Positions 1 to 64,000 of a stretch of 64,000 nt of DNA are shown in pieces. A program made the translations under genes and the position numbers. Origin of the DNA: Cafeteria roenbergensis (Eukaryota; Sar; Bigyra; Bicosoecida; Cafeteriaceae); contig VLTN01000004.1 of the NCBI GenBank assembly GCA_008330645.1, forward strand, positions 896,281-960,280, given 5' to 3'. The notes beneath the pieces were generated by a model that was given only the letters and a program-made list of their open reading frames with translations, was not told the DNA's origin and searched no databases. The stretch's first letter is position 1; every line of letters starts with the position of its first letter.

Positions 1-445
1 GCAAGTTTCAACACGAACAGGCCAAGCCTGCCGCTGCGCGGCTCAGGTGCTGTGGACCCCCCCCCCCCCCCCCCGCATCCGACTGCCTGCCCCTGGGTTG
101 GAGGACTCCCAGCTCCCGCCAGTGGCGCGGGGCACCACCTCGAGGGCCTCTGGGCTCGCGTGTAGTTGCGGGGAGCGCGGCGCTTTCGGCAGCCGCTGGC
201 AATCGCGCGCCACGCCACATCGTGCCCGCTAACGCCCTTGGCAGCGGGAGGCAGAAAGGAGCGGTGCATGAGCTTTTCCACGTGGCCTGGGGATTGGCGC
301 CCGACCCGGCCCGGGGCGCCCCCACGGCCGGGGCTCGCGACAGCCGGTGGACTGCCGCGGGCAGAGCACTGCAACCAATGAAGTCGGGAGCGCGTCCTGG
401 CCCATCACGCACCTCCCGAGCTCTCCAGAGTCTCGCGCGCCAGCC
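1..445. other. 5' flank of the Niban-like gene, no gene recognised
   Basis: GC-rich sequence with a 15-base C run near positions 60-74. Open frames exist on both strands but none shows a recognisable domain or plausible gene structure. The last part presumably holds the promoter and 5' UTR of the gene starting at 446. Confidence 0.5.
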
Positions 446-3400
446 ATGGGCAACGCCGTCCCGGGCATGCCCGACATGCGCCTCGGCGAGATCAAGGAGC
501 TCGTCGAGACGATGTTCACGACCTTCACGCCGCTGTACGCCCTCGGCTACGGCGAGGCGCTGATCGCGGAAGAAAAGGCGATGCGCTCCGGTGGCGGCCG
601 CGTCATCCCCTACCGCCTGCTGACCATGCCGCTCCCGTCGGAGCCGCTGGCATCCGGCTTTGTCATGAAGCTCGTGAGCCTTGTGGCGCCGCCCGGTGGT
701 CGCCTCCTCGCCTCGCGCGCCGCGCCGAGGGCCTGTGATCTTGTCGAGCTTTCGCCCCTTTTTCGGGTGGGACGACGGGCAGCTCTCGCCGCAGCCCCCT
801 CGTGCGGGCTGCGGCGTCCCCACATGCCGGGCCCTCAGACCGCTCTGCGGTTTGGGGTGGTCGCCGCATAGGGCCCGCCGAGTGCCGCATCCAAGAGACC
901 GGAGGCTCGGTTGGGTCAGATGCAACGCGCACATCGGGTGCCCCACGAGATGTTTCACCTCACGCGGCTGACTGATTTCGCGCGCTCGCCTCCGCGCGCC
1001 CCGCCCCCCTCGCGGGACCAAAGTCACGCGCCCTCTCTCTTCGTGGCCCTGACCCGCCTGCCCCCGGCCCACGCTTGGCTTGCCTCGCAGGGCGAAGTGC
1101 GCAAGAACTGGAAGAAGCGGTTCATGGTGGTGCTCAACGAGGCCGACAACTACGAGGCCCGGCTCTTCGAGAACGAGGTCGAGGCCCCCTTCGACCGCAA
1201 GAAGGTCAAGGGCACCGGCATCATCAACTTCGCGTCTCGGCGTGTGTCCCGCCTGAGGGCCTCCGACGACGATGACGTGAAGGTGTTCGAGAGCCTCAAG
1301 CGCCCCAAGGAGAGCCACATCCTGCGCATCGCCCCTTACTGGAAGTGGGACCAGCGCCGCACCTGGTTCATCGAGCTTGAGAACGAGGAGCAGCTTTCCT
1401 CCTGGGAGGACGCCCTGCGCTTCGCTGCGTGGCGCGCCCGCGCCCCGCTCAACCCGGACCCGGTCAAGCGCGCCGCGTTCGAGAGCGCGTACAGGCAGAC
1501 CCGCCGTGAGCTCCGCGTTTGGGGCTACTACAGCTGCTGTGCCACGGAGGAGGAGATGCTTGCCTTCCTCGCGAACGACGCCGTCGAGGACACCATCATG
1601 CCCTCCGTCTACTCCGCCATCAAGTCAGGCCGCGCCGAGCGGATCATCCGCGACAAGGTTCGCGAGACTGTGAACAACACCGTTGGCGCAAGCGTCCGCG
1701 CCGGCTGGATTGCCGCGTCCAAGGCCATCGACACCGCCGAGCCGTCGGTCCGCGACGCCGTCGCCAAGGCAGTCGGCCCCATCCTCGACGCCGTCGCCCT
1801 GGTGGAGAACAAGATCGCCGACTCGGCCACTGGCGTGATCCGGCCCGCCGTGGAGTCCTCGCTCAGCCCCGTGCTGGAGCCCATCCTCAAGCTGCTCTTC
1901 TCCCCGCTGGCCAACGCCCACGCCAAGGCCGTCGAGGTCGTGCGCGAGTCGCTCATCGCCACTTGCGCCGCCGAGGGCGGTGCCACTAGCGAGAAGGGAC
2001 TCAAGTACCTCAGCCGCGTCGAGCGCAACGCTCGCTACCAGCGCAGCGTCTTCTACGAGCCCTGCCGCGCCCTCCGCGACGACCGCGGCGACTGGGGCGA
2101 GGCCGCCCGCGCCGAGCTCGCCGCCCGCGCTCCCGGTCTGTCCGAGTGGCGCATGGACAACATCATGCGCGAGGGCCTCGCCCTTGTGTGCAAGAACGCG
2201 GTGTTCACGTTCAAGCGCCTCATCACCGACGGCCTCCCGGGTGCCTCCTCCCCCCTCACCCCCGAGGCGGCCATGGCCGACACGCTTGGCCGCATGGTCG
2301 TGGACTGCAAGATCGCGGCCATCGAAGATATGCACAGCATCTTCATGTCCGTGCTCTACCCTCTCGTGCTCAAGGCAGCCAAGGCTGGCCTCGACCCTGT
2401 CATGGAGCCCATCTCCAGCAGCATCCCGGAGGTTGCCAAGGCGTTCATCAACCCGACCACCATGGTGGAGGACCTTCTCCAGCGCATCCTCGCCGACGCT
2501 GTCCTCGCAGGCATCAACAAGCCCGCGCGTGCCGTCCTGGACGAGCGCATGGGCGCACTCGATGGCATCGACATGGCCGTCGTGGCCAAGTACGAGTCGG
2601 ACGAGGCGGCAGCAGCTGCGGCGGCAATCAAGGCCGCTGAGGCGGCTGAGGCAGCTGCAGCCAAGGCCAAGGCCGCCGGTGACAAGGCCGCCGAGGCCGC
2701 CACAGAGGCGGTCGAGGCGTCTGATTCCGCGGCCGCGGCCGCTGCTTCCAGTGAGGCCGCCAAGCCGGCCGAGGGCAACGGAGCTGCAGCCGCTGCGGCA
2801 GGCGCATCATCCGGTGAGTCCGGCTCTGCTGCCCCCGCCCCCGTCCCTTCGCCCGCTGCTGCCGCTGAACCAACCACTGAGGCCGAGGCTGCTGCCCCCA
2901 AGGCCGAGGCTGAGGCCGAGGCTGCCGCCCCCAAGGCCGAGGCTGAGGCCGAGGCTGCTGCCCCCAAGGCCGAGGCTGAGGCCGAGGCTGCTGCCCCCAA
3001 GGCCGAGGCTGAGGCCGAGGCTGCTGCCCCCAAGGCCGAGGCTGAGGCCGAGGCTGAGGCCGAGGCTGCTGCCCCCAAGGCCGAGGCTGAGGCCGAGGCT
3101 GCTGCCCCCAAGGCCGAGGCTGAGGCCGAGGCTGCTGCCCCCAAGGCCGAGGCTGAGGCCGAGGCTGCTGCCCCCAAGGCCGAGGCTGAGGCCGAGGCTG
3201 CTGCCCCCAAGGCCGAGGCTGAGGCCGAGGCTGCTGCCCCCAAGGCCGAGGCTGAGGCCGAGGCTGAGGCCGAGGCTGCCGCCCCCAAGGCCGAGGCTGA
3301 GGCCGAGGCTGAGGCTGAGGCCGAGGCTGCCGCCCCCAAGGCCGAGGCTGAGGCCGAGGCTGCCGCCCCCAAGGCTGAGGCCGAGGCTGCTGCCCCCAAG

Positions 3401-3691
3401 GCCGAGGCTGAGGCCGAGGCTGCCGCCCCCAAGGCTGAGGCCGAGGCTGCTGCCCCCAAGGCCGAGGCTGAGGCCGAGGCTGCCGCCCCCAAGGCCGAGG
3501 CTGAGGCCGAGGCTGCTGCCCCCAAGGCCGAGGCTGCCGCCCCCAAGGCCGAGGCTGAGGCCGAGGCTGCTGCCCCCAAGGCCGAGGCTGAGGCCGAGGC
3601 TGCCGCCCCCAAGGCCGAGGCTGAGGCCGAGGCTGCTGCCCCCAAGGCCGAGGCTGAGGCCGAGTCCTCCAACGAGGCTTCGAACGAGTAG
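446..3691 (+). CDS. Niban-like (FAM129-type) PH-domain protein with Ala/Glu/Lys repeat tail
   Basis: Two exons, 446-673 and 1091-3691, give about 942 residues. The donor is GTGAGC and the acceptor CTCGCAG, and the join is in phase. The N-terminus starts MGNAVPG, recalling the MG start of Niban proteins. It is followed by a short helical stretch ('FTPLYALGYGEAL') that resembles the Niban segment before the PH domain. The second exon opens with a PH-like strand (RKNWKKRFMVVL). A long helical region follows, containing 'KNAVFTFKRLI', close to a highly conserved Niban block, and a late 'NPTTMVEDLLQRIL' that also matches the family. From about residue 575 the protein becomes Ala-rich, and residues 673-934 are near-identical AEAEAEAAAPK-type repeats. 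Niban proteins are cytoplasmic stress and translation-linked scaffolds in animals. A role here is inference. Confidence 0.7.
2878..3663 (+). repeat. Coding minisatellite, AEAEAEAAAPK units
   Basis: About 26 tandem copies of a 24-48 base unit built on GCCGAGGCT and GCTGCCCCCAAG, all in frame. Units differ mainly in the number of 6-base Ala-Glu steps and in silent GCT/GCC changes. This suggests recent expansion by slippage or unequal exchange. The encoded segment should be helical and strongly acidic with regular Pro-Lys breaks. Confidence 0.95.
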
Positions 3692-5010
3692 GCTCTCTCC
3701 AGTTGTCTTGGTCCCTCGTCCGCAGACTCGGCTTGAGGAGCTGCTGCCACCAGAGGGGTGCCACCTGCAGTGCATGCGAGGCTGAAAGCCGGAATGCACC
3801 GTTTCAGCCGGTTAGCTTGAGTGGCCGGGCGCGATCACTTTGTTTCAATTGCGCTGCCATTTGACCATGTTGCGGTGCACAGCGCTGGCCCACACGCGCT
3901 GCCGCGAGTGCACGCGAACGCGCTGCTCTGCTCGGTCGTCTGACCCCGCCGTCCCGTGAACAAGCCGGACACCTCGGGTGCGAGGATGAGCGCATCAGAC
4001 AAATTCACAAATGTGCTAAAGGAGTGGCGCGTGCTCAAGCACGACTCACGAGCGCAGCGGAGTGGCACCAAGAACGACGTTGTGAGGCTGCCGCGGCGGC
4101 CGTTGACGCCCCTCGCCAGTTGAGCGCGTCCCGCCCGCGTCGATGTCACGCCGAGCTGCCATCCCTGCCTCCCCCTTCACTGCAGGATGCCATGATTTCA
4201 AGGCCCATTTGTCGCTTGTTGGGCAAGGCTTCCTTTGTCCGGATTCCTGGCGCCAAAGCCAAACGGCAGTAAGACCACTTGCAGGCCGGTCGCTGCCAGC
4301 CTCCGTCGTCGCCGAATCGTCCCCGAGCGCACCTCCAGCTTGCGCTGCTTCTTCGCCCATGGTGATGCTCGCGCAGAGCGAGCGGGGCTGCGCATGCGGC
4401 GCTCGCAAGCCGGTTTCTATACGTCCAAATGCGCAAGGTGAAGGAGCACGCCGCAAATTTTCATTTGGACCTGCTGCTCGACGACCATAGCGTTGTCCGG
4501 CTCGCCTTCTCAACACGATACGCATCATTTCGCGTGCGCCAGGGCCGCCTGGTGGAAGTCCCACTGCAGTGAGACCAGGAGCAGACGCGCACTTGAAAGC
4601 ATGAGAATCCGGCGCGCGAGCAGTCTGCCTCCTCGCTCCACTGACTGCCCCCTCCTGTGACGTTGGGACTCTGAGCGCAGTCTTTCATTGCAGTGGACGG
4701 TGCTCGGCGTCGACCTTGTCCAGCTTGTGCGCGGTTGCAGCAGCCGAGCCCCGGTTGCGGTAGTTGCCGCGGAATTCAGCGGAGGCATGGCGCTCCGTGG
4801 GATGGCGCTCGCGGACAGGTGCTGGACTGCTGCCGTGAGCATGGTTGAGGTCGCTGCGTGCCACACAGTGGCAAGCGCGGCTCGCTCGTCCGCATCGCAA
4901 CACTGGGTTGCCGGGCCATGCACACGCGCGCTGCTGCTCACGTTTCCTCCATCCCCCCCCCCCCCTCTGCCCTTTCCTGTCTTTTGCCTCCGTCTGTTCT
5001 GCCCCAGACC
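3692..5010. other. Intergenic region, no gene recognised
   Basis: About 1.3 kb between two plus-strand genes. GC content is somewhat lower than in coding DNA and I see no domain-bearing frame. The final 70 bases form a C/T-rich tract (a C run near 4955-4968) directly ahead of the ATG at 5011, which looks like the promoter and leader of the WD40 gene. Confidence 0.5.
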
Positions 5011-8000
5011 ATGCCAAAGGAGCTGGAGTTTCCCGTGTCTCGGCGTGCCGCGTCCTGGGCTGACCATTTCGCCTTCGTTTGGACGCCCGAGGTGCCTCGC
5101 GGCGCCCCCTCCGACCCTTGTGCGGTTTCGGCTGGCTTGGGACACCCGGAGCTTGCCCCGGTGGCTGCGGTGGCGGCAGCGCCCTTCGTTGGCGACGGCT
5201 CCCGTCCAAGCAGCGAGGGGCCAGCCGGGGCCAAGCTTGCTGCAGCTGCTTCGGCTGCGGGCGCCGATGGCCACGTGTCCCCGAGTGCGGCGCTCATTGA
5301 GCGAGCCACTGCCGCTGCGCTTGGCCTCTCGGCCTCCAGGATGCCCCCCTCGCCTGCGGCTGCTGCAGGCGGGGCTGCCCTCGACGGCTCCGCTGACTGC
5401 GACGGCGAGGCAGCGCTCGGCGACGAGGACGCCCTCCTAGCCGCCGCGGAGAGCGCTGTGGCGTCGTTCCGGCCGTCCGTCACCGACGAGGGCGAGCTTG
5501 ACGGCGGCTTCGCCACAGGCGTCGCAAGCGGCGGCGTCAGCGGCGGCGGGTGGGTCGGCTTCGGCGTCGATGCGCCGTCGTCCGTGTCATCGCTCCCCAC
5601 CAGGTCTGGGGTTGCGTGCAGACGGGGCCGGCGGGGCGCGTCTCCCAAGGGTTATGGGCCAGGCGGCCCCGGCCCTGTGGACGCCTCTTGCGACCCGGGG
5701 GAGCCCGACAGGCCGCCAAGCGTCGCGCGTTCTGCCCTCTCAGCGGCGTCGTCGCGCACGCGCGGCTTGGGGCGGGCGCGCAGCCCGGTGGCCCAGGGGG
5801 CTGGCCATGTGCCCGCTCCCGCCCGCCAGTCGTCGCACTCCAGCCCTGTGTCCCCGCGGTCCCGGGGCCGTCTCGCGGTGGCGGGGTTCAGGGCGGCCGC
5901 TCATACCTCCTCTGCATCGGCGCTGCCCGCCGCGACGGAGCAGCATGCCGCCCAGAGGCAGTGGCCCGGCGCGCCCCGAACCAGCCGCTCCGCGGCGGAC
6001 GGCGTTGCCGCGGGGCCTGGCTCGGGCTCGGGCGGGCTCCACCGCGCCGGTGCCGGCTGCGACTCGTTGCCACACGTAGGTGTGGCGGACCAGAGCGGCG
6101 GCTCCCTGAGCCCTCTTGGGGAGGCGGGAGGGCACTCGGACGGGGAAAACTGGACTGGCGACGACGGCCAAGACAGCGCGGACAGCCTTGACACGCCTGT
6201 GGCCAGGGAGGACAGGTTCAGCGGGCCGCCTCTGACCGACGGGGGGGTTGGCGGCCGCGGGGGCGAGCTGCGCAGTCCAGAGCGAGGGCGGGCGGAGGAC
6301 GCGAGCCAGCCCGCCGGTGGCGACGCCGGCGCTGGAAAGGGCCGGGCGCAGCTGCGCGGGAGCGACGCCAAGGCTTCCGACGGCGAGGCGGGCGCGAAGA
6401 GCGGGAGCGGAGCGGCCTTCGGCTCAGCCGGCGCCGCTCCCCAAGGGGGGCCTGCCGCCTCGCCTGTGGTGCTCCCGGGGCTCTCTGCCGGGGAGCTCGT
6501 CGCCGTGGCGGCAGTGGGGGCGTCCAGGCCCGGCCAGCTTGCCTGGCTCGCCGGGTCCAACGAGGTGCTGCTTCCGGCAGGCCGCACGGTCCTAGCACTC
6601 CAGCCAGCCGGCGACGAGCAGGGCGCCGGTGGCGATGGCGGCGGCTGCACCATCGACTCCCAGCGCTGCTTCCAGGGCTGCTCTGCTGACGTGGTGGCGC
6701 TGGCTGTGTCGCCCTCGGGCCAGTTGCTTGCTGCGCTGGCAGAGCCACCACGGGCGGGCGATGGCGACTCCGCTGCGGGCGAGGCGACGGCGCAGCAGTC
6801 CAAGACAGTTGAGCTCAGGCTGTGGAGCGCCGCGGACGGCACGACGCTCGGGCACATCGACACGGGGCTGGCCGCGGCCGGCACCGTCGCCTGGTCGGCG
6901 GACGGCCGCCTGATTGCGGTGCACGGCAGCGACGCCACCGGCCGGTCGCTGATGCTGGTGTGGTCAGCCGTCGCGCTCGTGCAGGGCCCGGCAGAGGCGC
7001 TGCTCATCGCGCAGGATCGGCAAGACAGAGCCGTTGCGGCGTTCGAGGCAACGAGAGCATCGCTTGCCCCCACGATGAGCGGCGCGGAGGGCGCAGCGGC
7101 GTGCGCGGCATCAGGGCCTCCCGGGCGCGGCCGTGCTGCTCGCGCCAGCGGCTCGCCGACCACGACCCCGATTGCCTCGCCAGAAGGCCCGGACCTTGTC
7201 CCCACGCGGGAGCTTGTGACGGCGCTGGAGCAAGAGGGCCCGGGCTTCCTGGCGGCGCTGCGCGACCTCACGTACCCCTGCGCGGTTCCTCGCACCGGGT
7301 CGTCCGCGGGCCGGGGCAGCCGACAGGTCACCGCCAGCGTGCGCCGCTCCGCCCCTCTCATGCCCCTCGTGGCCAGGCAGAGCGCCGACGCCGACGTCCG
7401 CCGCGTGAGGTTCAGCCCCTTCGCCGCGGACGCCTTTCTCTCTTGCGGCTTCGAGTCGCTCCGGGTGGGGAGGGTGCGGCGCGGCCACACGCCCACCAAG
7501 GCCGCGTGCCTGGGGCGCTTTGGGAGGGGCGTCACCATCCTGGACGCTGTCTGGGCCAGCTCCGCAGGTGTGGTGCCCCCCTCTGGAGCGGAGCTTCGCC
7601 GTCGCAAGTCTGCCGCGCGCTCCGCCCTGGCCACCGCCGCTGTCGCGCCCCAGGCTGCCCCCGAGCTGTGCTTGGTGGCGGGGTCGTCCGCCGGCGCAAT
7701 CCTGGTCGTTGGGGCGCGCAGCCTCACCGTGCTCGTGGCGCTGGGAGCCCACACCGCCGCCGTCACCAGCGTCAGCGTGACCAAGGGCTACGTCTGCACG
7801 TCCTCCCTGGATGGGTTCATCAAGGTGTGGCCCCGCACGCTCACAGAAGGCAGCTCCGCGCTGGTCGAGGCGCGCTACGGGGCGTCCGTGGCAGGGGCGG
7901 CGCCTTCAGGCGACGGCCTCTCCATCGCGGCGGCCACTCGGGAGGGCTCCGTGGGCATGTTGGACCTGCGGGGCCGAAGCCACGTCACCCTCCGGCGGGC

Positions 8001-11000
8001 GCACACTGCTGCTGTGACGTCTCTCAGCGTGCGCGGGTCTCGCCCTGTGCTGGCCGACGACGACTGGCAGCGCTTGCTCAGTGGGGACGCCTCTCCGGCC
8101 AGCATCCGGCCAGTGCACTGGGACTGCTCGGAGTCAGCCATCGCCACGGCGTCGGCAGACGGCACCGTTCGCGTGTGGGACCCGGTGACTCTTGCGCCCA
8201 TCATGGAGGTCGCTGCGTCTCGTGACGACGGCGAGGCCGAAGTCGGGGGCAAGGCTGCCTCTGCCGACGAGGCCATCTGCGTGGCTTGGCGCCCGCCCAC
8301 AGCTGTGCCGGCATCCGTGTGGGACCGGCTGCTCGGCGCAGCCCCGGGTGCGGAGCCCGGAGAGGGTGAATCCACCCCCGATCATGGACCTCGCAACGGT
8401 AGCCGAGGAGAGGATGGCAACGACGGCGACGGCGACGGCGACGGCGACGTGGCATGGCGGGTGGCCCTGGAGGGGGACGTGGAGCTCGCCGCCGGCTTCC
8501 AGAGCGGGACCGTGCGCGTGTACCACGCCGGAAGTAACGCCTTGGTGGCCGAGCACCGCCCCCACCTGGCCCCCGTGCTCGCGCTGGCGTTTGCGGGGAC
8601 GGCAAGCAGGCCCGGCGGCCGGCCAGCGGGGGCGCTGCTCTTTACCGCAGCGGCCGACGGGGTGGTGTGGGCGCTGGATGCCTGCAGGCTGTACGCGCCT
8701 CTGCGCCGCATCGCAGAGGCGTTCACCGTCCCCCGCCAGCTCACGCCGCACGTGGCGATCGCTGCCTCTGCGACGACGGCGCGCGTGGCCATCTCGTGGT
8801 CCGACCCGGCCGACGGGCGAGGTGGCAGCGCGGACAGGGTCTTGGTTGTCGACGCAGTCACGCTGGCCACTGAGACCGTGCTTGGCCTCCCGGCGGATGT
8901 GGAGGCGCCCCTTACCGGCGCCTTCAGCGCTGCAGCGACGGCAGTCAAGCGGGAGGCAGCGTCCGCCGACCCGGCAGAGCTCGCTGCAATCGTGCGCCGC
9001 GGAACGGGCGGCGACGGCCCATGGCGACCGGCCAGGCAGTGGGACGCCGAGCTGCCCAAGCCGACGGGGGCGGACGGCCGGCCCCGCCAGTCCCCGGCCG
9101 AGGCAGCCGCTGCAGAGGCGCTGCGACGGCAGCGAGTGGCAGCTGGGGCGTCGGCCTCGGCACCGATGGCGGGAGCTATCGCACTGGCGTCGCGCTCAGA
9201 CAGCCGCGCTGGCGCGCCATCCGGAATCGCCTCGCTTGTCGTTGCGCCGGCAGCTGGTGCGTCGTCCGGTCGCGACGAGCGCGTGATCGGGGTGAGCCTC
9301 GGCGGTGCGCTGGTCGCGTGGTCTCTTGGGGCGTCCGAGGGGCACGCCGACGTCATCCAGGGGACGCATCGCGACGGCACAGGCACCGTTGCCGCGAGCT
9401 GGGACGGCAGGCTCGTGGCCACTGGCGGGGCAGACGGCTGCATTCGCGTCTGGGACGGTGTGCTGGCCGCGTCTGCCTCCAGCCACCCCGTCATGGCCCC
9501 GCTTCGGGGTCCCCATGGAGCCGCCGTGACTGCTGTGGCGTTCATCGACGGCCCCGCAGCCAGCGTTGCCAGCGGCAGCGCTTCGGTCGCCGGCCTGGTG
9601 TCGGGATCAGCCGATGGCAGCCTGGCGCTCTGGCACCTGGAGCGGGGGGACTCGACCCAGGCGACCGGCGGGCTAGCTGGGGCGTGGGTGCTTCCAGTGG
9701 CGTCAAGCGGCGGCGAGCTGCAGGGCCCGGCCGCCGCCCTGGGCGTGCCGGCCGGGTACGCACCCAGCGACGGGCCACTGGGGGACGCGGGCTATGGCGT
9801 GGCCGACGAGGACTGCAGCGTTGACGACGGCGATGGTGCCGACGAGGAGGAGGATGGCGACGACTGCGGGAGCGGTGGCTTGGAGGAGGACTCGACGTTT
9901 GATCGATGGGCCAGAGGCACCGATGTTGGCGCTCAGCGCAGTTCCAATGTGCGGGCAGACGTGCCTCTCCTGGACGTGAGAGGCGCCGCGACGGCCGTGC
10001 CTCGCATCGAGTGCGGTACCGAGGGCGACCAGGGCAAGGCATCGCCCCCCCGACGGAGCGGTGTTGACGGGCGCGGCCGCGCAGCTGCCACCACTCCCGG
10101 AACGCAGCCTGTGATGCTGGGGAGCGTGCCCCGCCCGTCGTCCAGCGGCAGCCTCTCCCGCTCGCCGGCCTTCACCACGCTTCCGCGCGTGGAGACGGCG
10201 GCTGCCAAGGGCGCAGCGAGCTCAGAGCACTCGCGCGGCAGCGAGAGCGACGGCGGCGACTCAGCCGCCGCCGACAAGATGCCCCGTGTGGGCACGGCGG
10301 AGCAGCTGACTCCGCCCCGCCGCTCGTCCAGCGACGTTCGTGAGGCCCTGCAGCGCGCGCTGCTGGAGACACAGAGCCCGGCGGCCCGCCGCGGCGGCTC
10401 TGCCTTTGGCGGCGGCGAGGAAGACCTGGACGACGCGGAGGAGGCTCGGCGCCCAGTGGACGCCGCCGTCGGGCCCGCGGCCGCTGCTTCCCCGCCCGCT
10501 CTGCCGTCCGCCCTTCGGTCCGCCTCGCGGCGCTCCGTCCTCCCCGCTGCCGCGGCCACCTTCGCTGACGTGCTCGGGCCCGCCGGCATCGTGCCGGCCC
10601 CCGCGCCCAAGCGGCGGGTGCGCGCGTGCGACTCGTCAACCGTGCTGCCTCTGGACAGGGTGCTGGGCCCCGCGGGCGAGGGCACGCCTGCGGCCGTGTG
10701 GCGTCCAGACGCCGGGTACGTGGCGTTTGCCGCCGCCTCGAGACTCGTTGTGGACGACGTGGCCACGGGCGGCCAGCGGCCCGTTGACGCTGCGGCCGCC
10801 GCTCTCGCGGCGGAGCGGCGCGGGTGCGGCTTCGTGGACCCAGACGACCCAGCAGGGGGCAGCGCCGCTGCTCGAGCCAGGCTTGCGCGTCGGTGGGGCA
10901 GGGGCCGCGCCGTTCAGGCGTTTGCAGCGGCTGCTGCTCCCGCGCTCGGCGACGGCCTGGAGGGCGGGGGCGCCTTGCCCCGCATGGAGGTGCTGGCCGC

Positions 11001-14000
11001 AGCTGTTGGGGACGGCTGCGGAATCGCGCGGGTGGTGCTGACGCTGCGCCTGTGGGACCCCGACGCCAGGGACTGGCGACACCTCGATGCAGGGGCGCTC
11101 GCCTTCGAGACGGAGTTGGAAACCGGATTTGCGACCACCGAGAAGCCTCCAGCAGGATGGGCGCTGCAGGAGGACGGCGAGGCGGAGGGCGGGGGGCAGG
11201 GCGGAGCCGGCCGCCGCGGCTTGGACGTGAGTGGCGGGGAGGGTGCGTCAGCCTGGCCCCACGGCGGTCCTGGTGACAGGCCTGGCGGGGTCGGAGTCGA
11301 CTCGAGGCTTCCGCGAGGCGGCGGCGCCGCCGCCGCTGCCGCCGGTGCAATGGGGGCACGCTCCAGAGCGGCCTCGGTGCTCAGCAAGTCCGCTGCGTCG
11401 GCCACCTCGACCGTCGCCTCCACGCTCAGCTCCAGCCGCGCGGGCCCCGCCGTGGCCGCTGTTCCCAGCGCGGTGCGTGCGCTGGCCATCAGCCCCGACG
11501 GTGCCCGCCTGGCCGCCGTGGCAGAGGATCCCTTCGCCGTGGCCAGCGCGCGTGAGGCCGGCGACGCAACTGCGGCCGCTCTGACAGCGTCCGCCGTGCG
11601 TGCCGGGTCGTCGGCGTTTGTGCTGGCTGTGTGGGACCTGCGGCCAGCACTTGCCGCTGCTCTGGCGTCCGCGCCCAGCGCGCTGCTCGGCGGCGGAGTC
11701 GCCGCAGAGGCGGCGCGTCTCCGTTTCGCGCAGCCTTGTAGGCGGGAGGGGGGCGTTCCGGGCGCGGCGTGGCTGCCGGCGGGTCAGTCGGTCACGCGGC
11801 CGGCGGTTTCGCCAGCCGCCATCGCCAAAGCGGCCAAGTCTGCGCAGGTCACTGGCGCGGCCGCAGCCGCGGGTGCGAGCGCGGGCGAGCCGGAGGGTGA
11901 CCCTGTGGCCCCGTGCACCTTCAACACGGCTGTGTGGGCGAGCGACTCCGTGCTGGCTCTGAGCGGGCCCGGTGGGCTCTGGGCGGCCACGCTCGCGGAG
12001 CCGAGCGAGGCGTCTGGCCTTGATCGCGCCGACGGCACCGCTGCTGCCGGCTTGCGCTTGGCGAGTGGCATCGAGCGGCTGGAGCTGTCCGTGGGGCGGG
12101 CGCTGTCGTCCGCAGACGTCGCTGGCGCAGCTGCCGCGGACCGGCCCCGCGCCGCTGGCGCGTCGGCCGGAGGGTCGCTGCTGCTGCCTGAGCACTCGCT
12201 CACCTGCCTCGCGGCTCTGCCTGAAGCAGGCGTTGTGGCGGCGGGCGATTCGGCGGGAGCAGTGTGGGTGTTTGCCACGGAGGGGGCCGCTGATGCAGAC
12301 GGCAGGTCCCAGGCCACGAGCTGGCGGCGACGCGCCCAGCGTCCAGCGGAGGGGGGCGCGGCGCTGCGGCCCGTCGCGCGCTCCGCGCTACGGTGGCCCG
12401 CGCCGGCTCACCCGTGGCAGCGCGACCTGCCCCGGCCGCGGGGTCCCGCTGACGCCGTCACGCTGGCGTCCGGCCGGTCCCAGGCCGGGCCGGGCGTGGC
12501 CGAGGGCGTCACTGCGCTGCACATCAGTGCGGACTCGTGGGCAGGGGCGTCGGCCGGTGCGCTGCTGCTCTGCGCGGGGTCGTCCTCTGGAACCGTCGGT
12601 CTGTTCCGGGGGCTGTCATCGCTCGGGGCGGCAGCAGGCGCAGCCACTGCGACCGCGGTGTCCGGTGCGCTGCTCGGGGACGCGCCCGTGCGGTCCGTGA
12701 CGCTGGCCGGGGCGGACGCAGTCGTCTCGACCGGCAGCGGAAGCGTGTGGTGCGTCAGCCTGCCGCGCGGCGCTGTGCTGACGGACGCCTCCGCCGGCGC
12801 AGACTCCGTTTGCGTCCCCTTGGACGACGAGTCCACGCCAGACCCGGAGCTCTACGGGCCCCTGTGTGACGCCGAGGACGTGCCGCCGCCTGCACGACTG
12901 CTCAGCGGGTCCTCCTCGTCCATCCGAGCACTTGCTGTGGCCCCCAGGCCCGTGGCGGCGCACGACGGCGCGTCGCCCACGTTCGCCGAGTGCGCCATCA
13001 CCGTGGCTTGCACTGACAGCGAGGCAGGCCGCGCATCAGGGAGCCCCAACGGGGCGGTGCGGGAGTGGCGAGCCGGGGACTGGGCTGCGGGTGACGACGT
13101 TGTGCCGGTTGCCCCGGGCGCCGCCGCGCACGTGACTGCGATGGCCGTGCCCCCACCCGCCCAGGCAGCGTCCAATGTCTCCGCGGCAGCGCTCGCGGCG
13201 CTTGGCTCCGTTCCGGAGCCGCGCCACGGCGTGGTTGCAGGGTGCGTTGCTCTGGGGATGTCGGACGGGGAGCTTCGCACCGTGCGGCCCAGCGGCTCTG
13301 CCGTGCCTGGGGCATGCTTTGCTCTCTTCGGGTGCAGGCGCGAGGCCGCTTGGCCCCCGCTGCCGCCAGCTCCCGAGGAGCCCAAGCCGCTGACCCGCCG
13401 CTCTGCCGCCCGCGCCTCCAGCCGCAAGAGCGCCCTTCCCTCCTTCAGGCGCCCCAGCGTCGACGTCCAGGCCAGCGCGGCAGCGGCCCTTCGCTCCGTC
13501 CCTGCCCGGCCCATCAACCACGTTGCTCTCGCGTGCGGCGACCTCGACTGCTTCGCCGCCGCGGCGGCAGAGCCGTTCCCAGTGGCGGACCCGCCAGTCT
13601 CTGCCCGCCGCCACGGACGGCGAGGCGACGAGGCGGGCGCAGCCCCGCCGGCCATCCCTGCCCGTGACACCGACGGCGCCAAGGGCACGGCCGCCACTGC
13701 ACGGAGCTCCGATATCGCGCCCAGGCCGCAGTCGTCGGCAGGCCGAGCCAGGCAGCAGGTGTCCAAAGGAAGCTTGCGCCGCACTCGCGCTGGGTCAACT
13801 GCCCCTCGTGGCCCGCGTGCGGGCGCTCCGTCCAGCAAGCGGCAGCAACGGCAGCAGCAGCTGCAACTGCAACAGCAGCATGAGAAGGAGCCGGGGAAGC
13901 CGCTGCCGGCGCGCATGCCCTCGCGGCGCCGGCTCCCCACCGCCGCGACGGTTCGCAGAGTGGTGGGCGAGCCCGACTCGGGCCAAGGCCCAAGCCTTCC

Positions 14001-15177
14001 CGCCTTCCGGCTCGCTGTTGCCGCTGCTGGCGCCAGCTGTGGCCCTGCCAGCGGCTCTGCCGGGCCGGCCAGCTCGGAGCGAGCCGCGCGCCGGCCGGTG
14101 TGGCCAAAGTCTGACAGAGATGCGATCCGGGGCGCGGAGGCGTCGCTGGCCTCCGCCGACGTGGTGCTTGTGCCGCTGTGCCCGGCGGAGGACGAGGAGG
14201 GCACTGCCACGTGGTGCCACGCCAGCGTGTCGCCCCCCCTGCCCGTGGCGGTCCCGCTGCCGGCAGGGTGCGATGTGCGCTCGGTCGCCTTCAGTCCGCG
14301 AGACCCCGGGCGGTTCGCCGTCGCCCTCGCTGACGGCACGGTGAGCGTGTGGCAGGCCGCTGTCGACGTTCTGCTGGCCCCGCCGCCTCCCTCCAAGGAG
14401 GGAAAGGCCATCGCAACGCGTGCCGAGGTGGCCGCGGCGGCTCAGGCCGCTCTCGCCCCCAAGCGCCGCCTTCGAGTGACGCCCGTGCTCGTGGCCACTG
14501 CCCGAGTGACGAACGAAGCTGCTCTGCCGGGTCCCTTCGTCGGATTCGTGCCGGACGCCCCAACGGACATCGTTGTTGCCTTCAGCCCCTCGGGCGCGTC
14601 ACAGCAGGCTCGGCGCGCGAACCGCAAGCGGGCGGGCCCGGATGAGGCCGCCGCTCTGCCGGGGCGCCTCGCTCAGTTCGACGCCGAGGCGGCGCGGTGG
14701 GTTGCGAGCGCGGGCGTGCCGGAGAGCCCGAGCTCCATGGCCGTGCTGCCACCCGTGCACACGCTGGCCCCTGCGTCGGCGGTGCAGGGCGCCGGCCCGG
14801 CCGTTGCCGCGGCGCTGGGCCCCGCTCACAGCATCCTGTGGGCTCGCGGCGCGGCCGCGGTGGGCACGGCCGGCGGAGGGCTGCTGCTGCTGGGCATGCA
14901 GAGCGAGGAGGACGACGCGGCGGGCGCTGGGGACCCGGTGGCGGCCCGGTTCGGGGCGGTGCTTGCGTCCGTTCGCGTGGGAGACGGCAGCCCTGTGACG
15001 CATGTCGCTGTGGGAGGGGCCCCTGACGCTGCGACTGCCTTCCCGACCTGCACGCCGCTTGCGCGGGACATCGGGCCAGAGGCAGGAGAGAGCGACGAGG
15101 GCGAGCTGCTGCTGCTGCGCCGGCGCGTCTCGCTGGTGGCGTGCTGCGGGTCTGTGGTGACGGCTTGGGGACTGTGA
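5011..15177 (+). CDS. WDR90: Giant WD40-repeat protein, WDR90/POC16-like
   Basis: A single uninterrupted frame of about 3,388 residues. I prefer the ATG at 5011 because a pyrimidine-rich leader precedes it, although the frame is open further upstream. The first ~500 residues are low-complexity Ala/Gly/Ser/Arg-rich. Many WD40 blades follow, with typical ends such as DGTVRVWD, DGFIKVW, DGCIRVWD and DGSLALWH. Two stretches resemble vertebrate WDR90 closely as I remember it: 'VWRPDAGYVAF...RLVVDDV' near residue 1895, and the blade pair containing ATASADGTVRVWD followed by CVAWRPP and AAGFQSGTVRVY near residues 1050-1180. WDR90/POC16 is a centriole-wall, microtubule-associated protein in ciliated organisms. 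The CFA20/DUF667 domain that normally starts the family is not visible. Long disordered inserts separate the propellers, making it about twice the size of the human protein. Identification as a WD40 protein is certain; the orthology is likely. Confidence 0.75.
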   Translation: MPKELEFPVSRRAASWADHFAFVWTPEVPRGAPSDPCAVSAGLGHPELAPVAAVAAAPFVGDGSRPSSEGPAGAKLAAAASAAGADGHVSPSAALIERATAAALGLSASRMPPSPAAAAGGAALDGSADCDGEAALGDEDALLAAAESAVASFRPSVTDEGELDGGFATGVASGGVSGGGWVGFGVDAPSSVSSLPTRSGVACRRGRRGASPKGYGPGGPGPVDASCDPGEPDRPPSVARSALSAASSRTRGLGRARSPVAQGAGHVPAPARQSSHSSPVSPRSRGRLAVAGFRAAAHTSSASALPAATEQHAAQRQWPGAPRTSRSAADGVAAGPGSGSGGLHRAGAGCDSLPHVGVADQSGGSLSPLGEAGGHSDGENWTGDDGQDSADSLDTPVAREDRFSGPPLTDGGVGGRGGELRSPERGRAEDASQPAGGDAGAGKGRAQLRGSDAKASDGEAGAKSGSGAAFGSAGAAPQGGPAASPVVLPGLSAGELVAVAAVGASRPGQLAWLAGSNEVLLPAGRTVLALQPAGDEQGAGGDGGGCTIDSQRCFQGCSADVVALAVSPSGQLLAALAEPPRAGDGDSAAGEATAQQSKTVELRLWSAADGTTLGHIDTGLAAAGTVAWSADGRLIAVHGSDATGRSLMLVWSAVALVQGPAEALLIAQDRQDRAVAAFEATRASLAPTMSGAEGAAACAASGPPGRGRAARASGSPTTTPIASPEGPDLVPTRELVTALEQEGPGFLAALRDLTYPCAVPRTGSSAGRGSRQVTASVRRSAPLMPLVARQSADADVRRVRFSPFAADAFLSCGFESLRVGRVRRGHTPTKAACLGRFGRGVTILDAVWASSAGVVPPSGAELRRRKSAARSALATAAVAPQAAPELCLVAGSSAGAILVVGARSLTVLVALGAHTAAVTSVSVTKGYVCTSSLDGFIKVWPRTLTEGSSALVEARYGASVAGAAPSGDGLSIAAATREGSVGMLDLRGRSHVTLRRAHTAAVTSLSVRGSRPVLADDDWQRLLSGDASPASIRPVHWDCSESAIATASADGTVRVWDPVTLAPIMEVAASRDDGEAEVGGKAASADEAICVAWRPPTAVPASVWDRLLGAAPGAEPGEGESTPDHGPRNGSRGEDGNDGDGDGDGDVAWRVALEGDVELAAGFQSGTVRVYHAGSNALVAEHRPHLAPVLALAFAGTASRPGGRPAGALLFTAAADGVVWALDACRLYAPLRRIAEAFTVPRQLTPHVAIAASATTARVAISWSDPADGRGGSADRVLVVDAVTLATETVLGLPADVEAPLTGAFSAAATAVKREAASADPAELAAIVRRGTGGDGPWRPARQWDAELPKPTGADGRPRQSPAEAAAAEALRRQRVAAGASASAPMAGAIALASRSDSRAGAPSGIASLVVAPAAGASSGRDERVIGVSLGGALVAWSLGASEGHADVIQGTHRDGTGTVAASWDGRLVATGGADGCIRVWDGVLAASASSHPVMAPLRGPHGAAVTAVAFIDGPAASVASGSASVAGLVSGSADGSLALWHLERGDSTQATGGLAGAWVLPVASSGGELQGPAAALGVPAGYAPSDGPLGDAGYGVADEDCSVDDGDGADEEEDGDDCGSGGLEEDSTFDRWARGTDVGAQRSSNVRADVPLLDVRGAATAVPRIECGTEGDQGKASPPRRSGVDGRGRAAATTPGTQPVMLGSVPRPSSSGSLSRSPAFTTLPRVETAAAKGAASSEHSRGSESDGGDSAAADKMPRVGTAEQLTPPRRSSSDVREALQRALLETQSPAARRGGSAFGGGEEDLDDAEEARRPVDAAVGPAAAASPPALPSALRSASRRSVLPAAAATFADVLGPAGIVPAPAPKRRVRACDSSTVLPLDRVLGPAGEGTPAAVWRPDAGYVAFAAASRLVVDDVATGGQRPVDAAAAALAAERRGCGFVDPDDPAGGSAAARARLARRWGRGRAVQAFAAAAAPALGDGLEGGGALPRMEVLAAAVGDGCGIARVVLTLRLWDPDARDWRHLDAGALAFETELETGFATTEKPPAGWALQEDGEAEGGGQGGAGRRGLDVSGGEGASAWPHGGPGDRPGGVGVDSRLPRGGGAAAAAAGAMGARSRAASVLSKSAASATSTVASTLSSSRAGPAVAAVPSAVRALAISPDGARLAAVAEDPFAVASAREAGDATAAALTASAVRAGSSAFVLAVWDLRPALAAALASAPSALLGGGVAAEAARLRFAQPCRREGGVPGAAWLPAGQSVTRPAVSPAAIAKAAKSAQVTGAAAAAGASAGEPEGDPVAPCTFNTAVWASDSVLALSGPGGLWAATLAEPSEASGLDRADGTAAAGLRLASGIERLELSVGRALSSADVAGAAAADRPRAAGASAGGSLLLPEHSLTCLAALPEAGVVAAGDSAGAVWVFATEGAADADGRSQATSWRRRAQRPAEGGAALRPVARSALRWPAPAHPWQRDLPRPRGPADAVTLASGRSQAGPGVAEGVTALHISADSWAGASAGALLLCAGSSSGTVGLFRGLSSLGAAAGAATATAVSGALLGDAPVRSVTLAGADAVVSTGSGSVWCVSLPRGAVLTDASAGADSVCVPLDDESTPDPELYGPLCDAEDVPPPARLLSGSSSSIRALAVAPRPVAAHDGASPTFAECAITVACTDSEAGRASGSPNGAVREWRAGDWAAGDDVVPVAPGAAAHVTAMAVPPPAQAASNVSAAALAALGSVPEPRHGVVAGCVALGMSDGELRTVRPSGSAVPGACFALFGCRREAAWPPLPPAPEEPKPLTRRSAARASSRKSALPSFRRPSVDVQASAAAALRSVPARPINHVALACGDLDCFAAAAAEPFPVADPPVSARRHGRRGDEAGAAPPAIPARDTDGAKGTAATARSSDIAPRPQSSAGRARQQVSKGSLRRTRAGSTAPRGPRAGAPSSKRQQRQQQLQLQQQHEKEPGKPLPARMPSRRRLPTAATVRRVVGEPDSGQGPSLPAFRLAVAAAGASCGPASGSAGPASSERAARRPVWPKSDRDAIRGAEASLASADVVLVPLCPAEDEEGTATWCHASVSPPLPVAVPLPAGCDVRSVAFSPRDPGRFAVALADGTVSVWQAAVDVLLAPPPPSKEGKAIATRAEVAAAAQAALAPKRRLRVTPVLVATARVTNEAALPGPFVGFVPDAPTDIVVAFSPSGASQQARRANRKRAGPDEAAALPGRLAQFDAEAARWVASAGVPESPSSMAVLPPVHTLAPASAVQGAGPAVAAALGPAHSILWARGAAAVGTAGGGLLLLGMQSEEDDAAGAGDPVAARFGAVLASVRVGDGSPVTHVAVGGAPDAATAFPTCTPLARDIGPEAGESDEGELLLLRRRVSLVACCGSVVTAWGL

Positions 15178-15367
15178 CTCGGCTGGCGGTCTCGCGCTGC
15201 GCCTTTGCATGATGATCGTTCGCGTTGCCCGACTGCCCTAGCCTTTGCAGAACCACTCACCACCTCAGCTGCCCTGCCGGCAGCGGAGCGCGGGCGCACC
15301 CAAGCGAGGCCAAGAGCCGGCACACGAAGGGGCGGGCCGTGCACGGGTATGCCGGGGGGCTGTCAAA

Positions 15368-16468
15368 TCAAATGCCCGCCGATGAGCCCAGGCCGAAGCT
15401 GTCCTTGATCGATCGCAGGCCAGCAAGCACGGTTTCGTCGCTGGCGAGCGCCTCCTCGCCGAGCCTGGCCGACACAAACGCGCGCACCTCCGCGCTGGCC
15501 GGCCGCAGGAAGGGGTTGGCGTCGAGCTCGGTCCCCACGGTGGAAGGCACGGTGGGCTTGCCGGCTGCCAGCGCTGCCTTTGCCTGTTCCGCGAGCGCGG
15601 CCAGCGCCGTGTTTCCGGGCTCCACGGCCGTGGCAAAGCGGAGGTTCGCCGCAGTGTACTCGTGCCCCACGTAGACGAGCGTGTCCCGCGGGAGGGCGCC
15701 GATGACGTCCACGAGCGATCGCTTGAACTGGGCGGGGGTGCCCCTCCCGTTGATGCGGCCGCACCCGGCCACGAACAAGGCATCGCCTGTGAAGACGACC
15801 CCAGGGGCGGCAGCAGCGTCGGGCGCAGCTGCGGCGGCCGCGCCGCCGGCAGCTCCGCTGCCCCCGGCAACTTCGGTGCAGTGGAAGCACACGTGTCCTG
15901 GCGTGTGAAAGGGCGTGTGCAGGGCCTTTGCCACGATGCCTCCCACCCGCACAGTGTCGCCGTCGTCGAGGAGGCGGGTAAATGGCTTGTACGTGTCGTC
16001 TGCGAGCAGCGGCGCCGGCGCTCGAAGGGTCCGAATCACCGCGCGTCGCCGGCGAGGATGCTGAGCGTGGCGGCCAGAACAGCCGCGACAGTGCCCGACA
16101 CGGCGCGGCCCGCAGTGCAATCACGCTCACGCTTTCCGCCATAGATCACGGCATCCGGGACGAGCTTGCTGAACTCCTCATTGCCGCCGGAGTGGTCCCA
16201 GTGCGAGTGGGTTGTGAGAACGGAACAGATGATGACGCCTTCCCGCGCTGCAGCCTCGATCACCTTGGCGGGCTCCACCGGGTCGACAGCCGCGGCCTGC
16301 TTGGACAACTCGTCGATCACTGCGGCATACGAGCGGCTCGCATCGGCCCAGGAAACCGTTGTGGCGACAAGTGCGAGGCGGTGACGCAGCGATGCCCGGC
16401 GTCCACCCCGCAGGCTCACAGAGGTGGGCAAAGTTGTCCTCCAGCACGGGGACGGGAACCACGCGCAT
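15368..16468 (-). CDS. HAGH: Hydroxyacylglutathione hydrolase (glyoxalase II)
   Basis: Three exons on the minus strand, 16468-16420, 16319-16131 and 15999-15368, join in phase to about 289 residues. This is close to the usual 250-300. The start MRVVPVPVLEDNFAHL is typical of glyoxalase II. The metal-binding motif THSHWDH lies at residues 53-59 and is followed by later ligands in HTPGHVCFH, FTGDALF and YVGHEY. The enzyme hydrolyses S-D-lactoylglutathione to D-lactate and glutathione, the second step of methylglyoxal detoxification, using a binuclear Zn/Fe centre. An Ala/Gly-rich insert sits between HTPGH and FTGD. No clear organelle-targeting sequence is visible. The gene is divergent from the thiolase gene, 172 bases apart, and convergent with the WD40 gene. 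Confidence 0.92.
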
Positions 16469-16640
16469 TGCGCTCGGTGTCTCTGGCCCCTGTGCGAGCG
16501 CTCCGTGGACCGGGCACGCGGGGATGGGGGGGGGGGGGCGCGGGGCTGTGGCAGCGACCCTCTGCAATTCCCAGCTCTGTCCGCAGGCGCGGCCCATGGC
16601 GGCAGCAGGCGCCAGGCACCCTTCCGCCTAGACCTCGAGC
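16469..16640. promoter_or_regulatory. Shared divergent promoter, glyoxalase II / thiolase
   Basis: Only 172 bases separate the two start codons, so the promoters must overlap here. It contains a 13-base G run near 16526-16538 and no obvious TATA box. The regulatory role is inferred from geometry alone. Confidence 0.45.
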
Positions 16641-18095
16641 ATGGCATCGGCAACCGGCGCGGCAGCCCAAGGCATCTACATCGCGGCGGTGAGTCCCTGC
16701 TGTGGGTCGCAGCCCGACGGCTCGCCCCGCGCTCCGGCGGCGCCGGCCCGAGGCGGCCTTCAACCTGGTCATGGCCTGGCGGGAGAATGGCCGAGCGCCG
16801 CGCCGCGCCGCGCCGCGCCGAGCGCGCCCTGACCCCCGCGCCTGCCGCTCCCCACGCACCCGCGCGCCGCTGCCAATGGTTCCGCCCCTTGCACGTCCCT
16901 CTGCGTTGCGTGCGCCGTCCCGCAGGCGAAGCGCACTGCCATCGCGTCCTTCGGCGGCTCGTTCGCCAAGCTGACGGCGACTGATCTCGCCACGCACGCC
17001 AGCAAGGCCGCCATCGCCGCCTGCGGCGTGGACCCGGCCGCTATCGACGCTTCCATCTGGGGCAACGTGGCGCAGACCTCTGTGGATGCCCCGTACCTCG
17101 CCCGCCACGCCGGCCTGCGCGCGGGCATGCGCCATGGCTCCACGGCACTCACTCTGAACCGCCTGTGCGGCAGCGGCTTCCAGTCGGTCATCACGGCCGC
17201 CGAGCAGATCATGCTGGGCCAGGCCGAGGTTGTGCTCGCCGGCGGCTCCGAATCCATGTCCCAGGCCCCCCTGTCCGTGTACGGCCAGGCCGTTCGCTTC
17301 GGCCACCGCCTCGGCATGGACCTGACGCTGCAGGACACCCTGTGGGCGGCCCTGACCGACTCGTACGCACAGATCCCCATGGGCCTCACCGCCGAGAACC
17401 TCGCCGAGAAGTACGGCATCTCCCGCGAGGACGCCGACGCGTATGCGCTCCAGTCCCAGATGCGCTGGAAGGCTGCCTTCGAGGCCGGCGTGTTCGACGC
17501 CGAGATCGCCCCAGTGTCGGTCAAGGACAAGAAGAAGGGCGCCATCGACATCGTCCGCGACGAGACCCCGCGCGTGAACGCCACGGTGGAGGCCATGGCC
17601 AAGCTGCCGCCCGTGTTCAAGAAGAATGGCACCGTGACCGCCGCCAACGCCTCCGGCATCGGAGACGGCGCCGCCGCCCTCATCGTCACCTCCGAGGCCG
17701 GCCTCACCAAGCACAACCTCACCCCGCTCGCCCGCCTCACCGGCTGGTCCGTGTCCGGCGTGGACCCCTCAATCATGGGAATCGGCCCTAGCCCCGCCAT
17801 CCTCAACGTCCTCGAGCACTGCGGCATCACCATCGATGACGTCGACCGCATCGAGGTGAACGAGGCCTTTGCATCTCAGTGCATCGCCGTCATGCGGGAC
17901 CTCAGCCTGGACGCCTCTCGCACCAATGTGCACGGCGGCGCCATCGCCATGGCCCACCCGCTCGGCGCCAGCGGCGCTCGTATCACCACCCACCTCGCGA
18001 ACCAGCTGGCCGCCGAGGGAGGCCCCGGCCGCGCCATCGGCTCCGCCTGCATCGGCGGCGGCCAGGGCATCGCTGTCGTGCTCGAGCGCGTGTGA
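16641..18095 (+). CDS. ACAA2: 3-ketoacyl-CoA thiolase, ACAA2-type
   Basis: Exons 16641-16688 and 16926-18095 give about 405 residues, against 397 for human ACAA2. The join restores the family start, IYIAA followed by AKRTAIASFGG. All thiolase signatures are present: the nucleophilic Cys in NRLCGSGFQS, GGSESMSQAP, NEAF, the active-site His in GGAIAMAHPLGASG, and the second catalytic Cys in ACIGGGQG. The phrases 'VSGVDPSIMGIGP' and 'KLPPVFKKNGTVTA' are specific to the ACAA2 group. The enzyme cleaves 3-ketoacyl-CoA in the last step of mitochondrial beta-oxidation, and can also make acetoacetyl-CoA. As in animal ACAA2, any targeting signal would be the uncleaved N-terminus; I cannot confirm the compartment. 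The intron of 237 bases contains a simple GCGCC-like repeat. Confidence 0.95.
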
Positions 18096-18560
18096 GCGCC
18101 CCGCTGAGGCATTGAGCTCTCCTCCCCCCTGCCGCAGCCGCCCTCGCGCTTTGCGGGTGCCTACCGCCCAGAGGAGAGGCGTGGGATGCACCGAGGCGGG
18201 AGCCAACCAGCCGGCGCTTCGCGCGGCGGCAACCGGGTCGGCAGGGTCGCGGTTTGGAAGCCTGGCGCGGTCAGTGACAGTTGGCCCGCCGATCGCCAGC
18301 TGTCAGCCGTCAGCCGCCGTGAAATTGTTAATTGCAGTGTTGGACCCCCTGCCGCCCCGTGTGTGCTGCGCCCCCTGAGTGCCACACCCTCCCTCGCTGT
18401 GCCTCGCGCGCCCGCTGCCCCCACCAACGAATGCAATGTTCGAGGCGGTCTCTCCCCTTGCTTTGCCCGCGATTGGGGCCCCCCTCGCGGCACGCTGCAC
18501 AGGGCACTCGACGCGGCTTGCACGTGCACGCATTCGCCGCGCACGCGCTCGCTCGCTCGC
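18096..18560. other. Convergent intergenic region, no gene recognised
   Basis: 465 bases between the ends of the thiolase and the remodeller genes. It should contain both 3' UTRs and terminators. No domain-bearing frame or structured RNA was seen. Confidence 0.5.
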
Positions 18561-21500
18561 TCAGCGCCGCCTGCGGCTGGATGCCCTGCGGCTTGCCGGC
18601 TTGGCCTCTCGCGGCGCGGCGGGCCTCTCCGGCGACTCGGCAGCAGCAGGCGCAGTTGCAGCTGCAGCGGCGGATACGGCGGCTGCGCCCGCTTCGCCCT
18701 TTTGCGTCGCGCCGGTGCCGGGCTCCACTGCAAAGCTCGCCAGGTTGCGCAACGCACTCACACTGTGATACGTGACCTCGTATCCGGCGCCGACTGGAGG
18801 CAGATCGGACGGCTCTGAGCCAGGCGCTCCCTTTCCGCCTCGCGGCTTCCCGCGGTGAGGGGGGCCTCCCCGCCTCGTGGGCGAGCTGGCAGCCTCCGTG
18901 GACGCGTCGGCCGCCCTTCGCAGCTGCTCTGCCGAGAACCCCAGCTTGGCCGCCGTCGCGCTCCCCTCGATTCTGGCCAGCACGGCAGCCCCAGCCCGCA
19001 TCACCGCCGGCCTGCAGAGCACTCGCTCCAGCTCCGCGCGCTCAATCGGGAGGGCCCTGCCCTCGGCGGTGGACAGGTCGGACCGCAGCCAGCGGCGCAA
19101 GTCTTGGGAGGCAATGTCGCGGCGAGGGTCGGCTTGGGGCTGGCGAGCAGCAGCAGCAGCAGGACCGGCAGCACTGGCTGCAGTAGACGCAGCGTCAGCC
19201 GGCCGGCCTGAAGTTGCCTGCGCGGCTCTCCGAAGGCGCTTCGGCGTGGAGGCGTCCGCCTCCTCCCCCGGCCTCTGCGCCTCCCCAGCCGCCCCGCTGC
19301 GCCCGCGCTTGGGCGGCCGCTGGCCCCGAAGAAACGACCCGTCTCGGAGGACGAGGCGCTCCAGGGCGCGCTTGGAGTTGGCCCTGTGCACCAGCGCCTC
19401 CTCAACGGACCCCGCCGTCACAAGGCGGTAGACGACCACCGGGCGCGTCTGGCCGATGCGGTGGGCACGGTCCTCTGCCTGGCTGTCGGCGTGCGGGTTC
19501 CAGTCGCTGTCGTAGATGATGACCGTGTCCGCCCCGGTGAGGTTGATCCCCATGCCTCCCGCCCTGGTGGAGAGCAGGAAGGCGAAGCGGTCGGCGCGCT
19601 CGTTGAACCGGTCCATTGACGCCTGCCGCTCCTCGCGCGGGGTGGACCCGTCCAGGTGCTCGTACGCTCCGAACTCAGGCCGGCGGAGCTCCAAGTAGTC
19701 GCTCAGAATCTCCAGAGTTCTGGCGAACTGCGAGAATATGAGGACTTTGTGCCCGTCGGCCTTGAGCCGGCGCAGCATGCTGTCCAGCACCTGCATCTTG
19801 GAGCAGGATTCCACGATGGACTCGTCAGTCTGGCTCCCGGAACCAGCCGCTGCCTCGTCCGCGCCTGTGCCGATTGCCGATCTGGCAGCCGCACCGGCGC
19901 GCGCGGCCCCGCGGCCCACTCTCGCGCCCTCTGCCGCGCCGGCTCTGCTGCCTTGCCTGCCCGCACTCCGCGAGGCCTCGCGATGAGAGCGGCCTGCGCG
20001 GCTTCCACCGCTGGGCGACGCCCTCGATCGCCGAGCAGCCCTCGCCCCGCCAACGACAGCATCGCCGACACAGGAGTCGTTGCCGTCGTCACCGTCCTCG
20101 TCTTCGTCTTCGTCTGACTGGGCGTCCTCCTCCTCCTCCTCCTCCTCGCTCGAGGCGTCGGCGAGCTCAGCCAGCTCCGCCTCTGTGGCGAGCACAATCC
20201 CTCGCCGTGCTGGGGCCCTTGCCCTGGCCGCCGCAGCGCGCGCCCTGCTGGCAGCCTCGTCGCGCTCTTCGTCCTCCGGGGGCGGGTGCGGCTCGGCGAA
20301 CAGAAACGGGTGGTTGGCCACCTTGCGAAGGTGCATGTGCAGGTTCGACACCGCGACGGGCCCGGCCTCGCCCAGGCCTCGCTCCAGCGCGCTCGCACCC
20401 TTGGCGCCGGCCCCGCGCACCAGCTTGGCAATCGCCGAGTCGCCCGGCGTCAGGTGCCAGCCCATATCGGCGACTTCCTCCGCGAGCCTTCCCTGGGCGA
20501 GGCCCTCGGCGATTCGCGCCTGGACGTCGGTCATGCCGCAGTAGACGACCACCTCCACCTTGGGCGGGAGCTCCAGGTCGACGTCCGCCTTGGTGCGCCG
20601 CAGCATGTACCGCGAGAGCAGGCGATGCAGCGTGGACACAATGTGGTCTCGCTCCTGCCGCAGCACCACGTCGTCCCTGCCCTCCACGGTGTCGAGCTGC
20701 AGGAAGCCGTACACTGACGCGAACGCGTGCTTGTCTGCAAAGATGAGCGGCATGACGAAGTGGCAGAGCGACCACAGCTCCAGCAGGTCGTTTTGCAGCG
20801 GCGTCCCGGTGAGGATCACCTTCTGCGTGCCGCTCAGCGCCTCTCGCCAGCAGTAGCCCTCCAGCTCCTCGGTGAGTCGGGACGCCGAGTTCTTCAGCCT
20901 GTGTGACTCGTCCACGACCAGGAGCCCCCAGGGCACGACAGCTGCGGAAGAGGGGCCGCGGGGCTATGGGGCGGTGGAGCAGCGAGCATGACGCAGCCGC
21001 AAGAGGAACGGCTCGACGAAGCAGATGAGGGGGCTTCCGGGCGCTGGCGTGGCGCGGATCGAGCAAGGGCGAGGCATTGGCCGGTAACCAGACGCCCTGG
21101 CGGGCGGGCTACCGGAAGTGCGGGCGGCCGGGCGGGCTGGCCAGCGTGCCGGCTCCCGCCTCCGAGGCACTGCTCCCCGCTTCTCCCCCCCCCCTCGCAG
21201 CGTGACGGAGGGCCGAGAGACGCTCTCACCTTTTCCAAGGACCGCCGAGTCGTTCATGGCCAGCGAGTACGTGGTGATGAACACCGGCATGGCGCATCGG
21301 TCCTCCCGCTCCATGGTGGCCACGCCGCGCCTGCGGGCCGCCGCGGAGCCCGCGGACCCGGCGGACGATCGCCTTCTCGCCTTGGGGACGGTGGCTGCCC
21401 AGCGGGGGCACCCGGGGATGTGACGACGGCGCAGGCTGGCACGCTCCTCGGGCGTGCCGTGGTACTCGACCACCGGGATGTCAGGGGCGAACTTGCGGAA

Positions 21501-21983
21501 CTCGTTCACCCAGTTGCGCAGCGTGGACAGCGGCACGACAATGAGCACCGGGCCGTCGCTCACCGGGGCCGCGCGCATCCAGGACACGTACGCGATGATC
21601 TGCACCGTCTTCCCCAAGCCCATTTCGTCGGCAATGATGCCCGACTCGCCCAAAAAGTGCTTTGTGGAGAGCCACTCGACCCCCTGCTGCTGGTAGTCCC
21701 GCAACACGCCTCCGGTGAACCCCGCGGGAGTGTCCTTGCACAGAAAGGAGGACCCCGACGCCAGCTTCTCGCACGTTGCGTTAAATTGCTCCGCCTTGGC
21801 AAGCATGTCGTTGAGCTGGTGCACGGCCTCCTCGTACTGAGCTTGCTGCTGCTCTCGGGACAGGACGCGGGCGGCCTCCAGGGCAGATTCCCGGGAGGCT
21901 TCATCCGCGCGCCCCAGAGCGTCCAGGCACTCCTGGTCCTCCACAGTATCGGCTGTCGGGCTGGCGGCCGGGGTGGCGTCCAT
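18561..21983 (-). CDS. HELLS: SNF2-family chromatin remodeller, HELLS/LSH/DDM1-type
   Basis: Two exons, 21983-21230 and 20941-18561, give about 1,044 residues; a 288-base intron lies between helicase motifs Ia and II. Visible motifs are the Q-like box GGVLRDYQQQGVEWL, Walker A DEMGLGKT at residues 119-126, DESH at about 262-265, TGTPLQNDLLELW, and the C-terminal lobe with FSQF, LSTRAGGMGINL and RAHRIGQT. Blocks such as PLSTLRNWVNEF, PDIPVVEYHGTPEER and PVVVYRLVTAGSVEEAL align best with LSH/DDM1 rather than with ISWI or CHD1. There is no SANT/SLIDE or chromodomain. These ATPases slide nucleosomes and support DNA methylation and silencing of transposons. A roughly 200-residue acidic and Arg/Ala-rich insert separates the two RecA lobes, and the C-terminus is a low-complexity tail. 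The family is certain and the subfamily well supported. Confidence 0.88.
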
Positions 21984-22285
21984 AGCAACGCGATGACGTG
22001 GAGAGAGCGTTTGAACTGCGCCGCCTCGCCCCGCTGCCGCTGGCACACAATCGGCTCGCACGACCGCTGCGCGCAGGCGTGCCTGGGTGGTCTGGTACAC
22101 GTGCTGGCACTGGAGTGAGTGCGCCGAGTGCGCGCCAGCACGTGGCGCAGCCCTGGCCTGCGCGCGATTGCAATGTGCGCTGCTGGGCTCTGCCGGGCGA
22201 TTGCTGTTCCAGGCTCGGCGACGGCCTGCGCGCCCGCAGTCGGAGGCTCACCCGCCTCGGCCCAGCGGGGGGGGTCTGCTTCGCC
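21984..22285. promoter_or_regulatory. Divergent intergenic region, remodeller / calcineurin-B-like
   Basis: 302 bases between two divergent start codons; it must hold both promoters. I saw no TATA box, no repeat and no motif shared with the other divergent intervals of this window. Confidence 0.4.
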
Positions 22286-23375
22286 ATGGGGAACAAGCCG
22301 CTGAAACCCGTCCTGGACCCGGCAGACCTGCCCCACCTGACTGACGCCGAAACTCTCCAGCGCATCTCAGTGCGCTTCCGGCAGCTTTCCGAGCCAGGTC
22401 CCAAGGGCCCTCACGTGACGCCTGGGTCGTTCATGGAGCACGTGAGCAGCTGTCAGCCTCCCCCGGGTGCTGTGTCGCGACAGGTGCTGACCGCGGTGGC
22501 CCGCGCGCGAGCCCCATGAGCTTTCTGGAGCGCCTCTCGTCCCGGTTCCTCCGCGCAGTGCCCCAAGTTCGTCGACAAGTACGGCCCGACCATCGTTGCA
22601 CGAGTCATCGACATGATGGACACGGAAGGAACCAAGACCGCCAGCCGGGTTGTGAGCTGGCGAGCCGTTGAGCCGAGAGAGGCAGGGGAGCGCGCGCAAG
22701 AGTGCTGCACCCAGACAGTTTGTTGTTCGTGTGCCCCCCCCCCGGCTCCCTGCGCCCGCAGGGGTTCGTCACCGCGGCCTACGCGCTGTCCTGTGGAACT
22801 TCGACGCTGCGCGCCAGACGTGAGCGCACTCGGCAGCGGTTGCCGGCCCGGATCCGGCCCCGGGGCACAACTCACGCTGCGCCTCGCTTGCCTCGCCCAG
22901 CCGCTCGGCCCGCAGAACTGTTCAATCTGTTCAACGCGTCCCACAAGCCAAAGCTCGCCCTGGATGACTTCGCGGCGGTCTACACACCGCTCGCTGCGGC
23001 GCAGCACCGGGGGAGCAGCGCGGCTGCCGCCCCAGACAGGGAGCTTCGGGAGGCCATGGACGAGCTGGGAGCCATCTCTGCCCGGGCAGTCTTTGAGGCC
23101 GTGAGCAGTGCTCTGTGCCGACCCGCCGTGTTTGCGCCTCAGCAGCAGCGTCCCGCCGCCATCCCTCCGTGGGGCTGGGGCTCCGGCCCGCGCCCGGGAG
23201 CCGCGGCCTATCTGCAGCTGCCCCGCTCGCCCCCGCCTGTGCCTCGCAGCGCGAGTCTGACCGCTCGGGCCGCATGTCTGAGGCGACCTTCAGCCTGCTG
23301 GTGGAGGAGGACCACATCTTGCAGCAGCTGCGTGCGGAGCTGAGTCAGCTGCTGGTGCCAAGCTTGCTCGGCTGA
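22286..23375 (+). CDS. Calcineurin-B-like EF-hand-fold protein, divergent
   Basis: Five small exons, 22286-22441, 22559-22651, 22762-22819, 22916-23100 and 23250-23375, with GTGAGC donors and GCAG acceptors. All phases agree and give about 205 residues. The N-terminus MGNKPLKP fits an N-myristoylation signal. A pattern of paired helices such as RVIDMMDTEG, LFNLFNASHKPKLALDDF and SGRMSEATFSLLV resembles calcineurin B or CHP-type proteins. The candidate Ca-binding loops lack most of the acidic ligands of a canonical EF-hand, so calcium binding is doubtful. It may act as a membrane-anchored regulatory subunit. The exact intron 2 donor is a choice between two nearby GT sites; I used the GTGAGC consensus. 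The family call is tentative. Confidence 0.55.
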
Positions 23376-23606
23376 GAGCACCGAGGAGCGGCAGTGGGGA
23401 GGCGGGAGTGAGGGGCAGGCAGACCCGCGCCCCCGTCCCATTCGACCTCTGGCTCGCCAATGACCCGTTCTTTAGATTTTGTTTGCTGTCCTTTGCGACC
23501 GAGTGCGTGCCCTGCCGAGCGTGTGTGTCGGCTCCGCTTCGTTGCCAAGGTGAACGCGCATCCTTCTGGCCACGCGCGCCGCCCGCAGCTCCGCAGCGAC
23601 CTGCAG

Positions 23607-25460
23607 TCACTCGTCGTCAAACGAGAAATCGCTCTCGTCGTCGTCGCTGTCGTCAGCCCCGCCGCTGCTGGACGCCGAGTCCGAGGACGAGGCCGCGCCG
23701 CGCGGCGCCGTCCGCGCAGCGGCCTTGGCGCCTCGCGATCCCCCCCGAGAGCCGGCAGCGGCCGCCCTCCCGACCCGGGATCGAGGCGTGCGCATTGGAC
23801 GAGCTGCCGCGACCTCACCCGAGCCAGATTCCGACGACGCGACGCTGTCCACATCGCTGTCGTCGGACCCGCTGCTGGCGCTCTCGCTGCTGCTATCCAG
23901 TCCCCGCCCGGTCGACGAGGCACGCGAGCGGCGACTGGCCCTCGACTGCTGGGAGCTGGCTGGCTGACGGGACTGCCCTGTCGCCTCCATCTTGGCGCCC
24001 GCTCGGGCCCCGGCCGGCCCGGCCCGCTGCACTCCAGCCCCGTCCGCATCGCCCTCGTCGTCTGACAGCACGATGGCGGCGGCAGCAGCGGCAGCGGCGG
24101 TGGCAGTTGCTGGCGGCCGCGCCGCGGGACTGTCAACGCTACCCAGTCGCCTGGTCCTCAGCTCCGCCGCCGGCGCAACGCCTGACCGAGCCGCAGGAGT
24201 GCTCCCTTCAGTCTGCAGGTGCTGCTGCCGCGCGCGTCGCTTTGCCGGCGCCACAAATGCTGTGTGTACCTCGAAGAGCCGCTCCGTCCCCGGACCGGCA
24301 CTGCTGCTGCTGCTGCTGCTGCTGCGGGGGCGCTTGGCCGCTCGGCGAGGCCTGCTGGACGGAGTGTCCGTTGCGCCGGCGGTTTCGCCGCTGTTGCAAT
24401 CCTCCGCGTCGCCCGGCTCGCCCTCTGCATCAGGCTCCGCTGGAGCGCAGCGCCATTCGACCGCCGCCCCTCTGTCGCCAGTGGCGGCCCTGTTTCTGCC
24501 GCTCGACGCGGCGCCCCTCCTGGCGGCCGCGTCCGCTCCCGCTCTGCGACGCTCCCCGTCTACCCCTGCGTCCGCGCCGTCGTCGTCCCCTGGCTCCGTG
24601 CTCCCCGGAGAGCTAGGTGCCGCCAGAGCGGACGCTTCCACCCCCGCCGTCGCAGCCGCCTCCGTCCCGCTGAACGGGCGGCCGCAGCCGATGTGCCCGC
24701 CCGGCGCAGAGCACGCAGGCGGAACGCGCGGTCCAGCAGCCGAGGCCAAGGCTGGTGCCTCCGCCCCCCCTGCCGCGCTCTCCGTGGCCTCTTCAGCTCC
24801 AGCGGCTGCCGGCCCCAGCTCCGCCCCGGTGAAGGCGATCATGGCTTGAAACGCGTCCAGGCAGGTCACCGTTCGCTTCGAGCCGTCGCAGCTCAGGGAC
24901 AGGACGGTGCTGGCAGGCCGGACAAGCGTTCCGCGAAGGCGAAGCACGCCGCCACCGGAGGCAGGCAGCTCCAGGACGGGCCTTCCGCTGTTGAGCCCAG
25001 AGATGTGCCCGATGGCGCCGGCGCTGCTCGGCAGCAGGATCCCCGGCAGGCTCACGAGCACCCGCCCCTTGCGAGCAGCGGCCGAACGCACGATGTCCGA
25101 CCCTGAGCACGCTTCCAAGGCTGCGGGCACGGCACGCAGCGCGGTGTGCCAGAGACATGCGCTGGTCGCACACGGCATTCAAATCCTCTCGGCGGGCCTA
25201 CGGCGCGAGGATCCCGAGGCCACACCCACCAGTCGCGCACCCGCCCCGACTGCAGCGTGGCATCGCCTCCGGGGCGGCCTCGCGAGGACCATGGACTCAC
25301 CTGCCCCCGGCGCCAGCCTCGGAACGGACGACGGCAACCCCTCGCGGGCAGCGCCGGACGCCACCGCCCGCTGCAGGGCGGCTTTCCGGGAGGCTGCCCG
25401 CGCAAGCGCATCTGCTGATGGCCTGGGAGCAGCTGCGGCAGCGACAGCCTTGGCGGGCAT
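23607..25460 (-). CDS. RHL1: RHL1-like protein, eukaryotic topoisomerase VI accessory subunit
   Basis: Exons 25460-25301 and 25120-23607 join in phase to about 557 residues. The conserved core at about residues 58-160 contains GSDIVRS, RVLVSLPGILLP, GHISGL, RPVLEL, RLRGTLVRP and CLDAFQAMIAF. These correspond one by one to the conserved core of plant RHL1, which has a 'FPGLLAP...NPLLYLDFPQGRMKLFGT...NMIVF' pattern. In plants RHL1 binds the SPO11-3/TOP6B topoisomerase VI complex needed for endoreduplication. The rest is Ala/Ser/acidic low complexity, also as in RHL1, ending in an acidic FSFDDE tail that may bind basic proteins. The gene contains a short CAG/CTG run near 24300-24325. It is divergent from the secreted acidic protein. 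The identification rests on remembered family features, not a search. Confidence 0.7.
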
Positions 25461-25647
25461 CTCCCCCCGGGCTGCTGCAGGTGCTGGCGGCCGAGCAAGC
25501 CTTGATATTGAGCCCGTCGAATATGTGTCGCGCCGACAGCTCTGCCCGACCGGCTGGCGGCAGCGACGTCGTCGGCGCTTGGCCGCGGGTCTCGGCGAGC
25601 CGCGCGGGCAGGACACTGGCCGGCCGGACCGAGCCTGGTGTGCCGGC
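25461..25647. promoter_or_regulatory. Shared divergent promoter, RHL1-like / secreted acidic protein
   Basis: 187 bases between two start codons. It contains a relatively AT-rich patch (GATATTGAG...GAATATGTG near 25503-25530), the only such patch nearby. The role is inferred from position. Confidence 0.4.
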
Positions 25648-27231
25648 ATGCGGGTCGTTTTGGCTGTTCTGGCCGCCCTGGCCGCCGTTGCCAGTGCAGC
25701 GGCCAGCACAGGCCTGAGAGGTGAGCGGCTGGGACGACGCAGTGTCGCGCATCGCGCCATCGCCGGCCCGCGCCGCTGCGTGCCGCGTTCCTGGGCGGCC
25801 CCGTGCCCGCCGTGCGAGCGTCAATCAGCGCTGGCCAGTCGAGGGCTGCGGTTCGGGTGGCTTGGCGAGCTGTGACAGCCGGCTGAGTTGCGACCTGCAC
25901 GATGCCTCAATTTCCCTGGCCCTGCGGCTCGCCGCGGCACCGCCCCCCTCCTCCTCGCAGGCACGTCGCCGCTGTCCATGAAGGACATGGAGGCTGTGCG
26001 CTTCCTGCGCGCGTCGTCCAGGGCCAAGGAGGGCGAGCCGTCGGAGAGCGCTGCACAGCTCACCACCTGCTTTCGCGAGCACGTTCAGATGTTCGACCGA
26101 GGCACCGCCAATGTGATCGACGCGTGCGCACGGATCACGAGCATCAAGTGCTCCAAGAGCTCGTCGGCCGCCGAAGTGACGTGAGTGCTCCCTGTGGGGC
26201 AGCTGGCGCAGCATCGTAGCGACTGAGCTGCTCGTCGTCGCGTCCGCCGCGCCCGGACTCACCGCGTCCCCCGAACAAGCTTCCTTGTGCATGCGAGCGT
26301 GGTTCGCAGCCAGTGCTGGCGCGAGGTTGCCCGCCCCATCTGCGCGGGCAGCGTGGAAGGCCTTGCCGACGTGCAGCGGGTTCGACTGGCGCAGTTGCGC
26401 GCTGCCGAGCAGCAGCGCCAGGCATCGCACCGCAACAAGATCGCGATGCGCTCCATGGCAGGAGAGGAGACCAAGGCGCTCTCGCCCATTGACCGGGAGT
26501 ACCTGAAGCTGGACGGCAAGGACCCTGCCAAGCCGGAGAGCGAGGTGGAGGACGAGGCCGAACTGGACGGCAACAGCGAGACCCTCTCCGGGGACGCCCC
26601 GGAAGACTTCGACGGAGACTCCACTGAGGAGGAGGTGCAGGAGGAGGAGGACTCCAGCGCGGAGCAAGAGGAAGAAGAGGAGGACGAAGACTCCGGCGAG
26701 GAGGAGGAGGAGGAGGAAGAACAGGAAGACGAAGACTCCGGCGAGGAGGAGGAGGAAGCGGAGGAGGAGGAGGAGGAGGAGGAGTCTGGCGGCGAATACC
26801 ATGAGGGCGATGCTGAAGCAGAGGCCAGCGGCGAGTACAACGAGGAGGCGGCCGGCGAGGACGGGGAGGGGGACTCTGGCGAGGAGGGAGACGAGGAGTC
26901 TGAAGAGAACTCGTCCGAGGAGGAGGACGCAAACTTTATGCAGACCGCAGCGCGTACCCAACCGAAGCATGGTGGCAAGCACGGCGCCAAGCACGCGAAG
27001 CAGAGCACCCCGCATGTGGGGCCAGACGAGCTGGAGTCGATCTCACAGCGCTGGGACGACATCAAGCGCGCCGCCTCTGGAGCGGACCTGGAGAAGGCCA
27101 AGGCTGCCCGCATCCGGCCTGGCTTTAAGACGTCGTTCCTGCAGACCACGGCGAGCGGTTCGGCCGTGTCTGTTGCCATTCTTGACGCGCTTGAGACCAC
27201 TTGCAGCCTGCGCCACTACAAGGGCGAGTGA
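25648..27231 (+). CDS. Secreted acidic protein of unknown function
   Basis: Exons 25648-25720, 25961-26180 and 26310-27231 join in phase to about 404 residues. The N-terminus is a clean signal peptide of about 20 residues (MRVVLAVLAALAAVASAAAS). The next ~120 residues hold four to five cysteines (for example TTCFREH, NVIDACARI, IKCSKS, QCWREV, PICAG), suggesting a small disulphide-bonded domain. Residues from about 176 to 304 are almost entirely Glu, Asp and Ser in EEEEE runs. A basic HGGKHGAKHAKQ patch and a folded-looking C-terminus follow. I recognise no family. Strongly acidic secreted proteins can bind calcium or act as luminal buffers, but there is no direct evidence here. Confidence 0.7.
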
Positions 27232-27371
27232 TTGAGTGGACTCGCGGTGCGTTGTTCGGGCGCGCGTGGTTCGCGGCGCTTCGATGGTGCTTGTTTCCTG
27301 CCTCGGCCATGGGCGAGGCATCATCACATGTACATCACGCGCTCAAGCGATTGGCCTTGCCGCTCCTAGCA

Positions 27372-28344
27372 TCACGGCCGGCGTCGCACACCCGAGTGGT
27401 CGGCGCCCAGCACGGTGCGGTACAGACTCAGAGCCATAAGCAGGTGAGCTGCGGCTCGAGACTCTAGCCCGGAAAGGCCGCGACTTGTTTCGATCGACCG
27501 CAATCGCGCTGGCAGTCGCGCCGCCAAAACCTCGAGCTGGCAAGTCGGTGCCTGGAGTGCCAACTGGAGAATCCAAAGCACATCCGAGAGCACCACTGCC
27601 GAAGTGTGAGATGCGGCCGCCGTGGCCACAAACCCCAGCAACGACGAAATTCCGCCCTGCTTGCGAAGCCGCTCCAAAATGTGGCGCCGCTCGGCACCGG
27701 GGGCCGCGAGAAGCATCCTTACGACTTCTACCGCCAACACGAAGAGCTCGGCATCTCCGTTGGCTAGGCACCAAGCCAGCCGCCGCATCAAGTTCTCCCC
27801 GCAAAGCATGGGTCGCAGTCGCGGAACCGCAGCCAGAAGCGCCAGCAGCTGCAGCGCACAGGCCCACTCCGCCTCTGAGCTGGGGGAGGGCGGCAGCATC
27901 GCCAGCAGCCACGCAAGCAACACGTCCTCGCGCTCAAACTCTATGCATTCCAAGGCGCTGCGATCCTGGCAGGGCTCAAACGGGAGCAAAGCGCCGACAT
28001 AACCGGACGAGCAGCCACCCACGTGATTGCCGCACCGCGCCAGCATGTGGTGCAGTTGCCGCTAGTGAAGCCACTCACGCAAGGGGCAACGCGTCCAGCG
28101 TTTCCAAAAGCAGCAGCGGCAGCACCGCTTGCGCAGCCTGGGGCACTTGCGTCGAGTTTGAGCAGGCCAAGCGGCCCAAGAACGCTGCGTGCTGGAGCAA
28201 GCTAGCCGGGCGCGTATTCTTGCTCAAGCCCAGCTCTCTGGCCCCCGCGAGGCCCGAGTCGGCGAGCACAGCCGCGGCCAGCGCTTCCGCGAACTCGGCT
28301 TCCTCTCGCTTCAGCACTCCGGCCGGCAATTCGGCGCCAGCCAT
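27372..28344 (-). CDS. Armadillo/HEAT-like helical protein
   Basis: Exons 28344-28079 and 27957-27372, with a GTGAGT donor and an in-phase GCAG acceptor, give about 283 residues. The protein is almost all alpha-helical with regularly spaced Leu/Ala-rich helix pairs (for example ACALQLLALLAAVPRL, LFVLAVEVVRMLLA, VLWILQLALQ), which is typical of armadillo or HEAT solenoids such as importin-alpha. No nuclear-localisation-binding Trp/Asn ladder of a true importin is evident, so the partner is unknown. It ends convergently with the secreted acidic gene, 140 bases apart, and lies downstream of the methyltransferase gene on the same strand. Confidence 0.6.
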
Positions 28345-28514
28345 CGCGCTTGCGTGCAGGAGGAGGTGCCCCGCAAGAGGGCCTCGCGCACACGCTCGGC
28401 TTGGCTCGCCTCGATTCAGTGATCGCCAGCCCGCACCTTCAGCCGCGCGTTGGGCGAAAGTGCAGCGCTGGGCAGCGCAGCGCGTCGCAAGAGGCACTCA
28501 TGAAACGCACGGCG

Positions 28515-30143
28515 CTAGGCAGAGCCTGGAGCGAAAGGTTTCCGAAACTGTGCGGCAACTGTCACACGGGCCATGGACTCGCCGGTCTTTCTGTTCCGAA
28601 GCCCGACCGTGTGGTACTGGATCGGCAGCTCCGGTGAGGCTTGGGCAGCTTCGACATCTCCCGCAGACCAGCCCGCGGGGTGGAGCCTCTCCGGAACCAG
28701 CCCCGACTTCCGGCCCAGCTCTGCGAGCTCCTGCGCCTCGAAGAAGTACGAGAGTGTCCCATCAGCCCGGCGAAAGCACCTCCCACCGAGCCACAGATGG
28801 TCGGCAAAGGCGCCATGAGCGCGTTCGCCGGTGCCCTCCAGGCCTGCCACCTTCATGTCGCCGATGGCGTAGTCGATGAAGCAGACGCGCCCCCCTGGCT
28901 TCACACAGGCCGCGATGTGCCGCATCGCCGCCAGCATCTGCCCTGGGGGCACAGCCGAGAGCACGAACGTGACGATCGCCACGTCCGCGCACCGACCTTG
29001 CAGAGCGGGCGGTGGCTGCGCACCGCCAAGCGGCATCGCACTGGCAACAGGTTGGGTGACGTCCCATTGGTAGAGCCGCGAAAGCCCCGCGTCAAACTGA
29101 GGAAGCGCAGCGATGGCTGTCAGCGCGGTCTCTGCAACGTCGCACGCGATGATGGTGGGCTTGCCCCGGGGATGCCCCGCTGCCCCAGGCCCTGCCGCGT
29201 CAGTAGCAGAGTCGGCAGCGCCATGGCTTGCGCCAGCGGCCGCACCAGCACTGCTGGCAAGTGTCTCCGCCTTGGCCGGCTCCGACGGCACGCGCCCCGA
29301 TGCTTGCCCCCCCTGAGCGGCAGCTGCGCTTGACGTTGCCCCCTCGGCGGCACTGCTGTCGCCCCGTGCCCCGGGTCCGGCCGCGCCGCCGCCCCACGAG
29401 GCCTCCGCTCTCCTGGCCAGAGTGGCGAGCGGAATCACGTTCGACCCGTTCCCGCACCCCACTTCGAGCACAACAGGCCCCTCTTCCTCCCCGCTGTCCT
29501 CGGCCGGTCGCAGCAGGACCTCCTCCAGCGCCTTGAAGATGAGGTGCCCGTAGGCCCGCGGCTTGAAGAAGTTGGCCTTGTTCAGCGCGTAGAACGCCTG
29601 CCAGGACGTGTGGGGCGGAAGCACCTCCACGGGCGAAGCGGCCGCGTCGGCAGTTGCAGCGGCAGCAGCATCAGCGGCAGTCGCAGTGCGTGGCCGCTTC
29701 GCCTTCCGCGTCGCGCATTTGCTGGGGTGGCCGTGCTTGCCGGGGCGCCGCGCCTCGCTGGTCGGGCTGCTCTGGGCTGCCCCGCTGGCCCCAGACACAG
29801 CCGAAACTGGAGCACCAGCAGCGTCAGCAGCAGCTGGCCGATGCTTCTCCTCCTCAAGCTCGCGCATCGCCTCCGCAGCTCGGCGAGTGCGAGTCAGCAC
29901 GCCTGGAAATCCGGCTGCAACGGCAGCCTTCACCGCGCCCTCCAGGAGCTTCGAACTTAGTGGTCCCGCTTCCCACGCGTCGGCATTCAGAGCGGGGTCC
30001 AGGCGGGTCGAGGGGAGGCCGGGCAGCGGGCCCAGAGTCCGCAGCCTGGCCGCGCGCCTCTCCCATGACGGAAGTGCCCCCTGCCAGGCGAAGTCGTTGG
30101 TGTGAAACTCAACGGCCGCCCCCTTGGGAGGGTGCTCGGCCAT
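28515..30143 (-). CDS. tRNA 3-methylcytidine methyltransferase, METTL2/6/8-type
   Basis: A single exon of 542 residues. The N-terminal part carries FHTNDFAW, and later [21 protein letters not shown], which corresponds to the family's 'YY..N...FFKDR.WL' signature before the catalytic core. The SAM-binding motif I is [11 protein letters not shown] at about residue 221. Post-motif acidic position [10 protein letters not shown], motif IV-like [10 protein letters not shown] and [13 protein letters not shown] complete a class I Rossmann methyltransferase. METTL2/6/8 and yeast Trm140/141 methylate C32 in the anticodon loop of tRNAThr/Ser. The protein is longer than usual because of two Ala/Gly/Ser-rich inserts, one before the core and one between motifs I and II. 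Which of the paralogues it matches cannot be decided by eye. Confidence 0.85.
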
Positions 30144-30261
30144 GCTGCTGCAGCGGCCTGCGCGTGCGCATAGCGCAAAAAGAGAGCCTGCCGTGGTGAG
30201 ATTCTTCTCCGACTTGCAAATATGCGCGCCTCAGGGCTTGCCGCCCAGCCCACTGCCTGCG
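30144..30261. promoter_or_regulatory. Shared divergent promoter, methyltransferase / deaminase
   Basis: Only 118 bases separate the start codons. A short A-rich stretch (GCGCAAAAAGAGAG near 30174-30187) and an ATTCTTCTCC tract stand out against the GC-rich background. The promoter role is inferred from position. Confidence 0.4.
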
Positions 30262-30950
30262 ATGGCCGACATCCTGGACGACGAAAGCGCGATGCTGCGC
30301 GCATGCGAGCTGGCGTCTTGCTGCGAGCCCGTTGATCGAGCGTTCAACGTGGGGGCGGTGCTGACCTCAGCTGCGGGCGAGGTGCTGGCCACGGGCTTTT
30401 CCCGGGAGCTTGAGGGGAACACGCACGCTGAGGAGTGCTGCTTCATCAAGCTGGAGAAAGGTACGGGCGATGCGGGGCTGTGACGCTTGGCTCGGCTTCC
30501 AGGGCCGCGCTGTGAGCCAAGGCGAGGCGCCGCCATGCCAGTCCGAGAGTGGCGCTCCGTGCGTGCGGCGGCACCGCAGAAGGACGCCTGGCCGAGGCGC
30601 GGGGCGGGACGATGTTCTCGTCTATGGAGCCCTGCTCCGTGAGGCTCTCAGGGAAGCGCCCTTGCACGGACAGGTGCTTGGAGGCGGGTGTGGCTCGCGT
30701 GGTTCTGGCGATTGAGGAGCCCGCCAATTTCGTGACTTGCGAGGGCGTGGCCAGGCTTCGGGCGGGCGGCTTGACCGTGGTTCGGTGGGAAGACGAGCGG
30801 TGCGCCGCGATGGCAGCAGCGGCGAATGCCCACCTCGCTGCCGAACCAGCAGGGACACCAGCACCAGCAGTGGCTCCAGCATCACGGGAGGCGCCAGCAG
30901 CTGGCCCCGACGCAGCGCCGGGCGCCGCCGCTTCGGCTGGCACAGAGTGA
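30262..30950 (+). CDS. RIB2-type DRAP deaminase-like protein (cytidine deaminase fold)
   Basis: Exons 30262-30460 and 30580-30950 join in phase to about 189 residues. The zinc-binding, catalytic signature is intact: NTHAEECC (His ligand and catalytic Glu) and [14 protein letters not shown] (Cys ligands). FNVGAVL and [10 protein letters not shown] precede it. The EPCS.RLSG...C spacing, rather than the PCxxC of ordinary cytidine deaminases, is characteristic of the fungal RIB2 deaminase domain, which acts on the ribitylamino-pyrimidine intermediate of riboflavin synthesis. No pseudouridine synthase domain is fused to it, unlike yeast Rib2. The substrate is therefore inferred; another pyrimidine or tRNA-related deaminase cannot be excluded. 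The C-terminus is an Ala/Pro-rich tail. Confidence 0.75.
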
Positions 30951-31231
30951 TCGGAGGACGAAGCGCGTGCCTGCCACGCCCCCCTCGCGCAGGCTGCCTG
31001 GTCGGGGCGTGCCGGGCAGCCGCTGGCTGCTGGACGCTACCTCCGGCCGGCGGCTTCGGGACGGGCCGGGCTGCCCGGGCTGCCCGGGCTGGTGGGCGGC
31101 AGGTTGCCTGCCTTGCAGGCCTGCCGCCCTCGCCGCGCGTTTGCTTGCTGACTGCGTGGTCGCCGGAGCGCAGCCTGGGTGCGAGGACAGGGACGCAGGG
31201 TGGCGGCCGTTTTGGCGCGCAGCAGGCAAAC

Positions 31232-33108
31232 TCATCGCAGCTCCACAAGCGCAACGCCCATCGAGGGCAGCTGCAGGGTCAGCGTGCACGCCTGCTGCGC
31301 CGACCCATGGCCGTGGCACACTGCCGAGCTCACTGCCGGGTTCGCGGCAGCACGCATGGCGCTGACGAGGGCTTTGGACGGGTACACCGGGCTGCCGGCT
31401 TGGCGCCAGACGGCCAGGGGGTTGCAGCTCGAGTCGTCGACGCGGTGCACCGTGGCCGTCCGGTCCGCTCCGGACGCCAGGCCAGAGACTGTCACGTTCA
31501 CCGTGACGGTAGGGGGAGGCGCAAGGCCGTTGGGCTGAAAGTTCGCCAGGCTCAGCACCACGGCGCCATCCGCTGCCCTCCGCGTCGCCGCGAGGTCCAC
31601 AGACTGAATGCTCGCGCCCGCAGCCTGTGGGCGAGCGGCTGCATCCCCCGGGTGTGCGCCGCTTGCCGCGGTCCCAAGCGCAGTGTCGCCGTGCTGGCTG
31701 AGCAGCTGCATCACGCACCAGCCCGCCTTGTTCACATCGTGCACCGTCGACAGGCCAAAGCCGCCATGGAACGGCGCGCTGGCGAAGCCCTGCTCCTCAA
31801 ACACGTCAGAAAACGTCCAGAACGAAAGGCCCTCGACGTTGGGGGGCAGCCGCTGCGCCGCGAGCGCGACGTGCCCCAGAAAAGCGCCGGTGTAAACCCC
31901 GTCGCGGTAGTCCCAGTTGCTCTCAAGGCCCGCGTTGAACTCGGAGAGCGTGAAGTTCAGGCCGCGGCGCGCGGCCGCCTCGGCTGCCTTGGTGACTTGC
32001 TCGACCCAGCCGAACCGATCAGTCTGGTTCACGATGGGGTCGGTCGGGTAGAGGTGCGAGGTGACCAGGTCAACGGGAGCGTTGCCCTCGTCGACAGCCC
32101 ACGTCAGGAACTCCTCGATCCAGCCCAGCTGGGCAGTCACAGGGCCCGCGGCGCGGAAGGCGGGGTTTGCGCGCCTGATGGCCTCAGACGTGTGCTTGTA
32201 CAGCTCGAAGTATGCCGTCTTGTTGCCGCTGTCCTTGCCGCACCCGTTCCCGACGTAGAATCCTGCGGTACCATTATGCGCGAGGGGGGCATCCGGACAT
32301 TCAGACCAGCAAGCGCTCGCCGGCACAGCGGAGGGCAGCGGAGAGTTCCACAGCACTGGATGTCGCCAACTCCACGGCACGTTCGCCGCGAAGGGCCTGC
32401 TTTCGGAGCTCACCGCAGTTGGGCTCGTTGAACGTCTCCACAATGAACGGGGACTGGTAGCGCTCCCACACGTTGGTCATGAACTCCTCGACAAACGCGT
32501 CCCACTGGCTCCAGTTCTTTGGGGGCTCGTGAATGCCGCGGTAGTGCATGATTGTGGGAGGAACCTGGTCCTCTGGGGTGGACATCAGGCCGCGAGGCAT
32601 GAACGATAGCTCCATGAGAGGCGCCATGCCGAGCTCCTGCGGGAGTTCCGGGCGGAGGACGCGGCGCAGCTCCGGTGACCGGACAAGCGCTGCCTGCGTC
32701 GCTCGTCAGAGCAGCGACGCTCGGCAGCGGCGGAATCGCGGCGTTTCGGCGAGAGCTCACGTCCAGAAAGTCAAAGGTGTTGAAGGTGTTGATCATGTTC
32801 GAGCCTGCGGGCCCGGCTTGCGGCCCAGGAAGAAAGCTGGACATGTCGTCGTCAAAAATGCCGTGGAAGCGCACTTGCTTGAAGCCGATTTCAGCGCTCG
32901 CTCGCGCCAGGCTGCTTCGCCAGTCCTGGCGGGCGGACAGGGACGCGTGCCCAGAGCCCACAGCGCTGAGCCACAGCTTGCGGAACTCGCCCGCGTCAGA
33001 CCTTGCGTCAACTGAAAACGCAATCGGCGGCTCAGCCCGCGCACCGATTCGGGCACGGGCTCCGGCTGCGGCGCATAGCGCGGCGAGTGCGGCGAGCAGC
33101 AACTGCAT
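31232..33108 (-). CDS. Secreted glycoside hydrolase, GH39-like
   Basis: Exons 33108-32761, 32636-32414 and 32262-31232 join in phase to about 533 residues. The N-terminus is a signal peptide (MQLLLAALAALCAAAGARA). The first splice creates FDFLDELGMAPLMELSFMP, matching the 'fD.l...Gm.P..ELsFMP' strand of GH39 beta-xylosidases and alpha-L-iduronidases. The acid/base Glu lies in ETFNEPN near residue 187 and the nucleophile Glu probably in TLSEFNAG near residue 297, both at barrel-strand ends. Also visible are HYRGIHEPPKNW, LVTSHLYPTD and GLSFWTFSD. A C-terminal beta-sandwich-like segment follows. Several N-x-S/T sites fit a secreted or lysosomal glycoprotein. It probably acts in digestion of bacterial or algal polysaccharides; the sugar specificity is unknown. 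Confidence 0.82.
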
Positions 33109-33266
33109 TCCGCCAGGGACTCTCCCCGGGGCGTGTTTTGTGGCGCGAGCCGGGGGTGCAGCGGCGCCGCGCGGCAGAGCCGGCTTCGAGACGCGATCGG
33201 TGCTCGAGCAGCCAGCGGCGAGATACAGGGGCAGCGGAATGCACACGCACAGATACACACGCACTC

Positions 33267-35015
33267 TCACGAAGACGCCGCATCAGCGCTCGTCGCCGCT
33301 GCTGCGGCAGCCGGGACGCCGACGACGGCGGCTCCGATGCTGGCTTCGCCGCCAGGGCGAGGGTCGCCCGCGGCGGGGATGTCCCACACCTCGATGTCCT
33401 CAGGCTCCAGGAGCGTGGCGCGCGCGGGCGGCGGAAGCTCTCCGACTGCGTCTCCGGGGGCGGGGCGGGGGCCCTTTCCAGGCTCGGCGTCGATGGCCAT
33501 GCGGGCGAGGAGGGCGTCCTCCAGCTCGTGCGTCTCGCCCACGAGCACCAGAGAGTGCAGTGGGGGGCCGCAGTCGGAGCGGGCGAGCTGCTCCAGCGTG
33601 CCCGAGGTGATGAGCTGCGTGGCCATGCCGATGCGGCAGACGGCGACGGCGAGCGACGTCGGCTCGCACACGCGGAGGGTGGAGCCGGAGAGGGTCGTGA
33701 CGGTGGTGTCCACGCCCTCCTCGCGGCGGCGCTTGCCGATCTCGAGGAGGATGGCGGCTGCCTGGCGCACGGTCATGTACCGGGGGGGCAGGAACTTGCG
33801 CTTGCCACGGGCCATCGCCTGGAAATCGGGCTCCTTGACCTTGATGTCTGCGCCCTCGGAGGAGCAGGGAGGGAGGGGACGGCGGGAGGGAGAGAGGGAG
33901 GCGATAACAGATGGGGGGCAGAGAGGGGGGGGGGGGGGCGGGGCGCGCATGGCAGGACGACAAGACACGCGGAGAGAACGGCGGCATCGGCCTGAACGGA
34001 CGGCGGCAATCTGACCGACCGACCGACCGACCGACCGACCGACCGACCGACCGACCGACCGACCGACCGACCGACCGACCGACCGACCGACGGACAGGCA
34101 GACGTGGAGGAAGACCTGGGGAGGCTGGCATCGCTAGAAGCAGGCTCACCGAGGAGGCAGAGGGTGTGGAGGCCGCCGCGCGAGTTGTGGAGGATCTTCT
34201 CGAAGAAGGAGTCCGGCTGCCACTTGTCCGTCCAGAAGGGCACGGTGATGGTCTGGCCGAAGTTGTAGAGCTGCAGGCCGCAGGAGGCCACCGCGTTCAT
34301 GATGGAGGCGTTGTGGATGACGCGAACCTCGATACCCATGTCCAGGGCGCGCAGGGCGAGGTCGGTGTGGGTGGTGGCGCTGCGGTGGGATGCGGCGGAG
34401 GAGTGGGCGGAGACGCGGCAATGGCGGCGGCGAGCGGCGCGAGCTGCACGGCGGGGTAGTCCGCCGCTCGCAGCCCGACGCCAGTGCATGGCGCTCGCCA
34501 GCGAGTGCGGCGCCTCGATGCATGCTGCGTGGCACAAGCAAAGGAGCGACGCGAGCGCATGCCGCCGGTCTCACGCCATCACGTCTCCGACGACGAGGAA
34601 GGCTACGTTGCCCTCGCGGGCAGGCTCCAGGATCTTGTCAGCCTCTGACTCGACCATCTCTCGGTCGGCAATCACAATCTCCTTGCCGTACTTTTCAGCC
34701 TGCGCAACCACGCGTCACAGTGATGACGACGACCAAACACAGGTTGGTTCCGCAGCGGGCGCTGCCATTTGACACCTGCCGGGAAACGCACTCCGCACCC
34801 CACAGCATTGCGAGGACGAGAACAGCAAAACCTTCACCCCCCCAGCCCGTTGTGCTCCGCGAAGGGCTTCGGTGGCTCACGAGGCGCTCGGTGTTGACGC
34901 CCAGGATGGAGGTGTACATCTCCAGAACCACGAGGCTGCTGGACCGGATGGCGGCATCGCCCTTGGCAGTCACGTCATTCTCGTCGCCGAGACCCATTCC
35001 GATCATGAACAGCAT
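33267..35015 (-). CDS. DPH5: Diphthine methyl ester synthase (DPH5)
   Basis: Four exons, 35015-34881, 34699-34575, 34379-34150 and 33847-33267, join in phase to about 356 residues. The product follows DPH5 block by block: start [47 protein letters not shown] joined to [56 protein letters not shown] joined to DIKVKEP, and [11 protein letters not shown]. The enzyme uses S-adenosylmethionine to methylate the modified histidine of elongation factor 2 in diphthamide synthesis. Human DPH5 has 285 residues; the extra length here is an Ala/Gly/Pro-rich C-terminal tail. Intron 3 holds a GACC microsatellite and a 14-base G run. For intron 3 I chose the acceptor that matches the family spacing; one 6 bases upstream would also keep frame. 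Confidence 0.95.
34013..34091. repeat. (GACC)n microsatellite inside DPH5 intron 3
   Basis: About 20 uninterrupted copies of GACC on the plus strand (GGTC in the DPH5 transcript), 79 bases, with no mismatch until the end. It lies fully within the inferred third intron. Confidence 0.98.
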
Positions 35016-35343
35016 GGCTGCTGGGCGTCGCTGCCTTGTGCGACGGCCACATCGCGAGGCGCCGAAGGCGAGGGCAGCAGCGACAACTCATGCGGCTCTG
35101 CCGGACAGTATTGGGTTCGGCCGATACATTTTCGCGCGAACGCCGGCCCGCGAACGCCGACTGGCACACGACGCACCTCAGCGGGCTGAGCGTCGCCCGC
35201 GAACCGAACTGCTTGGTATTGTCCGTGCCGCTGGCCTGCGGGGCGATTCGTGTGTGTTTGCGCGGTTTGCTGCCAGGCCTGGCGCCGCCATTCACACGGA
35301 GTTGGACATTCATCGCGCGCTGCACACTGGCCCGGCAAGCTCC
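35016..35343. other. Intergenic region between DPH5 and the exonuclease gene
   Basis: 328 bases between two minus-strand genes, with lower GC than its flanks. It should contain the DPH5 promoter and the exonuclease 3' UTR. No gene or structured RNA was seen. Confidence 0.5.
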
Positions 35344-37992
35344 TCACGCCTTGCCGCGAGCAACCTGCAGGAATGCATTCACAGGCACGAACGCATCCGT
35401 TGCAGCGTAGAGGGCTTGGTACACGGAGAGGGGGCGGCGGTCCCAGTCGCTGACCTGGCAGCTCTTGTCGAGCGGAGCTCCGAGCGTCGCGACGGCAATG
35501 GCCGACAACGAGGCGTGCGACTCGCCCACGCCCAACGCCTTGAGCCACTCCGTCGTCTGGAGCTCCACATAAAGTCGGGCCGACGGCGCCGCCCCGCCAG
35601 GCGCGATGCGCCTGGCAGCGAGCGATGCCGCCGCTGCGGCGGCCGTCGCCGCAGCATCGCTCGCCTCGCTCGCGCGCGTGGCAGCGTCCGATCCCGCCGC
35701 CGGCGCAGGAGCCGCACTGCCCCCAGACCGCGACGTCGCCAGCTGCGAGAGCCCGGGGAACCCCGTCTCGCCGGCGCCGCTCCTCGGGGCAGAGGCTGCG
35801 CCCGCTGCGGCCGAGGGCGCGCTCCCCGCCGCAGGAGCCGGTGACTCACCCACAGCCGAGGCAGCCGCCGCCCCAGCGGGCCTGGCCGACCACGCACCAG
35901 CGGCAACCGCGGCGGGCAGCGCACCCGCCTTGGCCGGCGTCGGTGCCGGCGCAGCCGCGGCCGACGTCGCCCCCGCACCAGCGCTCTCCCTGGCGACGAT
36001 GTCGCGCACCCCCGCCGCGCGCTCAGCAGCCACTCGCCGCTGCTCGTCCGCCGCCAGGTGCAGCGTCTCGGGGCCGCTCAGCGTCTCGAGCTTGTTGGCC
36101 GGCAGCAGGGCGTCCTCCGTCGCCCCCACGTCCCTGAGCGACGCGGCGAGCTTGGAGTAGTCCTGGGAGAGGCCGAAGCCGACGATGGTGCCGCGGCCGC
36201 GCGTGCCGGGGGCAGTGGCCGCCGCTGCGCAGGCGGTCTCGGCAGCGCCGCCCGCCGGCGGCTGGTAGGTCGACAGCGCCTGCCCGATGGCACAAAGAGC
36301 CTCAACGCCCCCCCCAGCAGGATCGGCGGCCACCATGGTCGGGTCAACTAGGAAGACCGCGTCGCCCGTGCAAATCTGAGCCAAGGAGACGGGCGACTCC
36401 AGCGGGGGCGCGCGCCCCTGTCTGCGGGCCAGGACAACGCAACGCAACGGCTCCCGCGGCTGGCGGGGCTCGCCCGTGACGCGGGCGTGCTCTGCCGCAG
36501 CCGCGGCTTCTGCCGCCTCGATGACGTCATCGAGAACAGCCGGGGGCAGCATCACCGGCTGCGGGGCCCACTCGCAGTCCAAACCAATGTTGGGAGACGC
36601 GGCCATGATCGCGGCTGCTTGCCGCGCGCTCTCCGCCGTCGTCACCATGCAGACCGAGACTCTGTCCGGCATGACCGCGAAACCGCCGGCACGGGCCTCA
36701 TCCCGCGCCTTGCTCAGCTCCAGGGGCGGCAGCCCCGCCTCGGCCAGCCTGGCCCCGGCGTCCCCCATCGGTCCGTCCCGCAGGCCGGCAGCAGGCGCCG
36801 GCAGGGCGTCGTGAGGGCCCGGTCCAGTCCCCGGCTTCAGGATTGCCATTCCTACCTCGCGGGCCGTCGCAGGCAGCATTCGCGCCACCATGCCGGCCAA
36901 GGAGGAGTGCGACTTCCGGCCCGGCGCCGCGGCAAAGCCCACGAAGCGTCGGAGCCGCTCCCTAGCCAGCGTGAGGCCGAGGGAGTGGTACAGCGGGCGC
37001 ACGTCGTCCGGAAGGCCGTCCGTGAGCGCCTGCCACCCGGCCTTGTCGTGCTTATTCGCGCAAAGCGCCGCGGCCATGAACACCATCGGGGGCAGCGGCA
37101 CCGGCGGGCCGTGCGCAGACGGGAGCCCGCGTCTCTCGCCCCAGGCAAGAAGCCGGCCCACGGCGGAGGCTGCTGGCTCCGGGCCGGCATAGCCGGTGCC
37201 GCTGTGAGGCACAGGCGGCGGCCAGAACAGGGCCACCCAGGGGGGGTGCAGTCCCGCCGGCGGGGGGTGAATGTTCGCTGCCGCGGCCTCCAGCACTCGT
37301 ACCAGCTCGAAGCAAGTGCTGGTCCGCCCTGTTTCCGCCGCGCGCATAGCCAGGGACTCGGCGGGGGTCGTGCCAAGCCAAGCAGCCAGCGGGCCCATCG
37401 GGGAGGACACGGGGCGAACCTGCAAGAAGCTTGGACCAACCGCGGCCAGGATCGACCCGGCCACAGCCCCTGCGTCTCCACAAACGCGCCCCAGGATAGC
37501 GGACGCTGTCGCTGGCAGGAACCGCCAAACACCGCCAAGCTCCATGAACTCCGACGTGCCGCGCCGAGCAGCGCGCGTTGCAACGTCGTTCCGTAAGCTG
37601 CGCGAGAGCATGGTCAGCACCCTTGGCTGGGCAATGGAAGCGAGATGCGCAAGCGCCTCATCACGAGCCCGCGAGCCCACGCGAGCGTAAGCTGTCTCCC
37701 CAAGGAAGGTGTTGGCGCACTGCGCACTGCTGGTGGGGGCGAGCAGACGCGAGGCAATCTCGCTGCTGAATCCACGATGCTTGCTGTCCGTCAACTCCGC
37801 CAAACGGAGCGCTGCGATGGCCCCGGCGACTCGCTGCTCGAAGGTGGATCCTGCAGCAAGCGCTGCCATCACGTTTGCGATGAGCGTCTGCCTCGGGCCG
37901 GCCCCGCTGACGGCCTCGCGGAGCTTTGCCGTCGCTTCTGCAACGGAAGCTTCCGCCGCCGACGCGCGCGCCGAGGCGCCGGACAAAGCCAT
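35344..37992 (-). CDS. 3'-5' exonuclease, RNase D fold, mut-7/EXD3-like
   Basis: About 882 residues from the ATG at 37992; the frame stays open to 38289, but the upstream part is less GC-rich and has no conserved look, so I use the internal start. The C-terminal third carries a DEDDy exonuclease: Exo I NIGLDCEW, Exo II TIVGFGLSQDYSKL, and Exo III with DWDRRPLSVYQALYAATDAFV. The last element (Arg-Pro-Leu then YxxxD) is the typical RNase D/WRN/mut-7 motif. A long Ala/Pro/Gly-rich disordered insert separates Exo II and III. The N-terminal half is a helical region, which together with the exonuclease resembles Caenorhabditis mut-7 and human EXD3, factors linked to small-RNA trimming. The C-terminal Mut7-C domain was not recognised. 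Confidence 0.75.
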   Translation of the reverse strand: MALSGASARASAAEASVAEATAKLREAVSGAGPRQTLIANVMAALAAGSTFEQRVAGAIAALRLAELTDSKHRGFSSEIASRLLAPTSSAQCANTFLGETAYARVGSRARDEALAHLASIAQPRVLTMLSRSLRNDVATRAARRGTSEFMELGGVWRFLPATASAILGRVCGDAGAVAGSILAAVGPSFLQVRPVSSPMGPLAAWLGTTPAESLAMRAAETGRTSTCFELVRVLEAAAANIHPPPAGLHPPWVALFWPPPVPHSGTGYAGPEPAASAVGRLLAWGERRGLPSAHGPPVPLPPMVFMAAALCANKHDKAGWQALTDGLPDDVRPLYHSLGLTLARERLRRFVGFAAAPGRKSHSSLAGMVARMLPATAREVGMAILKPGTGPGPHDALPAPAAGLRDGPMGDAGARLAEAGLPPLELSKARDEARAGGFAVMPDRVSVCMVTTAESARQAAAIMAASPNIGLDCEWAPQPVMLPPAVLDDVIEAAEAAAAAEHARVTGEPRQPREPLRCVVLARRQGRAPPLESPVSLAQICTGDAVFLVDPTMVAADPAGGGVEALCAIGQALSTYQPPAGGAAETACAAAATAPGTRGRGTIVGFGLSQDYSKLAASLRDVGATEDALLPANKLETLSGPETLHLAADEQRRVAAERAAGVRDIVARESAGAGATSAAAAPAPTPAKAGALPAAVAAGAWSARPAGAAAASAVGESPAPAAGSAPSAAAGAASAPRSGAGETGFPGLSQLATSRSGGSAAPAPAAGSDAATRASEASDAAATAAAAAASLAARRIAPGGAAPSARLYVELQTTEWLKALGVGESHASLSAIAVATLGAPLDKSCQVSDWDRRPLSVYQALYAATDAFVPVNAFLQVARGKA

Positions 37993-38967
37993 CTGCAAAG
38001 ACGCGTTCGAGCCGAGCTTGCGGAGCAAGCGAGCCGTTGTGCCTCGCGGCGGGCCGTCGCTGCGGCGCGGTGCTTGTCCCGGCGGAGCGGTCGCTGCGAG
38101 ATATTTGCACGCACCCCGACAATGCGGCTTCAAGAATGCAGCTCGATGCTGCTGTGAGCGACACTCATGCTGTTCCGGGCGAGCGCGTGCGAGGGCGTGC
38201 TGCAACCAGCTGGCGCAAACCCAGGCGATCGCTTCCATTGTGAGGAGCTCGCACAGCTTTGCTCCGGGCACACACAGGCAAACGAGCAATCAGCCGAGCA
38301 GACTCGCATACGAGCAGAACATGGCAGACTGACCGCTCCGCCAAAGCACCCCTGCTCCGCGGCCGAGGCTGGTGCCTGGCAAGGCCGCTGCAAACAGGGC
38401 ATGCGCGACGGGCGGCCAGGGGGGCAGCCCGCAACTGCTCCACACGCAAGGGGGAGCCCCCGGAGGGCAGAACGAAACAGCTGCCGCGCAGGCTCTCGCG
38501 CACGGTGCCCGAAGCACGCGGGCAACATGCGCGGGAGCGTGCACTGGCACGGCACCGGCAATCCATAGAAGGAGCCAGCCAGCCAGTGCGCGCGCGGGGC
38601 GGTTCACCGGGAGCTCTGGCGGAGGGAGATCAAGCAAGAATGCAGACGAATCAGCAGCGCCGCATTTGCGGAACGGGGGCGCCTGCCGCCGCCACCCAAA
38701 GGGGGCAGAGCGGACGGAGTCCACGTCAAGGCCGCCGCTGCCCCAGAGGCCTGCACGCATTGGACACCAGGAGGCGAGGTGCCGCGTGCGGCTCCGAGGC
38801 AGAACAAGCGCGAGTCGGCCTTCGCGATAGGAGGGACGGCGGAGGGACACGTCCCGCCGCGGCCGCCAAGGCACGAGCGCAGCGCACCCTCTCAGGGGAG
38901 GGCACGGCAAGAGCGCGCGGCCTAGGGCGGACGGGCGGCAGGCATCCACCCAGAAACACGGCCCAGC
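37993..38967. other. Intergenic region between exonuclease and adhesin genes
   Basis: About 975 bases, the 5' side of the exonuclease gene and the 3' side of the adhesin gene. A 220-residue frame exists on the minus strand at 38290-38949, but its composition is erratic and no domain or signal is convincing. I see nothing supportable here. Confidence 0.5.
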
Positions 38968-41900
38968 TCACTCCTCGCCGTCGGAGCGCAGGCCGGCCTC
39001 GTCGTCCTCGAACACCGCAGCAACAGCATCCACAGGGGTCTGTGTGCCATGCTTGCTGCGCTCGCTCGAGCGAGAAGCCGAGCCGCGGCTGGCGTTGCTG
39101 CTGCGAGGGCGGGCGTCTGCCCGAGATCCGGCCGCGGCAGCAGCAGCCTGCGCCGCGGGGGCCTCGCCAGCTTCGGAGGCGCGGGCCTCCGAGTCGTCCA
39201 CGTCGACCTCAGACGCCGGGCTGGCGCGAACGTTCTCGGACGTGGCGGCGGCCACGACGACGCGCTCCGTGGTCTCAGCTGAGCGGCGCTTCTGGCCTGG
39301 GCCTGCCTTGCGGGCCTGGCGCATGGCCCGGCGCTCGGCCTGCGGGTCCACGTAGTTGCCGCTCTGGGCGCTGACTCCGTGGCCCCACTCCTTGCCGCTG
39401 GCGCCGGCACCCGCACCGCGCGAGGCCATCTCCAGGGAGGCCCACTCGTCGTCACCACCGCGCGCGGAGGCGCCGGCCTGCGGCGTGACGGCGGCCAAGT
39501 TGCCGGAGGCGTCCTCGGCAGCCTGCGCGTTGTTGCGCACGTACGTGATGATGACAACGGCGATGAGGCCCACCACGAGAAGCGAGCCGATGACGATGAG
39601 GGCGATGGCCCAGGCAGCAAGACCCGCCGGAGCCGGAGCAAGCGGAGCCGGGGTCTCGGAGCCGGGGGGCGGCAGGGCGCGGTTGGCGAGCGAGGGCTGC
39701 ATGACCTGCACGTGGTAGAGGCCGGCCTCGCACACCACGGCCACGACGGTGCCGGTGGAGCGGACGTACTGGGCGTCGGCGCCGCCGGAGCCCTCGGGCA
39801 CCACGGCGGTGGCGGGGGCGCCGGGCTTGCACCCGCTGGCAGTGGCGGCAGTGCCCGAGGACGACGCGGTCGTGGAGGCCAGCGCCGCGTAGAGGTGCGT
39901 GCCGTCGATGGTGGCCTTGATGCTGGGCGGGAGGCGGACGGACACGGTGGTCGCCACGCCGGAGCCGGCGGCGGTGCTGCTGGCCTTGCGGCGCAGGCGC
40001 ACCATGACGGGGAACACGCTCACCACCTCGTCGCCCTCCCCGCGGTGCGTGGTGCCGCCGCCCACGACGGACGCGGGGCTGGCGAGCGAGAGGGCGGAGG
40101 AGACCTCGGCGGAGGAGCCGGACACGATTTGGGTCTTGCCCGCGCGCCACAGCCCGGCGCTCTGCGCCACGGTGATGGTGTACACGCCGGACGTGACCTG
40201 CTGCAGCTTGCGGCCGAGGAGGGCGCCGCGCTTGCCGCGCAGCAGCTTCCCGGAGGCAGCCAGCATGCGGGCGGTGGCCTGGTCCGCGGCGGCCGACGTG
40301 CCCGAGGAGAAGCTCACGTTGGTCGCGGAGCTGAGCTGCTGGGACGCAGGGGCCGTGCTGAGGCCCGTGGGGATGCCGAAGGTCGAGGTCTCGCACGAGG
40401 CTCCGGTGAAGCCCTCGTCGCACACGCACGCAGTCGTGGAGCCACTGGTGGCAGTCACGCCAGAGGAGGTGGTGGTCGTCACAGGGACGCCCTCCGAGCA
40501 GACGGTGCCGCGCCAGTTGCACGCGGCGCGGCAGTGGGTGCCGCAGTCCGCGCCGAACCAGCCGTCGAGGCAGCGGCACTGCAGCGTGTCGGTGCCGGCG
40601 TTGGCGGCGGTGGAGGCGATGGCGCCCGTCTCGTCCGTCACGGTCTGGGCAACGACCTCAGTGCTGGGCGCGGTGGCGGTGCCGTTGGCGGCCACGCGCA
40701 CCTGCTCGGCCACACCGTGCAGGCAGGTGTAGATGTCGCAGCGGGGCCCCGCCCACAGCGGGTCGCACTTGCAGTACCCCAGGTCCTCCTGGTAGATGCC
40801 GTAGTAGCAGAACTCGGACCCGCGCCCGGCCCACACGTCGCACTTGCTGCCCATCCAGCCCTCGAAGCAGGAGCAGTTGTACACCGTCACTGCCTTGACG
40901 GTGCCCGCCGTGGGGCCCGTGGTGACGGGCACGTCCACGGTCGACTCGGTGATGCGGCCGTGGAAGCACTGGATGCGCTCCGGGAAGGGCACGTCGCAGT
41001 TCTCGCCGGACCAGCCGGGCGTGCACTGGCACTTCTCGCCCACCACCGTGCCGTAGATGCAGGGGATCTCGACCGTGCAGGCGCCGGTGGCGTCGGCGGC
41101 GAAGCCCGGCGCGCACACGCACACCTTGGGGGAGGCGGGCGTGGGGCCGTCGATGAGCATCTTGTTGACGCCGCAGGTGGAGCGCTCGCAGCGGTCGCCC
41201 TCCCAGCGCACCGGGTCGAAGCACTCGCACTTCTCCTGGTTGTCCGGCAGGCAGCGGCCGCGCCCGTTGCAGAAGTCGTCGCGGCACACGATTTCGCACT
41301 CCCGGCCCTTGTACGTCGCGGGGTCCCAGCACGTGCACGTGCCCTGGGGGTTGAGGTACCCGCGGGGCCCGCAGTCCGGCAGGATGGGGGCGCCGTACAG
41401 GCCCAGCGCGTCGGCGGGCGAGGCCACCAGCGTCTCGAACATGCGCTTCGTCTCGGCGCCGAGCGAGGGCGAGCTGCGCCAGCGGGAGAGCGGGTCCACC
41501 GTCACGCTGACGATCGGGTCGACGGCGCCGAAGGGGTCCATGGCCATGGCGGCCGTGCCCGGGGGAGGGGCGCCGCTGACGGCCGCGCCGCAAGAGCCGG
41601 CGCAGGACGAGCTGTTGCCGGTGGCGCCGTACGCCGGGGCGGGGAAGGCGCCAGAGGCGGCGGCCTGCATGAACGCCACGAGCGCGGGGTCGCACGCCGA
41701 GGCGTAGAAGGGCAGGTTGATCTGGCCGTTGCCCTCGAAGGAGCGCGCCAGCAGCTGGCCGTGCGTCTGGCCGGTCGGGAAGTCGATGTGCGCCCGGGGA
41801 GCCAGCAGCGTGCCGATGATGTCGATGCGGTAGGCGTGCACCACGGAGGCCGAGGGGGCGTTCCAGATGATGCGGGACGCGATGGTGTCGCTGTAGGTGA

Positions 41901-44900
41901 AGTCGCCGGTGAGCCCCAGGTCGGCCAGCGTCACGTTGAGGGCGGGCGCGGGGTTGCTGAACAGCGGGGACAGGGGATCGCCGTTGCCGGGGCCATGGCT
42001 GGTCCAGGCGTCGTCGTACAGGATGTTGATGACGACGGAGGGCAGGTCCGACCCGCGAGGGCGGCTGGCCGCCGGGACGCGGGGCAGGGACGTGAGGACC
42101 AGCTCCACCTCGTCCACCTCGGCGAGGGCCGCGGCGGAGAGGTGGAACACGTTGACGTCGGGGCGCGTGCCCGTGAGGGTCATCACGCGGGCGAACTTGT
42201 GGATGGAGGTGCCCGTGCGGGGAAGGCGGGCCAGCGAGGCCGAGAGCCAGCGCATCGCGATGACGGCGCCGTCGAAGTCCGCGCCGCCGGGGAAGGGGAA
42301 GGCGGGGTCGGCCACGAGGAAGCGGCCCGGGGCGGTGACGGAGGCGAGCGGCTGCATCACGTAGGTCTGGTTGCCGCCCGTGACCACGTTGCCGCCCGAC
42401 AGGATGGCGCCGCTGGTGTAGTTGAGCTGCCTGCCGACGGCGAGGTCCGCGCGCTGCGGCACGAAGCGGCCGAGGGAGGCCTCGTACACGTCCCAGCGCG
42501 GGTGCGGCGGCTGCAGCCAGCGCTCGCCCACGCTGTAGCGGCCGATGGCGACGTCGCGGCCGGCCATGAGGAGGCCCTCCGTGTCGGAGCCCGTGCGGCC
42601 GACCCAGTCGCCCTCCACGATGGCGTGGAACTGGGCCAGCGCCGGGTGCAGCGCCTGGCAGCCGGTGTCAGAGCCGTACACCGAGTAGTTCGAGCCGGTG
42701 GCGGGGGTGCCTCCAGACGTGGCGTTGCCTCCCGTCTCGTCGGGCACCTCGTCGCAGTTGGGGCCGGCGTAGCCCGGGGCGCACGCGCAGGTGCCGCCCA
42801 GCGTGCAGATGCCGCCGTTGTTGCACTGGGCGACCGACGGGGACGGGGACGGCCACGCGGAGGGCACTCCCAGGAGCGGGTAGGCATCGAAGTCGTAGTA
42901 CATGGCCTGCGTGGCGAGCGAGCCGGGCATGGGGCTGGCCTGCGGGGAGGCCGACGCCAGCGTCGACGGGGAAGGCGGCTGGCAGCGCATGAGGGCGAAC
43001 TCGGCCGAGCGGATCGGCGCCGCGCCGCCCGGCGAGCCAGGGGCGGGGAGCGAGGAGTTGGCCACGTCGAGCCGCAGGCGGGAGAGGGGCGGCACCCGGG
43101 TGGTGATGGGGCCGTCGAGCACCGAGGACGGGGTGTCGCCGTAGCGGGACGGGTGGTACAGCGACGACGCCAGGCCGGGCGGCACCGTGCAGGTCATGCC
43201 GTACTCGTTCACAACGGTGGCCGGCGTGCGCACCAGGAAGGCGCCCGAGTGGCCGTCGCGCCACACGCAGTCCAAGTCCGAGCGGCAGTCCAGGCTGCGG
43301 CCGATGATGCTGATGACCTGGCCGGGGGCAACACCGCCGGTCGACGGGCTGAAGCCGTCCACGGCAGTGGTGCGGGCGGCGCAGTCGATCTGGGAGCAGT
43401 CAGCGCCCTTCCAGCCCGGGTAGCAGGCGCAGCCCTGCCCGCAGAGGCAGGTGCCGGTGCCGGAGCACAGAGCGGGGCACAGCGCCACCATGGAGGCAGG
43501 CGGGCCGAAGGTGCAGCTGGGGGCCGGGGTGTGGCTGGGGGTGGCGGTCGCCGTCACGCTGGGGGTCGGAGTGTTGGTCGGCGTCTGCGTGGGCGTCCCT
43601 GACGGCGTCGGAGACTGCGTCGGCGTCTGGGTGGCCGTCTGGGTGGCGGTGACGGACGGCGTCGGGGAGGTGGTCGGCGTCTGCGTCGGCGTGGGAGTGT
43701 TGGTTGGCGAGGCCGTGACGCTGGACGTCGGCGTGGGCGTCTGCGTCTGCGTCGGGCTGGCCGTGACGCTGGGCGTGGGGGAGTTGCTGGGCGTCGGGGT
43801 CTGGCTGGCCGTGACGGACGCACTGGGCGTCGGGGTCTGGCTCGGGGTCTGGCTTGGCGTGGCGGAGCGGCTGGTCGAGGGCGTGGGCGTGCCGGTCGAC
43901 GAGGCAGTCACGCTCGGCGTGGGCGTGCTGGTGGAGGTGCTGGTGGGCGTCTGCGAGGCAGTCACCGAGGCGGTTGCCGACGCCGTGGGCGTCTGGCTGG
44001 CTGTCACCGAGGCCGTGGGGGAGGCCGTAACCGAGGCCGTGACCGATGGCGTGGGGGTGCCTGTCGACGATGCCGTGACCGACGCGGTGGGCGTCTGAGT
44101 CGCGGTGACCGAGGCCGTGGGCGTGGCCGTCGAGGAAGCCGTGACCGAGGCCGTGGGCGTCTGAGACGCGGTGACGGACGGCGTCGGCGTGCCGGTGGAC
44201 GACGCGGTGACCGACGGCGTTGGAGTCTGGCTGGCCGTGACCGAGGCCGTGGGGGATTCGCTCGGCGTTGTCGATGGAGTTGGCGTACCGGTGGACGACG
44301 CCGTGACCGAGGCAGTGGGCGTCTGAGACGCGGTGACGGACGGCGTGGGGGTGCCAGTCGAGGACGCAGTAACCGAGGCAGTCGGCGTCTGAGACGCAGT
44401 GACCGAGGCCGTGGGGGTGCCAGTAGACGAAGCCGTGACGGAGGCAGTTGGCGTCTGAGACGCGGTGACGGACGGCGTGGGGGTGCCAGTCGAGGACGCA
44501 GTGACCGAGGCCGTGGGCGTCTGAGACGCGGTGACCGAGGCCGTGGGTGTGCCAGTAGACGAAGCCGTGACCGAGGCAGTTGGCGTCTGAGACGCGGTGA
44601 CGGACGGCGTGGGGGTGCCAGTCGAGGACGCAGTGACCGAGGCCGTGGGCGTCTGAGACGCGGTGACCGATGCCGTCGGGGTGGGGGTGGATGAAAGCGA
44701 AGTTGACGGCGTGGCAGTGAGCGTCGGCGTGGTCGACGGCGTCGGGGTCTGCGTCGAGGTACTTGAGGACGTCGGCGTCGGCGTCGAAGTGCTGGAAGAC
44801 GTCGGAGTCTGGCTGGCCGTGACCGATGCGGTCGGCGTCTGCGTCGACGAGGCCGTGACGGAGGCGGTCGGCGTGTTGGTCGGCGTGCTCGTGCTGGACG

Positions 44901-47900
44901 ACGTCGACGTCGGGCTGGCCGTGACCGATGCGGTCGGCGTCTGCGTCGACGAGGCCGTGACAGAGGCGGTCGGCGTCTGCGTCGGCGACGCGGTGCTGGA
45001 CGATGTTGGCGTCTGGCTGGCCGTGACCGAAGGCGTCGGGGTCTGCGTCTGCGTCGGCGTGGCGCTCGACGACGGGGTGTTGGACGGCGTCCTGGTCGGC
45101 GAGGCCGTCACGGATGACGTCGGCGACGAGGTCGAAGAGCTTGTCGGCGTCGCGGTGCTCGACGAAGTCGGCGTCTGGCTGGCCGTGACCGATGCGGTCG
45201 GCGTCTGCGAGTTCGACGGCGTGCCCGTCGGGGTGGGCGTGTTCGTGGACGTGGCCGTCGACGAGGGAGTGCCCGTCGGCGTGCCTGTGCTCGACGAAGT
45301 CGGCGTCTGGCTGGCCGTGACCGATGCCGTGGGCGTCTGCGTCTGCGTGGGAGTGCTCGAGGCAGTCGGCGTCTGGCTGGCCGTCACGGAGGCGGTCGGC
45401 GTCTGCGTCTGGCTGGCGGTGACCGACGCGGTCGGCGTCTGAGTCGGCGAGGCCGTGACGCTGGCCGTCGGCGTGGGCGTCTGCGTCTGCGTCGGGCTGG
45501 CCGTGACGCTCGAGGTGGGCGTCTGGCTTGAGGTGGGCGTCTGGCTGGGCGTGACGGAGCTGGACGGGGTGGGCGTCTGGCTAGGGGTCTGGCTCGGCGT
45601 GGCGGAGCGGCTTGTCGACGGCGTCACTGAGGGCGTGCGGGTGGACGTCGGCGTGCCGGTGGACGTCGGCGTGCCCGTGCTCGACGGGGTGCCCGTGGGC
45701 GTGCCTGTCTGCGTGGGCGTGTTGGTCGGGGAGCTGGTCGGCGTGTTGGTCGGCGTGCCGGTCGACGTCGGCGTGCCAGTCGACGTGGGGGTCGAGGTCG
45801 GCGTGTTGGTCGAGGTCGGCGTGGACGTCGGCGTGTTGGACGAGGTCGGGGTCGAGGTCGGCGTCGGGGTCGAGGTCGGCGTGCGCGTTGTCGACGGGGT
45901 GACCGACGGCGTCGGGGTGACCGACTGCGACGGGAGCACGACCGCGGCCGAGGGCGTGGACGTGGCGGACGGGATGGCGATGGGCGTCGACGAGGCCGAC
46001 ACGCCGGGCGGGATGGAGGACGGGCTCGCCGACGGGGTGGGCGGCGCAACGGGCGACAGCAGCGCAATGCACTCCTGAAGGAACGCCTCGTAGGCGGCGG
46101 TGATGAGCGAGAGGTCGCCGGCCAAGCAGGCGTCCGTCACGCAGGCGTCGTAGTAGTCGGAGTTGTCCGTGCCCGCAGCCAGGCACGTGGCCGCGGTGGT
46201 GCCCTGGAGGAAGCGCGCCGCGCACTCCTGCTGGAAGTGGGCCAGCATCGCGCCGCTGCACGTGGTGTTGGGCGCGGTGGCATTGCCCTCGGGGATGGGC
46301 GGGAACGTGGTGTTGCCCCCCGGGGTGGGGTCGACGGGCTCGATCTCGCCTCCGGGGCGCAGAGGATCGTTGGGGTCCGGCCACTGAGCTTGGCACACCA
46401 GCATGGGAACGTTCACCGTGGACAGGTTGAGCCCGGCGCCCTGAGAGGGGCAGCTGCCGCCAGCCGCGAACGCGGGGCTGGTGGTCACGGGGATGCCGTT
46501 GGGGTTGCCGCCGTTGGTGAAGAGGTTGTCGGGCGCCGACGAGGGCACGCGGAACGTCAGGCCATAGTCGTGGCGGCCCTGGTTGGACCCGCCGTTGTAC
46601 GTGATGCCGTCGGAGCCGACCCAGTCGTTGTTGCCGTTGCCGTCGAAGGAGCCACACAGGCCGCCGAGGCGGTTGCGGTACAGCGACGGCACCTTAACGT
46701 CCACGTTGATGTAGTGGCGGTTGCGCCAGCCGGAGGCGCGGAACTCCACGAAGCCGCCGTTGGGCAGGGTGATGCGGTAGGCGGGGAGGCCGGCCTGGGC
46801 GTTGAGGCGGAAGATCTCCACTCCATCATCGAAGGTCGGAGACATGACCACCACGGGGTCAGTGTTGGTCCGTGAGGCAATGTCGAACGCGACAATCGAG
46901 TTGCGGTACTTGACAATCACCGCGGTGTTGCAGCTCACCGTGAAGCACTGCTCCTGCCGGGTCTGCACTGCAAACTCGCCGTCGCAGGAGCGGGCAAGGT
47001 AAAAGTCGCCCGTGCCGTAGAAGTTCCACTTTTTGCTCGACCAGGTCACGAAGTGGGGGTCGCCCCACGAGCGGCAGGTGCCGGAGCCGCCGCCGGAGTA
47101 CTGGACCGTCACAGGCAGTGTGTCCACCACAGCCTCCTGGGAGTCGCCACGCGACAGCTGGTAGGCGGACTGGTCCGCGATGGGCAGGCCCGTGGCGGGG
47201 TCGATCACGACGGTGTCGTTGCCCGTCACGGCGACGCCCTCGCTCCACTCGAAGGTGCGGGTGTAGTTGAACGCGCGGAACACCACCCCGAACGTCTGCT
47301 GGCCCTGCGTGAAGGCCGAGAGGCGGGGCGTGATGACCACGGTCTGGGAGATGTTCCAGTTGGTCGAGTTGAAGGTGAGCGAGCAGGTCGAGACGGCCAG
47401 CGCGCCGGCGGCCAGGGACGAGTCCACCGACACCGTCACGTTGCCCGGGTGCAGCGGCTGGGTCGCCAGGTGCACCTGCACCGTGGTGAGTGCCGAGGCC
47501 GACAGGATGACGGGGTTGGGCGAGATGACGAGGCCCGGCCCGCACTCGCGCACCTCCCTGGTGGCGGGGCAGCCGATGGAGCCGGACGTCACCGAGCGCG
47601 TGCGGGACTGTACCGAGGCGGTGGTTGAGCCCAACGCGCCGCTGCTGTCGACCGCGCATGCCGACCAGGCGGACCAGGGCCCGACCGCGCAGTCGGCCTG
47701 CAGGCCGTCGCCGAAGAGCAGGTTGTGAGTCATGCCGGCAAACAGGATGCGCGCCTCGGCGCGGGTCACGGGGCGGTCGTAGATGCGGACGTCGTGGAGC
47801 TGGCCGCAGAAGCGGTCGCGGCCAGCGGTGGAGGAGGCGCCAATGAGGAGCGGGCCCGCGATGGTGGGAATGGCGCCGGCGCCCGAGATGGACACCTGCT

Positions 47901-50532
47901 CGCCGTCGACAAACCAGGACACCTGGTCCAGCGCCCCGTCGTACGACAGTACCGCGTGGTGCCACTCGCCAGATTCGGCAACGGCTGCGAAGCCGCGGGG
48001 CTGGGCGCCCGCGTTGAAGTTGACCACGGCGCCCACGTTGTCGCCGCCGTTCTCGGCCGACATGCGCACCTCCCAGGAGGAGGACGAGCCGAAGCCGTTG
48101 CCAACGAGGGACTGCTGGCGCGACGCGCGCAAGCGGCGGAAGTAGACGGACGCGGCGAAGCCCTCGCCGCGGCCGGGCCCTCCGCCCTCCCAGTCGAAGC
48201 CAGCGAGCCCGTCCACGCGCAGGTGGGTGTCCCAGCAGGCCTCGAGCACGGACGTGCGCCCGGCGTCGGTGGCGGCGCCGAAGCGGGGCCCGGAGCCGGC
48301 GAGGCCGGAGGTGACCACGATGGCGTGGTGGCCCGCGGAGGACCGGTCGGTCACGCGGGTGGTGCTGACGGTGGCGGTGCCCTGCGTGTCGGTGACGGGG
48401 GTCAGCTGCGACGGTCCGAAGGTCCACCACCCGGCCAGCTCAGAGGACTGGGGAGGCGTGCGCGTGTCGATCCCAGAGTCCACGAACACGGGGCGCGAGC
48501 CGGCGTTGGAGAGGATCACGCCGTGGCGCCCGCCGCCGGACGCGTCGGACCAGGCGACCACGTCGCCGCCGTAGAGGACACGCCCGCCGTCCTCGTCGTC
48601 GCCGTCCTCGCTGTCGTTGTCGAGGAAGCCCGCGAGGATGCCGGCGGCGCGGGCCTCGTCGATGGTGATGTTCGTGCCGCGGGCCTCGAAGGCGATCACC
48701 AGGCCGCCCGCGCCGGCCGGACCGCCTCCGATGAGGCCGACCTGACCGCCGGACGACAGCAGGGTGCTGATGTCAGGGGAGGACAGCTCACGGTTCCACA
48801 CGGACGCGGGGCCGACGTAGCCCTCGAGGCTGTACGACGACACGAGGCTCGAGCCGCACGTGTAGGAGGCGGCGCGGCCGTCAGCCACCGACACCGAGCG
48901 CGGCGCCTGGCCGAAGAGCAGGCAGCCGCGGCTGGAGAAGCGAGGCCCGTTGGCCTTCCACTGGGAGTCGCTCGTCTCGTCCTCGAAGCGGGGCCCCGGG
49001 CCGTCGTACACGAGGCCAGTGTCCACCCACACCTTCACGTGGCGGCCTGCGCCGTCGGACGAGCTGGGGTTGGCGCCGGGGGAGGTGGAGCTCGTGCGGT
49101 AGGTCACCACAACTGTGTGCCAGGCGCCGTCGTTGATTACGTAGCCCGTGTCCACGGAGGAGCCAAAGAGGTAGACCTGCAGCGTGCCGGCGGGGCCGCG
49201 GAACAAGAGCAGCTCAAGGCCGCCCTGGCCGTCCGTGCCTGGCGCGGCAACGAGGCCGGCCGACGGCCGGTTCCCCGGGCCGTACCCGGTGTAGGACAGC
49301 AGAGCCGAGCCCTCGGGGTCCGAGTCCGTCGTGCGGAACGACGACACGAGCGTGATGGCCTCGCGCGGCCACAGCACGGCGTTGGCCGCCGTGTCGGGAG
49401 AGGTTGTCAAGTTGCGCTCCCGAATGTCCGCCTGCATGCGCGCCCCGGCGCCAGGGGACGCGAGAACCACGTAGTTCGTCACCATCACGGCGTGGTACAC
49501 ATGCGTACCATCCACAGGCACGTAAGTCTGCGAGTCGGGGCCCGAGACAAGGCGAGGCGAGGGGCGGGGCGGCGTCCACGGCTCGCGTTGCGCTCGGCAC
49601 AGCATCCGCCAGCGGCCGCCAGTTCGCCCCAGCCGCGGGTTGCGGCGAGGCATTGGGCAGCCGGCATCACGCGGCGAGCACACGCCGAGCAAGCCTCGCT
49701 CCCAGGCGCAAGCCAGCGCTCACCGAAAGGTAGTTCGTTGTGGAAGCCCCTTCGAAGCGGAAACGCAGGTCGAACGAAAACTTCCCTCCCCGCTCATACA
49801 CGTTCGCCGAGATCTCATGAAGCCCGGCAGAGAGAGTCACGGTCCCCGTTTCCGTCCTGTGACTGTGGTAGCCGCCGTTGTTGATCACCTGCGAGGCGCA
49901 AAGCAGGCGGGGCAGGGGGCGAGCGGCTCCTGGCGTTCCGTCGCGACGGCTGTCGGACAGGCTGAGGCCAGCGCGTCCGCGACGGCTCGTCGCGTGGACG
50001 AAGCCGCAGAGGGAGCGCGGCCGCTTCGGGGCCACACACTCCAGGTAGACCCGCTGCGTGGCGGCACGCGCCCCCTCCTGCGGGCCAGGCACGGGAGCTG
50101 CGCGGCGGCCGAAGCGAGCGCCCTCACGACTTGCTGGTCGATGAGCAGGTGCGAACCGTCGTCGCTCCCGAGGCTGAAGCGGTACTGGCCGGCAAGCGTG
50201 ATGCGGAGCCAGCCGGAATGGCGAAAGTACAAGTAGTCCGTGGCGGAGCCCTGTCCGTAGACCGCAGGAGGCGCTCCGTTGCCGGCGTAGAACGTCGGGT
50301 CGAAAATGACGCCGCTGCGGCGCGTGCCCTGGACCTCGTTTGTCGGGCTGCCCGACCAGCGCGTGGCAATGAACTGCCACCCCGGCTCCAAGCCCGCAAG
50401 GGGCACATCAACGAAGGTGTCAGCGGCCGTGGAGGGCAGGCAGAGAGCTCCTAGCAGCGCGAGCAGGCCGAAGTTTCCATGGATGCGTTGCCGTCTCGAC
50501 CGTGCGGGCGATGCAGTGTCGCCTCGCCGCAT
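38968..50532 (-). CDS. Giant mucin-like transmembrane adhesin (PA14, LamG-like, TSP1, VWD, EGF)
   Basis: Exons 50532-50128, 49888-49724 and 49527-38968 join in phase to about 3,709 residues. After a signal peptide (about residues 1-37), a PA14 domain spans the first intron (WLRITLAGQYRFSLGSDDGS, IDQQVV joined to INNGGYHSH). Two laminin-G/concanavalin-like domains follow (around 230-400 and 630-780), a thrombospondin-1 repeat (WSAWSAC, about 800-857) and a von Willebrand D domain with SWGDPHFVTW and GGLCGSFDGNGNNDW (about 1004-1200). A Thr/Ser/Pro mucin stalk of about 850 residues comes next, then IPT-like and EGF-like modules (CSGTGTCLCG, CNNGGICTLGG, CNGRGRCLPD), one transmembrane helix near residue 3,495 (AIALIVIGSLLVVGLIAVVIITYV) and a cytoplasmic tail of about 190 residues rich in Ala, Arg, Ser and acidic residues. 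The architecture suggests a cell-surface receptor for adhesion or prey capture. Confidence 0.85.
43517..46060 (-). repeat. Mucin-like Thr/Ser/Pro coding repeats
   Basis: Hundreds of tandem, imperfect units such as TPTASVTASQTP and TPSSTGTPT within the adhesin gene. Some longer blocks (about 90-190 bases, 44100-44700) are nearly identical. The segment encodes a long, presumably O-glycosylated stalk. Such tracts usually vary in copy number between alleles and are prone to assembly collapse. Confidence 0.95.
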
Positions 50533-52296
50533 CGCTGAGGACGACCGGGCGTCGCAGGGAACAGGGACCCTACGCAGAGGGACTGTCAGCTTGAACAAAG
50601 CGCTGGAGCGGGCGGTGTCTGCGGAGCTGCGCACGCGCAGGTCGCCGCGAGTGCCCGTCCTGCAAGGAGCTGGCGCCCGCCTGCCAGACGAATTGGTCGA
50701 TCGCAACGCCACAAGCGGGAAGCGCGAGACTTGCTCCGGGCGCGCGGGCGGGAACCGCGACGTCGCATCGCGCCTCCGGCGGAAGAAGATTCTGACGGCA
50801 GAAGGGCCGGGGAGGAGGGCACGTGCTGCGGCCGCTGCCCTGCCGCCGCGGGTCGCTGCCACGGGTGAGGGTGCGGGAAGCTCAAAATGGCGAACGAAAA
50901 ACCATGACCGAATTGGGAACCTTGCCCGATGAGGAAGCGCTTGAGTCGACGGCATGCGAGTCCGCCCGCGCCCTTGAGCGAGCGCTCCTTGGCCTGTGCA
51001 GCGCGGCTGGTGTAGAAGCCTGCGGGCGCGCGAGGCGGCCCGCGAGCGCGACTGCCAAATGCGAACTCTCCGCTGCAAGACTGACGCCACGGCTTGCTTC
51101 CAACCCGGAGCCGGAGGGGCGTCTCATAAAATCGGGCTCGTCGATGACGCGATCGTGCCAGTCGCAAGGCGCGCCTGGCGGGAGACGGAGGGGGGGGGGG
51201 AACTGGGCTCCAAGCGAAACGATTGTATTCCCACCGCAACCGTGGGTGCTCGCGCCGCCAAGCAACCTGGCCGCAACAACCCCCACCCCCTGCGAAGAAT
51301 CCCGTCCGCACGAGCTTAACTCACACCAGCGGGGCTGTGCCTGCGAAAGATGCCCGCCGTTCGGAAGTCGGTGACGCGGGGCGACCGCTGCTTGGCTGTC
51401 GGCGCAGCGATCGCGTTCGCGCCGGCCGCGCGTGCGCAGCAAGAGTGTTTCCAGCAAGGCCAAGCGCCCACGCGTCAGAGCGCACGCAGCCTGCAGTGGA
51501 GCAAGTCGACTCGGGCGTGAAGGCGGCTCTCTCACGGAGCTTTGGGGCGCCTCTGAGGCTGTCGCAGCCGTGGCGGCGACTCCCGCGTCACACGCCGACG
51601 GCTGACGTGCCCAAGCCTCTCTGGCATGCTGTAGCATGCGATTCAGCGCTCGGTCGCGCTAATGCTCAGACGCCTGCCGAGAGCCCGTGCTGTCCCATCG
51701 AGTGCTTGCGCGGCAACAGCGCTGGTTGAGGCCCGGAGCACCGGCCGAGAAACCCGTGCAGGCCGGGATGGCTTGGGTGGCACCATGCGCGAGGCATCTG
51801 GCGAAACTGTCAAGACTCAAGTCGGCAATGCTGAGCGCCCGGAGCGCGGGGCTCTTCCGGCGGCAACTCTCCGCGTAGACCTAGCCGCGGCGCACCCCTC
51901 TTCGTTGGCCTGGCTTGCAAAATGTGGCCTTGCCGCCTGGTTCGTTTGATGCGCTGGTGATGCCATGCAGAGCTGGCTGGGCGCTCCCGCCAGGCGGAAT
52001 TGGGCACTCGCGAAGGGCTTGCAAGCCTGCGCGAGCAAAGAGACCAGCCTGGCGTCAGCCGGACCCCAGCACGCGCCATCTTTGGAATGCGCCGAACTGC
52101 CCTGGCTTCCCGGGTGAGGTGTTGGGTGGCTTGCGCGGCAGCGGGTGCGTGTCGGGAAACGGCTGCCGTGCCACTGCGGTTTTGTTGCGAGCCTGGGGTC
52201 GCGACGGCGCGCTGACTGGCCTCGGGTTTCCTCCTCCCTCCGCCCCCCCCCCCCCACCTCTCTTCAATCTTCCCTGCCCCGCCCCGTCATGCGACC
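50533..52296. other. Intergenic region, no gene recognised
   Basis: About 1.76 kb between the divergent adhesin gene and the interrupted ELWxxDGT-like gene. Several open frames of 150-250 codons occur on both strands but have no signal peptide, domain or steady codon pattern. A C run at about 52243-52255 and a C/T-rich leader precede the start at 52297. Confidence 0.5.
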
Positions 52297-53012
52297 ATGG
52301 TCGTGCAGCGAGGAGTCGGTGGCCCGCTGGTGGGCCAAGCGCTCGGCAAGCATCTTTTCTTGTGCCTCGTGACGGCCGGCGTGCTTGCAAACGCGGACCC
52401 CGTCTCTGGCCCGATCCTCCTTGCCGACATCAACCCGCACGGCCTCGATGGCATGGTTATGGAGCTCGCTGTGGCTCAAGGCCACCTCTTTTTCGGGGCG
52501 ACCCAAACCGGCGGGATCCAAATGCACAAGTACCACCCCGACTCGGGGCTCAAAAGGGTTTCTCACCAGCTTGTCAAGGGAACCGAGTCAATCAACACGC
52601 ACGTGTGTGAATTCGGCGGCAAGGTGTACTTTCAGTCGGAAGTGACGCCCCCGTACGGGTCGAGCCCGTATGGCATCGAGCTCACTAAACTCGACCTGCA
52701 GTACGGCAACGCGGAGCTGGCTCACAGCTTCGTCAGCGGCCCAGTCGGCTCCAAGCCTGCATTCATGACCGTGTTCCAGAGCCGATTGTTTTTGAGCGCG
52801 ATGGGGAGCGAGGCACAAGGGCGGGAGCTCTGGTCGTTGTCCAACAGAATGAGTGCAACCCTTGAGCACGAGTTTAGCAGCACCAGTGGACTCGGCGGCG
52901 ATCCCAAGTACCTCACAGTGTTCATCAACAAGCTCTACATGCAGGCGGACTCCCACGACGCCGAGGTCGGGGTCGAGCTCTACTCCTATTTGGACGGCAG
53001 AGGCGTCGAGCT
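52297..53012 (+). pseudogene. Secreted ELWxxDGT-like repeat protein, interrupted by the AT-rich element
   Basis: The frame opens at 52297 after a C/T-rich leader. The host-encoded part runs about 238 residues until the element begins at 53013, where it picks up four foreign codons and stops. The N-terminus contains a hydrophobic signal segment (HLFLCLVTAGVLANA). The rest shows repeated strands of the form 'G.lyF.a....G.ELW': GGKVYFQSEV...GIELTKLD, QSRLFLSAMG...GRELWSL and INKLYMQADS...GVELYSYLDG. These resemble ELWxxDGT/hyalin-type beta-propeller repeats found in secreted and adhesive proteins. The repeat count is low and the last repeat ends exactly at the junction, so the gene is almost certainly truncated by the insertion. 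The 3' part should lie beyond the element, outside this window. GC content is lower than in neighbouring genes but still host-like. Confidence 0.75.
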
Positions 53013-53102
53013 TGTTATAGTTTAATATATTTCTCCGGCCAAAAATGTGTGTATAGTACTATACACACATTTTTGGCCGGAGAAATATATTAAACTATAA
53101 CA
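53013..53102. repeat. Perfect 90-bp palindrome at the element's left edge
   Basis: I paired the two arms base by base: 45 bp on each side of the centre between 53057 and 53058 match without mismatch or spacer. The arms run from GTTATAGTTTAAT inward to the TATAGTAC core and contain a GCCGGAG/CTCCGGC block. One arm begins directly at the end of host coding sequence and the other continues into the element. Confidence 0.97.
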
Positions 53103-53788
53103 GTGATTTTTCTCTGAATATATTGAAAACAGTGAAATATATTTGCCAAATATGTGTATAGTACATATCGACGCCGATAAGTACCTATAAGTACCTGAAA
53201 ATTCCCAGCAGGTATTACAGGCTAAAAACTTTGCAATATCACCAAAAAAGTTAACGGGTAAAACAAAATGTATGTAAAAAAAAAGGACGCGGTAGAGGGG
53301 GAGCTAGATCAATTCGTAAAATTATTATATTGTAGAAAATTCAGCTCTGAAATCAGAGCTTTATTTTCTCTATGAAATTGGAATATTATTTTGGTTTTTA
53401 TATATTTTTATATTATATTATTATTTTAGTAAGTGATTAAAAAGTGTAAATAGTAATAAAATAAAAAGTGAAGCAGATAAAGAAGAGAAAAGTAAAGTGT
53501 AAAGTGAGGGAGTAAAAAAAACACAAAAAAGTAACGAGGTAAGCAAAAAGTGAAAAAGTGACGAAAAATCTTAAAACTATTAATCAATAGAAAAAAATAT
53601 TAGAGAGAGTAGTTTATGAAAATTTTCCACACTTTCTCCACTTTTGGGTTGCTCATGACTTTTGTATATTTTTATTTTCTCACCTTTTGGGTATCTCGTT
53701 GCTTTTTGAACTTTACCCCTTCAAATACTTACAAGAAAAGGAGAATATAAAAAGGTACTTAAAGATAAAAACCTATAGTATATATATA
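53103..53788. other. Non-coding AT-rich left end, candidate terminal inverted repeat
   Basis: About 690 bases of A/T-rich sequence without a convincing gene. It includes purine-rich AAAGTGA-type runs (53430-53560) and a small hairpin, AGCTCTGA/TCAGAGCT, at 53343-53360. Virophage-like elements of this type usually have long terminal inverted repeats here. The matching right copy is not in the window, so this remains unproven. Confidence 0.5.
53755..53764 (+). promoter_or_regulatory. Candidate element promoter motif, GTACTTAAAG
   Basis: One of six copies of (A)GTACTTAAAG found just upstream of start codons in the element. It ends 24 bases before the ATG at 53789 and is followed by an A/T stretch with CTATAGTATATA. 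Confidence 0.65.
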
Positions 53789-54118
53789 ATGAAGTACGAA
53801 TACAGAAGTGAAAGAACATTCAAAACAAAGAACAAGTATTTGACAAGAATAAATCGTGTGTTAGATAATCCAGAATGCACCAACAAGATTCATGCTATTG
53901 AAAAAGAAATATCTCGTCTCTTTAGTTTATTACAAGAACCTCATAGTGAGTTTGCCTATTATGATGAAAAATTTATTGAAACGTTCAACGGAGACAAGAA
54001 GAAAATTCAAATGTTTGAAGCAATGTCAACAATGTACAAGTATAAAATGAGTCTCTGTCAGAAAATATTCCATGATGATGGAATGGATCATGATGATGCT
54101 TTTGATTTAATAAAATGA
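53789..54118 (+). CDS. Small charged protein of unknown function
   Basis: 109 residues from the ATG at 53789. The frame extends upstream to 53687, but the promoter motif at 53755-53764 argues for the later start. It is rich in Lys, Glu and Asp and predicted largely helical. It ends in DDGMDHDDAFDLIK, an acidic motif that recurs near the C-terminus of the element's helicase (DDGLDDDDAFDMIG). That shared tail suggests both bind the same partner. I recognise no family. Confidence 0.7.
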   Translation: MKYEYRSERTFKTKNKYLTRINRVLDNPECTNKIHAIEKEISRLFSLLQEPHSEFAYYDEKFIETFNGDKKKIQMFEAMSTMYKYKMSLCQKIFHDDGMDHDDAFDLIK

Positions 54119-54137
54119 ACACCGTCCTAGCACAAAG

Positions 54138-54147
54138 ATACTTAAAG
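54138..54147 (+). promoter_or_regulatory. Candidate element promoter motif, ATACTTAAAG
   Basis: Variant copy of the shared motif, ending 26 bases before the ATG at 54174, with TATATATAGTACTTATATA in between. Confidence 0.6.
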
Positions 54148-54173
54148 GCAAAAATATATATAGTACTTATATA

Positions 54174-54323
54174 ATGAAAACCCAAAAGTTCAAATATCTG
54201 GTAATCTACCAAGACGGAAATGATGAATACAAAAAACAAGCATTTTACAAGTACAAGCATGCTCTGAGTTTCAAGAAGCATTTACATGACAACAATGCAA
54301 TGATCAAAAGAGTTCCAAGATAA
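54174..54323 (+). CDS. 49-residue basic protein of unknown function
   Basis: A short frame of 49 residues, MKTQKFKYLVIYQDG to IKRVPR. The start is supported by the motif-plus-TATA-like arrangement immediately upstream, the same as for its neighbours. It has many Lys and Tyr residues and an alternating strand-then-helix look, as in small beta-alpha proteins. No family is recognised. Confidence 0.6.
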   Translation: MKTQKFKYLVIYQDGNDEYKKQAFYKYKHALSFKKHLHDNNAMIKRVPR

Positions 54324-54397
54324 AGACGAATTTAAGGACACACTCTTCAGCGAGTCCGTAAATTTTAATGAACTTTTCTCAACCAATGATATACATT

Positions 54398-54703
54398 ATG
54401 AAGATCACACTGAAATCTATCAAGCCGTCAACCAGAAAAGGGAAGAAGCTCATGGCAACCTTTGAGTTGTATCATAAGGGTCAGACAAGAACCCATGTCG
54501 TTCACTTTGGAGCTGAAGGTAGCTCAACCTATCTAGATCATAAGGATGATACAAAAAAGAAGAACTGGATGGCTCGACACATTGGCAACATCAATAATTC
54601 GCCCAACAATATATCACCTGCTGTTCTTTCTTGGTTGATTTTATGGAACAAGCCGACGATGACAGCATCTATCAAAGATTATAAAAAACGTACGGGATAT
54701 TAG
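54398..54703 (+). CDS. DUF5754-like protein
   Basis: 101 residues from MKITLKSIKPSTRKGKK (an in-frame ATG at 54368 is an alternative start). It shows the pattern I associate with DUF5754: a basic start, KKLMATFE, a strand ending HFGAEGSSTYLDHKD, then RHIGN, and the closing WLILWNKPTMTASIKDYKKR. This small family is common in giant viruses and Polinton-like viruses and has no known function. No copy of the upstream promoter motif is present; it may be co-transcribed with the gene before it, 74 bases upstream. One feature of the family, the SDY box, is degenerate here (SSTYL). Confidence 0.75.
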   Translation: MKITLKSIKPSTRKGKKLMATFELYHKGQTRTHVVHFGAEGSSTYLDHKDDTKKKNWMARHIGNINNSPNNISPAVLSWLILWNKPTMTASIKDYKKRTGY

Positions 54704-54723
54704 AAACCATTTAAAGATTATCT

Positions 54724-54733
54724 AGTACTTAAG
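54724..54733 (+). promoter_or_regulatory. Candidate element promoter motif, AGTACTTAAG
   Basis: Copy of the shared motif lacking one A, ending 13 bases before the ATG at 54747; the closest spacing of the set. Confidence 0.55.
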
Positions 54734-54746
54734 TATATAGAACAGA

Positions 54747-54956
54747 ATGACTGATAAAGATAAAGTAAAGTTCAATGACCGTAAAGCTGAATATTTCAAG
54801 AAATACTTTAATGACAAAGTAAAAGGTAATATATGGCATTGTCCATGTTGTAATAAAGACATCTCAATGAGTAACAAAAGTAAGCATACCAACTCAATGA
54901 GACACAGAAAAAACGCAGAAACGTATGAAAAAACGCATCAAGAAATTGACGCATGA
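54747..54956 (+). CDS. Small single C2H2 zinc-finger protein
   Basis: 69 residues. The centre carries WHCPCCNKDISMSNKSKHTNSMRH, a C-x2-C-x12-H-x5-H zinc finger of the kind found in many small proteins of giant viruses and virophages ('C..C....s.nk..H..s..H'). The rest is lysine-rich. It probably binds nucleic acid, possibly as an element-encoded regulator. It has its own upstream motif copy and lies 43 bases after the DUF5754-like gene. Confidence 0.8.
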   Translation: MTDKDKVKFNDRKAEYFKKYFNDKVKGNIWHCPCCNKDISMSNKSKHTNSMRHRKNAETYEKTHQEIDA

Positions 54957-55024
54957 AATACTTTTTAACTCAATCAAAATTTTGGTAATATTAAAATATC
55001 ACTGAAATTCACGAGTAAAAAAAA

Positions 55025-55035
55025 AGTACTTAAAG
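55025..55035 (+). promoter_or_regulatory. Candidate element promoter motif, AGTACTTAAAG
   Basis: Full-length copy ending 26 bases before the helicase ATG at 55062, followed by AATATTTTATATAGTAATATTATATA. Confidence 0.7.
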
Positions 55036-55061
55036 AATATTTTATATAGTAATATTATATA

Positions 55062-57398
55062 ATGACTGATGCAAACTTAAATTTCTATGTTTTAAATCAA
55101 AGCGATCGCCACATTGCCCAAGCAATATTTGACACAATAAAAAAGACTCATATCATCAGTGATAGTGAGTTATGTAAATATAATGATAAAACCAAATTAT
55201 GGGAAACACAAGGCACGCATTACAATACATATTTGTTAGAATTAGTTGGTTCAATGATTATGAATATTACCACTGCAGAAATTAACATTCTCAAAAAAAA
55301 ACTCAGTAAAGTGTTCAATGATGAAGACAGAACTCGACTTAATATAATTCAAAAGAAAGAAAAAGTCTTATTGACAGCTTCTAAAACTAACTCAATAGTG
55401 ACTATTCTTTACGGAATGCTTAAGAACAAAAACAGCGTACAAAACATTAAAGATTCATTGAAAGATCACGAGTTTCCTATTTCTAATGGTCGTATTATTG
55501 ATTTAAAAAACTTCCAAGATAAGAGAAAGAAAACTTGAGGATTATTGTTTTTATGAGTCGCCTGTGTCATTAGTTGATAAAACACCTAATGCAGACAAAT
55601 TTTTCGGTTCACTTATGAAATTCGACAAAGATTTGGTTGATGTATTGCAGACAATTTTAGGTTATTCAATTACAGGATCAACCGATGAAAAAGCTTTTTT
55701 TATTATGTATGGTTCAACAGCTAACAATGGTAAATCTACCCTTGTGTCTGTTTTACAATCAATACTTGGTCCATATTATCACACAGGAAATAAATCCTTA
55801 ATTATTCAAGAAAAGAATAAATCATATGATAAACCAAACCCTGAATTATTAAGTTTGATAGGAAAAAGAGTCGTCGCCATGTCTGAAAATAGACAAGATG
55901 AAAAGCTTGATGAGTCATCATGGAAGAATCTCGTAGGAAATGATGAACAAAGTGCCAGAACACTTACTTCTAAAGAATTGATCAAATTTAAGCCAAAATG
56001 TAAATTTATCTTTTTAGTTAACAAACCCTTATTAATTGATGTTTCAGATTCTGGATCTGTCAATAGAATTTACAATATTCCATTTGATGCCATCTTTTCA
56101 AAAAAACCAAAACAAGGTGAATATTTGGCAGACGAAGATTTTATTAAAAAGTTATGCTCCGAATACAGAAATGAAGTTTTTACATGGTTGGTTCAAGGTG
56201 CATCCAAATTTTATCAAAATGGTATTCGTGAAAATCAAAAACTGATCGAACTTAAAAATGAGTACATTAAAAAAATTGATATTCATCAGAGATTTATAAA
56301 ATCAAATATCAAACAAGAAGACGGTAATTTTTTGAGAGAAAATCAGAAGTTAAATCAGCATTCCGTGACTTTTTGACACAGGAGCAATTATATAATGTAC
56401 ATTTCAACAACAAGTCAGTAAATAAGCTTTATGAAAAAATCGCTTTAGAATACGTTCAAGTAAAGAATAATGGATATAGTGGATTTAAGAGTTGCTCACT
56501 TGTTGAATCAGAAGATGCAGAATATGAATTAGTTCAAGATGGAAATAATGATGAATCATATAAAATACAATTGAATCGTGAGAAAGAAAAGAATCAAGAG
56601 CTATTAAAGAAATTGCAAAAAATGAAAGAAGATAATGCTAAACTATTAAAACAATTACGACAACCAATCAGAAGAGATGAGATTGTTGATATTATCAAAG
56701 AAGAAAATGAAAAGTTTTTAAAACAATTTGAACAGTATAAAAGTGGTGAAATAATTCAAGAAGTAGATACAGTAAACGAGCAAGAAAGTGAAGAGGTGGA
56801 TGAAGAAGAGGATGTATGTGAAAAAGATTTAGAGAAAATGAGGGAAGAAATGAAGCAATTGATGGAGCAGAACAAGAAGTTGAAGACAAAAAACGCTGAG
56901 CTTGTGAATGATATCAATGAGTATAAAGTATTGGTTGAGACTGAGCGTGAACATTATGAGAAAATGAGGGAAGAAATGAAGCAATTGATGGAGCAGAACA
57001 AGAAGTTGAAGACAAAAAACGATGAGCTTGTGAGTGATATCAATGAGTATAAAGTATTGGTCAAGACTGAGCGTGAGCATTATGAGAATGCCTGTAATCG
57101 TATTGATGTCGTGGAGAGCCTCAACAAGAAACTCATTAAGGAAAAGGAAGATCTCCTCCAAACAGTGAGCAACATTAATGAAACACCTGAGGTCGAAATG
57201 AAAGTGGACGATGGACTTGATGATGACGACGCTTTTGATATGATTGGATCAGATGATGAACCTGAAACCGCACCAACTGACAAGAAAAGTGATGAGACTC
57301 AAGAAGAAGAACAAGTTTGTAAGAAACTGATGAGTCAAATGAAGAAAAAGAAACGTGTGAAACGCACCAAAGTTGATAACTTCACTTTTAACCTATAG
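55062..57398 (+). pseudogene. D5-like SF3 helicase with coiled-coil tail, two frame breaks
   Basis: Three overlapping frames make up one helicase of about 778 residues. The first (55062 to about 55520) is a D5_N-like region ending in GRIIDLKNFQ. The frame then shifts near 55515-55530, and the next part continues with the expected D5 sequence (RERKLEDY...). It contains Walker A GSTANNGKST and the motif-C region KFIFLVNKPLLID of superfamily 3 helicases. A second shift near 56330-56345 leads into the C-terminal winged-helix-like part (FRDFLTQEQLYNVHF). A lysine/glutamate-rich coiled coil and an acidic tail with DDGLDDDDAFDMIG follow. SF3 helicases unwind DNA during replication of this virus group. 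No primase domain is seen before the helicase. The breaks may be real decay or single-base sequence errors in A-rich runs. Confidence 0.82.
56835..57086 (+). repeat. 126-bp tandem duplication in the helicase coiled coil
   Basis: Two adjacent copies, 56835-56960 and 56961-57086, differ at only a few bases. Each encodes 42 residues starting KMREEMKQLMEQNKKLKTKN. The exact codon length keeps the heptad register, so the coiled coil was lengthened by duplication. Confidence 0.95.
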
Positions 57399-57407
57399 TT
57401 TAATTCA

Positions 57408-57418
57408 AGTACTTAAAG
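57408..57418 (+). promoter_or_regulatory. Candidate element promoter motif, AGTACTTAAAG
   Basis: Full-length copy beginning about ten bases after the helicase stop codon and ending 31 bases before the ATG at 57450. Confidence 0.65.
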
Positions 57419-57449
57419 AATGAATGATTATCTAAGCTATTAGTATAGC

Positions 57450-57809
57450 ATGGAAAATCTAGACATCTATGAGAACACCAGTGGAACATCAGGCGATACA
57501 AAGTTTGTAAGCTTTACCGTGGAAAAGACCAACAAAGAAGGTATTAACGTCTACATGAAGCAGCCAGATCTTGACAACATACTCAATACCATTGACAAGA
57601 AGAAAATGGAACTGCCTAAAGATAAACGTGAGAAGTTTCAGTTCATGGTAAGAGCATTAACTCTTGATGGCTGGAAAACACTTTCTTCATTCACAAGATT
57701 CTTCGATATGTCTGATTATGAGGAATACATGAAAGGTAAGATAAGTGAAGAGGGATTCGATAATATTTATACCAAGTTTTCACAGTTCGAGATAATCCTC
57801 AAGTATTGA
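57450..57809 (+). CDS. Unknown element protein, 119 residues
   Basis: An intact frame between helicase and PolB-like genes. The sequence alternates short strands and helices (KFVSFTVEKTNKEGINVYM, then DNILNTIDKKKME, then FDNIYTKFSQFEIIL) and has balanced charge. No family is recognised. Its place in the replication module and its own promoter motif suggest a replication role, for instance single-strand DNA binding or priming, but that is inference. Confidence 0.65.
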   Translation: MENLDIYENTSGTSGDTKFVSFTVEKTNKEGINVYMKQPDLDNILNTIDKKKMELPKDKREKFQFMVRALTLDGWKTLSSFTRFFDMSDYEEYMKGKISEEGFDNIYTKFSQFEIILKY

Positions 57810-57831
57810 GATCTTGGACGCACAAAATTAA

Positions 57832-57842
57832 AGTACTTAAAG
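57832..57842 (+). promoter_or_regulatory. Candidate element promoter motif, AGTACTTAAAG
   Basis: Full-length copy ending 27 bases before the ATG at 57870, followed by AATATTTTCTATAGAACG; the first ten bases after the motif resemble those before the helicase gene. Confidence 0.7.
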
Positions 57843-57869
57843 AATATTTTCTATAGAACGTTATAGAGA

Positions 57870-59090
57870 ATGTTCATAGTTTACTACTTTTCAAAGAAGC
57901 TCAATAAGTATGTGACTTACAATGGTGAATCCATTTCAATGACCAAACTCATGCCAAGAGGTATGTATCTAACGAGTCCATTCAATGCAACACATGATGG
58001 TCTCAAGGAATATCATGCCAAACTGAAGACAGACCAACGTGAGATATCTGGAATGTTACCTGATGATGTAGATCTTCCTTACATCAAGTTTCAAAGTCAT
58101 AGAGTTGCGAAGCTCTTGTGTCTGAATAAACTTCTACCGAAGAAATACCAGAGAAAGAAAGGTGAAGGGTTCTTGGATATCTGTCCACGTGTGAAGAAAG
58201 AGGAAGGTATTTGGCTCAATGGATGCTATAATGCAGGTCTTACTTATGCTGAGAAAGGTACATATAAGAATGTATCAGCATATGATTACAATTCATACTA
58301 CTCACGAATTCTAGGCGGTCGAAAAGGGGGTTTCAAGATTCCAATGTGCGAACCTAGATTTGAGATCATCAAGGAACTTCCTCGTAAAATTCCCTATGGT
58401 GTGTACAGAGCAAAAATAACGTATGACGGACTAGATGATATACAGAAGGTCTTCGCATTCTCATCTAACAACTTTTACACTCATATTGACTTGAAGAATG
58501 CTCATGGTTTATCACTCAAACGATTTCCATCTCTGAAGATCGAACTCATTGATGATGACACACCAAATGCAATGATATATGATGATCTCATTATGGCTAA
58601 AGATATTTTCGGTCATTGGTTTGAGACATTGTCAGAGATAAAAGAAAAGACAAAAGGTAACCATCTCATCAAGCAGATGATGAACATTTGGGGCTTTATT
58701 TGTGAGAAAAGTGTAGTGGTGAAGAAAATACCATGGAGTGAGATACAGACATGGTCACATGAGAAGAGTCTACAATACGACATGTATCCGCTTGATGGCA
58801 TGATGGGAGATGATCCTATATTTACATGCATCTACTTAGGCAATCCATTCAGAACATCAATGGGTCGTATCAAGCCGTTTCTCCAGGCAACAGCACGTGA
58901 TCGCATTGCTCAAATGGTCAGGAAAAGTAGCATCTACGATAATATCATTCGTATCTACTATGATGGTCTTATTTCTAAGAAACCCATTGAGGTTTATGAG
59001 AAAGGGGTAGGCCATTCAATGAAATATGACAAATACCATGGTCATGACATCACTATCAGATCTAAGATTGATATCGAGATACACAAGTGA
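57870..59090 (+). CDS. Family B DNA polymerase palm-like protein
   Basis: An intact frame of 406 residues. Three segments match the order of polymerase B motifs: YDYNSYYSRIL at about 139 (motif A, normally DxxSxYP), LIKQMMNIWGFICEK at about 268 (motif B, normally Kxx.N..YG) and IRIYYDGLIS at about 366 (motif C, normally YxDTDS). The region after motif C (GHSMKYDKYHGHDITI) resembles the thumb of protein-primed polymerases. The protein is much shorter than usual and lacks a recognisable exonuclease domain. In motif C the second catalytic Asp appears to be replaced (DGL instead of DTD), so activity is uncertain. Its place next to the integrase is as in mavirus. An unrelated replication protein is the main alternative. 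Confidence 0.55.
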   Translation: MFIVYYFSKKLNKYVTYNGESISMTKLMPRGMYLTSPFNATHDGLKEYHAKLKTDQREISGMLPDDVDLPYIKFQSHRVAKLLCLNKLLPKKYQRKKGEGFLDICPRVKKEEGIWLNGCYNAGLTYAEKGTYKNVSAYDYNSYYSRILGGRKGGFKIPMCEPRFEIIKELPRKIPYGVYRAKITYDGLDDIQKVFAFSSNNFYTHIDLKNAHGLSLKRFPSLKIELIDDDTPNAMIYDDLIMAKDIFGHWFETLSEIKEKTKGNHLIKQMMNIWGFICEKSVVVKKIPWSEIQTWSHEKSLQYDMYPLDGMMGDDPIFTCIYLGNPFRTSMGRIKPFLQATARDRIAQMVRKSSIYDNIIRIYYDGLISKKPIEVYEKGVGHSMKYDKYHGHDITIRSKIDIEIHK

Positions 59091-59091
59091 T

Positions 59092-60154
59092 CTATTTCTT
59101 CTTAGCTTTTCTTCGTTTATCCAATCTATCGATATAGGCCTCAAGACCATCTTTAATAAGTTGGTCTTTGGGCTCCCATGTGCTTTGGTCTTTTGGGAAA
59201 TCACTCCACCACACGAGATACTCACGTGTTTTGCCTCTACCTCTAGCATCAATGATATCTCTGACTGCAAACCTCTCAATTTTTTGATTCTTTGCCAACC
59301 TTAATTGATCTGCTGTATATGATGCATAACTATTATTATTTATAAGGTAACGATAAGGAATGACATCTGAATTATAACTGAGGACCTGATCCACTTTCAC
59401 AGCTGACCTTGACCATCTTCTATCACCTTCACGAAACCTACCATCGTTGAGCTTTCTTTCTGTGAAGGTTTCTGGTGCATCTAATGCCCAATGAACGATA
59501 TCACCTTTCTTGAACTTGGAGTCTTTGATCGGTACTACAATCTTACGTCTTTTGAATGGATCACCATTCGGAAGCTTTCTGATTGCATTGAGTTCTTTTC
59601 GTATAATTGGAAGTGCTTTGACCCATTCCTTGAATTCATATCCACTTTTTTGTTCTTCTGATGCCATGTATCTATTAAGCAGATAACCAAGTGTCCTGTT
59701 TAAGGATTCCACCGTTGACATCTGTGTCTTACGCCCTACATTGGTGAATTTATGATAAATGTTCTTACCAAACATGTAGTTGTGAAAGATGCCTTTGAAT
59801 TCTGATCCTTGGTCTGTCTGAATTGATGCTTTCGGAAAATTCAAGTGAGGTCTTTGGATCATACTCTTAAATGCATCAAGGACTGTCTGAGGTTTGTTTA
59901 TTCTTGAGTGGTTCAATGTCAAATTCTTTGCTCCAAAGGTCAACCACGACTAGCAAGTATCTATATCCTTCTGATGTAGTTGGCAAGAACAGTAAATCTG
60001 CCATGAAGCTATGATCTTCCATCGGAAATGTGTTTTGTCTTACACTGGTGAATTTCTTTGGAACCTTGGGAGGTTTTGCATAATCAATCACTTCCTGACT
60101 AACATCAAGGTCCTTGAGTATATCATTCAAATTTCGTTTCTTATCTTTGTCCAT
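59092..60154 (-). pseudogene. rve-family integrase with C-terminal chromodomain, one frame break
   Basis: Two overlapping minus-strand frames make one integrase of about 354 residues. The first Asp of the DDE triad lies in FMADLLFLP, before LLVVVDLWSKEF. The frame then shifts near 59897, at an A/C-rich run. The second part contains the second Asp in IQTDQGSEF and the Glu in STVESLNRTLG. A DNA-binding SH3-like segment follows (KKGDIVHWALDAPETF), then a chromodomain, EYLVWWSDFPKDQSTWEPKD, with the aromatic cage residues in place. Such integrases insert retrotransposons, Polintons and mavirus; the chromodomain may direct insertion to modified histones. The start at 60154 (MDKDKKRN) is chosen over an upstream in-frame ATG at 60208. 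The stop lies two bases from the end of the PolB-like gene on the opposite strand. Confidence 0.9.
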
Positions 60155-60217
60155 AAATATGTAAAGAAAAAGAATCTTTTGATCATGAAGAGAGATTGTC
60201 AATGTCATAAACTGGTA

Positions 60218-60422
60218 TCACTGATTTTCCAGCTCTTCAACCCTTGCATGTAGTTGTTGTACTGCTTTAATTAATGGAGCTATAAGTTCGCTGTATCTAA
60301 TACCGTATCTTGTTTCATCTTTGCCATCAATACATTAACCATATAGTTACTACATCTTGTGCAATCAATCCAAAGTGTTTTCTTACTCCCCCATTCTTCC
60401 ACCTGAATGACTTTGGTCTGAG
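60218..60422 (-). pseudogene. Relic of a peptidase S74 intramolecular chaperone domain
   Basis: Read on the minus strand, two pieces match the S74 domain that trims and trimerises phage tail fibres. The first is LRPKSFRW followed by RKHFGLIAQDV; the second is RYSELIAPLIKAVQQLHARVEELENQ with a stop at 60218. The segment in between is missing or replaced and breaks the frame. In the family, these pieces are the catalytic neighbourhood and the C-terminal helices. This is probably the tail of a lost fibre or spike gene. Confidence 0.75.
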
Positions 60423-60605
60423 TTTGTTGATGAGGCTGAGTCAATTAAGGATTATATAAAAACCTATGAATTATGAGAATCAAGCTTTTTAAAAAATCTT
60501 ATTAAAATATATATAGTAATGTTGAGTGAACTCCTCGAGAAAAACACAAAAGACCAACAACAACAAAAATTAGGTGCTACTAGATGTAGTAACTATATGG
60601 TTAAT
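60334..60605. repeat. 24-bp inverted repeat flanking the S74 break
   Basis: ATTAACCATATAGTTACTAC continuing to 60357 is repeated exactly, in opposite orientation, at 60582-60605. The left copy sits at the break inside the S74 relic and the right copy in the next plus-strand gene. Confidence 0.93.
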
Positions 60606-60839
60606 ACACCTTTAGGACTAAGTAAGTTCTTAAAGGAACGTTATCCTCCTGAATTCTTTAAAGATGGAATAATTAGAAAAGAAGCATTGAATTTACATAA
60701 TACAATAAAACGTATCAAGATGGAGAAAACAGAATTATTATCAATTATTTATGAAAAATTTAATAAACTGACCAAAAAAGAGAAAAGAGAACTTAAGTAT
60801 AAAATACCATTAGATTATGGCAAACTTTTTAAAATCTGA
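60519..60839 (+). CDS. Unknown element protein, 106 residues
   Basis: Opens after a TATATATAGTA stretch that resembles the start region of other element genes but lacks the TACTTAAAG box. It is lysine/leucine-rich and helical (SKFLKERYPPEFFKDG, HNTIKRIKMEKTELL). The first 30 residues include the right copy of the 24-bp inverted repeat, so the N-terminus may be rearranged. No family is recognised. It overlaps the next gene by 23 bases. Confidence 0.55.
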   Translation: MLSELLEKNTKDQQQQKLGATRCSNYMVNTPLGLSKFLKERYPPEFFKDGIIRKEALNLHNTIKRIKMEKTELLSIIYEKFNKLTKKEKRELKYKIPLDYGKLFKI

Positions 60840-61134
60840 ACCAATACTTATTAATCGCAAATTTACAAATTTTAGGAAACCTATTAATCATTATATTCAA
60901 GAATATATTAAACTAGATTCAATAATTAGACTTGAAGATGATATATATTTTGATAGTTTTCTATGGGGAAAAAATTTAAAGGACGTAATCGATTATGCAA
61001 ATGAAATATCGAATGGACATCTTGAAAGATTGTATTTAGAACAACTAAATAAAAAAGAAATAACCGATGATATGCGTGTTGCTCCTGAATTTAGAAAGAT
61101 GCAAGAGGAAATTTATGTAGCAACTCAATCATGA
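60817..61134 (+). CDS. Unknown element protein, 105 residues
   Basis: MANFLKSEPILINRKF to VATQS, overlapping the previous gene by 23 bases, as is common in compact viral genomes. It could also be the continuation of that gene after a frameshift, since both are of similar lysine/isoleucine-rich composition. No family is recognised. Confidence 0.55.
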   Translation: MANFLKSEPILINRKFTNFRKPINHYIQEYIKLDSIIRLEDDIYFDSFLWGKNLKDVIDYANEISNGHLERLYLEQLNKKEITDDMRVAPEFRKMQEEIYVATQS

Positions 61135-61255
61135 TTCTGTAAAGTTCTTTAAAGCATGTACGTTGAAGTAATTCTTCTTTTTATGTGGAGATGAAGAAAA
61201 AATCTTTGTCTAATACAATGGATATAGTTCAGAAAAAAATCTTGACTTATATTAT

Positions 61256-61381
61256 ATGTCAGAACTAACAACAACAGCTATAGTATCAATTGCTTCAACA
61301 CTCACTCCTCTAGCATTACATCTCGGTGCATCATGTATGAATCGTGTGAGAAATCCCAAGTACATCAAAAGAATGTTCTAG
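61256..61381 (+). CDS. Small hydrophobic peptide, 41 residues
   Basis: MSELTTTAIVSIASTLTPLALHL, then a short basic end (RNPKYIKRMF). The first half could form one membrane helix. It overlaps the P-loop-like gene by 49 bases. It may be a real small membrane protein, or the original N-terminus of that gene separated by a frameshift. Confidence 0.4.
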   Translation: MSELTTTAIVSIASTLTPLALHLGASCMNRVRNPKYIKRMF

Positions 61382-61872
61382 TTTTGCCCCCAAAAGGTGG
61401 AAAGTCGTATCTTAAGTCAGTGATTCAATCAAACGATGTACTGGTGGTAGACTTGGATGAGTTCATGAACTCCTTCAACACATCAAAAGACCTGGACAGA
61501 CTCAAAGAGTGTGTCAACCATGGTAATCTCCATGAATATGACTTATTTTATCAGGAATGCTCAATCAAATGTCTCGATCGTATCAAGCACATGATAAAGA
61601 ATGCAAAGAAGTTGAGAGTGCTCTTTGTAACCTCTTCTTATTCCTTCTCGTCTCTATTCCGTAAGGATGCCGTCTGTGTTGCATCTCCAAACAGTGACTT
61701 CTTTGAAAAGATTTTAAAAAAAGAAGATGCAGAAACACGTGAAACTCTGAGGAAACGTAGACAGTTCTTATTGGACTCTGTACCAGTCAAGAATGCTATA
61801 ACAACATACAACTCATATGATGAACTGGAAACGATGGTGCGTGATCGTATGGGTCTAAAGAGACATCTATAG
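61333..61872 (+). CDS. P-loop NTPase-like protein, 179 residues
   Basis: Near the N-terminus, NVLVLPPKGGKSYL resembles a Walker A loop after a beta strand, although the first Gly of GxxxxGKS is replaced by Leu. Next comes NDVLVVDLDEFM, a hydrophobic strand ending in acidic residues like Walker B. A further strand, KKLRVLFVTSSYSF, and an Arg-rich stretch, RETLRKRRQF, fit the fold of small nucleotide kinases. In mavirus-like elements a packaging ATPase lies just before the penton and capsid genes, but this protein does not show that family's usual motifs. A nucleotide-kinase-like role is a guess. Confidence 0.5.
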   Translation: MYESCEKSQVHQKNVLVLPPKGGKSYLKSVIQSNDVLVVDLDEFMNSFNTSKDLDRLKECVNHGNLHEYDLFYQECSIKCLDRIKHMIKNAKKLRVLFVTSSYSFSSLFRKDAVCVASPNSDFFEKILKKEDAETRETLRKRRQFLLDSVPVKNAITTYNSYDELETMVRDRMGLKRHL

Positions 61873-61972
61873 ATTCAATAATTTTATGACTTCTATAATT
61901 TAGTTCTCCGAAAGCTAGGAATAATGCAACAGCGAATTCATCAGATATTTTTATCTCTGCTGAATTTATATA

Positions 61973-62847
61973 ATGAGTGTACATACATACGTAAATGGTG
62001 ATCAGCTATCAAATAGTGACTCGGCTACTGCAAGAATAGAGATCAATCGACAAAATGCAGTGATCACTGAGTCAAGAAATACAGACGTATCAATAGAGCG
62101 ATTTGTACTAGAAGGCTTCTTCCCTCTTTTTAAGGTAGAGGATGATATAAGTATTGGTATCATTAATATCTCATCTGGTATACCAGTGTATCAGGAGATA
62201 GATTTCTCACCAAAGTCCAGGGGTGGATTCCTATATAACTATAGACACGTGGCCGAGGCAGTGCAGACAGCCCTTAATACTCTTTGCTCTGCTCTATCTA
62301 TCACTGATGTTCCTGAATTCAAGTTTGACGGTTTTGATAAGTTCACGATTTCAACAACATCAGCATTCCGTGGTGCTTGGCAAATAGCAATGGACTCTAA
62401 AATGTATCGCTACTTTAACACATTTGACTTTGAAACATCAAAATTCCCTTACATTCTCTACCTTGACCAGGATGTGGAAGAACAGAAAACAAGGACCACC
62501 GAGTTCCTATCTCCCTGTCAAAAGGGTTGTTCTTAAGACAAATTTATCAGTTCGTAGTGAATACCTACCCGATCCATCAGTGGACAATAACAATAACAAC
62601 GCCGTTTCATCATCTGATGGTCAATTCTTAGTGGATTATAGATTCTTCCAGTCAGACGGCAATCCGCTTCAAGAGCTCTTTTTTAGTGCAAGCGGTACCA
62701 ACAAACCGCTGGCATAATGTAATAGATGGCTCAACCGTACAAAATTTCTATGTTACATTTGAGTGGATCGATGTCAATAATAACTCTTACCCTGTAACTT
62801 TAAAGGATGGATGCACTGCCTCTCTCAAATGCTATTTCTCAAAATAA
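61973..62847 (+). pseudogene. Candidate minor capsid (penton-like) protein, two frame breaks
   Basis: Three frames in succession, breaking near 62,500 and near 62,700, make about 290 residues. The start MSVHTYVNGDQL is followed by alternating strands (NAVITESRNTDVSIERFVLEG, ISIGIINISSGIPVYQEIDF) and ends in strand-rich sequence (NFYVTFEWIDVNN ... SLKCYFSK). The length, beta-rich look and position immediately before the candidate major capsid gene are those of virophage penton proteins. The identification rests on position and composition; I see no diagnostic motif. Confidence 0.5.
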
Positions 62848-62997
62848 TATAGATTGTCAAAGTTGAAATAGATGGATTGCTTTAATCAGTCTATTTTGCC
62901 AATTATCTCAATGATGTGAAAGTATATAGAAATAAATTCCTCTTGTTACTATTTTGCCAAAAGCATCAAGTTTTTTTCTCAAACTTAAATTATATAC

Positions 62998-64000
62998 ATG
63001 TCCAAATTTACTAATTTAAACAAAGACAAGGTGGTCCTTATTGGATCTTCAAAAATATAGATTCCTTACTGAAGACAACCTTAAAGTAGGTGCTGACTTA
63101 GGTTAATGTAGCATATCAATATAACAGAGTCAGTGCAACTTCAGGCGGAAGTGGGCAAACTCTCAGGAACTGTTGTATTCAAGCTTCTACGGGTTCTGGT
63201 ATGGTAACATCTGTGCCAAGATTAGAATGCAGACTTCCTGTGAATTCGAAGTGCTGCTGCTGGAGACAAGACTTGGCAGCATTTGCCGCGGAACTAGATG
63301 GAAAAGTTGGTCTTGCATGCTATCCGTATGCCAAAGCTTATATCTGCTGGTACCGTCAAATTTGACAATGGTCAAGGTAATTACATCAAGACTTCACAAA
63401 ACTATCAAGTCATCGTCAACTCAATGGATCCCATACAAACTGGCCTTAGCAACTGATGCCCAGGTGTTGAATCAGTATCAAAGTACGAGATATCATTATT
63501 ACAACCCACTTGCATCAGGGTCTAACATCGATCAATTATGTACAAAGCAAGAGGTTTTGGATGCAATTACAAAGTGGAAGTCAGTAATGGTGTGATGGTA
63601 AAGATGCTGGTGAAGGTGGTGTACCAGAAGCACACAAAAGCCATAAAGTTACACTTACCTTTTGTATGGTCCGATCGCCAATTCACTTGATCCATGCCAA
63701 TACAGAGATGTTGGTAATCTCAGCCATTCTATAACTTAGATGATATCGAATTCACCTTGGATATCAAAACAATATTCCGAAAACTGTTTCGCATGTTGAA
63801 GGAACATACAATTCTAACAACAGAACCTATACAGGAACAGGATACACTGCCAAAGCACTTGAAGACGGTGTATCACATAAATTCTTGTATAAACTTTGGA
63901 AACCATCCTTCAAACTAACAGTAACCAAAACAACTCGCATATGCAGTCAACCCAGGTCGATTTAGCCTTTGATGGTAAACCCTGTAGATGTAGATGCAGG
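62998..64000 (+). pseudogene. Candidate major capsid protein, many frame breaks, cut by window end
   Basis: Starts MSKFTNLNKDKVVLIG at 62998. Coding potential then hops between frames every 50-150 bases to the end of the window. Recognisable pieces include VAYQYNRVSATSGGSG, GKVGLACYPYAKA, LATDAQVLNQYQSTR, EVLDAITKW, DIEFTLDIKTIFRKLF and GYTAKALEDGVSHKF. This beta-strand-rich, glycine/serine-rich pattern after a penton-like gene suits the double-jelly-roll capsid protein of virophages and Polinton-like viruses. The dense single-base breaks look more like uncorrected indel errors than slow decay. Full length and identity cannot be judged from this window. Confidence 0.55.

What the first reader, a model, noticed from the sequence alone, without database searches (positions are those of the whole stretch)
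53013..64000. Virophage/Polinton-like element integrated inside a host coding gene
The composition changes sharply at 53013, within the frame of a secreted host protein. The element carries integrase, PolB-like, SF3 helicase, DUF5754-like and capsid candidates. Such elements in protists can be reactivated by giant virus infection and protect the population. This copy combines a D5-type helicase, a very short PolB-like protein and a chromodomain integrase, a set worth placing among known types.
Basis: partly seen in the sequence, partly recalled or inferred. Interest (0 to 1): 0.85.

Follow-up and report, generated by a model that had tools for sequence, protein, structure and literature searches.

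The report
Virophage nested inside another virophage
The AT-rich block is a known kind of integrated virophage in the flagellate Cafeteria, but it sits inside the tip of a second, different virophage whose DNA ends in a perfect hairpin-forming palindrome, which may point to an unusual way of copying virophage genome ends.

Summary
The block is real: the left part of an endogenous mavirus-like element (EMALE), most like type 1, in a Cafeteria burkhardae genome (assembly size closest to strain BVI). The contig ends at 64000. The left boundary was misread: 53013-53276 is the outer tip of a different, mid-GC EMALE, and the low-GC element starts at 53277, inserted in that tip. Contig C144 holds the opposite junction at the same target site (duplication 4-6 bp), so a virophage lies nested in a virophage; C88 probably holds a second case. 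The gene set (D5-type helicase, 406-aa PolB-like protein, chromodomain integrase, mavirus-type penton) is that of a known type; helicase, integrase and penton frames are broken in this copy. The new part is the tip: a perfect 90-bp palindrome. Of 27 mid-GC ends located, 26 could be examined and 20 are perfect palindromes of 90-138 bp in six sequences; in these, differences appear in both arms, even where the two ends of one element differ. The 15 low-GC ends examined start with a homopolymer and have stems of at most 10 bp. This suggests hairpin-type ends in mid-GC EMALEs. Hairpins in virions are inferred, not shown.

The parts
52297..53025 (+). Host-side ORF (242 aa) that runs across the junction
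   Evidence: no homologue
53013..53276 (+). Outer tip of a mid-GC EMALE terminal repeat, next to the host ORF
   Evidence: matches 26 other places in the genome; 13 of those profiled on both sides have 42-45% GC inside
53013..53102 (.). Perfect terminal palindrome, 45+45 bp
   Evidence: DNA fold z -19.5; longest other perfect arm in the window 9 bp in the host part and 7 bp in 53103-64000
53271..53276 (.). Target-site duplication of the inner insertion, TATGTA or a 4-5 base part of it (A-run ambiguity); repeated at the C144 junction
53277..53753 (+). Left terminal inverted repeat of the low-GC EMALE, starting with an A run
   Evidence: 53275-53753 is 99.6% identical to C144 11377-10899
53277..64000 (+). 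Low-GC EMALE (type 1-like), left part; cut by the contig end
53789..54118 (+). ORF of 109 aa, function unknown; the region is missing from the C55 relative
54368..54703 (+). DUF5754 protein
   Evidence: Pfam E 4e-14
55062..56376 (+). D5/P4-type primase-helicase, broken into two ORFs here (55062-55538, 55615-56376); one 555-aa frame on C130, two frames on C55
56622..57398 (+). Predicted coiled-coil-like protein with a 126-bp tandem duplication
   Evidence: coiled-coil nature inferred from the sequence
57870..59090 (+). PolB-like protein, 406 aa, same length on C69, C8 and C114
   Evidence: no Pfam hit
59092..60208 (-). rve integrase with C-terminal chromodomain, broken into two ORFs here; one 353-aa frame on C69, C8 and C94
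61333..61872 (+). ORF of 179 aa, no family found; a P-loop-like GGKS stretch seen by eye
61973..62844 (+). Penton protein (mavirus type), spread over three frames here
62845..64000 (+). Probable start of the major capsid gene, in unpolished sequence
   Evidence: inferred: aligns with C144 1-1123, of which 372-1055 matches a mavirus-type MCP (E 2e-11); no direct MCP hit in the window

Best explanation
Shown by sequence: a mid-GC EMALE abuts the host ORF at 53013, and a low-GC, type 1-like EMALE lies in that element's terminal repeat at 53276/53277 with a 4-6 bp duplication, the far junction being on contig C144. Inferred: each was inserted by its rve integrase as linear DNA, the mid-GC one first. 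Shown: mid-GC ends carry long palindromes whose arms differ between copies in step, while low-GC ends carry a homopolymer and only short stems. Inferred: the mid-GC genome end passes through a fold-back hairpin in which one arm is copied from the other, and the opened, full-length palindrome is what becomes integrated; PolB-bearing low-GC elements copy their ends differently, probably protein-primed with sliding on the homopolymer.
For: Nesting: two sets of genome matches meet at 53276/7; other low-GC copies start at that point against GC-rich DNA; uninterrupted mid-GC ends read through it, and C144 has the complementary junction with a 4-6 bp overlap; its repeat is the closest held to the window's, 99.6%. 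A probable second case is on C88. Palindromes: 20 of 26 examinable mid-GC ends are perfect, in six sequences; C58 ends have different palindromes (134 and 89 bp) but 99.7% identical inner repeats over 976 bp, and C23 ends differ too; 5-bp duplications lie outside the full palindrome on C1, C23 and C58 (flanks, read by eye). Contrast: 12 low-GC ends of the window's kind have stems of at most 8 bp and 3 of another kind 10 bp, against 43-69 bp in the 8 mid-GC ends put through the same script. None of 23 PolB matches lies in the four mid-GC elements with both ends on one contig.
Against: The overlap of C4 and C144 is only 90% identical, so C144 could be another copy. Six of 26 examinable ends are not perfect palindromes: C58 right (3-base loop), C29 left (two single-base gaps), C108 (hybrid), C76 and C110 (one-sided differences; C110 also has an extra outer arm in front), C34 (outer arm missing). 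The three low-GC ends of the other kind have a short imperfect palindrome near the tip, so the contrast is of degree. Selection for a hairpin, without copying between arms, could also keep arms in step. No virion DNA end has been examined; no nickase or resolvase was identified; the tyrosine recombinase search did not complete. Absence of PolB rests on a sequence search and on PMC8547959.
Confidence: 0.6

Rival explanations
1. No nesting: the window element is a recombinant EMALE that gained a mid-GC tip by exchange between types.
For: Recombination between EMALE types is described (EMALE01/02, PMC8547959 section 7).
Against: The low-GC terminus is complete, and C144 shows the mid-GC repeat resuming at the same point with a short duplication, as an insertion would leave.
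Confidence: 0.08
2. Assembly chimera: C4 and/or C144 join unrelated repeat copies.
For: Many similar EMALE copies; contigs end inside elements; C29 has inverted identical flanks around an element; indel-rich contig ends.
Against: Two contigs independently show matching junctions at the same base with a duplication; a chimera would not be expected to make one.
Confidence: 0.1
3. The terminal palindromes are kept by selection as a binding or cruciform site for integrase, transcription or packaging, not by hairpin copying.
For: Short palindromes also occur near the ends of three PolB-bearing low-GC elements; the tip keeps TG...CA.
Against: Perfect identity over 45-69 bp per arm, including a 21-bp block that the window's version lacks in both arms, is more than a binding site usually needs; the two ends of an element may differ while each stays symmetrical.
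Confidence: 0.25
4. Within the hairpin reading: the element's own tyrosine recombinase works as a telomere resolvase on the palindrome.
For: Mid-GC EMALEs are reported to encode a tyrosine recombinase besides the rve integrase (PMC8547959 section 7); a telomere resolvase and a telRL-like palindrome are proposed in phaeoviruses (PMC13236599, passages).
Against: The gene was not obtained here (search unanswered); it may be an ordinary integrase, and a giant-virus resolvase could serve as well.
Confidence: 0.12

Closest known systems
EMALE type 1 (low-GC endogenous mavirus-like element, Cafeteria burkhardae; PMC8547959)
   Same: Low GC, helicase, PolB-like protein and rve integrase near the 5' end, mavirus-type penton, terminal inverted repeat, short target duplication; a ~6.9-kb 5' part shared with an element without a detected penton of this type, as EMALE01 and EMALE02 share theirs
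   Different: Inserted in another EMALE; three broken frames in this assembly copy; only the left part is on this contig
Mid-GC EMALE (types 5-8; PMC8547959)
   Same: The outer element: mid GC, D5-type primase/helicase next to the repeat on C144, no PolB match in four bounded elements
   Different: Its terminal palindrome is not mentioned in the main text of that paper ('palindrom' 0, 'hairpin' 0)
Retrotransposons nested in virophages and Polinton-like viruses (PMC8547959, PMC12220804, PMC12747079; passages)
   Same: A mobile element inside an integrated virophage
   Different: Here the inserted element is itself a virophage
Hairpin-ended DNA genomes: poxviruses, asfarviruses, chloroviruses (PMC11814242, PMC9614988, PMC11788076; passages) and parvoviruses (recalled)
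   Same: Terminal palindromes within inverted repeats; arms that change together; some tips with inner inverted repeats
   Different: Closed or folded ends are not shown here; the copies are integrated and carry the full palindrome inside a 5-bp duplication

Membership tests
Low-GC EMALE, type 1 | GC 30-38% in a ~70% GC host, integrated with terminal repeats and short duplications | tested here: met
   0.29-0.40 per kb; repeat and 4-6 bp duplication, with the far end on C144
Low-GC EMALE, type 1 | rve integrase near the 5' end | tested here: met
   59092-60208, broken here; a whole relative has rve and Chromo domains
Low-GC EMALE, type 1 | primase/helicase | tested here: met
   DUF5906; the C130 relative passes the TIGR01613 cut-off
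Low-GC EMALE, type 1 | protein-primed PolB | tested here: inconclusive
   PolB-like by alignment and motifs seen by eye; no Pfam, PHROGs or NCBIfam hit; protein priming not testable
Low-GC EMALE, type 1 | mavirus-type penton and MCP | tested here: inconclusive
   penton met; MCP seen only on C144
Low-GC EMALE, type 1 | position in trees of core proteins | not tested
   no type reference sequences were obtained
Nested insertion of one EMALE in another | both junctions at one target site with a duplication | tested here: met
   window 53276/7 and C144 11377/8; that both belong to one event is inferred
Hairpin-ended genome | terminal palindrome with arms that change together | tested here: met
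   20 of 26 examinable mid-GC ends perfect, six sequences
Hairpin-ended genome | closed or folded-back ends in virion or replicating DNA | not testable with these tools
   only integrated copies are available
Hairpin-ended genome | nickase or resolvase gene in the element | not tested
   the own-genome search with PF00589 did not complete

The most novel reading that the evidence does not exclude
Mid-GC EMALEs are virophages with hairpin telomeres: without PolB they copy their ends by fold-back (parvovirus-like) or by resolving a perfect palindrome, perhaps with their own tyrosine recombinase, and integrate the opened, full-length palindrome. Related virophages in one host would thus use two unlike solutions to the end-replication problem.
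Probability: 0.45. Interest if true: 0.82.

Novelty: new variant of a known kind. Interest (0 to 1): 0.62.

Why it matters
How virophages without a protein-primed polymerase copy their DNA ends was not explained in any passage that I read. Terminal palindromes whose arms change in step give a testable answer for mid-GC EMALEs, and a contrast with PolB-bearing relatives in the same host. Virophage-in-virophage nesting would be a route for exchange between types, and a cause of misdrawn element borders and broken assemblies.

Tried and rejected
Rejected: one element from 53013 on (two elements); a dispersed MITE-like or solo retrotransposon repeat at 53013-53276 (in 13 of 13 copies profiled on both sides it is the edge of 42-45% GC DNA); a fold-back read artefact for the palindrome (20 perfect ends at the same element position with different flanks; the two C29 ends share theirs); PolB shortened by damage (same length on C69, C8 and C114).

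Led nowhere: five IMG/VR scans gave no relative. The penton protein search gave two. The host ORF gave none. Trees of integrase and capsid were not made. Of the papers listed by six searches on termini some were not opened (among them PMC7248222, PMC5718144 and the general transposon papers). Supplements could not be read. The review PMC11426020 is not held.
Full report
Where the window lies. It is the last 64000 bases of contig C4 (960280 bp) of a 36.30-Mb, 167-contig genome. PMC6972860 (passages) lists four Cafeteria roenbergensis assemblies (called C. burkhardae in PMC8547959); BVI (170 contigs, 36,327,047 bp, 70.1% GC) is closest in size. The strain is inferred.

What the block is. GC drops from 0.63 to 0.29 at 53 kb. 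The ORFs include DUF5754 (E 4e-14), a D5/P4-type helicase, a chromodomain integrase and a penton that matches the mavirus penton in the PDB (6g41, listed as minor capsid protein; that it is the mavirus penton is recalled), E 1.4e-17 for the window piece and 1.8e-32 for an intact relative. The integrase is one 353-aa frame on C69, C8 and C94, 352 aa on C55 and 329 aa on C114, but broken on C130; the C69 protein has rve and Chromo domains. The helicase is one 555-aa frame on C130 and passes the TIGR01613 cut-off, but is in two frames on C55. The PolB-like protein is 406 aa here, on C69, C8 and C114; the ORFs of other elements on C55 (212 kb), C2, C56 and C100 are 570-615 aa. This is the gene content given for low-GC EMALEs in PMC8547959 (sections 6-10). 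The element at C55 107-131 kb aligns at 93-99% over 53276-58018, except for about 0.35 kb that it lacks, then at 75% to 60133, and then no longer; the penton search found none inside it. That resembles the EMALE01/EMALE02 pair of the paper, so I call the window element EMALE01-like. No tree was made.

Two elements, not one. The query 52800-53500 gave two sets of matches that meet at 53276/53277. In the other low-GC copies the inner set begins directly at GC-rich DNA (L004, L006, L008, L013, L024, and the more distant L002, L003, L005, L007). The outer set (53013-53276) matches 26 other places; the count is a lower bound because only the best candidates are scored. In the 13 with enough sequence on both sides the inside is 42-45% GC and the outside 60-71% GC, except 45% for L020 on C88. 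Uninterrupted mid-GC ends (L016, L017, L025) read straight through the junction. C144 has the missing side: the end of a low-GC terminal repeat followed by the continuation of the mid-GC repeat, the flanks overlapping by 4-6 bases depending on how the A run is split. The C144 repeat is 99.6% identical to the window's over 479 bp, the highest of the copies compared. C144 then runs into a D5-type primase/helicase gene (D5_N E 1.9e-9). Against this: C144's first 1123 bp align with the window's last 1154 bp at only 90%, with 79 gap columns of 1178, mostly single bases. I read this as two unpolished ends of one element; another copy is not excluded.

Recurrence. On C88 a perfect 130-bp mid-GC palindrome (13169-13298) is followed outwards by DNA of 45% GC with a mavirus-type MCP ORF (6g43, E 1.7e-20), so a second nesting is likely; its other junction was not seen. 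In the passages read, 'nested' refers to retrotransposons in virophages or Polinton-like viruses or to the layered parasitism itself. One search for nested or integrated virophages listed 18 papers, most of them not opened, and supplements were not readable, so absence from print is not established.

The palindrome. 53013-53102 is a perfect 45+45 bp palindrome. With the window, 27 mid-GC ends were located; for one (C161) the stretch fetched stopped short. Of the other 26, 20 are perfect: 14 of 130 bp, three of 132 bp (two sequences) and one each of 134, 138 and 90 bp. The other six are C58 right (89 bp, perfect arms around a 3-base loop), C29 left (two single-base gaps), C108 (a hybrid of two arm kinds), C76 and C110 (one-sided differences, C110 with an extra outer arm in front) and C34 (outer arm missing). 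In the perfect versions every difference is present in both arms, including a 21-bp block that the window's version lacks; the 134- and 138-bp versions have a further inverted repeat within each arm (seen by eye). C58 ends differ in the palindrome (134 and 89 bp) while the inner 976 bp are 99.7% identical; C23 ends differ (138 and 130 bp; repeats 85-91%); C1 ends are alike (99.2%, both 130 bp). From the flanks, C1, C23 and C58 have 5-bp duplications outside the full palindrome, and ends on C48 and C86 share one; the two C29 flanks are copies of each other and give none.

Contrast with low-GC ends. Twelve ends of the window's kind start with an A run of 7-9 (one preceded by G) and have stems of at most 8 bp in 140 bases; three ends of another low-GC kind (C2, C55, C96) start with a C run and have 10-bp stems and, by eye, an imperfect palindrome of about 31 bp. 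Eight mid-GC ends run through the same script have stems of 43-69 bp. None of the 23 PolB matches lies within the four mid-GC elements with both ends on one contig (C1, C23, C29, C58), in line with PMC8547959.

Mechanism. Insertion by the rve integrase with short duplications is the ordinary reading for both elements. For the mid-GC tip I propose a fold-back hairpin stage: a template relation between the arms is the simplest reason why each end is symmetrical in itself while ends differ. Copies with one-sided differences may be old ones that no longer replicate; that is a guess. Closed hairpins that are opened later and self-priming strands are both possible. A terminal homopolymer fits protein-primed sliding, which I recall from other systems. 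Hairpin ends are in print for several giant viruses (PMC11814242, PMC9614988, PMC11788076, passages), and a telomere resolvase with a palindrome is proposed for phaeoviruses (PMC13236599, passages). Six searches on virophage or Polinton-like termini and the passages seen in twelve papers, with word counts in the two EMALE papers, showed no hairpin or palindromic ends for virophages; some listed papers were not opened.

State of this copy. Helicase, integrase and penton are frame-broken here. The contig end looks unpolished, and PMC8547959 (section 10) reports that Sanger assemblies did not confirm fragmentation of conserved genes, so I do not call them pseudogenes. Whether this type wakes under any giant virus is unknown; with CroV, 99.4% (BVI) and 99.9% (E4-10) of reads mapped to type 4 elements (PMC10945749, passages).

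Noticed in passing
window 53754, 55025, 57408, 57832 (and 60625): AGTACTTAAAG with at most one mismatch occurs 5 times in the window, all in the element (0.14 expected); four lie 24-31 bases before an ATG, so it may be a promoter motif unlike the TCTA of mavirus.
   Followed up: partly
mid-GC terminal repeat, e.g. L022 from 1458: TATAGTAC and AAGTACCT words and a TATCGACGTCGATA palindrome recur in a ~115-bp tandem unit behind the terminal palindrome, possibly binding sites.
   Followed up: no
G000 C29 about 7079 and 32900 (L018, L019): Both host flanks of a mid-GC element are the same sequence in inverted orientation: inverted host repeat or assembly artefact.
   Followed up: no
window 53008-53012 and L039 (C23 left end): The last five host bases before 53013 would also fit the C23 left flank as duplication partner, although that end already pairs with the C23 right end; probably chance.
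   Followed up: no
G000 C144 5037-5706: Lipase class 3-like ORFs (E 1.9e-6) in two frames of the right part of a low-GC EMALE.
   Followed up: no
window 56824-57075: Two tandem copies of 126 bp (94%) inside the 258-aa coiled-coil-like ORF; C55 and C130 have corresponding copies.
   Followed up: no
PolB-like ORFs L065, L067, L070, L072: The longer PolB-like proteins have about 200 extra N-terminal residues with an N..CL..C stretch that recalls an OTU protease domain (from memory; no Pfam hit).
   Followed up: no
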